DNA from: Streptomyces sp. GC420
GTDB taxonomy: Bacteria; Actinomycetota; Actinomycetes; Streptomycetales; Streptomycetaceae
Reading direction: 5' to 3'
NCBI RefSeq assembly: GCF_009916105.1
Contig: NZ_JAAAXQ010000016.1
Coordinates: forward strand, 1 to 42,042
DNA length: 42,042 bases
A program made the translations under genes and the position numbers. A model generated the notes under the pieces. The model was given only the letters and a program-made list of their open reading frames with translations, did not search any database and was not told where the DNA came from. Shown one piece after another: positions 1 through 42,042 of the stretch (position 1 is its first letter; every line of letters begins with the position of its first letter).

Positions 1-377
1 GGACCGGGCCGTACCGGTACGCCGCGCCCGGCCGGCGGGCGGAGACCGGGGCCGCCGCGGGTCCCGGGCACGAGTCGGGGCAGGGCCCAGGGTCGGATTC
101 CGGGCAGAATTCGGGGCGGGAGCCGGGGCGTGCCCGTCCCGACCAGGCGTACGGGCGCGGCCCCTACAGTCCCTCGCCGCAGTACCGGCCCGCGTCCGGG
201 GAGACCAACCCCTACCTGAGGCCACCGGAGCCGCCCGTGTACGGTGCCCCCACGGTCCCGGGGAGGCCCGTCACTCCCCCGCCGCGGCGCGGCCGGCGGC
301 CAGGGCCGCCTCCGCCCCCGGAGCCTCCGCCGCCGCGGCCGCCCGATCCGCCGCAGGGCCGCCACCGGGGTCCGTAA
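1..377 (+). CDS. C-terminal part of a Gly/Pro-rich protein (5' end outside window)
   Basis: An open frame (codons starting at base 3) runs from the window edge to TAA at 375-377. The visible 124 residues are low-complexity: Gly/Ser/Arg-rich, then Tyr/Pro-rich, and finally a run of proline and arginine (PPPPPEPPPPRPP). Such tails are typical of the cytoplasmic or surface-exposed ends of streptomycete membrane proteins, but no domain is visible. It ends 108 bp before serB on the same strand, so co-transcription is possible. Function is unknown from what is visible. Confidence 0.6.
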   Translation, partial: TGPYRYAAPGRRAETGAAAGPGHESGQGPGSDSGQNSGREPGRARPDQAYGRGPYSPSPQYRPASGETNPYLRPPEPPVYGAPTVPGRPVTPPPRRGRRPGPPPPPEPPPPRPPDPPQGRHRGP

Positions 378-485
378 CAGCGGGTGTCCGCGCAGTGACC
401 TGCGGTTGTCGGTTCGGCGACGATTGCCCGCCGGGACAGCACCGGTGGGCGGTTTGTCGGCGGAGCCCGATAACGTGGATTCATC

Positions 486-1712
486 ATGAACGCACCGCAG
501 ACCACTCCAGAAGCCCCGCGCAGCGAGGACGAGCCGACGCTGCTCGTCAAGATCTTCGGCAAGGACCGGCCGGGGATCACCGCCGGTCTGTTCGACACCC
601 TCGCCGCCTACGCGGTGGAGGTCATAGACATCGAGCAGGTCGTGACACGGGGCCGTATCACCCTGTGCGCGCTCGTCACCCCGCCGACGGTGAGCAGTGA
701 GGGCGATCTGCGGGCCACGGTGCACAGCTGGGCCGAGTCGATGCGGCTGCAGGCCGAGATCATCAGCGGCCGGGGCGACAACCGGCCGCGCAGGCTGGGG
801 CGTTCGCATGTGACTCTGCTCGGTCATCCGCTGACCGCCGAGTCGACCGCCGCCATCGCGGCCTGCATCACCGGCACCGGCGGCAATATCGACCGTATCT
901 TCCGGCTCGCCAAGTACCCGGTGACAGCGGTCGAGTTCGCTGTCTCGGGCACGCAGACCGGGGCACTGCGGACCGCGCTGGCGCCCGAGGCGGCGAGGCT
1001 GGGTGTCGATGTCGCCGTGGTCTCCGCGGGACTGCACCGGCGGGCGCAGCGGCTCGTCGTCATGGACGTGGACTCGACGCTGATCCAGGACGAGGTCATC
1101 GAGCTCTTCGCCGCGCACGCGGGCTGCGAGGAGGAGGTGGCCGAGGTGACGGCGCGGGCTATGCGCGGCGAGCTGGACTTCGAGCAGTCGCTGCACGCGC
1201 GGGTGGCACTGCTCGAGGGGCTCGATGCCTCGGTGGTGGAGAAGGTCCGCGCCGAGGTGCGGCTGACCCCGGGCGCCAGGACCCTGATCCGTACGCTGAA
1301 GCGGCTGGGCTACCAAGTGGGTGTCGTCTCGGGCGGGTTCACCCAGGTCACGGACGATCTGCGGGAACGTCTCGGGCTGGACTTCGCCTCCGCCAACACC
1401 CTGGAGATCGTGGACGGCAAGCTGACCGGTCGTGTCACCGGTGACATCGTCGACCGGGCGGGCAAGGCGCGGCTGCTGCGCCGGTTCGCCGCGGAGGCGG
1501 GCGTCCCGCTGGAGCAGACCGTCGCCATCGGCGACGGGGCCAACGACCTCGACATGCTCAACGCGGCGGGGCTGGGTGTCGCGTTCAACGCCAAGCCGGT
1601 GGTGCGCGAGGCCGCGCACACGGCCGTCAACTTCCCCTTCCTGGACACGGTTCTCTATCTGCTGGGCATCACCCGCGAAGAGGTCGAGGCCGCCGACAGC
1701 CAGGGCGTCTAG
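486..1712 (+). CDS. serB: Phosphoserine phosphatase SerB, with N-terminal ACT domains
   Basis: SerB hydrolyses O-phospho-L-serine to L-serine, the last step of serine synthesis from 3-phosphoglycerate, in the cytoplasm. The 408-aa protein has an ACT-type regulatory region (about residues 18-185; the first repeat contains KIFGKDRPGITAGLFDTLA) and then a HAD phosphatase domain. HAD motif I is DVDST at 194-198 (nucleophile D194, acid/base D196). Motif II is VSGGFTQV, and motif III/IV is GDGANDLDM around 349-357. The length matches the actinobacterial ACT-containing SerB. The ATG at 486 has no strong ribosome site. A TAACGT box at 471-476 would place the RNA start only a few bases before the ATG, so a nearly leaderless message is likely. 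Hairpins follow the stop codon. Confidence 0.95.
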   Translation: MNAPQTTPEAPRSEDEPTLLVKIFGKDRPGITAGLFDTLAAYAVEVIDIEQVVTRGRITLCALVTPPTVSSEGDLRATVHSWAESMRLQAEIISGRGDNRPRRLGRSHVTLLGHPLTAESTAAIAACITGTGGNIDRIFRLAKYPVTAVEFAVSGTQTGALRTALAPEAARLGVDVAVVSAGLHRRAQRLVVMDVDSTLIQDEVIELFAAHAGCEEEVAEVTARAMRGELDFEQSLHARVALLEGLDASVVEKVRAEVRLTPGARTLIRTLKRLGYQVGVVSGGFTQVTDDLRERLGLDFASANTLEIVDGKLTGRVTGDIVDRAGKARLLRRFAAEAGVPLEQTVAIGDGANDLDMLNAAGLGVAFNAKPVVREAAHTAVNFPFLDTVLYLLGITREEVEAADSQGV

Positions 1713-1716
1713 CCCG

Positions 1717-1772
1717 CCCCCGGCCCGCGTCCGGGGGACGGCGGGGGGCTGCCACGGGCCCGAAGGCCCGTG
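1717..1772 (+). terminator. Two hairpins after serB
   Basis: Two perfect inverted repeats follow the serB stop. The first is CCCCCGG (1717-1723) with CCGGGGG (1731-1737). The second is CACGGGCC (1753-1760), loop CGAA, GGCCCGTG (1765-1772). There is no T-tract, which is usual for Streptomyces. The position between convergent genes supports a terminator. Confidence 0.6.
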
Positions 1773-1932
1773 ACACGGGGACACAGGTCGTGAGGACGGG
1801 ATCGGCCCGCTGCCGGTGCGGTCCGGCGGCGTCACGGAGTCACGGAGCGAAGAGACCCGGGGCCGTGACGACACGCGGGGTGAGGGAGTGAGGACGCGCG
1901 GCTCCGCGGCGTGGGCGCGAACGGCGAGGTGC

Positions 1933-2484
1933 TCAGTCGTGCGGCGCCCAGTAGTCCAGCAGGGTGCCCACGCCGTGTTCCACGGACTTCCAGGGGCCGT
2001 TGAAGCCGACCACGGCGAAGGCCGAGGTCGGGAACCCGCCCCTGCTCATACGGGCCAGGGCGTCGGGCTCACCGTCGTCGGCCAGGGCATCGGCGAGGGC
2101 GTGCATGCCCGGGTTGTGACCGATGAGGATGAGGTCGTCCACGTCCTCCGGTGTCTCGTTGAGCAGCGCGAGGAGGTCTCCCAGCGATGCCTCGTACAGC
2201 CGCTCCTCGTACACCGTCCTCGGCCGGTGCGGCATCTCGTGCACAGCGAGCTTCCAGGTCTCGCGGGTCCTGACGGCGGTGGAGCAGAGGGCGAGGTCGG
2301 GGACGATCCCGGAGTCTGCGAGCTTCCGGCCGGCGACCGGGGCGTCCTTGCGGCCGCGGTCGGCAAGTGGTCGCTCGTGGTCGGACACCTGTGCCCATTC
2401 GGCCTTGGCATGCCGGAGTAGGACGATCCTGCGGGTCATGGAGGATCCGGAGGCTTGCCCCCGGGAAGACACAGCGGCGCTCAT
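1933..2484 (-). CDS. SixA-like histidine phosphatase family protein
   Basis: A histidine phosphatase (phosphoglycerate-mutase superfamily) of the SixA type. The catalytic LLRHAK motif (RH) sits near the N terminus, the second region is LCSTAVRTRET, and the second catalytic His is in LIGHNPGM. At 183 aa it is compact, as expected of SixA-like enzymes, which remove phosphate from phosphohistidine or small substrates. The true substrate cannot be read from sequence. The start is uncertain. The chosen ATG (2484) has GGGGAG almost touching it. An internal ATG at 2439 would begin 6 residues before RHAK but lacks a ribosome site. It converges with serB. Confidence 0.85.
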   Translation of the reverse strand: MSAAVSSRGQASGSSMTRRIVLLRHAKAEWAQVSDHERPLADRGRKDAPVAGRKLADSGIVPDLALCSTAVRTRETWKLAVHEMPHRPRTVYEERLYEASLGDLLALLNETPEDVDDLILIGHNPGMHALADALADDGEPDALARMSRGGFPTSAFAVVGFNGPWKSVEHGVGTLLDYWAPHD

Positions 2485-2721
2485 GCTCCCCAGCTTCGCA
2501 CGAAAGCAGCCACGAGGCGCAGGGGGTTGGCGACTGCTTGCCGAGGAGGGTGAACGAGGCCGAATCGGCTCGATCGTGTGATGGCCGGCTCGCAGGCTTG
2601 CGGCGTTCCGGGCCGACCGGGGCAGCGTGAGCGTGCGATCCGGGACGCCGGGTGCGGTGTCCGGGGGCGCCCACGGCGATAGCCGGAGGGGGTGACCCGC
2701 CGTTCGACCGAGGCGGCGGAC

Positions 2722-2937
2722 TCACGGCGTCGTGAGGATCAGAACCTGGTGGATCTGCTGGACGACATCGCCGAGACGCCCTTCTCCGCCCGCCGCCCGC
2801 GCACCGGTGGAGCCGGCCAGCAGCGTCAGCAGAGCGGCGAAGGCGATCGCGGGCAGCACCAGGGCCCACCAGGGCAGCCGGGCCCCGACGCCGCGGGCCG
2901 CACCGGACTCGGACCGGGTGCAAGTGGGGACCGGCAT
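2722..2937 (-). CDS. Small single-pass membrane protein, unknown function
   Basis: A 71-aa protein with one clear hydrophobic segment (LPWWALVLPAIAFAALLTLL, about residues 22-41), preceded by a short basic N terminus and followed by a mostly polar tail ending QIHQVLILTTP. The ATG at 2937 is preceded by GGAGG eight bases upstream, which supports the frame. An in-frame GTG two codons earlier is too close to that site. It lies between the SixA-like gene and the tiny membrane protein at 3178-3294, all on the same strand. Similar short Pro-Trp-Trp membrane proteins occur in other streptomycetes from memory. No function is known. It could be a lipid-associated or signal-anchor peptide. Confidence 0.6.
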   Translation of the reverse strand: MPVPTCTRSESGAARGVGARLPWWALVLPAIAFAALLTLLAGSTGARAAGGEGRLGDVVQQIHQVLILTTP

Positions 2938-3177
2938 GGCCACCGCCTCCGTGGGCTTCGGACAGGGGCTCTCCCTGTCCGCTTCGAATCTACGGAGGAC
3001 GAGCGCCCCTTCCCATCCGGTGATCCACCCACTTCACCCTGACACTGGCCCCCTAGGGGATGGTGGGGAAAACCCCCGTTCCCGCGGGCGGGACACCGGT
3101 CGTGGACACGGCCGCGGCTGCGGCGGCTGCGGTTGGATTGCCGCGGCGTGCGGCCGCGGCGGCGAGGGCTGCGGTTG

Positions 3178-3294
3178 CTAGGGAGCGAAGATGCTCGCGA
3201 CGATGCCGATGACCACCGTGATGGCGATCATGGCGCCGAAGACGAGCAGCAGCTTCTTCTGGCCGTTCTGGGGATTCGGATCGAGCACTGGCAT
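3178..3294 (-). CDS. SGM_5486-type transporter-associated mini-protein (38 aa)
   Basis: A 38-aa protein, too short for most gene callers. It starts MPVLDPNPQNGQKKLLLVFG, continues into one membrane-spanning helix rich in Ile/Val/Ala, and ends SIFAP. I recognise this as the small streptomycete family named after SGM_5486 ('transporter-associated protein'), found next to CynX/NimT-type MFS transporters. Here it starts 16 bp after the stop of such a transporter, on the same strand. The natural inference is that it is a small membrane subunit or stabiliser of the transporter. The family is known only by context. Confidence 0.85.
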   Translation of the reverse strand: MPVLDPNPQNGQKKLLLVFGAMIAITVVIGIVASIFAP

Positions 3295-3310
3295 GGCGCC
3301 AGTGTCCCAC

Positions 3311-4702
3311 TCAGCTCCCGTCCTCCACGAACCGGTCCCTCCCCGCCAGCGTTCCCGCCACGATCTGCGGGACCAGCAGCGCGGTCATCAGCCCGAGCGG
3401 TACTCCCCAGCCGCCGCTGTGCTGGTAGAGGACGCCGACGAGCAGGGGGACCGGAACGGCGATCAGGTACCCGGCGCTCTGGACGAACGCGGACAGGCCC
3501 GTGACGCCCGCCGCACTCCTCGCGCGCATGCCGATCAGGGTGAGGGCGAGCGGGAACGAGCAGTTGGTGAGGCCGAGGAGGATCGCCCAGAGCCAGGCGC
3601 CGCCGGCCGGGGCGAAGTGCAGGCCCGCGTACCCGGCCAGTCCGCAGGCGCCGAGTGCGGCGGCGAGGACTCCCTGGCTGCGCATCCGGGCCGCGACGCT
3701 CGGCAGCACGAAGGACAGCGGAACGCCGAAGCCCATGGTGAGGGCGACCAGCACGCCCGCGGTCGAGCCGGGGACACCCGCGTCGCGGAAGATCTGCGGC
3801 ATCCAGCCCATGGCGACGTACGCCCCGCCGGCCTGGAGGCCGAAGAACACGGCGAGCGCCCACGCGGTGCGGCTGCGGGTGACGCGTACCGGCCGGGCGG
3901 ATGCGGCCGGTACGCCGGCCGGCCCCGCGGCCGGCTCCGGCGCGGCCCGGTCGCGCAGGTGCGGCAGCCAGAGCAGTACGGCGATCACGGCGGGCACCGC
4001 CCAGACGGCGAGCCCGGTGCGCCAGTCGCCGCCCAGGACCCCGGTCACCGGCACGGTGACGGCGGCGGCGAGGGCGGCCCCCAGCCCGAGCGCCATGGAG
4101 TACAGGCCGGTCATCGGGCCCACCCGGCGCGGGAAGTAGCGCTTGACGAGGACCGGCATCAGCACATTGCTGAGCGCTATGCCGGCCAGGGCGAGCACGC
4201 CGGCGGCGAGGAAGCCGGCGGTGGTGCCGAGGAAGGGCCGCACGGCCGTGCCCGCCGCGATCGCGGCCATGCCCGCGCAGACGACGGCGGCGGGCCCGAA
4301 GCGCCGGGCCAGCCGCGGCGCGGCCACCCCGAACAGGGCGAAGCACAGGGTCGGTACGGAGGCGAGCAGCCCGGCGACGGTGCCGCTCATGCCGAGTCCG
4401 TCGCGGGCCTCGTCCAGCAGCGCGCCGAGGCTGGTGATGGCCGGCCTGAGGTTGACGGCGGCGAGGACCAGTCCGGCGGGTAGCAGCAGCGTGGCGAGCC
4501 CGGCCGGGTCGCGGGCCGGTCCGGGACCATCGGGCCGCCCCGGCACACCGGGAAGGGAAACGGGAACGGGAACCGGTCCGGGCGAGGTGGCGGCGGCCGT
4601 GCGGCGCTCGGGGCAGTGCACGGGCGCCGGCTGCCCCGACGGCGGTGCGAGGTCCGGCCCCTGGGTGTGTTCGGCGCGTGGGGACTGCTCGGCGTCGGGC
4701 AT
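3311..4702 (-). CDS. CynX/NimT-family MFS transporter
   Basis: A 463-aa major facilitator of the CynX/NimT (cyanate/nitroimidazole) type. After a polar Pro-rich N terminus of about 65 residues come around twelve hydrophobic segments, starting LATLLLPAGLVLAAVNLRPA. The 'NLRPAITSLGALLDE' stretch is characteristic of the family. The loop after TM2 carries RLARRFGP, the usual MFS basic loop. The family exports or imports small anions and drugs; the substrate here is unknown. ATG 4702 lacks a ribosome site and two TATGAT boxes lie just upstream, so the message is probably leaderless. It is divergent from a FadR-type regulator, the usual arrangement for a regulated transporter, and is followed by the 38-aa partner. 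Confidence 0.88.
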   Translation of the reverse strand: MPDAEQSPRAEHTQGPDLAPPSGQPAPVHCPERRTAAATSPGPVPVPVSLPGVPGRPDGPGPARDPAGLATLLLPAGLVLAAVNLRPAITSLGALLDEARDGLGMSGTVAGLLASVPTLCFALFGVAAPRLARRFGPAAVVCAGMAAIAAGTAVRPFLGTTAGFLAAGVLALAGIALSNVLMPVLVKRYFPRRVGPMTGLYSMALGLGAALAAAVTVPVTGVLGGDWRTGLAVWAVPAVIAVLLWLPHLRDRAAPEPAAGPAGVPAASARPVRVTRSRTAWALAVFFGLQAGGAYVAMGWMPQIFRDAGVPGSTAGVLVALTMGFGVPLSFVLPSVAARMRSQGVLAAALGACGLAGYAGLHFAPAGGAWLWAILLGLTNCSFPLALTLIGMRARSAAGVTGLSAFVQSAGYLIAVPVPLLVGVLYQHSGGWGVPLGLMTALLVPQIVAGTLAGRDRFVEDGS

Positions 4703-4708
4703 GCACCC

Positions 4709-4724
4709 ATCATAGAATCATAGG
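4709..4724 (-). promoter_or_regulatory. Tandem ATCATAGA/ATCATAGG repeat: -10 boxes or operator of the MFS gene
   Basis: Two adjacent 8-bp units, ATCATAGA (4709-4716) and ATCATAGG (4717-4724), form an AT-rich island in otherwise very GC-rich DNA. Read on the minus strand each contains TATGAT, a good SigA -10 box. The nearer one would start RNA at about the A of the MFS start codon. The repeat may equally be the binding site of the divergent FadR-type regulator. No convincing -35 box is seen. Confidence 0.5.
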
Positions 4725-5041
4725 ATGAATTACCGTCCAGGGTTCCGTGGCACCGGCCGGCGTCCACTGGTGCCGCGTCGGTCGGGGTTTGCCCGCTGAG
4801 GAGCGGCGTCCGGTGCTCGGGGCAGGGGGAGCATCGCAAGGCGGCCGGAAGCCCTCGTAGTGGGCCTGCTCGGGCTTTCGGCCAACGCAGCGTGGGGGTA
4901 CCTCCCGCGCCCGGAGGGCTGCGGGGGAGTGCCGTGCAGGGCGTCGCGACGGGGCGAACCCTGGCTGACTCGGCACTAGCCTCTGGCTGCCGCCACGGCG
5001 GCCCGAGGACCACGAAGGACACGAGGAACACGAGGAGTCCC

Positions 5042-5749
5042 ATGCCGCTGTCCTCCCCCCGCCGTTCCGCGCTCGCCGATCAGGTGATCGCCGCCCTGCG
5101 CAACCAGATCACCTCGGGCGAGTGGCCCGTGGGCTCCCGCATTCCCACGGAGCCGGAGCTCGTCGAGCAGCTCGGCGTGGCGCGCAACACGGTGCGGGAG
5201 GCGGTGCGCGCGCTGGCGCACAACGGGCTGCTGGACATCCGCCAGGGGTCCGGCACCTATGTCGCGGCGACGAGCGAGCTGGCGGGGGTCATGCAGCGGC
5301 GGTTCGCCGGCGCCGACCCCCGGCACGTCGCGGAGCTGCGCTCGGCCCTGGAGGCATCGTCGGCGCGGCTGGCCGCCGAGCGGCGTACGGAGAAGGACCT
5401 GGCCCAGCTGGAGGCCCTGCTCAGGCACCGTGAGGAGGCCTGGGAGTCGGGCGACCGCGAGGCCTTCGTGGCCGCCGACTCCGCCTTCCACATGGCGGTC
5501 GTGACGGCCTCCCACAACGACGTGATGACGACGCTCTACGCGGATCTGGGCGATGTGCTGCGGGACTGGCTCCGCGAGGACGTGGACCGGGACATGCGGC
5601 CCGAGCGGCTGATGGACCACGGGCGCCTGGTCGCGGCGATCCGGGCCGGTGACGCGCGTGCGGCCGGGGCCGGGGCCGCGCGCTACGCGTTCGGATCGTC
5701 GGGTTCCTGCGCCCCCGCGCCCGGGGCCTCCGCACCGGACGGCGCGTGA
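5042..5749 (+). CDS. FadR-subfamily GntR transcriptional regulator
   Basis: A 235-aa GntR regulator. The N-terminal winged helix (about residues 5-72) has the family signature SGEWPVGSRIPTEPELVEQL, recognition helix ARNTVREAVRAL and wing IRQGSGTYV. A C-terminal all-helical FCD ligand domain follows (about 85-215) with the D..H region DSAFHMAVVTASHN and a later His (MDHGRLVAAIRAGD) that usually bind metal plus a small organic acid. The ATG at 5042 is preceded by GAGGAG four bases upstream. The 339-bp gap to the divergent MFS gene holds the repeat at 4709-4724 and otherwise no gene. It probably represses the MFS transporter and itself. The effector is unknown. The C-terminal 25 residues are low-complexity. 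Confidence 0.88.
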   Translation: MPLSSPRRSALADQVIAALRNQITSGEWPVGSRIPTEPELVEQLGVARNTVREAVRALAHNGLLDIRQGSGTYVAATSELAGVMQRRFAGADPRHVAELRSALEASSARLAAERRTEKDLAQLEALLRHREEAWESGDREAFVAADSAFHMAVVTASHNDVMTTLYADLGDVLRDWLREDVDRDMRPERLMDHGRLVAAIRAGDARAAGAGAARYAFGSSGSCAPAPGASAPDGA

Positions 5750-5800
5750 CCCGCGGCCGCGTCGCACCGGACCGGCGCGCCTGCGTCAGCCGCGCCACCG

Positions 5801-6184
5801 TCAGCTGCGCTCGTGGCTGACCCAGACCGCCCGGACCTCCTTCCAGCAGCGGCCCGTCAGCTTCACCGTCCGCGCGGGCCGTGCCATGAGGGGCGCGCTG
5901 TCCGCGTCGACGTCCCACCAGCGGTCGCACTCGATGTGCAGCCGCACCCGGTCGGTCGCCGGGTACGGGTTGAAGCAGTGCGCCGTGACGTGGGAGCCGT
6001 GGATGCTCGTACGGCACTCCGCACCGAAGGGATCTCTGGTCTGCACGGGGTGCCGCTCGCCGACCACGCCGGGCACGCCGGGCACGGTCGGCGCCGCCAG
6101 CGCCGGGACGGCCGCCGAGGGCAGGGCCGCGAGCAGGAACACCCCCGCCAGGGCCTGGGCCACACCACGCGAGCCACGGAACAT
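5801..6184 (-). CDS. Small secreted protein, unknown function
   Basis: A 127-aa protein with a classic Sec signal peptide: basic start (MFRGSRG), hydrophobic core (ALAGVFLLAALPSAAVPAL) and a cleavage site near ALAAP. The mature part is about 97 residues with four cysteines (in GAECRTSIHG, AHCFNPYP, HIECDRWW, GRCWKEVR), enough for two disulphides. Its size and Trp-rich 'CDRWWDVD' segment suggest a folded extracellular protein, but I know no domain for it. It is transcribed in the same direction as fabG-fabI and is separated from fabI by a hairpin, so it is probably an independent unit. Confidence 0.75.
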   Translation of the reverse strand: MFRGSRGVAQALAGVFLLAALPSAAVPALAAPTVPGVPGVVGERHPVQTRDPFGAECRTSIHGSHVTAHCFNPYPATDRVRLHIECDRWWDVDADSAPLMARPARTVKLTGRCWKEVRAVWVSHERS

Positions 6185-6239
6185 GACTTCAGCGTGCCTG
6201 CGACGCGCCGGTCCCGCGCGGCACGGGACCCGAACGGGC

Positions 6240-6280
6240 GACGCCCCCGGTCCCTGTGGAGCAAGGGGACCGGAGGCGTC
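6240..6280 (-). terminator. Hairpin after fabI
   Basis: GACGCCCCCGGTCCC (6240-6254) pairs with GGGACCGGAGGCGTC (6266-6280), 15 bp with one mismatch and an 11-nt loop. It lies 34 bp beyond the fabI stop and upstream of the secreted-protein gene start. No T-tract follows. Confidence 0.65.
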
Positions 6281-6313
6281 GTCGTACGGCCGGCGGGGGC
6301 GAACCCCGGAAGG

Positions 6314-7093
6314 TCAGGCGCCGATGGCGTGCAGACCGCCGTCCACGTGGACGATCTCGCCCGTCGTCTTCGGGAACCAGTCCGACAGCAGGGCGCAGAC
6401 GCCGCGCGCGGCCGGCTCCGGGTCGGACAGCTCCCACTTCAGCGGGGAGCGGTCGTCCCAGACCGTCGCCAGGTCCTCGAAGCCGGGGATGGACTTGGCG
6501 GCCATGGAGCCGATCGGTCCCGCCGAGACGAGGTTGCAGCGGATGTTCTTCGGACCGAGGTCACGGGCCAGGTAGCGGCTGGTGGACTCCAGGGCCGCCT
6601 TGGCGACACCCATCCAGTCGTACTTCGGCCAGGCCACCTGCGCGTCGAAGTCCATGCCCACGACCGACCCACCGCGCTTCTCCAGCAGCGGCAGCAGGGC
6701 CATGGTCAGCGACTTCAGCGAGTACGCGGAGACCTCGACGGCCGTCGCGACCGAGGCCCACTCGGTGTTGAGGAAGTTGCCGCCGAGCGCGTCCTGCGGC
6801 GCGAAGCCGATGGAGTGGACCACACCGTCGAGGTTGGCGTCCTCGCCGAAGTGCTCGGCCACCTTGGCGGCGAGGGAGTCGAGCTGCTCCTTGTTCTGCA
6901 CGTCCAGCTCGATGACGGGAGCGGGCTTGGGCAGCCGCTTCGCGATGCGCTCGACGAGCGAGACCCGGCCGAAGCCGGTCAGTACGACGTCCGCGCCCTC
7001 TTCCTGGGCGAGTCTGGCGACGTGGAAGGCGATGGACGCCTGGGTGATGACACCCGTCACCAGGATGCGCTTGCCTGCGAGAAGTCCACTCAT
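6314..7093 (-). CDS. fabI: Enoyl-[acyl-carrier-protein] reductase, InhA/FabI type
   Basis: NADH-dependent enoyl-ACP reductase, the last reduction of each type II fatty-acid elongation cycle. The 259-aa Rossmann-fold protein has the FabI/InhA-specific nucleotide loop GVITQASIAFHVA (residues 14-26). The catalytic triad region is FDAQVAWPKYDWMGVAKAAL, with Y159, M162 and K166 corresponding to InhA Y158/M161/K165. The C terminus is VHVDGGLHAIGA. ATG 7093 lies 5 bp after the fabG stop, so the two reductases are co-transcribed and translationally close. The InhA-like sequence predicts sensitivity to InhA/FabI inhibitors; that is inference. Confidence 0.96.
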   Translation of the reverse strand: MSGLLAGKRILVTGVITQASIAFHVARLAQEEGADVVLTGFGRVSLVERIAKRLPKPAPVIELDVQNKEQLDSLAAKVAEHFGEDANLDGVVHSIGFAPQDALGGNFLNTEWASVATAVEVSAYSLKSLTMALLPLLEKRGGSVVGMDFDAQVAWPKYDWMGVAKAALESTSRYLARDLGPKNIRCNLVSAGPIGSMAAKSIPGFEDLATVWDDRSPLKWELSDPEPAARGVCALLSDWFPKTTGEIVHVDGGLHAIGA

Positions 7094-7098
7094 GGCGA

Positions 7099-7803
7099 TC
7101 AGTGACCCATGCCCAATCCGCCGTCGACAGGGATGACGGCTCCGGTGATGTACGAGGCGTCGTCGGAGGCGAGGAAGCGCACCGCCGCGGCAATCTCCTC
7201 CGGCCGCGCGTAGCGGCCCAGCGGGACCTGCGCGACGATGCCGGCGCGCTGCTCCTCGGTGAGCACCTTGGTCATGTCGGTGTCGACGAAACCGGGCGCG
7301 ACGACGTTGAACGTGATGTTGCGGGAGCCCAGCTCGCGTGCGAGCGAGCGGGCGAAGCCGACCAGGCCGGCCTTGGAGGCGGCGTAGTTCGCCTGGCCCG
7401 CCGAGCCGAGCAGCCCCACGACGGAGGAGATGAGCACGACCCGGCCCTTCCTGGCCCGGAGCATGCCGCGGTTGGCGCGCTTGACGACGCGGAAGGTTCC
7501 GGTGAGGTTGGTGTCGACGACCGTGCTGAAGTCCTCTTCGGACATCCGCATCAGCAACTGGTCCTTGGTGACACCGGCGTTGGCGACGAGGACCTCGACG
7601 GGACCGTGTGTCTCCTCGATCTCCTTGTAGGCCTGCTCCACCTGTTCGGGGTCCGTGATGTCGCACTTGACCGCCAGGAAGCCCTCCGGGGGCTCGCCGG
7701 AGCGGTATGTGATCGCGACGTTGTCGCCCGCCTCCGCGAAGACGCGGGCAATGGCGAGGCCGATGCCCCGGTTTCCTCCGGTGACGAGAACCGAGCGGCT
7801 CAA
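7099..7803 (-). CDS. fabG: 3-oxoacyl-[acyl-carrier-protein] reductase
   Basis: NADPH-dependent reductase of 3-oxoacyl-ACP, the first reduction step of the fatty-acid cycle. The 234-aa SDR has TGGNRGIG (8-15) for cofactor binding, NAG (75-77), and the catalytic tetrad N99, S127, Y140 and K144 (ANYAASKAG). It ends with VDGGLGMGH. The start is TTG at 7803, supported by AAGGGTG six bases upstream and by the conserved N terminus MSRSVLVTGG. It is the first gene of the fabG-fabI operon. A perfect 8+8 palindrome lies 42 bp upstream inside a plausible promoter, so the operon may be under a dedicated repressor. Confidence 0.95.
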   Translation of the reverse strand: MSRSVLVTGGNRGIGLAIARVFAEAGDNVAITYRSGEPPEGFLAVKCDITDPEQVEQAYKEIEETHGPVEVLVANAGVTKDQLLMRMSEEDFSTVVDTNLTGTFRVVKRANRGMLRARKGRVVLISSVVGLLGSAGQANYAASKAGLVGFARSLARELGSRNITFNVVAPGFVDTDMTKVLTEEQRAGIVAQVPLGRYARPEEIAAAVRFLASDDASYITGAVIPVDGGLGMGH

Positions 7804-7839
7804 CGGATCACCCTTTCGATAGCGGTCTGGTACTGCGAA

Positions 7840-7870
7840 AACCTATCGGTCCCCGGACCGATCCGGGCAA
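7840..7870 (-). promoter_or_regulatory. fabG promoter with overlapping palindromic operator candidate
   Basis: On the minus strand TTGCCC (7865-7870) and TAGGTT (7840-7845) form a -35/-10 pair with a 19-bp spacer. The spacer is largely filled by a perfect inverted repeat, ATCGGTCC (7845-7852), CC, GGACCGAT (7855-7862). A repressor bound there would block polymerase. No other gene is seen in the 270 bp between fabG and the toxin gene. Confidence 0.55.
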
Positions 7871-8074
7871 TCGGCCACCCACAGCACCTGCGCGCCGCGT
7901 CTGTCGGGTCCCTACAGAAGGCCGGGTCGCTCGATCAGGAGTGCGCAGGACTCCCGCTTCCCTTCTTGTGCTCTCGCCCCGAAGCGTCCTGCACTCCGGC
8001 CCAAACCGCGCCCGCGCGGGGCCGCGCAGGGGCCGTGCCGGGAGGACGGCCCCTGCACCGGTCCACCGGGGCAC

Positions 8075-8527
8075 TCACGGCGGAGCGATGATGTCCAGAC
8101 GCGGGAAGTACGTGCGGTAGCGCGCCGCGTCCCGGGTGAGCAGCCGGTGCCCGGCGACGGCGGCATGGGCACCGATGTAGAAGTCGGGCAGCGGCGAGCG
8201 CTTCTGCCCGCCGTTCGCCCGGTACCGCTTGAACGCCTTGCCCGCCAGGAAGCCGGCCGACCAGGGCAGGGGGTGCCGCTCGTAGTCGTCTCCGAGCATC
8301 TCGTCCAGGGCCTCGACCGTGTCGAAACCCACGGAGATCTCCGCGTAGATCAGGGGACTGACCACCAGGACGCCCTCGTCCCTCGCCCGGGCAATCCTGT
8401 CGGCAGACCATTCACTCCACGTGGGGTCGCCGGTCACCACGTCGAGGATGACGCGGGAATCGACGAGCACCGAGGCGGGCGACTGCGCCGCGCCGACCAG
8501 GCGCGGCCGGGAACGCTCAGTCGCCAC
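8075..8527 (-). CDS. PIN-domain toxin (VapC-like), toxin of a type II TA pair
   Basis: A 150-aa PIN-domain ribonuclease. Putative acidic active-site residues are D23 (in VLVDSRVILDV), E63 (LIYAEISVGF), D115 (SPLPDFYIGAHA) and D133 (LLTRDAARYRTYFP). The usual Asn/Ser after the first Asp is Arg here (DSR). VapC toxins cut tRNA or rRNA and are held inactive by the partner antitoxin. The GTG start at 8527 lies within the antitoxin gene (11-bp overlap), with GGAG seven bases upstream, giving translational coupling. The N-terminal 18 residues before the PIN fold look non-conserved. It is part of the accessory segment between fabG and tldD. Confidence 0.85.
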   Translation of the reverse strand: MATERSRPRLVGAAQSPASVLVDSRVILDVVTGDPTWSEWSADRIARARDEGVLVVSPLIYAEISVGFDTVEALDEMLGDDYERHPLPWSAGFLAGKAFKRYRANGGQKRSPLPDFYIGAHAAVAGHRLLTRDAARYRTYFPRLDIIAPP

Positions 8528-8756
8528 GCAGCAACTCCATGATCTCGTCGGTGGACATACCGTCCACGTCCTTGCTCACGCGACTGCTCCGCATCCGGCG
8601 GACGAGCCGCTGTCCGGGTGTCTCAGCCCCTTCGACGCGGACGATCCGCAGGACTCCGTCATCCTCTATGACGTCGACCTCGTCGCCCTCGTGAAGGTTG
8701 TACTTGGCTCGCAGAGCGGCGGGGATGGTGACCTGCCCCTTGCTGTTGAGGAGCAT
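8517..8756 (-). CDS. AbrB/MazE-type antitoxin (SpoVT-AbrB domain)
   Basis: A 79-aa swapped-hairpin AbrB protein starting MLLNSKGQVTIPAALRAKY, the hallmark of VapB/MazE-like antitoxins. The domain covers about residues 1-45 and the C-terminal tail (MRSSRVSKDVDGMSTDEIMELLRGD) should wrap the toxin. The start is ATG 8756 with GGAGG five bases upstream. A longer frame to an ATG at 8837 overlaps the methyltransferase stop (ATGA) but would run through the inverted repeats at 8785-8811, which look like the operator, so the short form is preferred. It is autoregulated if the operator reading is right. Confidence 0.85.
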   Translation of the reverse strand: MLLNSKGQVTIPAALRAKYNLHEGDEVDVIEDDGVLRIVRVEGAETPGQRLVRRMRSSRVSKDVDGMSTDEIMELLRGD

Positions 8757-8784
8757 CTCGACCTCCAGTCCGGCAGGGTATCGC

Positions 8785-8811
8785 GTGGTAGACGTACCAC
8801 GTAATACTACC
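8785..8811 (-). promoter_or_regulatory. Nested inverted repeats upstream of the TA operon (operator candidate)
   Basis: GTGGTA (8785-8790), GACG, TACCAC (8795-8800) is a perfect 6+6 inverted repeat. GGTAG (8787-8791) and CTACC (8807-8811) add an outer overlapping repeat. TAGTAT (8804-8809 on the minus strand) can serve as a -10 box. AbrB-type antitoxins typically bind such sites to repress their own operon. Confidence 0.55.
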
Positions 8812-8833
8812 TCGGTCTCCGAGGCGCCTCGTG

Positions 8834-9646
8834 TCATGCCGTCCCGGAATCACTGCCTCCCGCGATGAGCAGGCGGTAGCCGTAGTCCATGGACTCCCTG
8901 GTCAGCAGGTCGGCGTGGCGGCGCTGCCAGGCTCCGGACGCCAGGTCCGCGTGCAGTTTCGCGATCGCCGGTTCGACTACGGACGCCGGAAGCTGGGCGA
9001 ACGTGGAACTCGCCTGACGGATGACGGGGTCCAGGTAGAACTCCGGGCGTCGCCAGTAAACCGTCGGCGAAGTCGTGCGCGACGGGGAAGGGCAGCACGG
9101 TGTGCGCGCCCAGGGCTTCCACCACGGTGGACAGGGGCGTGAAGCGGGCATGTTCGAGCTGCCGGATCTCAGGAAGGTACTCCTCGATCAGCCACAGCTC
9201 CGGCAGATGCCGGGGATCCCAGGTGAACACGACCTGCCTGCGGGAGACACGCCGCAGTTCCCCGAGCCCTCGGTGAAGATCGGGCCAATGGTGCACGGTC
9301 ATCACCGCCATCGCCGCGTCGAACTCGCCGTCCCCGAAGGGCAGGTTCTCCGCACCGGCCGGCACCTTCCGTCGACCGGGGTGCTGGTCCAGCATGGCCT
9401 GTGACGGGTCGACCGCGGTGCTGGTCCAGCATGGCCTGTGACGGGTCGACCGCGGTGACGTCTGCGTCGGCCGGCTCGTAGGACCCCGTGCCCGCACCGA
9501 CGTTGACGACCGTGCGGGGCGCCGACCAGGGCCTCGCGTATGACAGCGGCCAGGCGCGGGTCGGGCCGGCGGACATGTCGGTAGCCGATGCCGATGCGGT
9601 CGTACGTCGCCGTCGCCGGGGCTCCCCCGGAAGCAGAAGCGTTCAT
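8834..9646 (-). pseudogene. Broken class I SAM-dependent methyltransferase
   Basis: Pieces of one methyltransferase lie in order but in different frames. The N-terminal piece starts at ATG 9646 (MNASASGG, then YDRIGIGYRHVRRPDPRLAAVIREAL). The SAM-binding motif I follows in another frame (RTVVNVGAGTGSYEP, then VTAVDPSQAMLDQH). Next comes a third stretch, LPFGDGEFDAAMAVMTVHHW...VFTWDP. The C terminus (YWRRPEFYLDPVIRQASSTFAQLP...YRLLIAGGSD) is in yet another frame, with TGA at 8834. The breaks are near 9517 (a G/C run), at the 37-bp tandem duplication 9381-9454, and near 9055. With at least three frame changes it cannot encode an intact enzyme. Motif spacing suggests a UbiE/Methyltransf_11-type ancestor of about 260 aa. 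Confidence 0.85.
9381..9454. repeat. Perfect 37-bp tandem duplication inside the methyltransferase pseudogene
   Basis: Bases 9381-9417 and 9418-9454 are identical 37-bp copies, starting GTGCTGGTCC and ending GTCGACCGCG. They encode the segment around VDPSQAMLDQH twice. As 37 is not a multiple of three, the duplication alone shifts the frame. It looks recent because the copies are identical. Confidence 0.95.
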
Positions 9647-9776
9647 ACGCCGGATCCCACCAAGGCCGATCATCGACCCGGCAAGAGACCCGGCAGTCCT
9701 GCACCTGCCGCCTCATCGGCGGCCGCCTCGCCTGCAGCAGCGCGCTCACGGAGGTCCGACGGGTGCGCCGCGGTGT

Positions 9777-10664
9777 TCAGGACAGCGCGAGAGGCGTCGT
9801 CGGCTCCACAGAACCGGAGGCGACCACCAGCAGCAGGTCCCCCACGGTGGCGTTGCCGCTCAGTCCGAGCCGGGACAGCGGAACGGTGCCCGGCAGGGCC
9901 CGGGAGGCCACACCCAGCAGATGCAGGACGGTGTCGTCGCCCCGTACGGCGAGCAGGGCCGAGGCGTCGTCGGGTGCGATCTGTTCGAGAACGGCACTCA
10001 GCCGGTCCTGGACGACAGCGCACACCACGGACAGCCTGTCGGGCTCGCTGCGGGGCAGTGCCGCCACCGTGCGCATGACCTCGGACCGCCGTAGCGCGTC
10101 CTGGAGAACCTGCATCACCGCCGTGCGCTCGCCCTGCCATTCGTCCTGCGCGCAGAGAATTCTGACCATGGGCAGCCCGTCGTCCAGAGCATGCTGCCAC
10201 TGGGGCAGCATGAGGTCGATCAGCAGTGCTTCCTCCCTGAGTGGCGCGGCCGAGCCGTCCCCGGCGCCGATCCCTTGAAGCCACTGGTTCACCTCGGCCC
10301 ACCGCCACACGAGGGACCGGCCCACGGCTCCCTCGGGTTCGGGGAACGGCCGGTCGGCGTGACGCGCGCCATCCGCCCACTGCAGGACGTTCTGCCGGCT
10401 GCGGCCGGTCCGCTCGGCAATGTCGGCCACCCCCACCAACTCGGGGTCGAGCCGGACGATCCGCAGTCCCGGCAGTGCCCGGCGCAGCCGGGCGACGAGG
10501 CGGTGAGCAGCCTCGACAGCGTTCGCCCCGGTTCCTGCCACGTCCAGCAGGTGGCGGTTGCGGTGCCGGGTCAGCAACCCGTCGAACTCGTCGAAGACCA
10601 CCCCGACGGCGATGTCGTCATCGACGTCGATTCCCTCCACGACAAACAGAAACTCGTACTCCAT
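9777..10664 (-). CDS. HTH-containing regulator/antitoxin-like partner of the HicA-like gene
   Basis: A 295-aa protein not of known function. The N terminus (MEYEFLFVVEGIDVDDD) leads into an alpha/beta region with NAVEAAHRL. A DNA-binding segment of AlpA/MerR-like winged-helix appearance follows at about residues 77-130: VGVADIAERTGRSRQNVLQWADG, then FPEPEGAVGRSLVWRWAEVNQWL. The remaining 160 residues are helical with no motif I recognise. It lies 111 bp downstream of the HicA-like gene on the same strand, with a GTTGTC-N4-GACAAC inverted repeat between them. ATG 10664 is preceded by GGGGGAG at a workable distance. I infer an autoregulatory repressor, perhaps an antitoxin to the upstream gene. 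A stand-alone regulator is the alternative. Confidence 0.75.
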   Translation of the reverse strand: MEYEFLFVVEGIDVDDDIAVGVVFDEFDGLLTRHRNRHLLDVAGTGANAVEAAHRLVARLRRALPGLRIVRLDPELVGVADIAERTGRSRQNVLQWADGARHADRPFPEPEGAVGRSLVWRWAEVNQWLQGIGAGDGSAAPLREEALLIDLMLPQWQHALDDGLPMVRILCAQDEWQGERTAVMQVLQDALRRSEVMRTVAALPRSEPDRLSVVCAVVQDRLSAVLEQIAPDDASALLAVRGDDTVLHLLGVASRALPGTVPLSRLGLSGNATVGDLLLVVASGSVEPTTPLALS

Positions 10665-10754
10665 GGCCCCTCACTCCCCCGGGTCGCAGGCACCCTCCGA
10701 ACCCCTGCGTCAGAGCCCGCCTCCCCTGTCAGCAGGGTTACCCAGCGGACCCCC

Positions 10755-10770
10755 GTTGTCAAACGACAAC
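10755..10770 (-). promoter_or_regulatory. Perfect inverted repeat over a -35 box before the HTH gene
   Basis: GTTGTC (10755-10760), AAAC, GACAAC (10765-10770) is a perfect 6+6 repeat. On the minus strand it contains TTGACA, a consensus -35 box, 91 bp before the ATG of the 295-aa gene. A weak TAACCC lies 16 bp further. A repressor bound here would occlude the promoter. Confidence 0.6.
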
Positions 10771-10775
10771 ACTCC

Positions 10776-11030
10776 TTACGGGACACGCCTCGGATCGCCT
10801 TCCGGCAACGGACAGAGCGTGGCCCTGCCCGCGATCCTCCGGGCCGCGCGGTCGGCGTTCTGCGGAGTCCCCGGCACGGGAATCGTCAGGCACCGCCCTT
10901 CACAGGGGCAGTACAGTCGCCCCCAGTGGCCCTCCTTGCGGAGCGCCCACCCCTGGGCCAGCAGTCTGTCGAGGATCAGCCGGACCTCCTTCTTCGGGTG
11001 ATCCGCGGCGGACAACTCACGCCCGACCAT
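10776..11030 (-). CDS. HicA-like small protein with Cys-rich centre (possible toxin)
   Basis: An 84-aa protein. Its N-terminal half, KKEVRLILDRLLAQGWALRKEGHWGRLYCP, has the HicA pattern of a helix, then G-W, then R-K-x-G-H (H35 at the place of the HicA catalytic histidine), then a beta strand. Instead of the usual HicA tail there are four cysteines (C41, C43, C47, C73), which could hold zinc, and a PGTPQNADRAARRI helix. ATG 11030 has GGAGGG five bases upstream. A longer frame from GTG 11060 lacks a ribosome site. A TAGTGT -10 box lies at 11094-11099. HicA toxins are mRNA interferases. Whether this one is a toxin is inference from fold pattern and gene order. Confidence 0.7.
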   Translation of the reverse strand: MVGRELSAADHPKKEVRLILDRLLAQGWALRKEGHWGRLYCPCEGRCLTIPVPGTPQNADRAARRIAGRATLCPLPEGDPRRVP

Positions 11031-11238
11031 GCATGCCCTCCCCAACGGCCGTTCTGACACGAGAAGTTGACCGTCAGCCTCCCGTGCCGCACGACACTAC
11101 CCCTGAAGTACGACATTCGACGAAACCGCACGTCAACATGGCAACCGGGATCAGTTCGGCCATACCGGCCCGCCTGGAGGTCCATCCGTACACACGCCCC
11201 ACGCCCGGGGTGTCCCGGGATCACGGCACAGCCGGCGG

Positions 11239-11655
11239 TCAGCGGGCGAGGTGGCAGCGGATCTGCTTGCCGATGGCCGACCTGCGGATCTGCCAGCCGG
11301 GAGCGAGCAGGTCCAGCAGAGCCAGCCCCCACCCGGACTCCGCTTCCGCACTGTCCGGCGCGACGGCGCGGCGCCGGGGCAGCAGCACCGGGTCCGGGTC
11401 GTGGACGTTCACGGCGACCCCGAAGGCCGTGGCGTACACCTCCACGACCAGCGGCACGTGATCCCCCAGCGCACGGACCGAGTTGCCCGCCAGCTCCGAG
11501 ACCACGAGCTGCGCACTCTCGGCGGCGTCCGCATCCACGTCGTACTCCGCGAGTACCTCGGCAGTCAGCGCGCGTACCGAACGGAAGGAGCGCACGGAGG
11601 CACTGAGGTGCGCGGCGAAGCCCTGGTTGCGGCGGCGGACCGCCAATGCCCACAT
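11239..11655 (-). CDS. RsbW/SpoIIAB-like ATP-binding protein (HATPase_c), 5' end probably lost
   Basis: A GHKL-type ATPase domain of the anti-sigma-factor kinase kind common in streptomycetes. FAAHLSASVRSFRSVRALTAEVL is the N-terminal helix, AAESAQLVVSELAGNSVRAL carries the N-box (ELxxN) that binds Mg-ATP, VNVHDPDPVLLPR holds the D-x-D/G1-like region, and SGWGLALLDLLAPGW is the G2-like box. Such small ATPases usually sit divergently from an XRE-DUF5753/DUF397 pair, exactly as here, but the usual intergenic promoter region is missing. Homology to the ATPase and to the XRE protein meets head to head near 11650. ATG 11655 is the best start available and has no good ribosome site, so expression is doubtful. 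Confidence 0.65.
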   Translation of the reverse strand: MWALAVRRRNQGFAAHLSASVRSFRSVRALTAEVLAEYDVDADAAESAQLVVSELAGNSVRALGDHVPLVVEVYATAFGVAVNVHDPDPVLLPRRRAVAPDSAEAESGWGLALLDLLAPGWQIRRSAIGKQIRCHLAR

Positions 11656-12365
11656 CCGGCCGGCCGAGGTGTCACCTCTCCTGAAGGTGTACGGCATCGA
11701 CGATCCCGAGGTGATCTCCGCTCTGGAAGGACTGGCCAAGGACGCCCGCAAACAGGGGTGGTGGCAGACCTACAGCGACATCGTCTCGCCGGCTTACGCG
11801 GACTACATCTCGCTGGAGTCCGATGCCGAGAGTGTCCGCGAGTTCGCCCCGCTCCTGGTGCCCGGCCTGCTGCAGACTGCCGCGTACGCGCGCGAGACCA
11901 TCGCCGCCAACGCCATCACCCGTACACCCGCGGAGGTAGCCGCGCTCACAGAGGTCCGTCGGGCCCGCCAGGCTGTCCTGACCACCCCCGAACGGCCCCT
12001 CAAGCTGTGGGCCGTCGTTCACGAGGCCGTGCTGCATCAGCGCTTTGCCGTTCGTCCGGAAACCATGCGCGACCAGCTCCAACGCCTGCTCGACGTATCC
12101 CATTTGCCGAACGTGACCATTCAGGTCATGCCTCTCGACGCCACCCCTCACCCCGGAAGTGTTGGCGGTTTCAGCCTCGTTGGCTTCCCTGGCCCCATGC
12201 CGGACGTCGTCCTGCTGGAGAATCTCATCGGATCGTCCTACGTTGAGGGAGTCGACGACGTGCGAACCCTCGCCGATGCCTTCGAACGCATCGTGGCCGC
12301 CGCCAATGTCGACCGACGATTCGTTGGCCCTGATCGCCCGCATGGAAGAGAGACAACTCCGGTGA
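11653..12365 (+). pseudogene. XRE-family DUF5753 regulator: HTH lost, frameshift near the 3' end
   Basis: The DUF5753 ligand/interaction domain is intact: KDARKQGWWQTYSDIVSPAYADYISLESDAE, VPGLLQTAAYARE, then FERIVAAA. The N-terminal helix-turn-helix of about 45-60 residues that these proteins carry before 'IRPAEVSPLLKVYGI' is absent. Sequence before 11653 belongs to the opposite-strand ATPase. Near 12312 the frame changes: the expected ending (STDDSLALIARMEERQLR, TGA 12363-12365) is in another frame. The upstream frame instead runs on into the DUF397 gene and ends at 12586, so a fused product is formally possible. With no DNA-binding domain and no clear start, loss of function is the simplest reading. 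Confidence 0.75.
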
Positions 12366-12586
12366 ACGACGAGCGCACGGCCGAGCTGTACGCCTACGAC
12401 CTGTCGGCTGCCGTCTGGCGCAGGGCGTCCGCCAGCGGCGGAGAAGGCAACTGCGTCGAGGTGGCCGACCTCCCCGGGGGCGGCAGGGCCGTGCGGGACT
12501 CGAAGCGGCCCGAGGCCGAGCCCCTGCGGTACACGGCGTCCGAGTGGGCGGCGTTCCGGCAGGGCGTGATCTCCGGGGAACTCTGA
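12362..12586 (+). CDS. DUF397 domain protein
   Basis: A 74-aa DUF397 protein. It contains AAVWRRASASGGEGNCVEVADLPGG, then AVRDSKRPEAEPLRYTASEWAAFRQGV, the two conserved blocks of the family (W-R-K/R-S-S-x-S-x-x-x-G-x-C-V-E-V-A and V-R-D-S-K). The start is GTG 12362, which overlaps the native TGA of the XRE gene by four bases (GTGA), so it was translationally coupled to it. DUF397 proteins are small partners of XRE-DUF5753 regulators in streptomycetes. Because the XRE frame is now shifted into this frame, the protein could also be made as the tail of a fusion. Its regulatory partner is damaged, so present function is uncertain. Confidence 0.8.
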   Translation: MNDERTAELYAYDLSAAVWRRASASGGEGNCVEVADLPGGGRAVRDSKRPEAEPLRYTASEWAAFRQGVISGEL

Positions 12587-12602
12587 CCCGGTCAGTGTGC
12601 TC

Positions 12603-12635
12603 GTGGCCGCCCGCCGGACGTCCGGGGGCGGCCAC
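12603..12635 (+). terminator. Hairpin after the DUF397 gene
   Basis: GTGGCCGCCC (12603-12612) pairs perfectly with GGGCGGCCAC (12626-12635) around a 13-nt loop, 16 bp after the DUF397 stop. It marks the right end of the accessory segment before tldD. Confidence 0.65.
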
Positions 12636-12749
12636 AGGCATGTGCGCGCACATCGGGCGGGGGCGGAATGCGATGGCGGCCGGAAAATCGGCACCGCATG
12701 ATTCACTTCGGACGAGTACACCTCGGTCGGTGAGAAGGGGAGGCCGCTC

Positions 12750-14278
<1,529 letters not shown>

Positions 14279-14282
<4 letters not shown>

Positions 14283-15670
14283 CAGTCACGAACAAGCCGC
14301 ACGAGATCGTCGAGCGGGCTCTCGAGCTGTCCACGGCCGACGGGTGCGTCGTCATCGCGGACGAGCACTCGACCGCGAACCTGCGGTGGGCGGGCAACGC
14401 GCTGACGACGAACGGGGTGACCCGCGGCAGGACCCTGACGGTGATCGCGACTGTGGACGGTGCCGAGGGCACCGCCTCCGGCGTGGTGTCCCGCTCGGCG
14501 GTGACCGCGGACGACCTGGAGCCGCTGGTGCGGGCCGCCGAGGCGGCCGCGCGCGGCGCCGGCCCCGCCGAGGACGCGCAGCCGCTCGTCACGGGGGTGC
14601 CCGCCTCGCCCGCCTTCACGGACGGGCCGGCGGAGACCTCGTCCGCCGTGTTCGCGGACTTCGCCCCGGCGCTCGGCGAGTCGTTCGCGCGGGCGCGGGC
14701 CGGCGGGCGTGAGCTGTACGGCTTCGCCAACCACGAGCTGGTGACCAGCTATCTCGGTACGTCGACGGGGCTGCGGCTGCGGCACGACCAGCCCACCGGC
14801 ACGCTGGAGCTGAACGCCAAGTCCCCGGACCGCACCCGCTCGGCGTGGGCGGGCCGCTCCACGCGGGACTTCAAGGACGTGGACCCGGCGGAGCTGGACG
14901 CCGAGCTGGCGGTCAGGCTCGGCTGGGCGGAGCGGCGTGTCGAACTGCCGGCGGGCCGGTACGAGACCCTGCTGCCGCCGAGCGCGGTGGCGGACCTGAT
15001 GGTGTACCAGATGTGGTCGTCGACCGCCCGGGACGCGGCGGAGGGCCGGACGGTCTTCAGCAGGCCCGGGGGCGGCACGCGGATCGGCGAGAAGCTGGCG
15101 GAACTGCCGCTGACGCTGCGCAGCGACCCGAACGAGCCGGGGCTGGAGTCGGCCCCCTTCGTGCTCACCCACTCCTCCGGCGACGACGCCTCCGTCTTCG
15201 ACAACGGGCTGCCGCTGGCGCCGACGGAGTGGATCGGCCGGGGCGAGCTGACGCGGCTGCTGACCACGCGGCACAGTGCGGCCCTGACCGGGCTGCCCGT
15301 GGCGCCTGGCATCGGCAACCTGATCATGGACGGCGGCGACGACCGTTCGCTCCGGGAGATGATCGCGGACACGGAGCGCGGCCTGCTGCTGACCTGTCTG
15401 TGGTACATCCGCGAGGTCGATCCGTCGACGCTGCTGCTCACCGGTCTGACCAGGGACGGCGTGTATCTCGTCGAGGGCGGTGAGGTGGTCGGCGAGGTGA
15501 ACAACTTCCGGTTCAACGAGTCGCCCGTCGACCTGCTCTCCCGGGCGAGTGAGGCGGGGCGTACGGAGAAGGCCCTGCCGCGCGAGTGGAGCGACTGGTT
15601 CACGCGGGCGGCGATGCCCGCGCTGCGGGTGCCCGATTTCAATATGAGCTCAGTCAGCCAGGGCGTATAA
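14279..15670 (+). CDS. pmbA: TldE/PmbA-type partner subunit
   Basis: A 463-aa PmbA/TldE family protein, the non-metal partner that forms the closed heterodimer with TldD. It shares the TldD fold but carries no HExxxH; the equivalent region reads VYQMWSSTARDAAEGRTVF. Conserved family blocks include LRWAGNALTTNGVTRG near the N terminus and TLLLTGLTRDGVYLVEGGEVVGEVNNFRFNESPVDLL near the C terminus. ATG 14279 overlaps the tldD stop in ATGA, so translation is coupled. The pair stands alone with no nearby peptide substrate gene, so a housekeeping proteolysis role is more likely than RiPP maturation. Confidence 0.92.
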
Positions 15671-15740
15671 CCTCGTACGCGGGCCGCTCATGTGCGGCCG
15701 TCGGCCGCCGTGTGCGGCCCGCGGAAACGATCAAGGAGCT

Positions 15741-15752
15741 ATGAGACCGTGA
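15741..15752 (+). promoter_or_regulatory. AAGGAG site and 3-codon mini-frame overlapping the tyrS start
   Basis: The tyrS ribosome site AAGGAG (15733-15738) lies only two bases before an ATG (15741) that opens ATG AGA CCG TGA. This mini-frame's TGA overlaps the tyrS GTG start (15749-15751). The mini-frame may be accidental. It could also couple or dampen tyrS initiation. There is no room for a T-box in the 78-bp gap. Confidence 0.4.
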
Positions 15753-17017
15753 CGGACATCGTCGACGAGCTGAAGTGGCGTGGGCTGATCGCCCTCTCCA
15801 CGGACGAGGACGCATTGCGCAAGGCGTTCGCGGACGGTCCTGTCACGTTCTATTGCGGCTTCGACCCGACCGCGCCCAGCCTTCACCTCGGCAATCTGGT
15901 GCAGATCCTCACCATGCGGCGGATCCAGCAGGCGGGCAACCGCCCGCTGGGTCTGGTCGGCGGCGCCACCGGCCTGATCGGCGACCCGAAGCCGACCGCC
16001 GAGCGGACGCTCAACGACCCGGAGGTGGTGGCCGGCTGGGTGGAGCGGCTGCGCGGGCAGGTCGAGCGGTTCCTGGACTTCGAGGGGCCCGACGCGGCGA
16101 CGATGGTCAACAACCTGGACTGGACGTCCGGGCTGTCGGCGATCGGGTTCCTGCGGGACGTCGGCAAGCACTTCCGGGTCAACAAGATGATCGCCAAGGA
16201 GGCCGTCGCGCGGCGGCTCAACTCCGACGCCGGAATCAGCTACACCGAGTTCAGCTACCAGATCCTGCAGGGCATGGACTTCCTGGAGCTGTACCGGCGG
16301 TACGGCTGCACGCTGCAGACCGGCGGCAGCGACCAGTGGGGCAACCTCACGGCGGGAGCCGACCTGATCCACAAGGTCGAGCCGCACGCCGCGGTGCACG
16401 CCCTGGCCACTCCGCTGATCACCAAGGCGGACGGTACGAAGTTCGGCAAGACGGAGAGCGGCACGGTCTGGCTCGACCCCGAGCTGACGACGCCCTACGC
16501 CTTCTACCAGTTCTGGCTGAACGCCGACGACCGGGACGTCCCGGCCTTCCTGCGGATCTTCTCCTTCAAGTCGCGCGAGGAGATCGAGGAGCTGGAGCGG
16601 CAGACCGCGGAGCGGCCGCAGGCGCGGGCGGCGCAGCGTGCGCTGGCCGAGGAGCTGACGACGCTGGTGCACGGCGCCGGTCAGTGCGCGGCGGTCGTCG
16701 CGGCGTCCCGGGCGCTGTTCGGGCAGGGGGAGCTCGGCGAGCTGGACGAGGCGACGCTGGGTGCGGCGCTGTCGGAGCTGCCGCGGGCCGAGGTCGGTGC
16801 GCTGGGGCCGGTGACGGACCTGTTCGCCGAGGTCGGTCTGGCACCGAGCAAGTCGGCGGCCCGCCGGACGGTGAAGGAGGGCGGGGCGTACGTGAACAAC
16901 GTCAAGGTGACCGCCGAGGACGCCGTCGCCACGGCGGAGGAACTGCTGCACGGCCGCTGGCTGGTGCTGCGGCGCGGCAAGAAGAACCTGGCGGCCGTCG
17001 AGGTCGTCCAGGGCTGA
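15749..17017 (+). CDS. tyrS: Tyrosyl-tRNA synthetase
   Basis: Class I synthetase that charges tRNA-Tyr. It is 422 aa, the standard bacterial TyrS length. The HIGH-equivalent is HLGN at 46-49 ([11 protein letters not shown]). Tyrosine-binding residues are in [14 protein letters not shown] and GGSDQWGN, and the KMSKS-equivalent is KFGKT at 231-235. The C-terminal S4-like RNA-binding domain holds [21 protein letters not shown]. The start is GTG 15749, chosen by length and the conserved [15 protein letters not shown], with AAGGAG ten bases upstream. It lies 78 bp after tldE on the same strand and a strong hairpin follows. Confidence 0.97.
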
Positions 17018-17029
17018 GCAAGCGGTGGC

Positions 17030-17064
17030 GGCGCCGCGGCCGGGAGGGTTCCGGCCGCGGCGCC
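17030..17064 (+). terminator. tyrS terminator hairpin
   Basis: GGCGCCGCGGCCGG (17030-17043) pairs perfectly with CCGGCCGCGGCGCC (17051-17064) around a 7-nt loop, 13 bp past the tyrS stop. It lies between convergent genes and can serve both directions. No T-tract. Confidence 0.8.
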
Positions 17065-17082
17065 GTCGTGTGTCACGGCGGT

Positions 17083-17367
17083 TCAGACCCGTTCGCGGCC
17101 CCTGCCCCGGCCCCGCATGGAGACCCACACCCGGTCGCCCAGCGCGACGAGCACGATGGCCGCGGCGAGTTGGAAGATGTGCCTGCCCCAGTCGATGCCG
17201 CTGGTCTCCTCGATGCCCAGGGCGGCGGCGATGGCATTGCCCGCGACGGCGCCCAGGATGCCCAGGATCGTCGTCAGCCACAGCGGGATGGCCTGCTTGC
17301 CGGGGATGATCGCCTTCGCGATCAGACCGAGCACAAAGCCCACGATGATCGCCCACAACCAGCTCAT
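17083..17367 (-). CDS. GlsB/YeaQ/YmgE-family stress membrane protein
   Basis: A 94-aa protein with three hydrophobic segments: WLWAIIVGFVLGLIAKAI (about 3-20), IPLWLTTILGILGAVAGNAIAAAL (27-50) and GRHIFQLAAAIVLVALGDRVW (61-81). The G-x-x-G-x-x-A-K-x-I-x-P-G-K pattern (GLIAKAIIPGKQ) and GILGAVAGN are the transglycosylase-associated/GlsB signature. The tail is Arg-rich. The family is induced by general stress in many bacteria and its molecular role is unknown. ATG 17367 has GAGGAG about seven bases upstream. It is a single gene convergent with tyrS. The window's other stress locus (Asp23/Gls24) is not adjacent. Confidence 0.88.
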   Translation of the reverse strand: MSWLWAIIVGFVLGLIAKAIIPGKQAIPLWLTTILGILGAVAGNAIAAALGIEETSGIDWGRHIFQLAAAIVLVALGDRVWVSMRGRGRGRERV

Positions 17368-17577
17368 GTCGTCTCCTCGCGCGGCGTCGTGTGCGCTGGT
17401 GCCAGTCTGTGTCCATAACGCCTACGTCGCACGTCGGGCGGCGGTGTACGCGATGCGACGTGCCCGGTACGTAGCGGATCGGGGTGCCCCGGTCTCGTCG
17501 GCGGCGCAGCCTGGGCGTACCGTGAAAAGGTCCAGGACCGGGGGTGGGCCGGTGTTTCAGTGAGGTGGTGGAACGTG

Positions 17578-17964
17578 ATGCGGAAGCAGGGCAAGGCACA
17601 GGTCTTCCGGATCACGGGGGCTCGGCAGGGGCTCGCCGAGGATGTGCGCAGACGGCAGCGTCGCTATGTGATCTCGATGTCGGTCCGGACGGTGTCGGTC
17701 GTGCTGGCGGCGGTGCTGTGGGGCGTCGAACGCCATGTGGCGATCGTGGCGCTGGTGCTGGGCGCGGTCCTTCCCTACGTCGCCGTGGTGATCGCCAACG
17801 GGGGACGGGAGAACGCGCCCTCGCTGCCCTCCACGTTCGTGTCCGTGCCGACGCCGCCCGTGATCGAACCGCCCTCCGCGGCCGCGCACGACGGGCCTGC
17901 GGAATCCGCGGCGGAATCCGGACCGCGGGAGCGGGCGCAGGATCGGGAGCGGGAGCACCGCTGA
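17578..17964 (+). CDS. DUF3099 family membrane protein
   Basis: A 128-aa DUF3099 protein. The N-terminal cytoplasmic block KAQVFRITGARQGLAEDVRRRQRRY precedes two hydrophobic segments (VISMSVRTVSVVLAAVLW, and IVALVLGAVLPYVAVVIAN). After NGGRENAPSLPSTFV comes a disordered Pro/Ala/Glu tail. ATG 17578 is preceded by GGTGGA five bases upstream. In-frame GTGs at 17560 and 17575 are alternatives. The gene is widespread in streptomycetes and of unknown function. It is divergent from the GlsB-type gene. The 210-bp gap contains an inverted repeat, ACGTCGCA (17424-17431) with TGCGACGT (17454-17461), and no gene. Confidence 0.85.
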   Translation: MRKQGKAQVFRITGARQGLAEDVRRRQRRYVISMSVRTVSVVLAAVLWGVERHVAIVALVLGAVLPYVAVVIANGGRENAPSLPSTFVSVPTPPVIEPPSAAAHDGPAESAAESGPRERAQDREREHR

Positions 17965-18186
17965 CCGGGGCCGCTCGGGGCCGGCCGTCGAAGCTCAGGA
18001 AAAGCTCAGATCAATCATGTGGTTCCGGTGCACCGCGCAGGGTCGCGCGTGACATACTTCCTACGCGCTCCGCATCCCCCGTCGGAGCGACGGACCGACG
18101 CCGGGCAGCTCCCCCCGTGGCTGCTCGGCGTCGCCGTGCGAGGGGTGCCGCCGGTGCCTGCCGGGCGGGCGGGTTAGGGTCGGGGC

Positions 18187-18435
18187 GTGATTGTGCCGCT
18201 CGACTCCCCGACCTCGCCGATCTGTTCCGCGAAGGGCTGCCGCGCCGCCGCCGTGCACGTGCTGGCGTGGAACAACCCGAAACTGCACACGCCGGAGCGC
18301 CGCAAGACCTGGCTGGCCTGCGAGGAGCACCGCGAGCACCTGTCGCAGTTCCTGGCCGTACGGGGCTTCCTGAAGGACGTCGTGCCGCTGAGCGAGTGGG
18401 AGCGGCGGGAGCGGCAGGACGGCCCGGAGGGCTGA
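18187..18435 (+). CDS. Conserved small Cys/His protein (often labelled 'acetone carboxylase')
   Basis: An 82-aa protein with CSAKGCRAAAVHVLAWNNP near the start and WLACEEHREHLSQFLAVRGFL in the middle. C13, C18, C45 and H48/H51 are arranged like a small zinc site. Close relatives in streptomycetes are commonly annotated 'acetone carboxylase', a label with no support visible in the sequence. I would call it a zinc-ribbon-like protein of unknown function. The GTG start is at 18187. TAGGGT at 18175-18180 would start RNA at or near that GTG, so it is probably leaderless. The 222-bp gap upstream contains a direct repeat of AAGCTCAG and no gene. It converges with moaA. Confidence 0.75.
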   Translation: MIVPLDSPTSPICSAKGCRAAAVHVLAWNNPKLHTPERRKTWLACEEHREHLSQFLAVRGFLKDVVPLSEWERRERQDGPEG

Positions 18436-18556
18436 CAGCGTCGTGGAGGGCGCCGCGCGGGCTCTTGTTCCCGGGGCGGTGGGCCCGAGGGCGAGAGTCT
18501 CGGGATACCGGGCTCGTAGGGCGCACGCGGGGCCCGGAGGGGCCGGGGCGGCGCAG

Positions 18557-19546
18557 TCAGCCGCCGATCGCGGACATCGGACGCTCGGGCTGCGCGAAGC
18601 CGGGGTCGTCGAGCCCGGAGCCGGCCTTCTTGCCCCACATCGCCAGCCGCCAGATCCGGGCGATCTCCTCGTCCGGGGCGCCGGAGCGCAGAGCGGCGCG
18701 GAGGTCGGTCTCCTCGGTGGCGAACAGGCAGGTGCGGATCTGCCCGTCGGCGGTCAGCCGGGTGCGGTCGCAGGCGCGGCAGAACGGCCGGGTGACGGAG
18801 GCGATGACGCCCACGCGGTGCGGTCCGCCGTCCACGATCCAGCGCTCGGCTGGGGCCGAGCCGCGCTTCTCCTCGCCCTCGGGGGTCAGCTCGAAGCGGG
18901 TGCGCAGGGAGACCAGGATGTCGCCGGCGGTGATCATGCCGTCGCGCTTCCAGCCGTGCTGGGCGTCGAGGGGCATCTGCTCGATGAACCGGATCTCGTA
19001 GTCGTTCTCGACGGCCCAGGCGAGCAGGTCGGGGGCCTCGTCCTCGTTCAGCCCCGGCATCAGCACGGCGTTGACCTTGACCGGGCTGAGACCGGCGGCG
19101 CGGGCGGCCCGCAGGCCCTCGATGACGTCGTGGTGCCGGTCGCGGCGGGTGAGCCGCTTGAAGACGTCGGGGCGCAGGGTGTCGAGTGAGACGTTGACCC
19201 GGTCGAGGCCGGCGGCCTTGAGTGCGGGGGCGGTGCGCCGCAGGCCGATGCCGTTGGTGGTCAGGGACATCGTGGGCCGCGGCTCGAGGCCGGCGCACTG
19301 CTCCACGATCCCGACGAGACCCGGGCGCAGCAGCGGCTCGCCGCCCGTGAAGCGGACCTCGGTGATGCCCAGATCGGTGACGGCGATACGGATCAGCCGG
19401 ACGATTTCCTCGTCCGTCAGGAGATCGGGCTTGGCCAGCCACTGCAGGCCTTCTTCCGGCATGCAGTACGTGCACCGCAGGTTGCACCGGTCGGTGAGTG
19501 AGACACGCAGGTCGGTGGCCACCCGGCCGAAGGTGTCGATGAGCAC
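18557..19546 (-). CDS. moaA: GTP 3',8-cyclase MoaA (molybdenum cofactor)
   Basis: Radical-SAM enzyme that rearranges GTP to 3',8-cyclo-dihydro-GTP, the first step of molybdenum cofactor synthesis. The 329-aa protein has the radical-SAM cluster motif CNLRCTYC (C21, C25, C28), the GGEP motif (FTGGEPLLRP), and the C-terminal second cluster (PFCRACDRTRLTADGQIRTC) that binds substrate. It ends with the conserved GG tail (MSAIGG) needed for activity with MoaC. The GTG start at 19546 fits the conserved MLIDTFGRVATDLRVSLTDR start, with a GAGGGG site upstream. No other moa gene is in the window. Confidence 0.96.
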   Translation of the reverse strand: MLIDTFGRVATDLRVSLTDRCNLRCTYCMPEEGLQWLAKPDLLTDEEIVRLIRIAVTDLGITEVRFTGGEPLLRPGLVGIVEQCAGLEPRPTMSLTTNGIGLRRTAPALKAAGLDRVNVSLDTLRPDVFKRLTRRDRHHDVIEGLRAARAAGLSPVKVNAVLMPGLNEDEAPDLLAWAVENDYEIRFIEQMPLDAQHGWKRDGMITAGDILVSLRTRFELTPEGEEKRGSAPAERWIVDGGPHRVGVIASVTRPFCRACDRTRLTADGQIRTCLFATEETDLRAALRSGAPDEEIARIWRLAMWGKKAGSGLDDPGFAQPERPMSAIGG

Positions 19547-19648
19547 GCGGGGCCCCCTCGCCCGTCGGATCCATGTACGTGCTGTCGAGCCTACGGGATG
19601 GCACTGACACGGCGCGCAGGTCGTCGGCGGGGAGGAGGGCACGGAAAA

Positions 19649-19701
19649 CGGCCCGGCCGCGCCGCAGAGCCCCTGTGGGGGCTCACGGCGCGGCCGGGCC
19701 G
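19649..19701 (-). terminator. Strong intrinsic terminator of the symporter operon
   Basis: A 16-bp perfect stem, CGGCCCGGCCGCGCCG (19649-19664) with CGGCGCGGCCGGGCCG (19686-19701), encloses a second stem GAGCCCC/GGGGCTC with a TGTG loop. On the minus strand it is followed directly by TTTTCC, a short U-tract. It lies 30 bp after the stop of the acetate symporter gene and upstream of moaA. Confidence 0.9.
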
Positions 19702-19731
19702 GGATGTGGACCGGAGCGCGTGACCTGGGGG

Positions 19732-21387
19732 TCAGTGCTGGACGGCCCCGGCCACTCCGGTGCCGGTGAGGGACTTGACCTCGAGTTCGGCGTACTTGGC
19801 GACGTCCGGCTCCTCCTTGCTGAACTTGGAGCCGAGGTAGCCGAGCAGGAAGCCGAGCGGGATGGAGATCAGGCCCGGGTTGCTCAGCGGGAACCAGTGG
19901 AAGTCGGCCTCGGGGAACATCGAGGTGGGAGCGCCGGAGACGACCGGCGAGAACAGCACCAGGCCCACGGAGACGCTCAGACCGCCGTAGATCGACCACA
20001 GCGCGCCCTGGGTGGTGAACCTCTTCCAGAAGAGGCTGTAGAGGATGGTCGGCAGGTTGGCCGACGCCGCGACGGCGAAGGCCAGGGCGACCAGGCCGGC
20101 CACGTTGAGGTTGCGGGCGAAGATGCCGAGGAAGATGGCGACCGCACCGATTCCGACGGTGGCCCAGCGGGCGGCGCGGACCTCCTCCTTCTCGGTGGCC
20201 TTCCCCTTGCGGATGACGTTCATGTAGATGTCGTGCGCGAAGGAGGAGGACGAGGCCAGGGTCAGACCGGCGACCACCGCGAGGATGGTGGCGAAGGCGA
20301 CCGCGGAGATGATCGCGAGCAGCGCCGCGCCACCGGCGGAGTCGGCTCCGCCGCCGACCTCCTGGGCGAGCAGCGGTGCCGCGGTGTTGCCCGCCGCGTT
20401 CGAGGAGATGATCTCGTCCGGGGAGAGCAGTGCCGCCGCGCCGAAGCCGAGCGCGATGGTCATCAGGTAGAAGCCGCCGATGATGGCGATGGCCCAGTTC
20501 ACCGAGCGGCGCGCGGCCTGCGCGGTGGGCACGGTGTAGAAGCGGATCAGGATGTGCGGCAGACCGGCGGTGCCCAGGACCAGGGCGATGCCGAGGGAGA
20601 TGAAGTCGATCTTCGAGGTACCCGTGGCGCCGTACTTCAGACCGGGCTCCAGGAAGGCGGCTCCCTTGCCGCTGTTCTCGGCGGCCTGGCCGAGCAGGTC
20701 GGAGATGTTGAAGTTGAACTTCAGCAGCACCAGGAAGGTGATCAGCAGGGTGCCCGCGATGAGGAGCACGGCCTTGACCATCTGGACCCAGGTGGTGCCC
20801 TTCATGCCGCCGACGGAGACGTAGACGATCATGAGGATGCCGACTCCGGCGACCACGGCGATCTGGCCGGCGTCGCCGGTGATGCCGAGGAGCAGGGAGA
20901 CCAGGACGCCCGCGCCCGCCATCTGCGCCAGCAGGTAGAAGATCGACACCACGATGGTGGAGGTGCCCGCGGCGGTGCGGATGGGCCGCTGGCGCATCCG
21001 GTACGCGAGGACGTCACCCATCGTGAACCGGCCGGAGTTCCGCAGCGGCTCGGCGACCAGCAGCAGCGCCACCAGCCAGGCCACGAGGAAGCCGATCGAG
21101 TACAGGAAGCCGTCGTAGCCGTAGAGGGCGATGGCGCCCGCGATGCCCAGGAAGGACGCGGCGGACATGTAGTCGCCGGAGATGGCGAGGCCGTTCTGGA
21201 AACCGGAGAAGGAGCCGCCGCCCGCGTAGAAGTCGGAGGCGTTCTTGGTCTGCTTGCCGGCCCAGATGGTGATGCCCAGGGTGGCGAGGACGAACGCCCC
21301 GAAGAGCGTCATGATCAGCGGACGGTGCTCGCTCGCACCGGCTGCCGCGAGGCTCGCGTCGGCGGCGAGCTGAAGGGTCTGGCTCAC
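19732..21387 (-). CDS. actP: Cation:acetate symporter (SSS family, ActP/MctC-like)
   Basis: A 551-aa sodium:solute symporter with about 13 membrane segments. It starts with LIMTLFGAFVLATLGITIWAG. The conserved SSS features are FYAGGGSFSGFQNGLAISGDYMSAASFLGI (early sodium/substrate region), GDVLAYRMRQRPIRT, AGTAGLPHILIRFYTVP and LASSSSFAHDIYMNVIRKG. These match ActP/MctC importers of acetate and other short monocarboxylates. The start is GTG 21387, overlapping the DUF485 stop by 4 bp (GTGA). The DUF485-symporter pair is a standard unit: the small protein is encoded first and is probably an accessory subunit. Substrate range is inferred from family. Confidence 0.92.
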   Translation of the reverse strand: MSQTLQLAADASLAAAGASEHRPLIMTLFGAFVLATLGITIWAGKQTKNASDFYAGGGSFSGFQNGLAISGDYMSAASFLGIAGAIALYGYDGFLYSIGFLVAWLVALLLVAEPLRNSGRFTMGDVLAYRMRQRPIRTAAGTSTIVVSIFYLLAQMAGAGVLVSLLLGITGDAGQIAVVAGVGILMIVYVSVGGMKGTTWVQMVKAVLLIAGTLLITFLVLLKFNFNISDLLGQAAENSGKGAAFLEPGLKYGATGTSKIDFISLGIALVLGTAGLPHILIRFYTVPTAQAARRSVNWAIAIIGGFYLMTIALGFGAAALLSPDEIISSNAAGNTAAPLLAQEVGGGADSAGGAALLAIISAVAFATILAVVAGLTLASSSSFAHDIYMNVIRKGKATEKEEVRAARWATVGIGAVAIFLGIFARNLNVAGLVALAFAVAASANLPTILYSLFWKRFTTQGALWSIYGGLSVSVGLVLFSPVVSGAPTSMFPEADFHWFPLSNPGLISIPLGFLLGYLGSKFSKEEPDVAKYAELEVKSLTGTGVAGAVQH

Positions 21388-21761
21388 TTGCCGGCCTCCG
21401 GGTACTCAAGACGGTTCTTGATCGCCTCGGACTTGGGGTCGAGCTTCTTCGCGGCGTGGTCCGAGTACAGCCAGGCGATGAGGAAGGTGGTGGCGAACTG
21501 GGCGAGCCCGAAGACCATGGCGACGTTGATGTTGCCGAAGAGCTTGGTGCCCATGATGTCGCCGGCGTAGTTCGACATCAGCACGTAGAGCAGGTACCAG
21601 AGGCTGAAGGCGACCGTCAGGGGGAAGGCGAACGATCGGTACGTGCGGCGCAGATCCGCGAACTCCGGGCTCTGCTGTTCCTCCAAGAAGTCCTCGGGCG
21701 TGGGCTGCACGGGGCGGACGTCCGTCCTGGTGCCGGGCGGCGGCGATGAAGCGGTGGCCAC
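21384..21761 (-). CDS. DUF485 membrane protein, symporter partner
   Basis: A 125-aa DUF485 (YjcH-like) protein. A polar N-terminal third contains TPEDFLEEQQSPEFADLRRTYRSFAFP. Two membrane helices follow (LTVAFSLWYLLYVLMSNYAGD, and VAMVFGLAQFATTFLIAWLYSDHA), then a basic tail. The start is GTG 21761, with AAGGAG five bases upstream. The reading frame extends further but upstream residues are not conserved. It is translationally coupled to the acetate symporter, as in many bacteria (yjcH-actP). Confidence 0.9.
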   Translation of the reverse strand: MATASSPPPGTRTDVRPVQPTPEDFLEEQQSPEFADLRRTYRSFAFPLTVAFSLWYLLYVLMSNYAGDIMGTKLFGNINVAMVFGLAQFATTFLIAWLYSDHAAKKLDPKSEAIKNRLEYPEAGK

Positions 21762-22101
21762 GGACTCTCCTTGCGGGGTGCGAGGGGAAGATGACAGTTG
21801 ACACAAGGCAAATGCTGTGCAGCAGCTGCCGGGGCGGAGGCGCCGCGTCCCGGCGGCCGTCCTCCTTCTGACAACGGCACGGCCCCCGGCGGGGAACGGT
21901 TCATCCCGGACCGGAAGTCGATTCGAGGACGACCGGGTGCGTTCGGATTCCGTCGCGGTGGAGCCGGACACACGGGGGCCGTGAAGCCGGACACGCATGG
22001 GCTGTGACGGACACCGCAGCTCAGGGCGGGTCTCCCGGCGGTTGCGGACGGGCGCCCGCGATGGACCCGCCTCTCCGGCGATGCGGCCTGCCTGCCGGTC
22101 C

Positions 22102-22178
22102 GCGGCCGCTTCACGACCGCTTCACGGCCGGTTCGCGACCGGTTCGTGGCCGCTTCGTGGCCGGTTCGTGGCCGCCCG
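22102..22178. repeat. Seven tandem 11-bp repeats in a gene-free stretch
   Basis: Units such as ACGACCGCTTC, ACGGCCGGTTC, GCGACCGGTTC, GTGGCCGCTTC and GTGGCCGGTTC follow without gaps from 22102 to 22178 (seven units, the last degenerate at its end). Consensus is RYGRCCGSTTC. Eleven bases is about one helical turn, so each unit shows the same face of DNA. The surrounding 740 bp (21762-22503) between the divergent DUF485 and protease genes holds no convincing gene. Confidence 0.9.
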
Positions 22179-22393
22179 AGTCGTCGGCGGTGCGGAAAAC
22201 GGCTGTTCGGGGACCGCCCGCCGCCGCGGTACGGCACGGCCCTGGGCGAACCGGGTGTGGTCGCCGTCCACGCCCCGGCGGCCGGTGACCCGTCGCACCG
22301 CGGCCCCGGTGGCCGGAAACGGCCGCCTCCGGCGCGGCGAGCCCGTTCGAGAAACGCCGGTCTGACATCTCTTCAGCGGAGTGTTCGAAATTT

Positions 22394-22436
22394 GTTCCGG
22401 AACTCATTGAAGTGCCGGGATGATCAGCGATAGCTT
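22394..22436 (+). promoter_or_regulatory. Protease promoter with adjacent palindrome
   Basis: TTGAAG (22407-22412) and TAGCTT (22431-22436) with an 18-bp spacer fit the Streptomyces SigA consensus and lie 68 bp before the protease ATG. The palindrome GTTCCGGAAC (22394-22403) ends just upstream of the -35 box, a typical activator position. The local AT content is higher than in the surroundings. Confidence 0.6.
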
Positions 22437-22503
22437 CCTTCGTCATGTACCTGTCCGCGCGTAGACCGCGCGCGGGCGGATTCACTGACGATGTGGAGTA
22501 CCC

Positions 22504-24036
22504 ATGGCTCATCTCCGCTCCAGACACCGGCGCGCCGCCCTCGCGGTGCCGCTCGGTCTGGCGCTGACCGCGTCACTCGGGTTCCTGCCGAGTGCCGCGT
22601 CCGCCGCCACGCAGGACACCCCTGCCGCGGTGACCACGGACGGCCCCAACCTCAGCTACGTGGTGAACACCAAGGCCGACCGGCGCACCATCGCCTCGGT
22701 CAAGAAGTCCATAGCCAAGGCCGGCGGCACCGTCGTCACCACGCACGAGAAGATCGGCGTCATCGTCGTCCACTCGACGAACCCCGGCTTCGCGCAGCAG
22801 ATCCGCCAGGTGAAGGGCGTGCAGACCGCGGGCGCGACCCGCACCGCCCCGCTCCAGGCCGCCGGCACGACGGAGGTCGGCACGCCCGACTACGTCTCGG
22901 CCGCCGAGGCCGCTGCCGCTGCCGAGGACGCCGCGGAGGGCGCCGAGCCGCTCGAGGCCGACCAGTGGGACCTGCGGGCGATCGGCGCCGACAAGGCCGC
23001 CGGGATCAACCCGGGCAGCAAGAAGGTCACCGTCGCCGTGATCGACACCGGCGTCGACGACACCCACCCGGACATCGCGCCCAACTTCTCCGCGAGCCAG
23101 TCCGCGAACTGCGTGGGCGGCGTCGCCGACACCAGCGAGGGCGCCTGGCGTCCGTACACGAGCGACGACTACCACGGCACGCATGTCGCGGGTGAGATCG
23201 CCGCCGCGCGCAACGGCGTCGGCGTGGCCGGTGTGGCGCCGGGCGTGCAGGTCGCCTCCATCAAGGTGAGCGAGCCGGACACCAGCCTCTTCTTCCCCGA
23301 GGCCGTCGTCTGCGCCTTCGTCTTCGCCGCCGACCACGGCATCGAGATCACCAACAACAGCTACTACATCGACCCGTGGCTGTACAACTGCCTGGACGAC
23401 CCGGACCAGCGGGCCATCGTCGACGCGGTCAACCGGGCGTCGCTGTACGCCCAGAAGAAGGGCACGCTGCACCTGGCGTCGGCCGGCAACTCCAACGACG
23501 ACCTGGCGTCCGACGCGATCGTGGACGACAGCAGCCCGGACGACACCACTCCGGTGGAGCGCACCATCGACCCGTCCAAGTGCTGGGACATCCCGACCCA
23601 GCTGCCGGGCGTCGTCACGGTCACCGCGACCGGTGTGCAGAACCTCAAGTCGTACTACTCCAGCTACGGCCTCGGTGTCGCCGACATCGCCGCGCCCGGC
23701 GGAGACAAGTACCAGATTCCGGACACCCCGTCGAAGAACGGGCGGATTCTGTCCACCATGCCGAACAACGGCTACGCGTACCTGCAGGGCACCTCGATGG
23801 CCAGCCCGCACGCCGCAGGTGTCGCCGCGCTGCTGAAGTCCGTCCACCCGAAGGCGAGCCCGCGCCAGCTGCAGGCCATGCTCAAGGCGCAGGCGGACAA
23901 CCCGGGCTGCCCGACCGGTCTTTACGACCCCGACGGCAACGGTGTCGCCGACTCCACCTGTGAGGGCGGCGAGTCGTACAACGGCTTCTACGGCCACGGC
24001 ATCGTCGACGCACTCGACGCCGTGACGGAGGACTGA
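22504..24036 (+). CDS. Secreted S8 (subtilisin-family) serine protease
   Basis: A 510-aa extracellular subtilase. The signal peptide is about 1-34 (basic start RSRHRRAAL, hydrophobic core, cleavage near ASAA). An inhibitor-I9-like propeptide (about 48-120, LSYVVNTKADRRTIASVKKSI...GVIVVHSTNPGFAQQIR...TRTAPL) folds and then inhibits the protease until cleaved. The catalytic domain has D181 (VAVIDTGVDDTHPDI), H224 (YHGTHVAGEIAA), oxyanion Asn in LASAGNSNDD and S431 (GTSMASPHAAGVAALL). It ends HGIVDALDAVTED with no C-terminal anchor. ATG 22504 has GGAG five bases upstream. A perfect terminator hairpin follows, then a decayed copy of the same gene. Confidence 0.95.
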   Translation: MAHLRSRHRRAALAVPLGLALTASLGFLPSAASAATQDTPAAVTTDGPNLSYVVNTKADRRTIASVKKSIAKAGGTVVTTHEKIGVIVVHSTNPGFAQQIRQVKGVQTAGATRTAPLQAAGTTEVGTPDYVSAAEAAAAAEDAAEGAEPLEADQWDLRAIGADKAAGINPGSKKVTVAVIDTGVDDTHPDIAPNFSASQSANCVGGVADTSEGAWRPYTSDDYHGTHVAGEIAAARNGVGVAGVAPGVQVASIKVSEPDTSLFFPEAVVCAFVFAADHGIEITNNSYYIDPWLYNCLDDPDQRAIVDAVNRASLYAQKKGTLHLASAGNSNDDLASDAIVDDSSPDDTTPVERTIDPSKCWDIPTQLPGVVTVTATGVQNLKSYYSSYGLGVADIAAPGGDKYQIPDTPSKNGRILSTMPNNGYAYLQGTSMASPHAAGVAALLKSVHPKASPRQLQAMLKAQADNPGCPTGLYDPDGNGVADSTCEGGESYNGFYGHGIVDALDAVTED

Positions 24037-24061
24037 GCCGACCGCTCAACCGCTGTGACCA

Positions 24062-24091
24062 CGCCGGGCCGGGGACTTCCCCGGCCCGGCG
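24062..24091 (+). terminator. Protease terminator hairpin
   Basis: CGCCGGGCCGGGG (24062-24074), loop ACTT, CCCCGGCCCGGCG (24079-24091): a perfect 13-bp stem 26 bp after the protease stop. Confidence 0.85.
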
Positions 24092-24208
24092 CCTGGCGTT
24101 CACGCCCCGGCACGCAGCCGCAGCCGCACCGGTACGGCACCGCCCAGGTACCGGGCAGCCGCACCCGCACAACCGGTTCCGGCACCACGGGCACCGGGAT
24201 GGAGAACC

Positions 24209-24811
24209 GATGACCTGAGCGCCTCGCACGGTCCCGTCCCGCCGCGTCCTCGCCGTGCCCGCGGGCACGGCCCTCGCCTCCGCCCTCGCGCTGATGCCCG
24301 GCACGGCGGACGCGCGCCGGGCCGGCGGCGCGGCGGCGGCTCCCGCGGCGGCGGACACGGACTCCCCCACACTCAGCCACGTCGTCAACGTGCTTCCGGG
24401 AAGCGGCGATCCGGTATGCGTCCAGAGGGCCGTCGCCAGGGCGGGCGGCGCCGTCGTCCACGCGTACGACCGGACCGGCGTCATCGTCGTGCACTCCGCG
24501 AACCCGGACTTCGCCCGTATCGTCCGCACCGTGCGCGGCGTCACTTCCGCGGGCGTCACCAGGAACGCCCCGCTGTGACACGACGGACGGCGCCTGGCGT
24601 CCCGGCGCGAAATCACTCCGGTGGAACGGGGCACCGCACTCCGACGCCGTATCCGGCGTTCCGGATCGCACGACCACCGGAGCCCGAACAGCCCGGCACA
24701 CCGCAAGCCCGCCGGCCGGCCATCACACGGCGAGCTCACCCACCCGACCTCGCGCCGCTCCCCTGCATGGGCGTGGCCGACGCGCCGGACGCGGTGACGA
24801 AGACGGAGTGA
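24209..24811 (+). pseudogene. Decayed tandem copy of the S8 protease gene
   Basis: A ribosome site and start like the intact gene (TGGAG, five bases, ATG at 24209) are followed by a stop at the third codon (ATG ACC TGA). The same frame then encodes a signal-peptide-like run and a propeptide clearly related to the intact protease: LSHVVNVLPGSGDPVCVQRAVARAGG, then GVIVVHSANPDFARIVR, then TRNAPL, TGA. After that only scraps of the catalytic domain remain in shifting frames: DTTDGAWRP at about 24577 (intact gene DTSEGAWRP), ITPVERGT at 24612 (intact TPVERT) and a C terminus ADAPDAVTKTE ending at 24811 (intact VDALDAVTED). The Asp, His and Ser motifs are all gone. A 107-aa propeptide could still be made from GTG 24255. 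Confidence 0.85.
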
Positions 24812-24933
24812 AGTGACGCCGGCGGCTGCGCACCGGGCGGCGCCCCGCCGCGGCCGTCGCGGCCGGGCCGTTCCGCCTACCCGGCGCTCTCCCGGCGTTT
24901 TCCCGGCGTTTTCCCGGCGGGGCGGCCCCTCGC

Positions 24934-25638
24934 TCAGACCGCGGTACGGGCCTCCCCGCGCGCCGTCCCTGCAGCGGCCCGGCGCTCCGGCGCCACCGCC
25001 CGGAGGATCCCCTTCGTCAGCAGGAACTGGGCGGCGAGATAGGTGCCCATGACCCACAGGTCCGCGAAGGGCGGCTGCGGCCACTGGGCCACACCGGTCG
25101 CGATGAGGGTGTCGGAGAGCAGGAACAGCGCCCCGCCCACGCCCGCGTGCAGGCCGAACCGGCCGGCGCGGAACGCCATGGCGGTGAGGAGCAGGCTGTA
25201 CGCGGCGACGGGTGCCCGCATGCCGGCGGGCAGATCGTTCCACAGCAGGGCGAGGGTCACCGCGAGCGCGACCGCGTAGCCGCCGCCGAGCAGGACCGGC
25301 GTCCGGCCCTCGCCGCGGCGGCCGTGCCGGGCGGACAGCACCAGGTAGCAGACGTGTCCCGCCGCGAAGGATCCCATTCCGGCGAGGAAGGCCGCCTCGG
25401 CGTCGAAGAGCAGCAGCACGTCGCCGCCCCAGCCGCACAGCAGCGCCGCGAGCAGCAGCCGGGGCGCGCCGCGGCCGGCCGCGTACGCCAGCAGCAGCGG
25501 CATGAGGAGGGGTTTTGCGATCCGGTGCCCGGTCGACACGTCCGCGACGAGGGAGAGCAGGTCCGCGGCGACCGCGAGGACGAAGGCGGAGAGGAAGAGG
25601 CGGGTGATCCGCTCGCGGCTGATCCCGGCGCGCGTCAC
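24934..25638 (-). CDS. YhhN/TMEM86-family lysoplasmalogenase-like protein
   Basis: A 234-aa membrane protein of the YhhN family, which includes animal TMEM86 lysoplasmalogenases that cleave the vinyl-ether bond of lysoplasmalogens. About eight hydrophobic segments are seen. Family blocks are KPLLMPLLLAYA (N-terminal K-P-x-x-M motif), ALLCGWGGDVLLLF (conserved G-D), FAAGHVCYLVL and FLLSDTLIATG (conserved S-D). The GTG start at 25638 overlaps the stop of the upstream desaturase-type gene (GTGA), so both are made from one message. Bacterial members with shown lysoplasmalogenase activity are few, so the enzyme activity here is inference from family and neighbour. Confidence 0.85.
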   Translation of the reverse strand: MTRAGISRERITRLFLSAFVLAVAADLLSLVADVSTGHRIAKPLLMPLLLAYAAGRGAPRLLLAALLCGWGGDVLLLFDAEAAFLAGMGSFAAGHVCYLVLSARHGRRGEGRTPVLLGGGYAVALAVTLALLWNDLPAGMRAPVAAYSLLLTAMAFRAGRFGLHAGVGGALFLLSDTLIATGVAQWPQPPFADLWVMGTYLAAQFLLTKGILRAVAPERRAAAGTARGEARTAV

Positions 25639-26537
25639 GCGGCGCGCTCCGCGGCGGTGGCGGACGCGGGGGCCGCCGGAGCGGTGTCCGCGGCGCCCGG
25701 CCCGGTGTCCTTCGGCTGCCAGCCGGGACCGCGCAGGACCCGGCCCGCGCGCTCGCGCCAGCTCGCGGCCGCCCGCAGGTCCCTGGCGATGGCCACGTAC
25801 TCGTGGGTTGCGACGCGCAGCGGGTTGTAGGTGCTGATGTTCTTCGTCAGCCCGTAGACGGGCCGCTCGGTCTCGGGCGTGAACGAGCCGAAGAGACGGT
25901 CCCAGACGATGAGGATCCCGCCGAAGTTGCGGTCCAGGTAGCCGCCCTGCGAGGCGTGGTGCACCCGGTGGTGCGAGGGGGTGTTGAAGACGAACTCGAC
26001 GGGGCGCGGCAGTGTGCCGATCCGTTCGGTGTGGATCCAGAACTGGTAGACGAGGCTGACCGAGGAGCAGAAGGCGACCGCGGCCGGGTGCACTCCGAGC
26101 GCGATCATCGGCACGTAGAACGGCCACGACGTCAGGCTCGTCCAGGGCTGGCGCAGGGCGGTGCTCAGGTTGAACTTCCGGCTGGAGTGGTGCACGACGT
26201 GGCAGGCCCACAGGATGCGGATGACGTGGTGTCCGCGGTGGCTCCAGTAGTAGAAGAAGTCCTGTGCGAGCAGCATCAGCGGGATCGTCCACCACAGGAC
26301 CGGGACCCGGAACGGGGTGAACTCGTATATCGCGGCGTAAATCGCCACGATCGGTATTTTCCAGAAGGCGTCGAAGAGCAGACTCCCCAGTCCCATACCG
26401 ATACTGGTCGCGGCATCCTTCGTCTCGTACCCCTCCGCGTCCTCGTCGGGATGGATGCGATAGCTCACGATCTCGACGACGGTGAGCAGGAGGAAGGCGG
26501 GTATGGACCACAGCACGACATCGGGCAGGTTCGGCAT
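25635..26537 (-). CDS. Sterol desaturase / fatty-acid hydroxylase superfamily (AGMO-like) protein
   Basis: A 300-aa integral membrane di-iron enzyme. The histidine boxes are present: HRGHH (in FFYYWSHRGHHVIR), HVVHHSSRKFN (H-x-x-H-H), and HHRVHHAS, plus HASQGGYLDRNFGGILIVWDRLFGSF, the block typical of this superfamily. Four to five hydrophobic segments surround them. Members hydroxylate or desaturate lipid tails. One branch, alkylglycerol monooxygenase (TMEM195), oxidises ether lipids. The arrangement with a lysoplasmalogenase-like gene (4-bp overlap) favours an ether-lipid role, but plain fatty-acid or sterol substrates remain possible. The tail (about 265-300) is Ala/Pro-rich. Confidence 0.87.
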   Translation of the reverse strand: MPNLPDVVLWSIPAFLLLTVVEIVSYRIHPDEDAEGYETKDAATSIGMGLGSLLFDAFWKIPIVAIYAAIYEFTPFRVPVLWWTIPLMLLAQDFFYYWSHRGHHVIRILWACHVVHHSSRKFNLSTALRQPWTSLTSWPFYVPMIALGVHPAAVAFCSSVSLVYQFWIHTERIGTLPRPVEFVFNTPSHHRVHHASQGGYLDRNFGGILIVWDRLFGSFTPETERPVYGLTKNISTYNPLRVATHEYVAIARDLRAAASWRERAGRVLRGPGWQPKDTGPGAADTAPAAPASATAAERAA

Positions 26538-26725
26538 GGCGGCACGATAGGTCCGCCCGGCGGGCGCCCGCTAGATGTGGTTACCGCTGAGTATTCGTAA
26601 GCGTCGCCGAACACTCGCGGGGACTGGCAGGGATGACGCCGGGTGAACTCCCCGGCCGGTGGGCGCGTTCGGGCCGGCCGGTCCGGCGCACGGCGTGTCA
26701 GTCCGGGCCCGTATCCTCATGGACC

Positions 26726-27772
26726 ATGCTCGAAGACCGTACGACCGCAGCCTCTTGGCCGGCCGCGTACCCACAGGGGTACGCGGTCGTCGACGTGGAG
26801 ACCACCGGCCTCGCCCGTGACGACCGGATAGTGTCGGCTGCCGTCTACCGGCTCGACTCACAGGGCAATGTGGAGGACCACTGGTATTCGACGGTCAATC
26901 CGCAGCGTGATCCCGGGCCCGTGTGGATCCACGGCCTGACGAGCGCGATGCTCGCCGACGCGCCCCTGTTCCCGGACATCGCCGGGGAGCTGTCGGCGCG
27001 GCTCGACGGGCGGGTCCTCGTCGCGCACAACGCGGCCTTCGACTGGTCCATGCTGGCGCGGGAGTTCGCGCGCGCCCGGCTCACCGCTCCGGTCAGGCAG
27101 CGGCTGTGCACCATCGCGCTGGCGAAGGAGCTGGCGCTCCCGCTGCCGAACCACAAGCTGGAGTCGCTCGCCGCGCACTACGGCGTGGTGCAGGAGCGCG
27201 CGCACCACGCGCTCGACGACGCCCGGGTGCTCGCCGAGGCGTTCCGGCCGAGCCTGCACCGCGCGGCGCGGGACGGGCTGCGGCTGCCGCTGCTCGAGTG
27301 CCGCCCGCTGACGGAGTGGACCGAGTCCCCGGTCACCCCGAGGGCCGGCCACCGGCCGCCGTACGGGCACGGCAGCTGGCGCCCCTCCCGCAAGCGCCCG
27401 CCGTGCCCCTATCCGAACCCCGGGCGTTACGAAACGGGCAAACCGCTGATGCAGGGCATGCGCGTGGCGTTCTCCGGCGACACCTCGGTCGACCGCGAAC
27501 TGCTGGAGGACCGGGCGGCCGAGGCCGGACTGCACATCGCGTCAGGCGTCTCCCGGCTCACCAGCCTCCTGGTCACCAACGACCCGGACTCGGGCACGTC
27601 GAAGACGGTCAAGGCGCGGTCCTTCGGTACGCCGATCGTCGACGAGGCGGCCTTCGCCCAGCTGCTCCGGGACGTGGCCCCGGCCGCCTCCCCGGTGCCC
27701 GCGCCCCGGACCGCGGCGGCCGGTGCGGGGGCGCGGACGGCAGCGGGGAGCACGGCGCAGACAAAGGAGTGA
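26726..27772 (+). CDS. DEDDh 3'-5' exonuclease with BRCT-like domain
   Basis: A 348-aa DnaQ-like exonuclease. ExoI is VVDVETTG (about 22-29; D and E metal ligands), ExoII is LVAHNAAFDWSML (N and D), and ExoIII is HHALDDARVLAEAF (H and D of DEDDh). A linker with a Pro-rich stretch leads to a BRCT-like domain (about 237-325): MQGMRVAFSGDTSVDRELLEDRAAEAGLHIASGVSRLTSLLVTND, then GTPIVDEAAFAQLL. Such proteins may process DNA ends in repair, with BRCT binding a partner or DNA. ATG 26726 has no ribosome site. A TATCCT at 26712-26717 would start RNA close to the ATG (leaderless). The substrate is unknown and DNA is more likely than RNA. Confidence 0.88.
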   Translation: MLEDRTTAASWPAAYPQGYAVVDVETTGLARDDRIVSAAVYRLDSQGNVEDHWYSTVNPQRDPGPVWIHGLTSAMLADAPLFPDIAGELSARLDGRVLVAHNAAFDWSMLAREFARARLTAPVRQRLCTIALAKELALPLPNHKLESLAAHYGVVQERAHHALDDARVLAEAFRPSLHRAARDGLRLPLLECRPLTEWTESPVTPRAGHRPPYGHGSWRPSRKRPPCPYPNPGRYETGKPLMQGMRVAFSGDTSVDRELLEDRAAEAGLHIASGVSRLTSLLVTNDPDSGTSKTVKARSFGTPIVDEAAFAQLLRDVAPAASPVPAPRTAAAGAGARTAAGSTAQTKE

Positions 27773-27836
27773 ACCGGGCGCGACTCGCCCGGTGCCCGCT
27801 CGCCCGCCGCCGCCCTCGCGCCGCACTCTGTGGCGC

Positions 27837-28070
27837 ATGGCACGTTGCGAGGTCTGCGGAAACGATTACGGCATGTCCTTCGAGGTGCACGCGCAGGGCG
27901 TCGTGCACGTCTTCGACTGTTTCGCCTGCGCCATCCATCGCATGGCACCCATCTGCGAGCACTGTCGCGTCCAGATCATCGGCCAGGGGGTCGAGGTCCA
28001 GGGCCACTGGTACTGCGGTGGGCACTGCGCCCGCGCCGAGGGGAGGACGGGCATCGTCGACAAGGTCTGA
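27837..28070 (+). CDS. Small Cys-rich (zinc-ribbon-like) protein
   Basis: A 77-aa protein dense in Cys/His. It has CEVCGNDYG at 4-7, a block VHVFDCFACAIHRM, then ICEHCRVQIIGQGVEVQGHWYCGGHCAR. Three C-x2-C pairs and a C-x3-C pair could bind two zinc ions. It resembles small 'metallothionein-like' or LIM/zinc-ribbon proteins annotated in actinobacteria. Which ion it binds, and what it does, is not known from sequence. The ATG at 27837 begins MARCEVCGN. It lies 64 bp after the exonuclease gene on the same strand. No ribosome site is obvious. Confidence 0.75.
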   Translation: MARCEVCGNDYGMSFEVHAQGVVHVFDCFACAIHRMAPICEHCRVQIIGQGVEVQGHWYCGGHCARAEGRTGIVDKV

Positions 28071-28161
28071 CCGTGCGCGCACCCCGGTCTCCCCGTACTT
28101 CCCCGGCCCTCTGGCGGCACCCGCCGCGAGAGGGCCGTTCCGTTCCGGGTACCGTCGAGGG

Positions 28162-28980
28162 GTGTACCGCTTCCTGTTGTCCCGGCAGTGGGTGATCCTC
28201 ACCCTCGTCTGCCTCGGCCTCATCCCCACCATGGTCGAGCTGGGGTTCTGGCAGTTCCACCGCCACGAGAACCGGGTGGAGCGCAACCAGCGGATCGCGG
28301 ACGCCCTGACCGCCGACCCCGTGCCCGTCCAGCGGCTCACCTCCCCGGGTCACGAGGTGCCGGACGAGGACCGCTGGCACCCGGTGACCGCAACAGGCAC
28401 CTTCGACGGCGAACACGAAGTGGTGGTGCGCCGCAGGACGGCCGCCGACGAGCAGACCATCGGCTTCTACGTCGTCACCCCGCTGGTCCTCAAGGACGGC
28501 GGCACCGTGCTCGTCAACCGCGGCTGGGTCGCGCCCGGCGCCGACCAGACCGCCTATCCGGACGTCCCGGCCGCGCCGAAGGGCGAGGTGACGGTCACCG
28601 GGCGGCTGATGCCGGACGAGACGACCGAGGCGAGCGGCATCAAGGACCTCGCCGGGCTGCCCGACCGCCAGGTCATGCTCATCAACAGCGAGCAGCGGGC
28701 GAAGGCCCTGGGCCGCGAAGTGCTCGGCGGGTACATCGAGCTGACCGCGCCCGAGCCCAGGGGCGGCAAGCCCGAGCCGGTCGCCGAGCCGGACCACGAC
28801 AGCATCGGCACGCACATGGCGTACGCCGTGCAGTGGTGGCTGTTCGCGGCGGGCGTGCCGGTCGGCTGGGTGGTCCTGGTCAGACGGGAGCGCAGGGACC
28901 GGCTCGCCGAGGCCGCCAAGGACCGGGGCGACGGGCAGGCCGGCGCGCCCCGGTTGCCGGAGCCCGCCGCGGCGGACTGA
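28162..28980 (+). CDS. SURF1-family cytochrome oxidase assembly protein
   Basis: A 272-aa SURF1 protein, needed for haem a insertion into aa3-type cytochrome oxidase. Two membrane helices bracket the periplasmic domain: WVILTLVCLGLIPTMVELGFWQFHR near the start (with the family 'xGxWQxxR' pattern) and VQWWLFAAGVPVGWVVLVRRERR near the end. Conserved SURF1 blocks are FDGEHEVVVRRR, GFYVVTPLVLKDGGTVLVNRGWV and the late HMAYAVQWW. The start is GTG 28162 (MYRFLLSRQW), close behind a GAGG that is probably too near to be a ribosome site, so leaderless initiation is possible. Confidence 0.92.
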   Translation: MYRFLLSRQWVILTLVCLGLIPTMVELGFWQFHRHENRVERNQRIADALTADPVPVQRLTSPGHEVPDEDRWHPVTATGTFDGEHEVVVRRRTAADEQTIGFYVVTPLVLKDGGTVLVNRGWVAPGADQTAYPDVPAAPKGEVTVTGRLMPDETTEASGIKDLAGLPDRQVMLINSEQRAKALGREVLGGYIELTAPEPRGGKPEPVAEPDHDSIGTHMAYAVQWWLFAAGVPVGWVVLVRRERRDRLAEAAKDRGDGQAGAPRLPEPAAAD

Positions 28981-29001
28981 GAACGCCGGGCGGCGCCGAC
29001 G

Positions 29002-29059
29002 GCACACCGTCAGGCGCACACCGCAGCCAGCGCACCGTCAGGCAGCGCACCGTCAGCCG
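29002..29059. repeat. Short imperfect repeats after SURF1
   Basis: Three near copies of GCRCACCGTCAGSC (29002-29015, 29030-29043, 29045-29058) with one more degenerate unit between. They lie in the 285-bp gap before the GH15 gene, which otherwise holds no gene. Confidence 0.6.
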
Positions 29060-29265
29060 GGCCCGTCGGCGGCGTATCCCCCTTCCGAGTGACATACGTC
29101 CCCGCCTCCGGGGCGCGGGACTCCGGGCCGCCGGCGAGCAGTCCGACGCCCCAGAAGTGACCGAAAGCAGGCAGAAGCGGGCAGAATTGTGCGGACCCGC
29201 GGGTGACTCGCTGGACTGGCGGCGGAGCGCTTTTGTCACCGGTGAGCGGGGGAAGGCGGCTCTGC

Positions 29266-31053
29266 GTGGCGCTACGCATAGAGGACTACGCCCTCATCGG
29301 CGACCTTCAGACCTCCGCCCTGGTGGGCACCGACGGGTCCGTCGACTGGCTCTGTCTGCCCCGCTTCGACTCCGGGGCCTGCTTCGCCGCGCTCCTCGGC
29401 GACCACGAGAACGGGCACTGGCGGCTCGCCCCGGCGGACGCGGGACCGACCTGCACCTGCCGCTCCTACGTCGACGGCTCGCTCGTCCTGGAGACCTTCT
29501 GGGAGACCCCGTCCGGCGCCGTCAAGGTGACCGACTTCATGCCTCAGCGTGACCGCGCGCCCGATCTGATGCGGATCGTCGAGGGGATCTCCGGCAGCGT
29601 CGACATGGTCGGCGAACTGCGGCTGCGCTTCGACTACGGCCGGGTCGTGCCCTGGGTGAGGCGTGTCGACGGGCACCGGGTCGCCGTCGCCGGCCCCGAC
29701 TCGATGTGGCTGCGCTCCGAGCCCGAGGTGAAGACGTACGGCAAGGGCCTCAGCACCTGTTCGGAGTTCACGGTCCGCAAGGGCGAGCGGGTCTCCTTCG
29801 TCCTGACCTGGCATCCCTCGCACGAGCCGCGCCCCCGGCAGGTGGACCCTGGCAAGGCGCTGGCGGGCAGCCTCGCGGACTGGCGGGAGTGGTCCGGCCG
29901 GTGCACGTACCGAGGGCCTCACCGGGACGCCGTACTGCGCTCGCTCATCACCCTCAAGGCACTGACCCACCAGCCTACCGGCGGCATCGTCGCCGCTCCC
30001 ACCACCTCCCTGCCCGAGGGCATCGGAGGCGTCCGCAACTGGGACTACCGCTTCTGCTGGCTGCGCGACTCCACCCTGACGCTGGGCGCGCTGCTCAGCG
30101 CCGGCTACCAGAAGGAGGCCGTCGCCTGGCGGGACTGGCTGCTGCGCGCCGTCGCGGGCGATCCCGCCGACCTGCAGATCATGTACGGCCTCGGGGGCGA
30201 GCGCAGGATCCCCGAGACGGAGCTGCCCTGGCTCGCCGGGTTCGAGGACTCGGTCCCGGTGCGCATCGGCAACGCCGCCGTCGATCAGCTGCAGCTCGAT
30301 GTGTACGGCGAGGTCATCGACAGCCTCCATGTCGCCCGCGCCGCGGGAATGCCCACCAAGAAGCACGCCTGGTCGCTCCAGCAGGCCCTGCTCGACTTCC
30401 TGGAGTCGAACTGGCGCCGGCCGGACCAGGGCCTGTGGGAGGTGCGCGGACCGCGCCGGCACTTCGTGCACTCCAAGGTGATGGCCTGGGTGGCCGCCGA
30501 CCGTGCCGTGCGGCTGCTGGAATCGGGTGCCGAGCATTCGGGCGACCTCGACGCGTGGCGCAGGATGCGCGACGAGGTGCACCGGGAGGTCTGCGAGAAG
30601 GGCTACGACGCCGAGCGGGGCACCTTCACCCAGTACTACGGCTCCGCCGAACTGGATGCCGCGACACTGCTGATCCCCCGCTTCGGCTTCCTGCCCGCCG
30701 ACGACCCCAGGGTCGTCGGTACGGTCGACGCGGTCCGGCGGGACCTGGGCCACCACGGTCTCGTACGCCGTTACAGCACCGACGGTGTGACGGTGGACGG
30801 CCTGCCCGGCAGTGAAGGAACCTTCCTGGCCTGCTCCTTCTGGCTGGCGGACGCGCTGCACCGCATCGGCCGCGAGCGGGCGGCGCACGAGCTGTTCGAG
30901 CGGCTGCTGGCCCTGCGCAACGACGTGGGCCTGCTCGCGGAGGAGTACGACCCGGTGTCCGGCCGCCAGCTCGGCAATTTCCCCCAGGCGTTCAGCCACA
31001 TCGGGCTGATCGGCACCGCCCTCGCCCTCGGCGGGGAGGAGACGGCAGGATAG
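29266..31053 (+). CDS. Glycoside hydrolase family 15 protein (glucoamylase/trehalase type)
   Basis: A 595-aa GH15 enzyme without signal peptide. The N-terminal domain starts RIEDYALIGDLQTSALVGTDGSVDWLCLPRFDS, typical of the actinobacterial intracellular GH15 group. The (alpha/alpha)6 barrel holds GGVRNWDYRFCWLRDSTLTLGAL (substrate pocket). The general-acid region is QGLWEVRGPRRHFVHSKVMAW and the general-base region is GLLAEEYDPVSGRQLGNFPQAFSHIGLI. Members of this group in mycobacteria and streptomycetes have been found to be trehalases, so trehalose or short alpha-glucans are likely substrates. The GTG start at 29266 has GGAAGG upstream. The frame extends to 29203 but that part is not conserved. 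It is followed after 5 bp by an SDR gene. Confidence 0.92.
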   Translation: MALRIEDYALIGDLQTSALVGTDGSVDWLCLPRFDSGACFAALLGDHENGHWRLAPADAGPTCTCRSYVDGSLVLETFWETPSGAVKVTDFMPQRDRAPDLMRIVEGISGSVDMVGELRLRFDYGRVVPWVRRVDGHRVAVAGPDSMWLRSEPEVKTYGKGLSTCSEFTVRKGERVSFVLTWHPSHEPRPRQVDPGKALAGSLADWREWSGRCTYRGPHRDAVLRSLITLKALTHQPTGGIVAAPTTSLPEGIGGVRNWDYRFCWLRDSTLTLGALLSAGYQKEAVAWRDWLLRAVAGDPADLQIMYGLGGERRIPETELPWLAGFEDSVPVRIGNAAVDQLQLDVYGEVIDSLHVARAAGMPTKKHAWSLQQALLDFLESNWRRPDQGLWEVRGPRRHFVHSKVMAWVAADRAVRLLESGAEHSGDLDAWRRMRDEVHREVCEKGYDAERGTFTQYYGSAELDAATLLIPRFGFLPADDPRVVGTVDAVRRDLGHHGLVRRYSTDGVTVDGLPGSEGTFLACSFWLADALHRIGRERAAHELFERLLALRNDVGLLAEEYDPVSGRQLGNFPQAFSHIGLIGTALALGGEETAG

Positions 31054-31058
31054 GGGCT

Positions 31059-31814
31059 ATGGATCTTGGACTGAAGGACCGTGTGTACGTGGTGACCGGG
31101 GCGAGCCGCGGGCTCGGCTTCGCATCCGCGCGTGAACTGGTCGCGGACGGGGCGAAGGTCGTCGTCTCCGGCCGCGACGAGAAGTCGGTCGCGGACGCGG
31201 CCGCGGAGCTGGGCGAGGGCGCGGTCGGCGTGGTCGCCGACAACGCCGACCCCGCCTCGGCCGGGCGGCTGATCGCCGCCGCCCGCGAGCACTTCGGCCG
31301 TTTCGACGGTGTGCTCGTCAGCGTCGGCGGCCCGGCGCCCGGCTTCGCCGCGGACAACACGGACGAGCAGTGGCAGGCCGCGTTCGAGTCGGTGTTCCTG
31401 GGAGCCGTGCGGCTGGCCAGGGCCGCGGCGGCCGAGCTGGGAGAGGGCGGGGCCATCGCCTTCGTCCTGTCCGGGTCCGTGTACGAGCCGATCCCCGGCC
31501 TCACCATCTCCAACGGGCTCCGCCCGGGGCTCGCGGGGTTCGCCAAGTCGCTGGCCGACGAGGTGGGACCGCGTGGCATCCGCGTGGTGGGCGTGCTGCC
31601 CGGCCGGATCTACACCGACCGGATGAAGCAGCTCGACGAGCTGTCCGGCGACCCGGACGCGACGCGCGCGGCCAACGAGTCCCGCATCCCGCTGCGCCGC
31701 TACGGCACCCCGGCGGAGTTCGGCCGCACCGCGGCCTTCCTCCTCTCGCCCGCGGCGTCGTACATCACCGGAGTGATGCTCTCGGTGGACGGCGGCGCGC
31801 GGCACGGCTTCTGA
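31059..31814 (+). CDS. Atypical SDR-family oxidoreductase lacking the Tyr/Lys active site
   Basis: A 251-aa short-chain dehydrogenase fold: TGASRGLG at 13-20 for NAD(P), VSVGG replacing the usual NNAG, and the C-terminal SYITGVMLSVDGGARHGF. The catalytic YxxxK is absent: the aligned residues are S151 and R155 in ISNGLRPGLAGFAKSLADE. The catalytic Asn region reads SVFLG instead of N-x-x-G. Ser140 (LSGSVYEP) is kept. A family of SDR proteins with S-N-x-x-R is known to me as a variant lineage of unclear activity. Its ATG lies 5 bp past the GH15 stop, so they share a message. The product may be a non-canonical enzyme or a binding protein. Confidence 0.85.
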   Translation: MDLGLKDRVYVVTGASRGLGFASARELVADGAKVVVSGRDEKSVADAAAELGEGAVGVVADNADPASAGRLIAAAREHFGRFDGVLVSVGGPAPGFAADNTDEQWQAAFESVFLGAVRLARAAAAELGEGGAIAFVLSGSVYEPIPGLTISNGLRPGLAGFAKSLADEVGPRGIRVVGVLPGRIYTDRMKQLDELSGDPDATRAANESRIPLRRYGTPAEFGRTAAFLLSPAASYITGVMLSVDGGARHGF

Positions 31815-31865
31815 CCCACGGAAGCCGTGAGCGACCCGTCCCCCGCGGCGGCAGGCCCCCGGCTC

Positions 31866-31941
31866 GACCGCCCGGCCGGGGGATCGTCCTCCCGTACGCC
31901 CCACGGGCCGTGCCGCCCCTGGCTCCCCCGGCCGGGCGGTC
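31866..31941 (+). terminator. 18-bp perfect inverted repeat after the GH15-SDR operon
   Basis: GACCGCCCGGCCGGGGGA (31866-31883) pairs perfectly with TCCCCCGGCCGGGCGGTC (31924-31941). The 40-nt loop contains a smaller CCCGT/ACGGG stem. It starts 52 bp past the SDR stop. It is probably a terminator. The long loop is unusual. Confidence 0.65.
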
Positions 31942-32501
31942 AGGAACCTGCAACCGGTCGGCTGCCCCGCACCCGCCACGCCCCGGCCGGGCCGGGCGGC
32001 CGATGGAAAGCAACGACGGCCGGACGCGCCCAGGGACGCACCCCGCACCCGGCCGGGGCGGGCCGGTCACAGGGTGGGGCAGCCCGGCGCACCCACGGAC
32101 GGCACCGGCGCACCCGCCCCGGGCACACACCCGGGCCGAAGGCCCCGCAGGGCCGGGCCCGGAACCACAGCCCCGCACGGAACCGGCGACCGACAGCCAT
32201 ACGGCCGGACCCCGGCCCGGGCAGGCGGGCCGACCGCAGGATGCGGCACCGCTTCCACGGACGACACAAACACACCCGCCCCGGGCACACACCCGGGCCG
32301 AAGGCCCGGCAGCAGCAGGCCCCGGCGGGGGCACGTCGGCACCGGCGCCACTGGCCGAAGGGGCGAGGTCGGAGAGGCGCCGCCGTGCCGTGGCATGCGC
32401 CCGGACGCTGGGCATCGGCCGGGGTAGGACACCAACCGGGTCGGCGGTCCGGTACCGCCGCAGGTGTCCCGGCCCGGGGGCGGGACCGGCGCCGGGAGAC
32501 G
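31942..32501. repeat. Gene-free stretch with a duplicated 35-bp hairpin element
   Basis: No convincing gene is seen in these 560 bp. Identical 35-bp copies lie at 32111-32145 and 32273-32307 (start CACCCGCCCCGGG, end CCGAAGGCCC). Imperfect similarity extends about 16 bases to the left (ACGGACG shared). Each copy can fold as CCCGGG/CCCGGG around CACACA or as GGGCC-GAA-GGCCC, so the two structures compete. Long open frames here are an effect of high G+C. Confidence 0.7.
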
Positions 32502-33089
32502 TCAGAGCACGCGGCGGGCGCGGTGACGGGCCTCGCGGAGGCGGACCTCGGCGGGCAGGGCAGCGAGGCCGGCCGAGTCGCGGGCGTGGGCCAGCGCGTG
32601 GTCCGTGAGCTCCCGCAGGGTCGCGGCGGGGCGGGCGTACGGTTCCAGGACGAGCCCGGCCCCGACCCGGGGGGCCGTACGGCGCCCGGTGAGCCTCGCC
32701 GTCGCCGACCGCACCCCTTCCATGTCCCCCAGCTCCCGCGTGAGCGCCCCCTCCAGCGCCTTGCCCCGCAGCCGCGCGCCCTCTCCGTCGCCGGAATCCA
32801 CCAGCACCTCGCCGAGCCGGTGCCTCCGGAACTGCGCGAGGAGCCACCACAGGGCGAGGAGCACGAGCAGCGCCAGGACGGAGATGACGGCGGGCCACCA
32901 CCAGCCCTCGTCGCGCCACCTGCCCCGGTCCTCGTCGGCGAGCAGCACGTCCCCGTGCCCGTCGAAGGGCCACCACGACGGCACGTCCGCACCTGCCCCG
33001 GCGGCCAGGACCGCCCCGCCGAGCAGGACGAGGACGAGACCGGCGAGACCGGTCAGCAGCCGGTTGCACACTTTGAGCCGCCTGTTCAC
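32502..33089 (-). CDS. amaP: AmaP-like alkaline shock membrane anchor protein
   Basis: A 195-aa protein of the AmaP family. Two membrane helices (LLTGLAGLVLVLLGGAVLAAG at about 11-31 and WWWPAVISVLALLVLLALWWLLAQFRRHR at about 63-90) are separated by a polar loop. A C-terminal cytoplasmic domain follows, with LRGKALEGALTRELGDMEGVRSATARLTGRRTAPRV. This domain resembles the Asp23-type fold that recruits Asp23 to the membrane in Staphylococcus. The start is GTG 33089, with GGAGG four bases upstream. It is the last gene of a five-gene operon with two Asp23/Gls24 proteins. Confidence 0.85.
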   Translation of the reverse strand: MNRRLKVCNRLLTGLAGLVLVLLGGAVLAAGAGADVPSWWPFDGHGDVLLADEDRGRWRDEGWWWPAVISVLALLVLLALWWLLAQFRRHRLGEVLVDSGDGEGARLRGKALEGALTRELGDMEGVRSATARLTGRRTAPRVGAGLVLEPYARPAATLRELTDHALAHARDSAGLAALPAEVRLREARHRARRVL

Positions 33090-33098
33090 GCCGCCTCC

Positions 33099-33788
33099 CT
33101 ATCCCTTCCGGTTCGCCCGGCGGACGCGTACGGACAGGCCGGGCTCCCTGGCGAGTCCGAGGTCCGGCAGCGCGTCCGCGAACACCGCGTCAAGATCGGC
33201 GTGTACGTCGTCCGGGTCGCGGAAGTGGGACAGAGCCCGCACCTTCACCTTGCGCCGGCCGACGACGACCCGCACGGAGCGTACGCCGGGGACTTCCATG
33301 GCACGGTCGCGCAGCATCAGCTCGGCGGCGGCCCGCGCCAGGGCGGCCCGGACGTCGGAACGGTTGCGCCGCATCGGCAGCAGGCCGCGCAAGCCCGGTG
33401 TGACGGCAAGGACCAGCAGCCAGATGCCGAGCGCCGTGGCCACCGAGGCGCCCGCCAGCACCCAGACGTCGTCCAGCGGCCGCGTGGCGAGTTCGTCGGT
33501 GAGACTGCGGCGCAGGCGCGTCGCGGACCGACCGGCCCGTACCGAGACGATGTCGTACAGCAGCAGGCCCGCGCCCGCCAGGACGACCGCGGCGACCAGC
33601 GCGGCGGGGACCCGGCGCTCCGACCAGAAGCGGCGCTCGCGCCGGTCCTTCACCTCGTCCCCCGGGGCGGGGGTGGGGGGACCGGAGGAAGCGGACCGGT
33701 CGAGTCCCTCCTGCGGCTCTCCCGGACCGGGCGGGGATTCGACGACGGGGAGTTTCCGTGTGCCGCCTTCGGGCGGGGTGTCGCTCAT
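33099..33788 (-). CDS. DUF6286 membrane protein of the Gls24 operon
   Basis: A 229-aa protein. A disordered N terminus (about 1-55, Pro/Gly/Glu-rich) precedes two membrane helices (RVPAALVAAVVLAGAGLLLYDIVSV and VWVLAGASVATALGIWLLVLAVTPG). A cytoplasmic C-terminal domain then follows: RSDVRAALARAAAELMLRDRAMEVPGVRSVRVVVGRRKVKVRALSHF. The C-terminal domain has the same helix-strand pattern as AmaP and the Asp23 proteins. The family (DUF6286) is found beside AmaP in streptomycetes from memory. ATG 33788 overlaps the preceding gene's stop (ATGA). It is probably a second membrane anchor for Asp23-like proteins. Confidence 0.82.
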   Translation of the reverse strand: MSDTPPEGGTRKLPVVESPPGPGEPQEGLDRSASSGPPTPAPGDEVKDRRERRFWSERRVPAALVAAVVLAGAGLLLYDIVSVRAGRSATRLRRSLTDELATRPLDDVWVLAGASVATALGIWLLVLAVTPGLRGLLPMRRNRSDVRAALARAAAELMLRDRAMEVPGVRSVRVVVGRRKVKVRALSHFRDPDDVHADLDAVFADALPDLGLAREPGLSVRVRRANRKG

Positions 33789-34138
33789 CGGACTCTCCCA
33801 CGCGCGCCGACGGAAAGCGCCGAGTGCAGCCGTTCCACGCGTACGGAGACACCTGGCACCCGCATCCCGGCCAGCGTCTCCACCCGCTCGGTGACGCGGC
33901 GGCGGACATCGGCGCACTGGCGGCCGATGTCGGAGGGGTAGCCGAGTTCCACGGTCACGCCGACCCTGGCGATGTCCCGGTGCACGTCGACGGTGGCGTG
34001 CGGAGCGTTGCCGTCATCGGGCAGGCCGTGCAGCGCCTCGCGGGCGGCCTGCGCGGCGATCTTCGCGACGACCCGGTCGGCGATGCGGAGCCCGCCCCGC
34101 TTCCCGGGCTCCACCTGCTGCTCCGCGTCGGACGGCAC
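33785..34138 (-). CDS. Small Asp23/Gls24-family protein
   Basis: A 117-aa protein with the Asp23 (alkaline shock protein) pattern. LRIADRVVAKIAAQAAREAL is the N-terminal helix block (compare IADGVVEKIAALAARDV in the operon's first gene). ATVDVHRDIARVGVTVELGYPSDIGRQCADVRRRVTERVETLAGMRVPGVSVRVERL follows, with the strand-helix-strand of the family. The GTG start at 34138 lies 6 bp past the preceding stop, and its own stop overlaps the next ATG. It is a second, divergent Asp23 paralogue, presumably forming mixed filaments or rafts with the first. Confidence 0.83.
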   Translation of the reverse strand: MPSDAEQQVEPGKRGGLRIADRVVAKIAAQAAREALHGLPDDGNAPHATVDVHRDIARVGVTVELGYPSDIGRQCADVRRRVTERVETLAGMRVPGVSVRVERLHSALSVGARGRVR

Positions 34139-34144
34139 CCGGGC

Positions 34145-34330
34145 TCACCGCCGCCGGCTGTCGCGCGAGCGGAAGAAGTCTCCGGGCTCCAGGTCGCCCT
34201 CCAGCAACCTGCCCGCCACGAATCCGACGGCGCCGAGCGCCGCTACCAGCAGAAACGCGCCGAAGCCGCCGAAGTATCCGGCGAATCCGAGCCCCATGCC
34301 GGCCAGCAGTCCGATTACGGCCATGCTCAT
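34145..34330 (-). CDS. Small hydrophobic membrane protein (DUF2273-like)
   Basis: A 61-aa protein, almost entirely one or two membrane helices rich in Gly/Ala/Phe (MAVIGLLAGMGLGFAGYFGG, then FLLVAALGAVGFVAGRLLEG), ending with a charged tail DLEPGDFFRSRDSRRR. Similar small hydrophobic proteins (DUF2273) accompany Gls24/Asp23 operons in Gram-positive bacteria. ATG 34330 has GAGGAG six bases upstream. It starts 27 bp after the first Gls24 gene. Confidence 0.8.
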   Translation of the reverse strand: MSMAVIGLLAGMGLGFAGYFGGFGAFLLVAALGAVGFVAGRLLEGDLEPGDFFRSRDSRRR

Positions 34331-34357
34331 CGTGTGCTCCTCGCGTGCTGCTGAGGG

Positions 34358-34807
34358 TTAATGGAGCCTCGGTTCCGACTCGTCCTCTTCGCCGGGCAGC
34401 TTCACGTCGGTGACCGCGATGTTGACCTCGACGACCTCGAGTTCGGTCATGCGCTCGACGGCCGAGATGATGTTCTCGCGCACGTCACGTGCGACTTCGG
34501 CGATCGCGACGCCGTAGACGACGACGATCTCCAGATCGATCGCCGTCTGCACCTCGCCGACCTCGACCTTCACGCCCCGGCTCACGGAGGGCCGGCCGCC
34601 GGGGACGCGCTCGCGCATGGCGCCGAACGCACGTGAGGCGCCACTGCCCAGGTCGTGGACACCGTCCACATCGCGTGCCGCGAGCGCGGCGATCTTCTCG
34701 ACGACGCCGTCGGCGATGGTTGTCTTGCCCCGGGTCGCCGGATCGCCGCCGCCACGCACGGTCTTCGCGGTGGGACCCGCTGCCTCGTTGACTGTTGTCT
34801 CGGTCAT
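34358..34807 (-). CDS. Asp23/Gls24-family envelope stress response protein
   Basis: A 149-aa Asp23/Gls24 protein, first gene of the operon. Conserved blocks are TTIADGVVEKIAALAARDVDGVHDLGSGASRAFGAM, GVKVEVGEVQTAIDLEIVVVYGVAIAEVARDVRENIISAVERMTELEVVEVNIAVTDVKLP. The family forms abundant cytoplasmic rafts at the membrane and is induced by cell-envelope or alkaline stress under SigB in Staphylococcus. ATG 34807 starts MTETTVNEAAG. A SigB-like promoter (GCAT-N15-GGGTAC) lies about 57 bp upstream. Membership is clear; the cellular role in Streptomyces is not. Confidence 0.92.
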   Translation of the reverse strand: MTETTVNEAAGPTAKTVRGGGDPATRGKTTIADGVVEKIAALAARDVDGVHDLGSGASRAFGAMRERVPGGRPSVSRGVKVEVGEVQTAIDLEIVVVYGVAIAEVARDVRENIISAVERMTELEVVEVNIAVTDVKLPGEEDESEPRLH

Positions 34808-34863
34808 GATGCGCTTCTCTCTCCGGGTGGAGCTCCGGGCCACGTCGCCCACACTAAGTCCGC

Positions 34864-34888
34864 GTACCCGGTCTCGCCCCGGGGATGC
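34864..34888 (-). promoter_or_regulatory. SigB-like promoter of the Gls24-AmaP operon
   Basis: On the minus strand GCAT (34885-34888), 15 bp, GGGTAC (34864-34869) fits the Streptomyces SigB-group consensus GNNT-N14-16-GGGTAC/T. It lies about 57 bp before the Gls24 start and within the 120-bp gap to the divergent gene. A TAGTGT further down is a possible SigA alternative. Confidence 0.55.
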
Positions 34889-34927
34889 GTCAAGCTGGGG
34901 GAACGTCCGGCGGAAGGAGTGATCACG

Positions 34928-35881
34928 GTGACTGCGGACCAATGGACCCGAGCCGTGAGACGACAACTGGGTCTGGGGCGGCTGCTGCCCCTGGGCGGAC
35001 CGTCGGACGGCGCCTGGATCGCGGAGAGCGCGGCGAGGGCGGTGCTGAGGGACGCCGCACGTGCCGTTCCGGGAACCCGGCTCGGTGCTCTGCGGCTCTC
35101 CCTCCCCCCCGGCGCCACCGTGTCCGCACCCGTCGTGAACGCACCGCCGAGCGGCCTTCCTCCGGCCCCGCTCCTGCTGACCGCCGACTTCGCGGCGACG
35201 GCGGAGCGCCCCTTGCCGACGGCCGCGGCCGGCCTGCGGGCCGTTCTGGCGGAGGCGGCGGACACCCGGCTGGGGCTGGTGCTGGACGCGGTGGATCTGC
35301 GGGTGTCGGGGTTGCTGGACGTCGGGGAAGGGGGCGGGGCAGGTCCTGACGCGACCGCAGGCAGCGTCGGCGCAGGGTACGGAGAGACCCCTGCCGGCGG
35401 ATCGCGGTCCGCGGCCCGGTCGTCGGACGGGAAACCGGTCGCGGCGGGAGGCCTCCCCGGCACGGAAGCCCTGGGAGACGGCCCCGGCACGGGAACAGCC
35501 GGAGCGGGCCCCGTCGGCGGCGCCTCCGGGGCCGCGCCCGCGACCGGCGGCGAGGGCGGCGGTGGGGCCGCCGACGGTACGGAGCCGGCGGCGCAGGCAC
35601 GGGCCGCGGCCGCCGCCCAGGCGGTGCCGGGGGTGGCCGGGCTGACCGGGATGCTGCGCGGCCCCGGACGCTCCGTACTCGTCGAGGAACGGCCCGCACC
35701 CGGCGGCCCGGCGCTGCCTGCCACGCACATCCAGGTGGAGCTGGCCGTACGTGCCGGTCACCGCGCGCTCGACGTGGCTCTGGCGGTGCGGCGCGCGGTG
35801 GCCGCGTCCTTGAGCGGCCGTCCGGAGTCACCCGTGTCGGTGGCCGTCGTCGTCACGTCCGTCGAAGGCGTGGGTGAGTGA
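34928..35881 (+). CDS. Uncharacterised protein divergent from the Gls24 operon, possibly a split Asp23-like protein
   Basis: A 317-aa protein in three parts. The N-terminal 130 residues are helical/strand (VTADQWTRAVRRQLGLGRLLPLGG, then LRLSLPPGATVS). A Gly/Ala/Pro low-complexity linker of about 90 residues (roughly 138-225) follows. The C-terminal 85 residues (HIQVELAVRAGHRALDVALAVRRAVAASLSGRPESPVSVAVVVTSVEGVGE) have the strand-helix-strand order of the Asp23 C-terminal half. I do not recognise the protein as a named family. The GTG at 34928 has AAGGAG eight bases upstream. GTG 34919 is an alternative. Its position opposite the Asp23 operon suggests a related role. Confidence 0.75.
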   Translation: MTADQWTRAVRRQLGLGRLLPLGGPSDGAWIAESAARAVLRDAARAVPGTRLGALRLSLPPGATVSAPVVNAPPSGLPPAPLLLTADFAATAERPLPTAAAGLRAVLAEAADTRLGLVLDAVDLRVSGLLDVGEGGGAGPDATAGSVGAGYGETPAGGSRSAARSSDGKPVAAGGLPGTEALGDGPGTGTAGAGPVGGASGAAPATGGEGGGGAADGTEPAAQARAAAAAQAVPGVAGLTGMLRGPGRSVLVEERPAPGGPALPATHIQVELAVRAGHRALDVALAVRRAVAASLSGRPESPVSVAVVVTSVEGVGE

Positions 35882-35885
35882 GCGA

Positions 35886-35946
35886 GCGGGCCCGTGCGGG
35901 TCACCCGCGGGCGGCGGTCGCCCGCGGGTGTCCCGCACGGGCCCGC
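35886..35946 (+). terminator. Very long two-tier hairpin between convergent genes
   Basis: Outer stem GCGGGCCCGTGCGGG (35886-35900) pairs perfectly with CCCGCACGGGCCCGC (35932-35946). Inside, ACCCGCGGGCG (35903-35913) pairs perfectly with CGCCCGCGGGT (35919-35929) around a 5-nt loop. The combined stem is 26 bp with one 2-nt interruption on each side. It serves both convergent genes. Confidence 0.85.
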
Positions 35947-36042
35947 CCCGCCCGTTCCGGAGCGTGCGGGCGCGGCGCAGGGACACCCCTCGGACGCCGT
36001 CGCCGGACACTGTCTCCCGGCCCGGGCGCGGCGGCGCGGCCG

Positions 36043-36834
36043 TCAGTCCGCGAGGCCCGCGAGGTCGCGGAGCCGGCGGCCCTGGGCCGCGCGCTCGGCG
36101 GCGCGCTGCTCGTCATACGTGCGGGACGCGGCCTCGCGCAGCAGCGCCTTGGTCTCGATGACGGCGTCCCGGGGAGCGGCGAGCAGGGCCGCGGCGAGAT
36201 CCTGCGTGGCGGCGTCGAGTTCGGCGGCGGGCACCACAAGGTTGGCCAGGCCGGTGCGCCCGGCCTCCTCCGCGTGGACGAAGCGTCCGGTGGCGCAGAT
36301 CTCCAGGGCACGCGCATAGCCCACGAGGCCCACCAGGGGGTGGGTGCCGGTGAGGTCGGGGACCAGGCCGAGGCTGGTCTCGCGCATGGCGAACTGCACG
36401 TCGTCGGCGACGACGCGCAGGTCACAGGCGAGGGCCAGTTGGAAGCCCGCGCCGATGGCGTGGCCCTGGACCGCCGCGATGGTGATGACGTCGTTGCGCC
36501 GCCACCACGTGAAGGCCTCCTGGTACTCGGCGATGAGCGCGTCGAGTTCCGCCTCGCCGCCGCGGGCCATGTCGAGGAACGACGGCTCGCCCTCGAAGCC
36601 CTCGGGAGTGAATGCCTGGCGGTCGAGCCCGGCGGAGAACGACTTGCCCTCCGCGCGCAGCACCACGACCCGGACGTCGCCGGGAAGCATCCGGCCGATT
36701 TCGGCCAGCGTCCGCCAGAAGGCGGGCGACTGCGCGTTGCGCTTGGCCGGATTGGCCAGTGTCACCGTGGCAATCGCGGCGTCGACGGTGAGCCGTACGC
36801 CGTCCTTCTCCAGGACATGGTCTGGCTTGGCCAT
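36043..36834 (-). CDS. Enoyl-CoA hydratase/isomerase family protein
   Basis: A 263-aa crotonase-fold protein. RNAQSPAFWRTL and LRAEGKSFSAGLD form the first oxyanion-hole strand. IAAVQGHAIGAGFQLALACDLRVVADDVQFAMRETSLGLVPDLTGTHPL carries the second oxyanion-hole residue and the active-site acidic positions. The C-terminal block EIKAL-type is VIETKALLREA. Members hydrate 2-enoyl-CoA in fatty-acid beta-oxidation or catalyse related CoA reactions. The exact substrate is not predictable. ATG 36834 has CCGGAGG with the core about 9 bases upstream. It is a single gene, convergent with the divergent partner of the Gls24 operon. Confidence 0.88.
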   Translation of the reverse strand: MAKPDHVLEKDGVRLTVDAAIATVTLANPAKRNAQSPAFWRTLAEIGRMLPGDVRVVVLRAEGKSFSAGLDRQAFTPEGFEGEPSFLDMARGGEAELDALIAEYQEAFTWWRRNDVITIAAVQGHAIGAGFQLALACDLRVVADDVQFAMRETSLGLVPDLTGTHPLVGLVGYARALEICATGRFVHAEEAGRTGLANLVVPAAELDAATQDLAAALLAAPRDAVIETKALLREAASRTYDEQRAAERAAQGRRLRDLAGLAD

Positions 36835-37008
36835 GGGGGGCACCTCCGGTTCGGGTGTGTGTGCGGCGCGTGGCCGTACGCCCGTACGGCCTGCTGTCCC
36901 GTGCGTCCATCGGTGGACCGCAGGAGACAAGCTACTGCACAGTAACCACCCGGCCGACACAACGATCGACCGGGTGGCCACCCGAAGAGCCGGTAAGCCG
37001 CCCCAGTG

Positions 37009-37230
37009 TCAGGCCGAGGCCGCCTTCTTGCCCCGTGTCGCTCCGCCGCGCCCTCGCAGCGTCACGCCGGACTCGCTGAGCATCCGGTGCACGAAGCCGT
37101 AGGACCGGCCGGTCTCCTCGGCCAGTGCCCTGATGCTTGCGCCGGAGTCGTACTTCTTCTTCAGGTCTGCCGCGAGCTTGTCGCGCGCGGCGCCGGTCAC
37201 CCGGCTGCCCTTCTTCAGAGTCTCGGCCAC
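37009..37230 (-). CDS. Small helix-turn-helix protein
   Basis: A 73-aa basic HTH protein. The N-terminal helix is KKGSRVTGAARDKLAADLKKKYDSG, the HTH is ASIRALAEETGRSYGFVHRMLSESG, and the tail is TLRGRGGATRGKKAASA. This is a helix-turn-helix protein I know to be conserved in streptomycetes; targets are unknown. The GTG start at 37230 is fixed by AGGAGG five bases upstream. The open frame continues to 37392 but residues before the GTG are not of coding character. The long basic tail and small size suggest a nucleoid- or RNA-binding role as an alternative to gene-specific regulation. Confidence 0.85.
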   Translation of the reverse strand: MAETLKKGSRVTGAARDKLAADLKKKYDSGASIRALAEETGRSYGFVHRMLSESGVTLRGRGGATRGKKAASA

Positions 37231-37556
37231 CCGTGCCTCCTCATGGGAAGTGCGCTCTGGACTCTCATGATCACCCCTTCCGAGCTTCCTGGCCACCCAT
37301 TCGGCAAGGTCGATGGTCAACCTTTTTCGGCCTCGGCGGCCTTCGAAGCATCCGGAGTTCCCGGTTCCAGCAAAATGTTGCGCTTGCCACATATCGACGG
37401 CGAGACGAAAAGCGCAGGTCAGAAAGGTGCGGACGACCGCGGCGGTGCCGCCTCCGCGGACCGGGAGGCTTCGGGGCGGTCCCGGCGCGCGATGGCGAGC
37501 GACGCGCCGGGGTACGAGAGCTCATCACTCAGATGACGGATCACCCCTGAGCCGAA

Positions 37557-37577
37557 TGATCCATAGGAAGTGGATCA
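37557..37577. promoter_or_regulatory. Orphan inverted repeat in a gene-free stretch
   Basis: TGATCCA (37557-37563), 7 bp, TGGATCA (37571-37577) is a perfect inverted repeat in an AT-richer patch. The whole stretch 37231-37861 (630 bp) shows no convincing gene, so the site has no clear target other than the distant HTH gene or a missed RNA. Confidence 0.4.
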
Positions 37578-37777
37578 CGCCCTTACCGGCCCGGGAAGCC
37601 GTGCCGGAGGCCCTCCCGGAAGGCCGGAAACGCGGTGGACGCAACGGCGAGGTCCCGCTCCGGGCGGGACGGACCGCGGGGACGGGGAACCGCCCGCGAC
37701 AGCGACGAGGCCGGGCCCGGAGAGGGCCCGGCCTCGGAGCGGGACCGGGGTGAGACCGTGAGGGCGGACGCGACGGC

Positions 37778-37857
37778 GGCCACGGGCGAAGGCAACCGCC
37801 GTGCGGCCACGGGCGGAACAACCGCCGTGCGGGCTCGGGCGAAGGCGACCGCCCGGC
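37778..37857. repeat. Three tandem 26-27 bp repeats downstream of the ABC-F gene
   Basis: Units at 37778-37804 (27 bp), 37805-37830 (26 bp) and 37831-37857 (27 bp), each of the form GGCCACGGGCGAAGG...CCGCCGTGC; the last is more divergent. They end 4 bp before the ABC-F stop codon. Function is unknown; this is possibly a transcript-end structure. Confidence 0.75.
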
Positions 37858-37861
37858 GGGC

Positions 37862-39460
<1,599 letters not shown>

Positions 39461-39481
39461 GGAAAAACTCCAGGGCAGGTG

Positions 39482-39556
39482 GACGGCGGCAGGGACGGGC
39501 GGATGCGTTCTTGCGCCGTCTAATGCACGAGGAGATCTGCCATGGGGTTAATTCTA
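39482..39556 (-). promoter_or_regulatory. Possible leader peptide and hairpin before the ABC-F gene
   Basis: On the minus strand TAGAAT (39551-39556) is a -10 box that would start RNA at about 39543, the A of an ATG. This opens a 7-codon frame (39543-39520, MADLLVH then TAG). The TAG's last base is the first base of a stem, GACGGCG (39514-39520), pairing with CGCCGTC (39482-39488), and the ABC-F ribosome site GGAG lies 14 bp further. A ribosome at the TAG would melt this stem. That is the layout of ribosome-mediated attenuation, which is known for other ABC-F genes. No good -35 box was found. Confidence 0.4.
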
Positions 39557-39726
39557 ACGGCCGTGTGCAACTGCTTTTTCTGCTCGCGTCCGTCCGGCAC
39601 GTCGCGGCGGCGGCCGACCGGGGCCGCCGTCAGGGCCGCTTGCCGGGGCCGTTGTCGGTGGCGGCTGCGAGACTGAGACACAGCTCACATCATGGGCAGG
39701 AGCGAGAGCGAGGAGGAGTGATCCAC

Positions 39727-40131
39727 ATGGCAGACGCTCCGAGCATCTGTCCGGCGCTGGTGTACGAGGACGCCGGAGCCGCGATCAGGATGCTGACCGA
39801 CGCCTTCGGATTCACCCGGAACGCCGTGTACGAGGGCGAGCAGGGGCAGGTCGTGCACGCCGAACTGTCCTACGGCAACGGCATGGTGATGCTGGGCAGC
39901 AAGGGCATGGGCGGGGAGTACGACAAGCTGATGGCCGGCGCGGGGCCCAGCGGGGTGTTCGTGCATGTCGACGACGTGGACGCGCACCACCGCCGCGCGG
40001 CCGAGTACGGCGTGGAGATCGTCATGCCGCCCACGGACCAGGACTACGGCTCCCGTGACTACATGGCTCGGGACCACGAGGGCAACATCTGGAGCTTCGG
40101 CACCTACGCGCCGCCGGTACCGGGCGGGTAG
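39727..40131 (+). CDS. VOC/glyoxalase-fold family protein
   Basis: A 134-aa VOC (vicinal oxygen chelate) protein. The two beta-alpha-beta-beta-beta modules are visible: ICPALVYEDAGAAIRMLTDAFGF...VVHAELSYGNGMVMLGS and GVFVHVDDVDAHHRRAAEYGVEIVMPPTDQDYGSRDYMARDHEGNIWSFGTY. The late DHEGNIWSFG is the family's C-terminal metal/substrate block with E/H. Members include glyoxalase-like and bleomycin-resistance-like proteins; the substrate is unknown. The ATG at 39727 is supported by GGAG upstream. An in-frame GTG at 39718 is a less likely start. It is divergent from the ABC-F gene. Confidence 0.87.
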   Translation: MADAPSICPALVYEDAGAAIRMLTDAFGFTRNAVYEGEQGQVVHAELSYGNGMVMLGSKGMGGEYDKLMAGAGPSGVFVHVDDVDAHHRRAAEYGVEIVMPPTDQDYGSRDYMARDHEGNIWSFGTYAPPVPGG

Positions 40132-40228
40132 ACGGACCTTCCGGCGGCCGGTGCGGGGCGACGGGGCTCGACGGGGCATCCTGTGGCTCTCCCGGAGGGC
40201 TCGTGGCTCCCGTGGCGCTGCGGGGGTT

Positions 40229-40262
40229 CCGCCGGCCCCGGGCGGCCGCCCGGGGCCGGCGG
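40229..40262. terminator. Hairpin between convergent VOC and hypothetical genes
   Basis: CCGCCGGCCCCGGG (40229-40242) pairs perfectly with CCCGGGGCCGGCGG (40249-40262), with a palindromic 6-nt loop CGGCCG. It touches the stop codon of the following gene and lies 97 bp past the VOC stop. Bidirectional. Confidence 0.8.
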
Positions 40263-41690
40263 TCAGACGCCTCCGGTGTGCACCTGGAACGCCGCCCGGC
40301 GCACGGCCTTGGAGAGTGCCGGGTCCGGGTGCGCGGCGGCCAGCGCCACCAGCACCTGCACGGTGCGCGGATGACCGACGACCCTGACCTCCTCGATCAG
40401 TGCGGGGACCGTCCCCTGGACCGCGGACTCCAGGTGACGGACCAGCAGTTCGGTCTCGCCGTGGTCGGCGACGGCGGCCGCGGTGTCCACCCAGAGCCAG
40501 GTGGCCTCCTCGCGGGTGAGCGCCTCGTGCGCGTCCTCCGCGTCGGCGCCCTCGTACTCCGCGAGCCACAGCAGGGCGTAGGGGCGCAGCGAGGGCTCGG
40601 CGGCGGCTGCCCTGACCTCGGGCTCGGCGGGGGCGCCCACGACGCGCAGCGCCTCGAAGGCCAGGCCGCGCAGCAGGGCGTCCTCGCCGCGGGCGGCGTC
40701 GAGGAGTTCGGTGACGGCGCTGCCGACGGGCCGGGCGGCCAGCCAGGCACGGTACTCCGCGCGCGCCGGTCCGGGCGTGAGTCCGGCACAGCCGCGCAGC
40801 ATGTCCTCGGCGGACTGCTCGATGTTGCCGGCGGGACTCTGCGCGGCCACGCAGATCTGCTCCAGCTTGACCCAGACCGCCCAGCTGCCGAGCGGGGTGA
40901 GGGTGGCCGACTCCTCGTCGAGGGTCAGCGCGCCGACGGAGGCGAAACCCTCGAGGGCCCAGCGCAGGAGTCTGTCCAGGGGCACGCCCTCCGGCCGGGG
41001 CGGTGCGGGCGCGGGGGCCTGTGCGGGCAACTGCGCGGGGATCCGCGCCGACTCGGGTCCGTAGGGGACCTCGCAGCGCTCCTCGCGCAGTTCGGCGACG
41101 CGCTGCTCCAGCAGGTCGAGCAGGGCCGGGATGAGGACGGGGCCGGCGGAGAGCTGGAGCAGGGAGAGGACCTGGGGGACGGCTTCGACGACTTCGGCGA
41201 CGGCTCCGGAGGCGAGCGCCTCCGGGGCGGGGTGCACCAGCGACCATGCGTCGAACAGCGCCACCCAGCCGCGCAGCACGGCGCTGTCGTCGCGGTCCCA
41301 GGCGCGCAGACGCCAGCCGGGGCGCGCGGTGTCCCCGTGCAGTTCGACCAGTCCGGCGAGCCGCGCACGGTCCCAGCCGGCCAGCACCTGGCGCGGTGTC
41401 AGGCCCAGGGTCTCGGCGGCGCGTTCCGCGGTCCCGGTGGAGAGCGTGACGCCGTGTCCGGGCCGCAGGGTGGCTCCCCGGGCGCACTCGGCGTCGGCCC
41501 AGCGGGCGACCCGCACGGCGTCGGCCAGGAGGGCCCGGGCGTGGCGGGCCAGTTCGGCCGCGGGCGGAGTGCCCTCGGGTGGCTTGGGAGCGGGTCGCGT
41601 GCGGCGGTTCGTCACGGCCCTTCGGGCGGTGGCGAGTGGTCGCGGGCGGACAACACGGAGCCTGGAGTCGCGCGGGGTACGAGACGTCAC
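40263..41690 (-). CDS. Large uncharacterised protein
   Basis: A 475-aa protein of unknown function. The basic N terminus (SRLRVVRPRPLATARRAVTNRRTRPAPKPPEG, about 8-41) is followed by largely helical sequence. Features are GATLRPGHGVTLSTGTAERAAETLGLTPRQVLAGWDRARLAGLVEL, which looks like a helical binding domain, repeated Leu-rich helices (VVEAVPQVLSLLQLSAGPVLIPALLDLLEQ), and a C-terminal half of HEAT-like helix pairs (LLDAARGEDALLRGLAFEALRVVGAPAEPEVRAAAAEP, VRHLESAVQGTVPALIEEVRVVGHPRTVQVLVALAAAHPDPALSKAVRRAAF). No membrane segment. It is plausibly a protein-interaction scaffold. The GTG start at 41690 has GGAGAG nine bases upstream. Confidence 0.7.
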   Translation of the reverse strand: MTSRTPRDSRLRVVRPRPLATARRAVTNRRTRPAPKPPEGTPPAAELARHARALLADAVRVARWADAECARGATLRPGHGVTLSTGTAERAAETLGLTPRQVLAGWDRARLAGLVELHGDTARPGWRLRAWDRDDSAVLRGWVALFDAWSLVHPAPEALASGAVAEVVEAVPQVLSLLQLSAGPVLIPALLDLLEQRVAELREERCEVPYGPESARIPAQLPAQAPAPAPPRPEGVPLDRLLRWALEGFASVGALTLDEESATLTPLGSWAVWVKLEQICVAAQSPAGNIEQSAEDMLRGCAGLTPGPARAEYRAWLAARPVGSAVTELLDAARGEDALLRGLAFEALRVVGAPAEPEVRAAAAEPSLRPYALLWLAEYEGADAEDAHEALTREEATWLWVDTAAAVADHGETELLVRHLESAVQGTVPALIEEVRVVGHPRTVQVLVALAAAHPDPALSKAVRRAAFQVHTGGV

Positions 41691-42042
41691 GGGAGCAGTC
41701 TCTCCGGTGACGGCCCGAAAGCCCAATCGGAACCCGGATACCCGATCCGCACGCGCGCCGGCGAGTGCTCGTTCACGGCATCCGGCCCGGTCGCGGGGCC
41801 GCTCCGGCGCCCCCGCCCGCTCCGCCGCGCCGGCACCGCGAAGACCCGGAGCGCCACCGCCCCGCCCGCCGGGTCTCGCCGCGGTGTTCCGCACGGTCTC
41901 GGCCGCGGCGGTCCGCGGGTGCGGTACGCGCCACGGCGCACCTGGCGCCGCCCGGGCGGAGGGAGGTCCCGGCGTGGGCGCCCGGCGGGCGCCGCGGAGT
42001 CGCCCGCATGCCGGCGCGGCCCCGGCGGGGGCGGTCGCACGA
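41691..42042. other. End of window: no gene seen
   Basis: The last 352 bp hold a long open frame on the minus strand (stop TGA overlapping the GTG at 41690) but its translation is Pro/Arg/Gly low-complexity, with no ribosome site or recognisable block. I see no supported gene here. The upstream promoter of the 475-aa gene probably lies in the AT-richer patch near 41725-41750. Confidence 0.6.

Follow-up and report, generated by a model that had tools for sequence, protein, structure and literature searches.

Positions 24210–24811 of the window (the whole stretch of 42,042 nucleotides that was analysed, from Streptomyces sp. GC420) are almost certainly the pseudogene left of the second, type-B member of a tandem A-B pair of secreted subtilases. 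Homology, the order of the parts, the lesions that disable the gene, and intact orthologues that other genomes have at this place are all seen directly. The feature is ordinary. It carries little weight alone, beyond being a clear case of gene death in a Streptomyces tandem secreted-protease pair. The genome is an 8.59-Mb draft in 854 contigs. The features of the locus are as follows.

22504–24036, plus strand: type-A gene, intact, for a secreted S8 subtilase of 510 aa; Pfam Peptidase_S8 at residues 173–480, E 5.1e-51.
24063–24090, plus strand: strong G+C hairpin without a T run, between the A gene and the B remnant; from folding.
24200–24218, plus strand: TGGAG, dead start ATG and codon-3 TGA; from the sequence, with the ATG aligned to the ATG of intact B genes.
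24240–24575, plus strand: decayed type-B gene, signal and propeptide part; from tblastn to A, B-gene alignments and a tree.
24255–24578, plus strand: open frame of 107 aa, GTG to TGA; the modelled order is beta-alpha-beta-beta-alpha-beta.
24577–24603, plus strand: catalytic-domain scrap DTTDGAWRP, in a frame other than that of the propeptide; from a type-B pattern match.
24612–24763, plus strand: dispersed-repeat fragment holding 'ITPVERGT', not protease; from matches to the repeat reference and its copies.
24770–24811, plus strand: C-terminal remnant GVADAPDAVTKTE (itself 24770–24808) and stop, in a third frame; from the type-B end pattern.

The original prediction described an ATG after TGGAG with a stop at codon 3. 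These elements are present, with TGGAG at 24200–24204 and TGA at 24216–24218, and the ATG occupies 24210–24212 rather than starting at 24209. In alignments this dead ATG is homologous to the start of intact B genes. A signal and propeptide were said to be kept, and the region is there, although the signal is intact solely when read from the dead ATG. Alignment of 22504–24036 with 24209–24811 revealed a homologous propeptide; 24240–24575, in the frame of the dead ATG, is 46% identical to the neighbouring A protein (tblastn, E 7e-29). The best alignments of the remnant with ten B genes gave 55–62.5% identity in seven and 42–49% in the other three, whose alignments extend into the flanks.

The first deletion follows ...RNAPL and removed about 90 codons (~270 bp; 89–93 codons in the four B genes compared), with a frameshift that leads to the TGA at 24576–24578. 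The second follows DGAWRP and removed about 280 codons (~840 bp), in whose place the repeat fragment now lies. If the Asp, His and Ser positions are assigned from subtilase motifs, the first deletion takes the rest of the pro-region and the Asp part, and the second takes the His and Ser parts. The proposed loss of the catalytic core is correct: the remnant has no S8 catalytic domain, since alignments to intact B genes show that the regions holding Asp, His and Ser are missing, and Pfam S8 has no match in the 107-aa ORF. Because of the deletions and frame changes, the B gene is disabled whatever the status of the codon-3 stop. The gene would have been disabled by this stop, by the ~270-bp loss with its frameshift and by the ~840-bp loss; the 134–152-bp repeat fragment and the second deletion may well belong together. 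The remnant is most likely without a product, which would leave the A copy as the only one still working.

Three scraps in the original order were thought to be remains of the protease, and two of them are. DTTDGAWRP corresponds to a 26-base type-B pattern with 3 of 26 bases mismatched, and none was expected in shuffled sequences; at three or fewer mismatches, the pattern matches this site and the intact A gene alone in the window. The C-terminal tail at 24770–24799 has 28 of the 30 bases of a type-B pattern, the sole match in the window, again with none expected. Each lies outside the frame of the propeptide. On these pattern matches, both scraps are true protease DNA. The third, 'ITPVERGT', was rejected as a protease scrap. 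Its likeness to the A gene is 18 of 21 bases (E 0.054), against E 3.8e-26 for the match of the 134 bases around it to the dispersed repeat. The lesson is that in G+C-rich DNA short in-frame scraps may be foreign repeats.

A protein search with the propeptide covered 199 genomes of the genus, and 190 of them gave a match to one type or the other. Genes with more than 65% identity to the A protein of the window were labelled A, and those with less than 65% were labelled B. Among 50 intact genes labelled B, drawn from the fetched loci, 32 have a type-A gene directly upstream, within about 1.5 kb. A scan of genome contigs returned one locus, in Streptomyces lycii (NZ_WHPN01000144.1, L040), where A is followed by B with the same flanking genes as in the window; by our own reading of the sequences, these neighbours are transporter-like, DUF485-like and desaturase-like. 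The B gene of S. lycii is of full length, whereas that of the window is reduced to the signal and propeptide part and two scraps. An intact second protease gene is thus found at the same place, and with the clustering of the remnant in the tree described below, such counterparts bear out the proposal that a tandem paralogue, once of full length, has suffered large internal deletions. Six other genomes were checked downstream of A: five have no B remnant in the 1.5 to 4.2 kb covered, and the sixth (G002) has one 21-residue match, E 0.004. In two genomes, G136 and G118, this place is taken by one gene alone, of type B. Since full pairs, A without a B remnant and single B genes all occur, the A-B pair varies among genomes by gain or loss; loss of B is certain only in this window. 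A search of a plasmid collection with 24037–24940 gave no match. Elsewhere, an A-type protease gene of nearly whole length with two frame changes was seen at L169 (G119:C210:14000–19500), which is either a young pseudogene or a product of draft-assembly errors.

A propeptide tree was built from 63 rows, consisting of 61 intact proteins (≥495 aa, from 64 different intact rows) and two rows from the window, over 120 columns. The remnant falls inside B (99/96), within a set of eight (97/88), the columns being few and long rows being placed with less certainty, as the tree program warns. Its end branch, at 0.58, exceeds every other in B; the tree-wide median for end branches is 0.14. One protein labelled B (L022) groups with A in the tree and is still counted among the 50 B rows. 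At three positions where all 50 B rows agree, the remnant has a different residue; when intact B rows were left out one at a time, departures at such invariant places averaged 0.14, with a maximum of 2. The mean pN against B rows is 0.278, slightly above that of the highest intact row (0.268). The pN/pS of the remnant is 0.63, and the intact rows range from 0.53 to 0.66 among the ten listed, with a median of 0.56. The value lies within the intact range because these propeptides evolve fast, and relaxed selection is consequently not shown by it.

The lesions could instead be artefacts of assembly or sequencing, with the B gene intact in the strain. The many contigs of the draft and the presence of a repeat fragment inside the gene lend themselves to this explanation, which is nevertheless extremely improbable. 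The B tail is found past the repeat in the correct order, the propeptide and tail diverge from their relatives as an old relic would, the lesions are of three kinds, and the desaturase-like gene comes next, as it does in S. lycii.

Another explanation would give the remnant a role: it would still yield a free-standing propeptide able to bind, in trans, the A protease encoded next to it, either to inhibit it or to help it fold. Free propeptides can inhibit subtilases. The 107-aa ORF from GTG 24255, as first described, is indeed open and ends at the TGA already mentioned. Its model, built from four sequences only, has the order beta-alpha-beta-beta-alpha-beta with a core pLDDT of 70–81 and a mean of 62.6. 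A Foldseek search with the model placed subtilisin propeptides among the top matches, with a probability of 1.00, though the best E was 0.0076 and none was ≤0.001; acylphosphatase and other ferredoxin-like folds were close behind in the list. The subtilisin propeptides of Protein Data Bank entries 3whi, 3vv2 and 3cnq have the same strand and helix order as that predicted for the ORF. They are, however, parts of full protease genes, as the 107-aa ORF is not, and the E-values for the fold are weak. A propeptide-like fold is accordingly a prediction with weak statistics. Comparison of the ORF with solved propeptides gave no sequence match, and Pfam I9 had no match in it at E ≤ 1. As I9 equally fails to match the intact A protein, this result carries little information. 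The predicted structure of the whole A protease was set aside (pLDDT 36).

Against such a product, there is no purine-rich site before GTG 24255, and this start falls after the charged SRR, so that the charged beginning of the signal lies upstream and is left out. The three changed invariant residues also count against it, as does the strong hairpin that separates the remnant from the A gene (24040–24110 folds at -42.7 kcal/mol, z -3.97). Among the 150 matches listed in the propeptide protein search, the only open frames below 400 aa are this remnant (119) and one in G119 (183), which belongs to a nearly whole A-type gene with frame changes; no other stand-alone propeptide was found among these matches. 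The frame has a GC3 of 0.933, like intact genes (mean 0.945). In simulations of random change without indels it was still open in 59% of cases after 50 changes and in 38% after 90, and the open frame is therefore weak evidence for function. A function of the ORF in trans is possible but unlikely, and a stand-alone propeptide that binds the A protease is very improbable. Equally hard to credit is the fuller proposal that the relic is a secreted propeptide tuning the adjacent A protease, a deletion having made a protease gene into an inhibitor gene. Gene death is the preferred reading.

The dead B gene also drew attention to a family of structured dispersed repeats, worth separate study. The fragment in the window is 134–152 bp long (24612–24745, or to 24763) and about 80% identical to copies elsewhere. 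It is 81% identical to positions 196–331 of a reference copy of 367 bases (L091:1786–2152), and 78–85% identical to 14 copies. At least 29 matches to the reference are present in this genome, a lower bound from the 40 of 76 candidates that were scored; they include full-length and partial copies, some confined to positions 2–217. A search with the pseudogene DNA also matched places of the repeat in other genomes. The half that supplies most of the window fragment occurs at E ≤ 1e-10 in at least 14 of 121 genomes, its own included, with six candidates scored per genome. A second fragment in the window, at 2523–2659 on the minus strand, is 77% identical to reference positions 230–366.

Full copies start with ACCGTTCC and end near CAACCCC; in 16 copies inspected by eye, neither terminal inverted repeats nor target duplications stood out clearly. 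Across 27 aligned copies, 67 pairs are predicted, of which six are changed on both sides. Three of these six change in 8 to 11 sequences, with a small total covariation term of -0.72. Rfam had no match at the gathering score in the window and four element loci. One candidate, scr5239 on the minus strand of the reference element (E 0.46), was taken as chance, and the three weak matches among seven loci all fall in L121, at sites beyond the homologous stretch. The two largest clusters of proteins encoded beside the repeat look like the element's own frames; beyond them, the search for recurrent families gave just clusters of two to three loci, most of which are a single place counted twice. A literature search at the level of abstracts, with subscription journals mostly outside it, found no description of the B pseudogene or of the dispersed repeat.

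At ten loci, DNA next to a TnpB-like gene, or to what is left of one, is 67–74% identical to reference positions 2–217 of the repeat. Three Streptomyces loci with TnpB-related genes (L161, L162 and L163) have such DNA beside the gene, at 67–71%. The repeat, unlike these elements, contains no gene, and nothing at the left ends of these three matched its other half significantly (best E 0.038). Part of the repeat is homologous to sequence that lies just past a TnpB-related gene, and a common left end was not found. The gene at L162 matches NF040570, the guided-TnpB model, at E 1.1e-12 and 48 bits, below the cut-off of 100, and TIGR01766 at 34.2 bits, above the cut-off of 32; that at L161 scores 39.4 and 27.8 bits, respectively, both below cut-off. 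Pfam PF07282 is below its cut-off in all three TnpB-like genes. This structured, non-coding repeat of about 370 bp looks like a non-autonomous mobile element, with an RNA-like end that it would have in common with a TnpB-type element. The TnpB-like genes of the three loci (for example L162:1005–2693, minus strand), whose family matches are weak to moderate, are followed by a conserved stretch of 200–250 bp ending in GGAACGGT, possibly a guide-RNA-like region. Similar DNA is present at several places per genome, including that of Streptomyces sp. GC420 itself (L166, L167).
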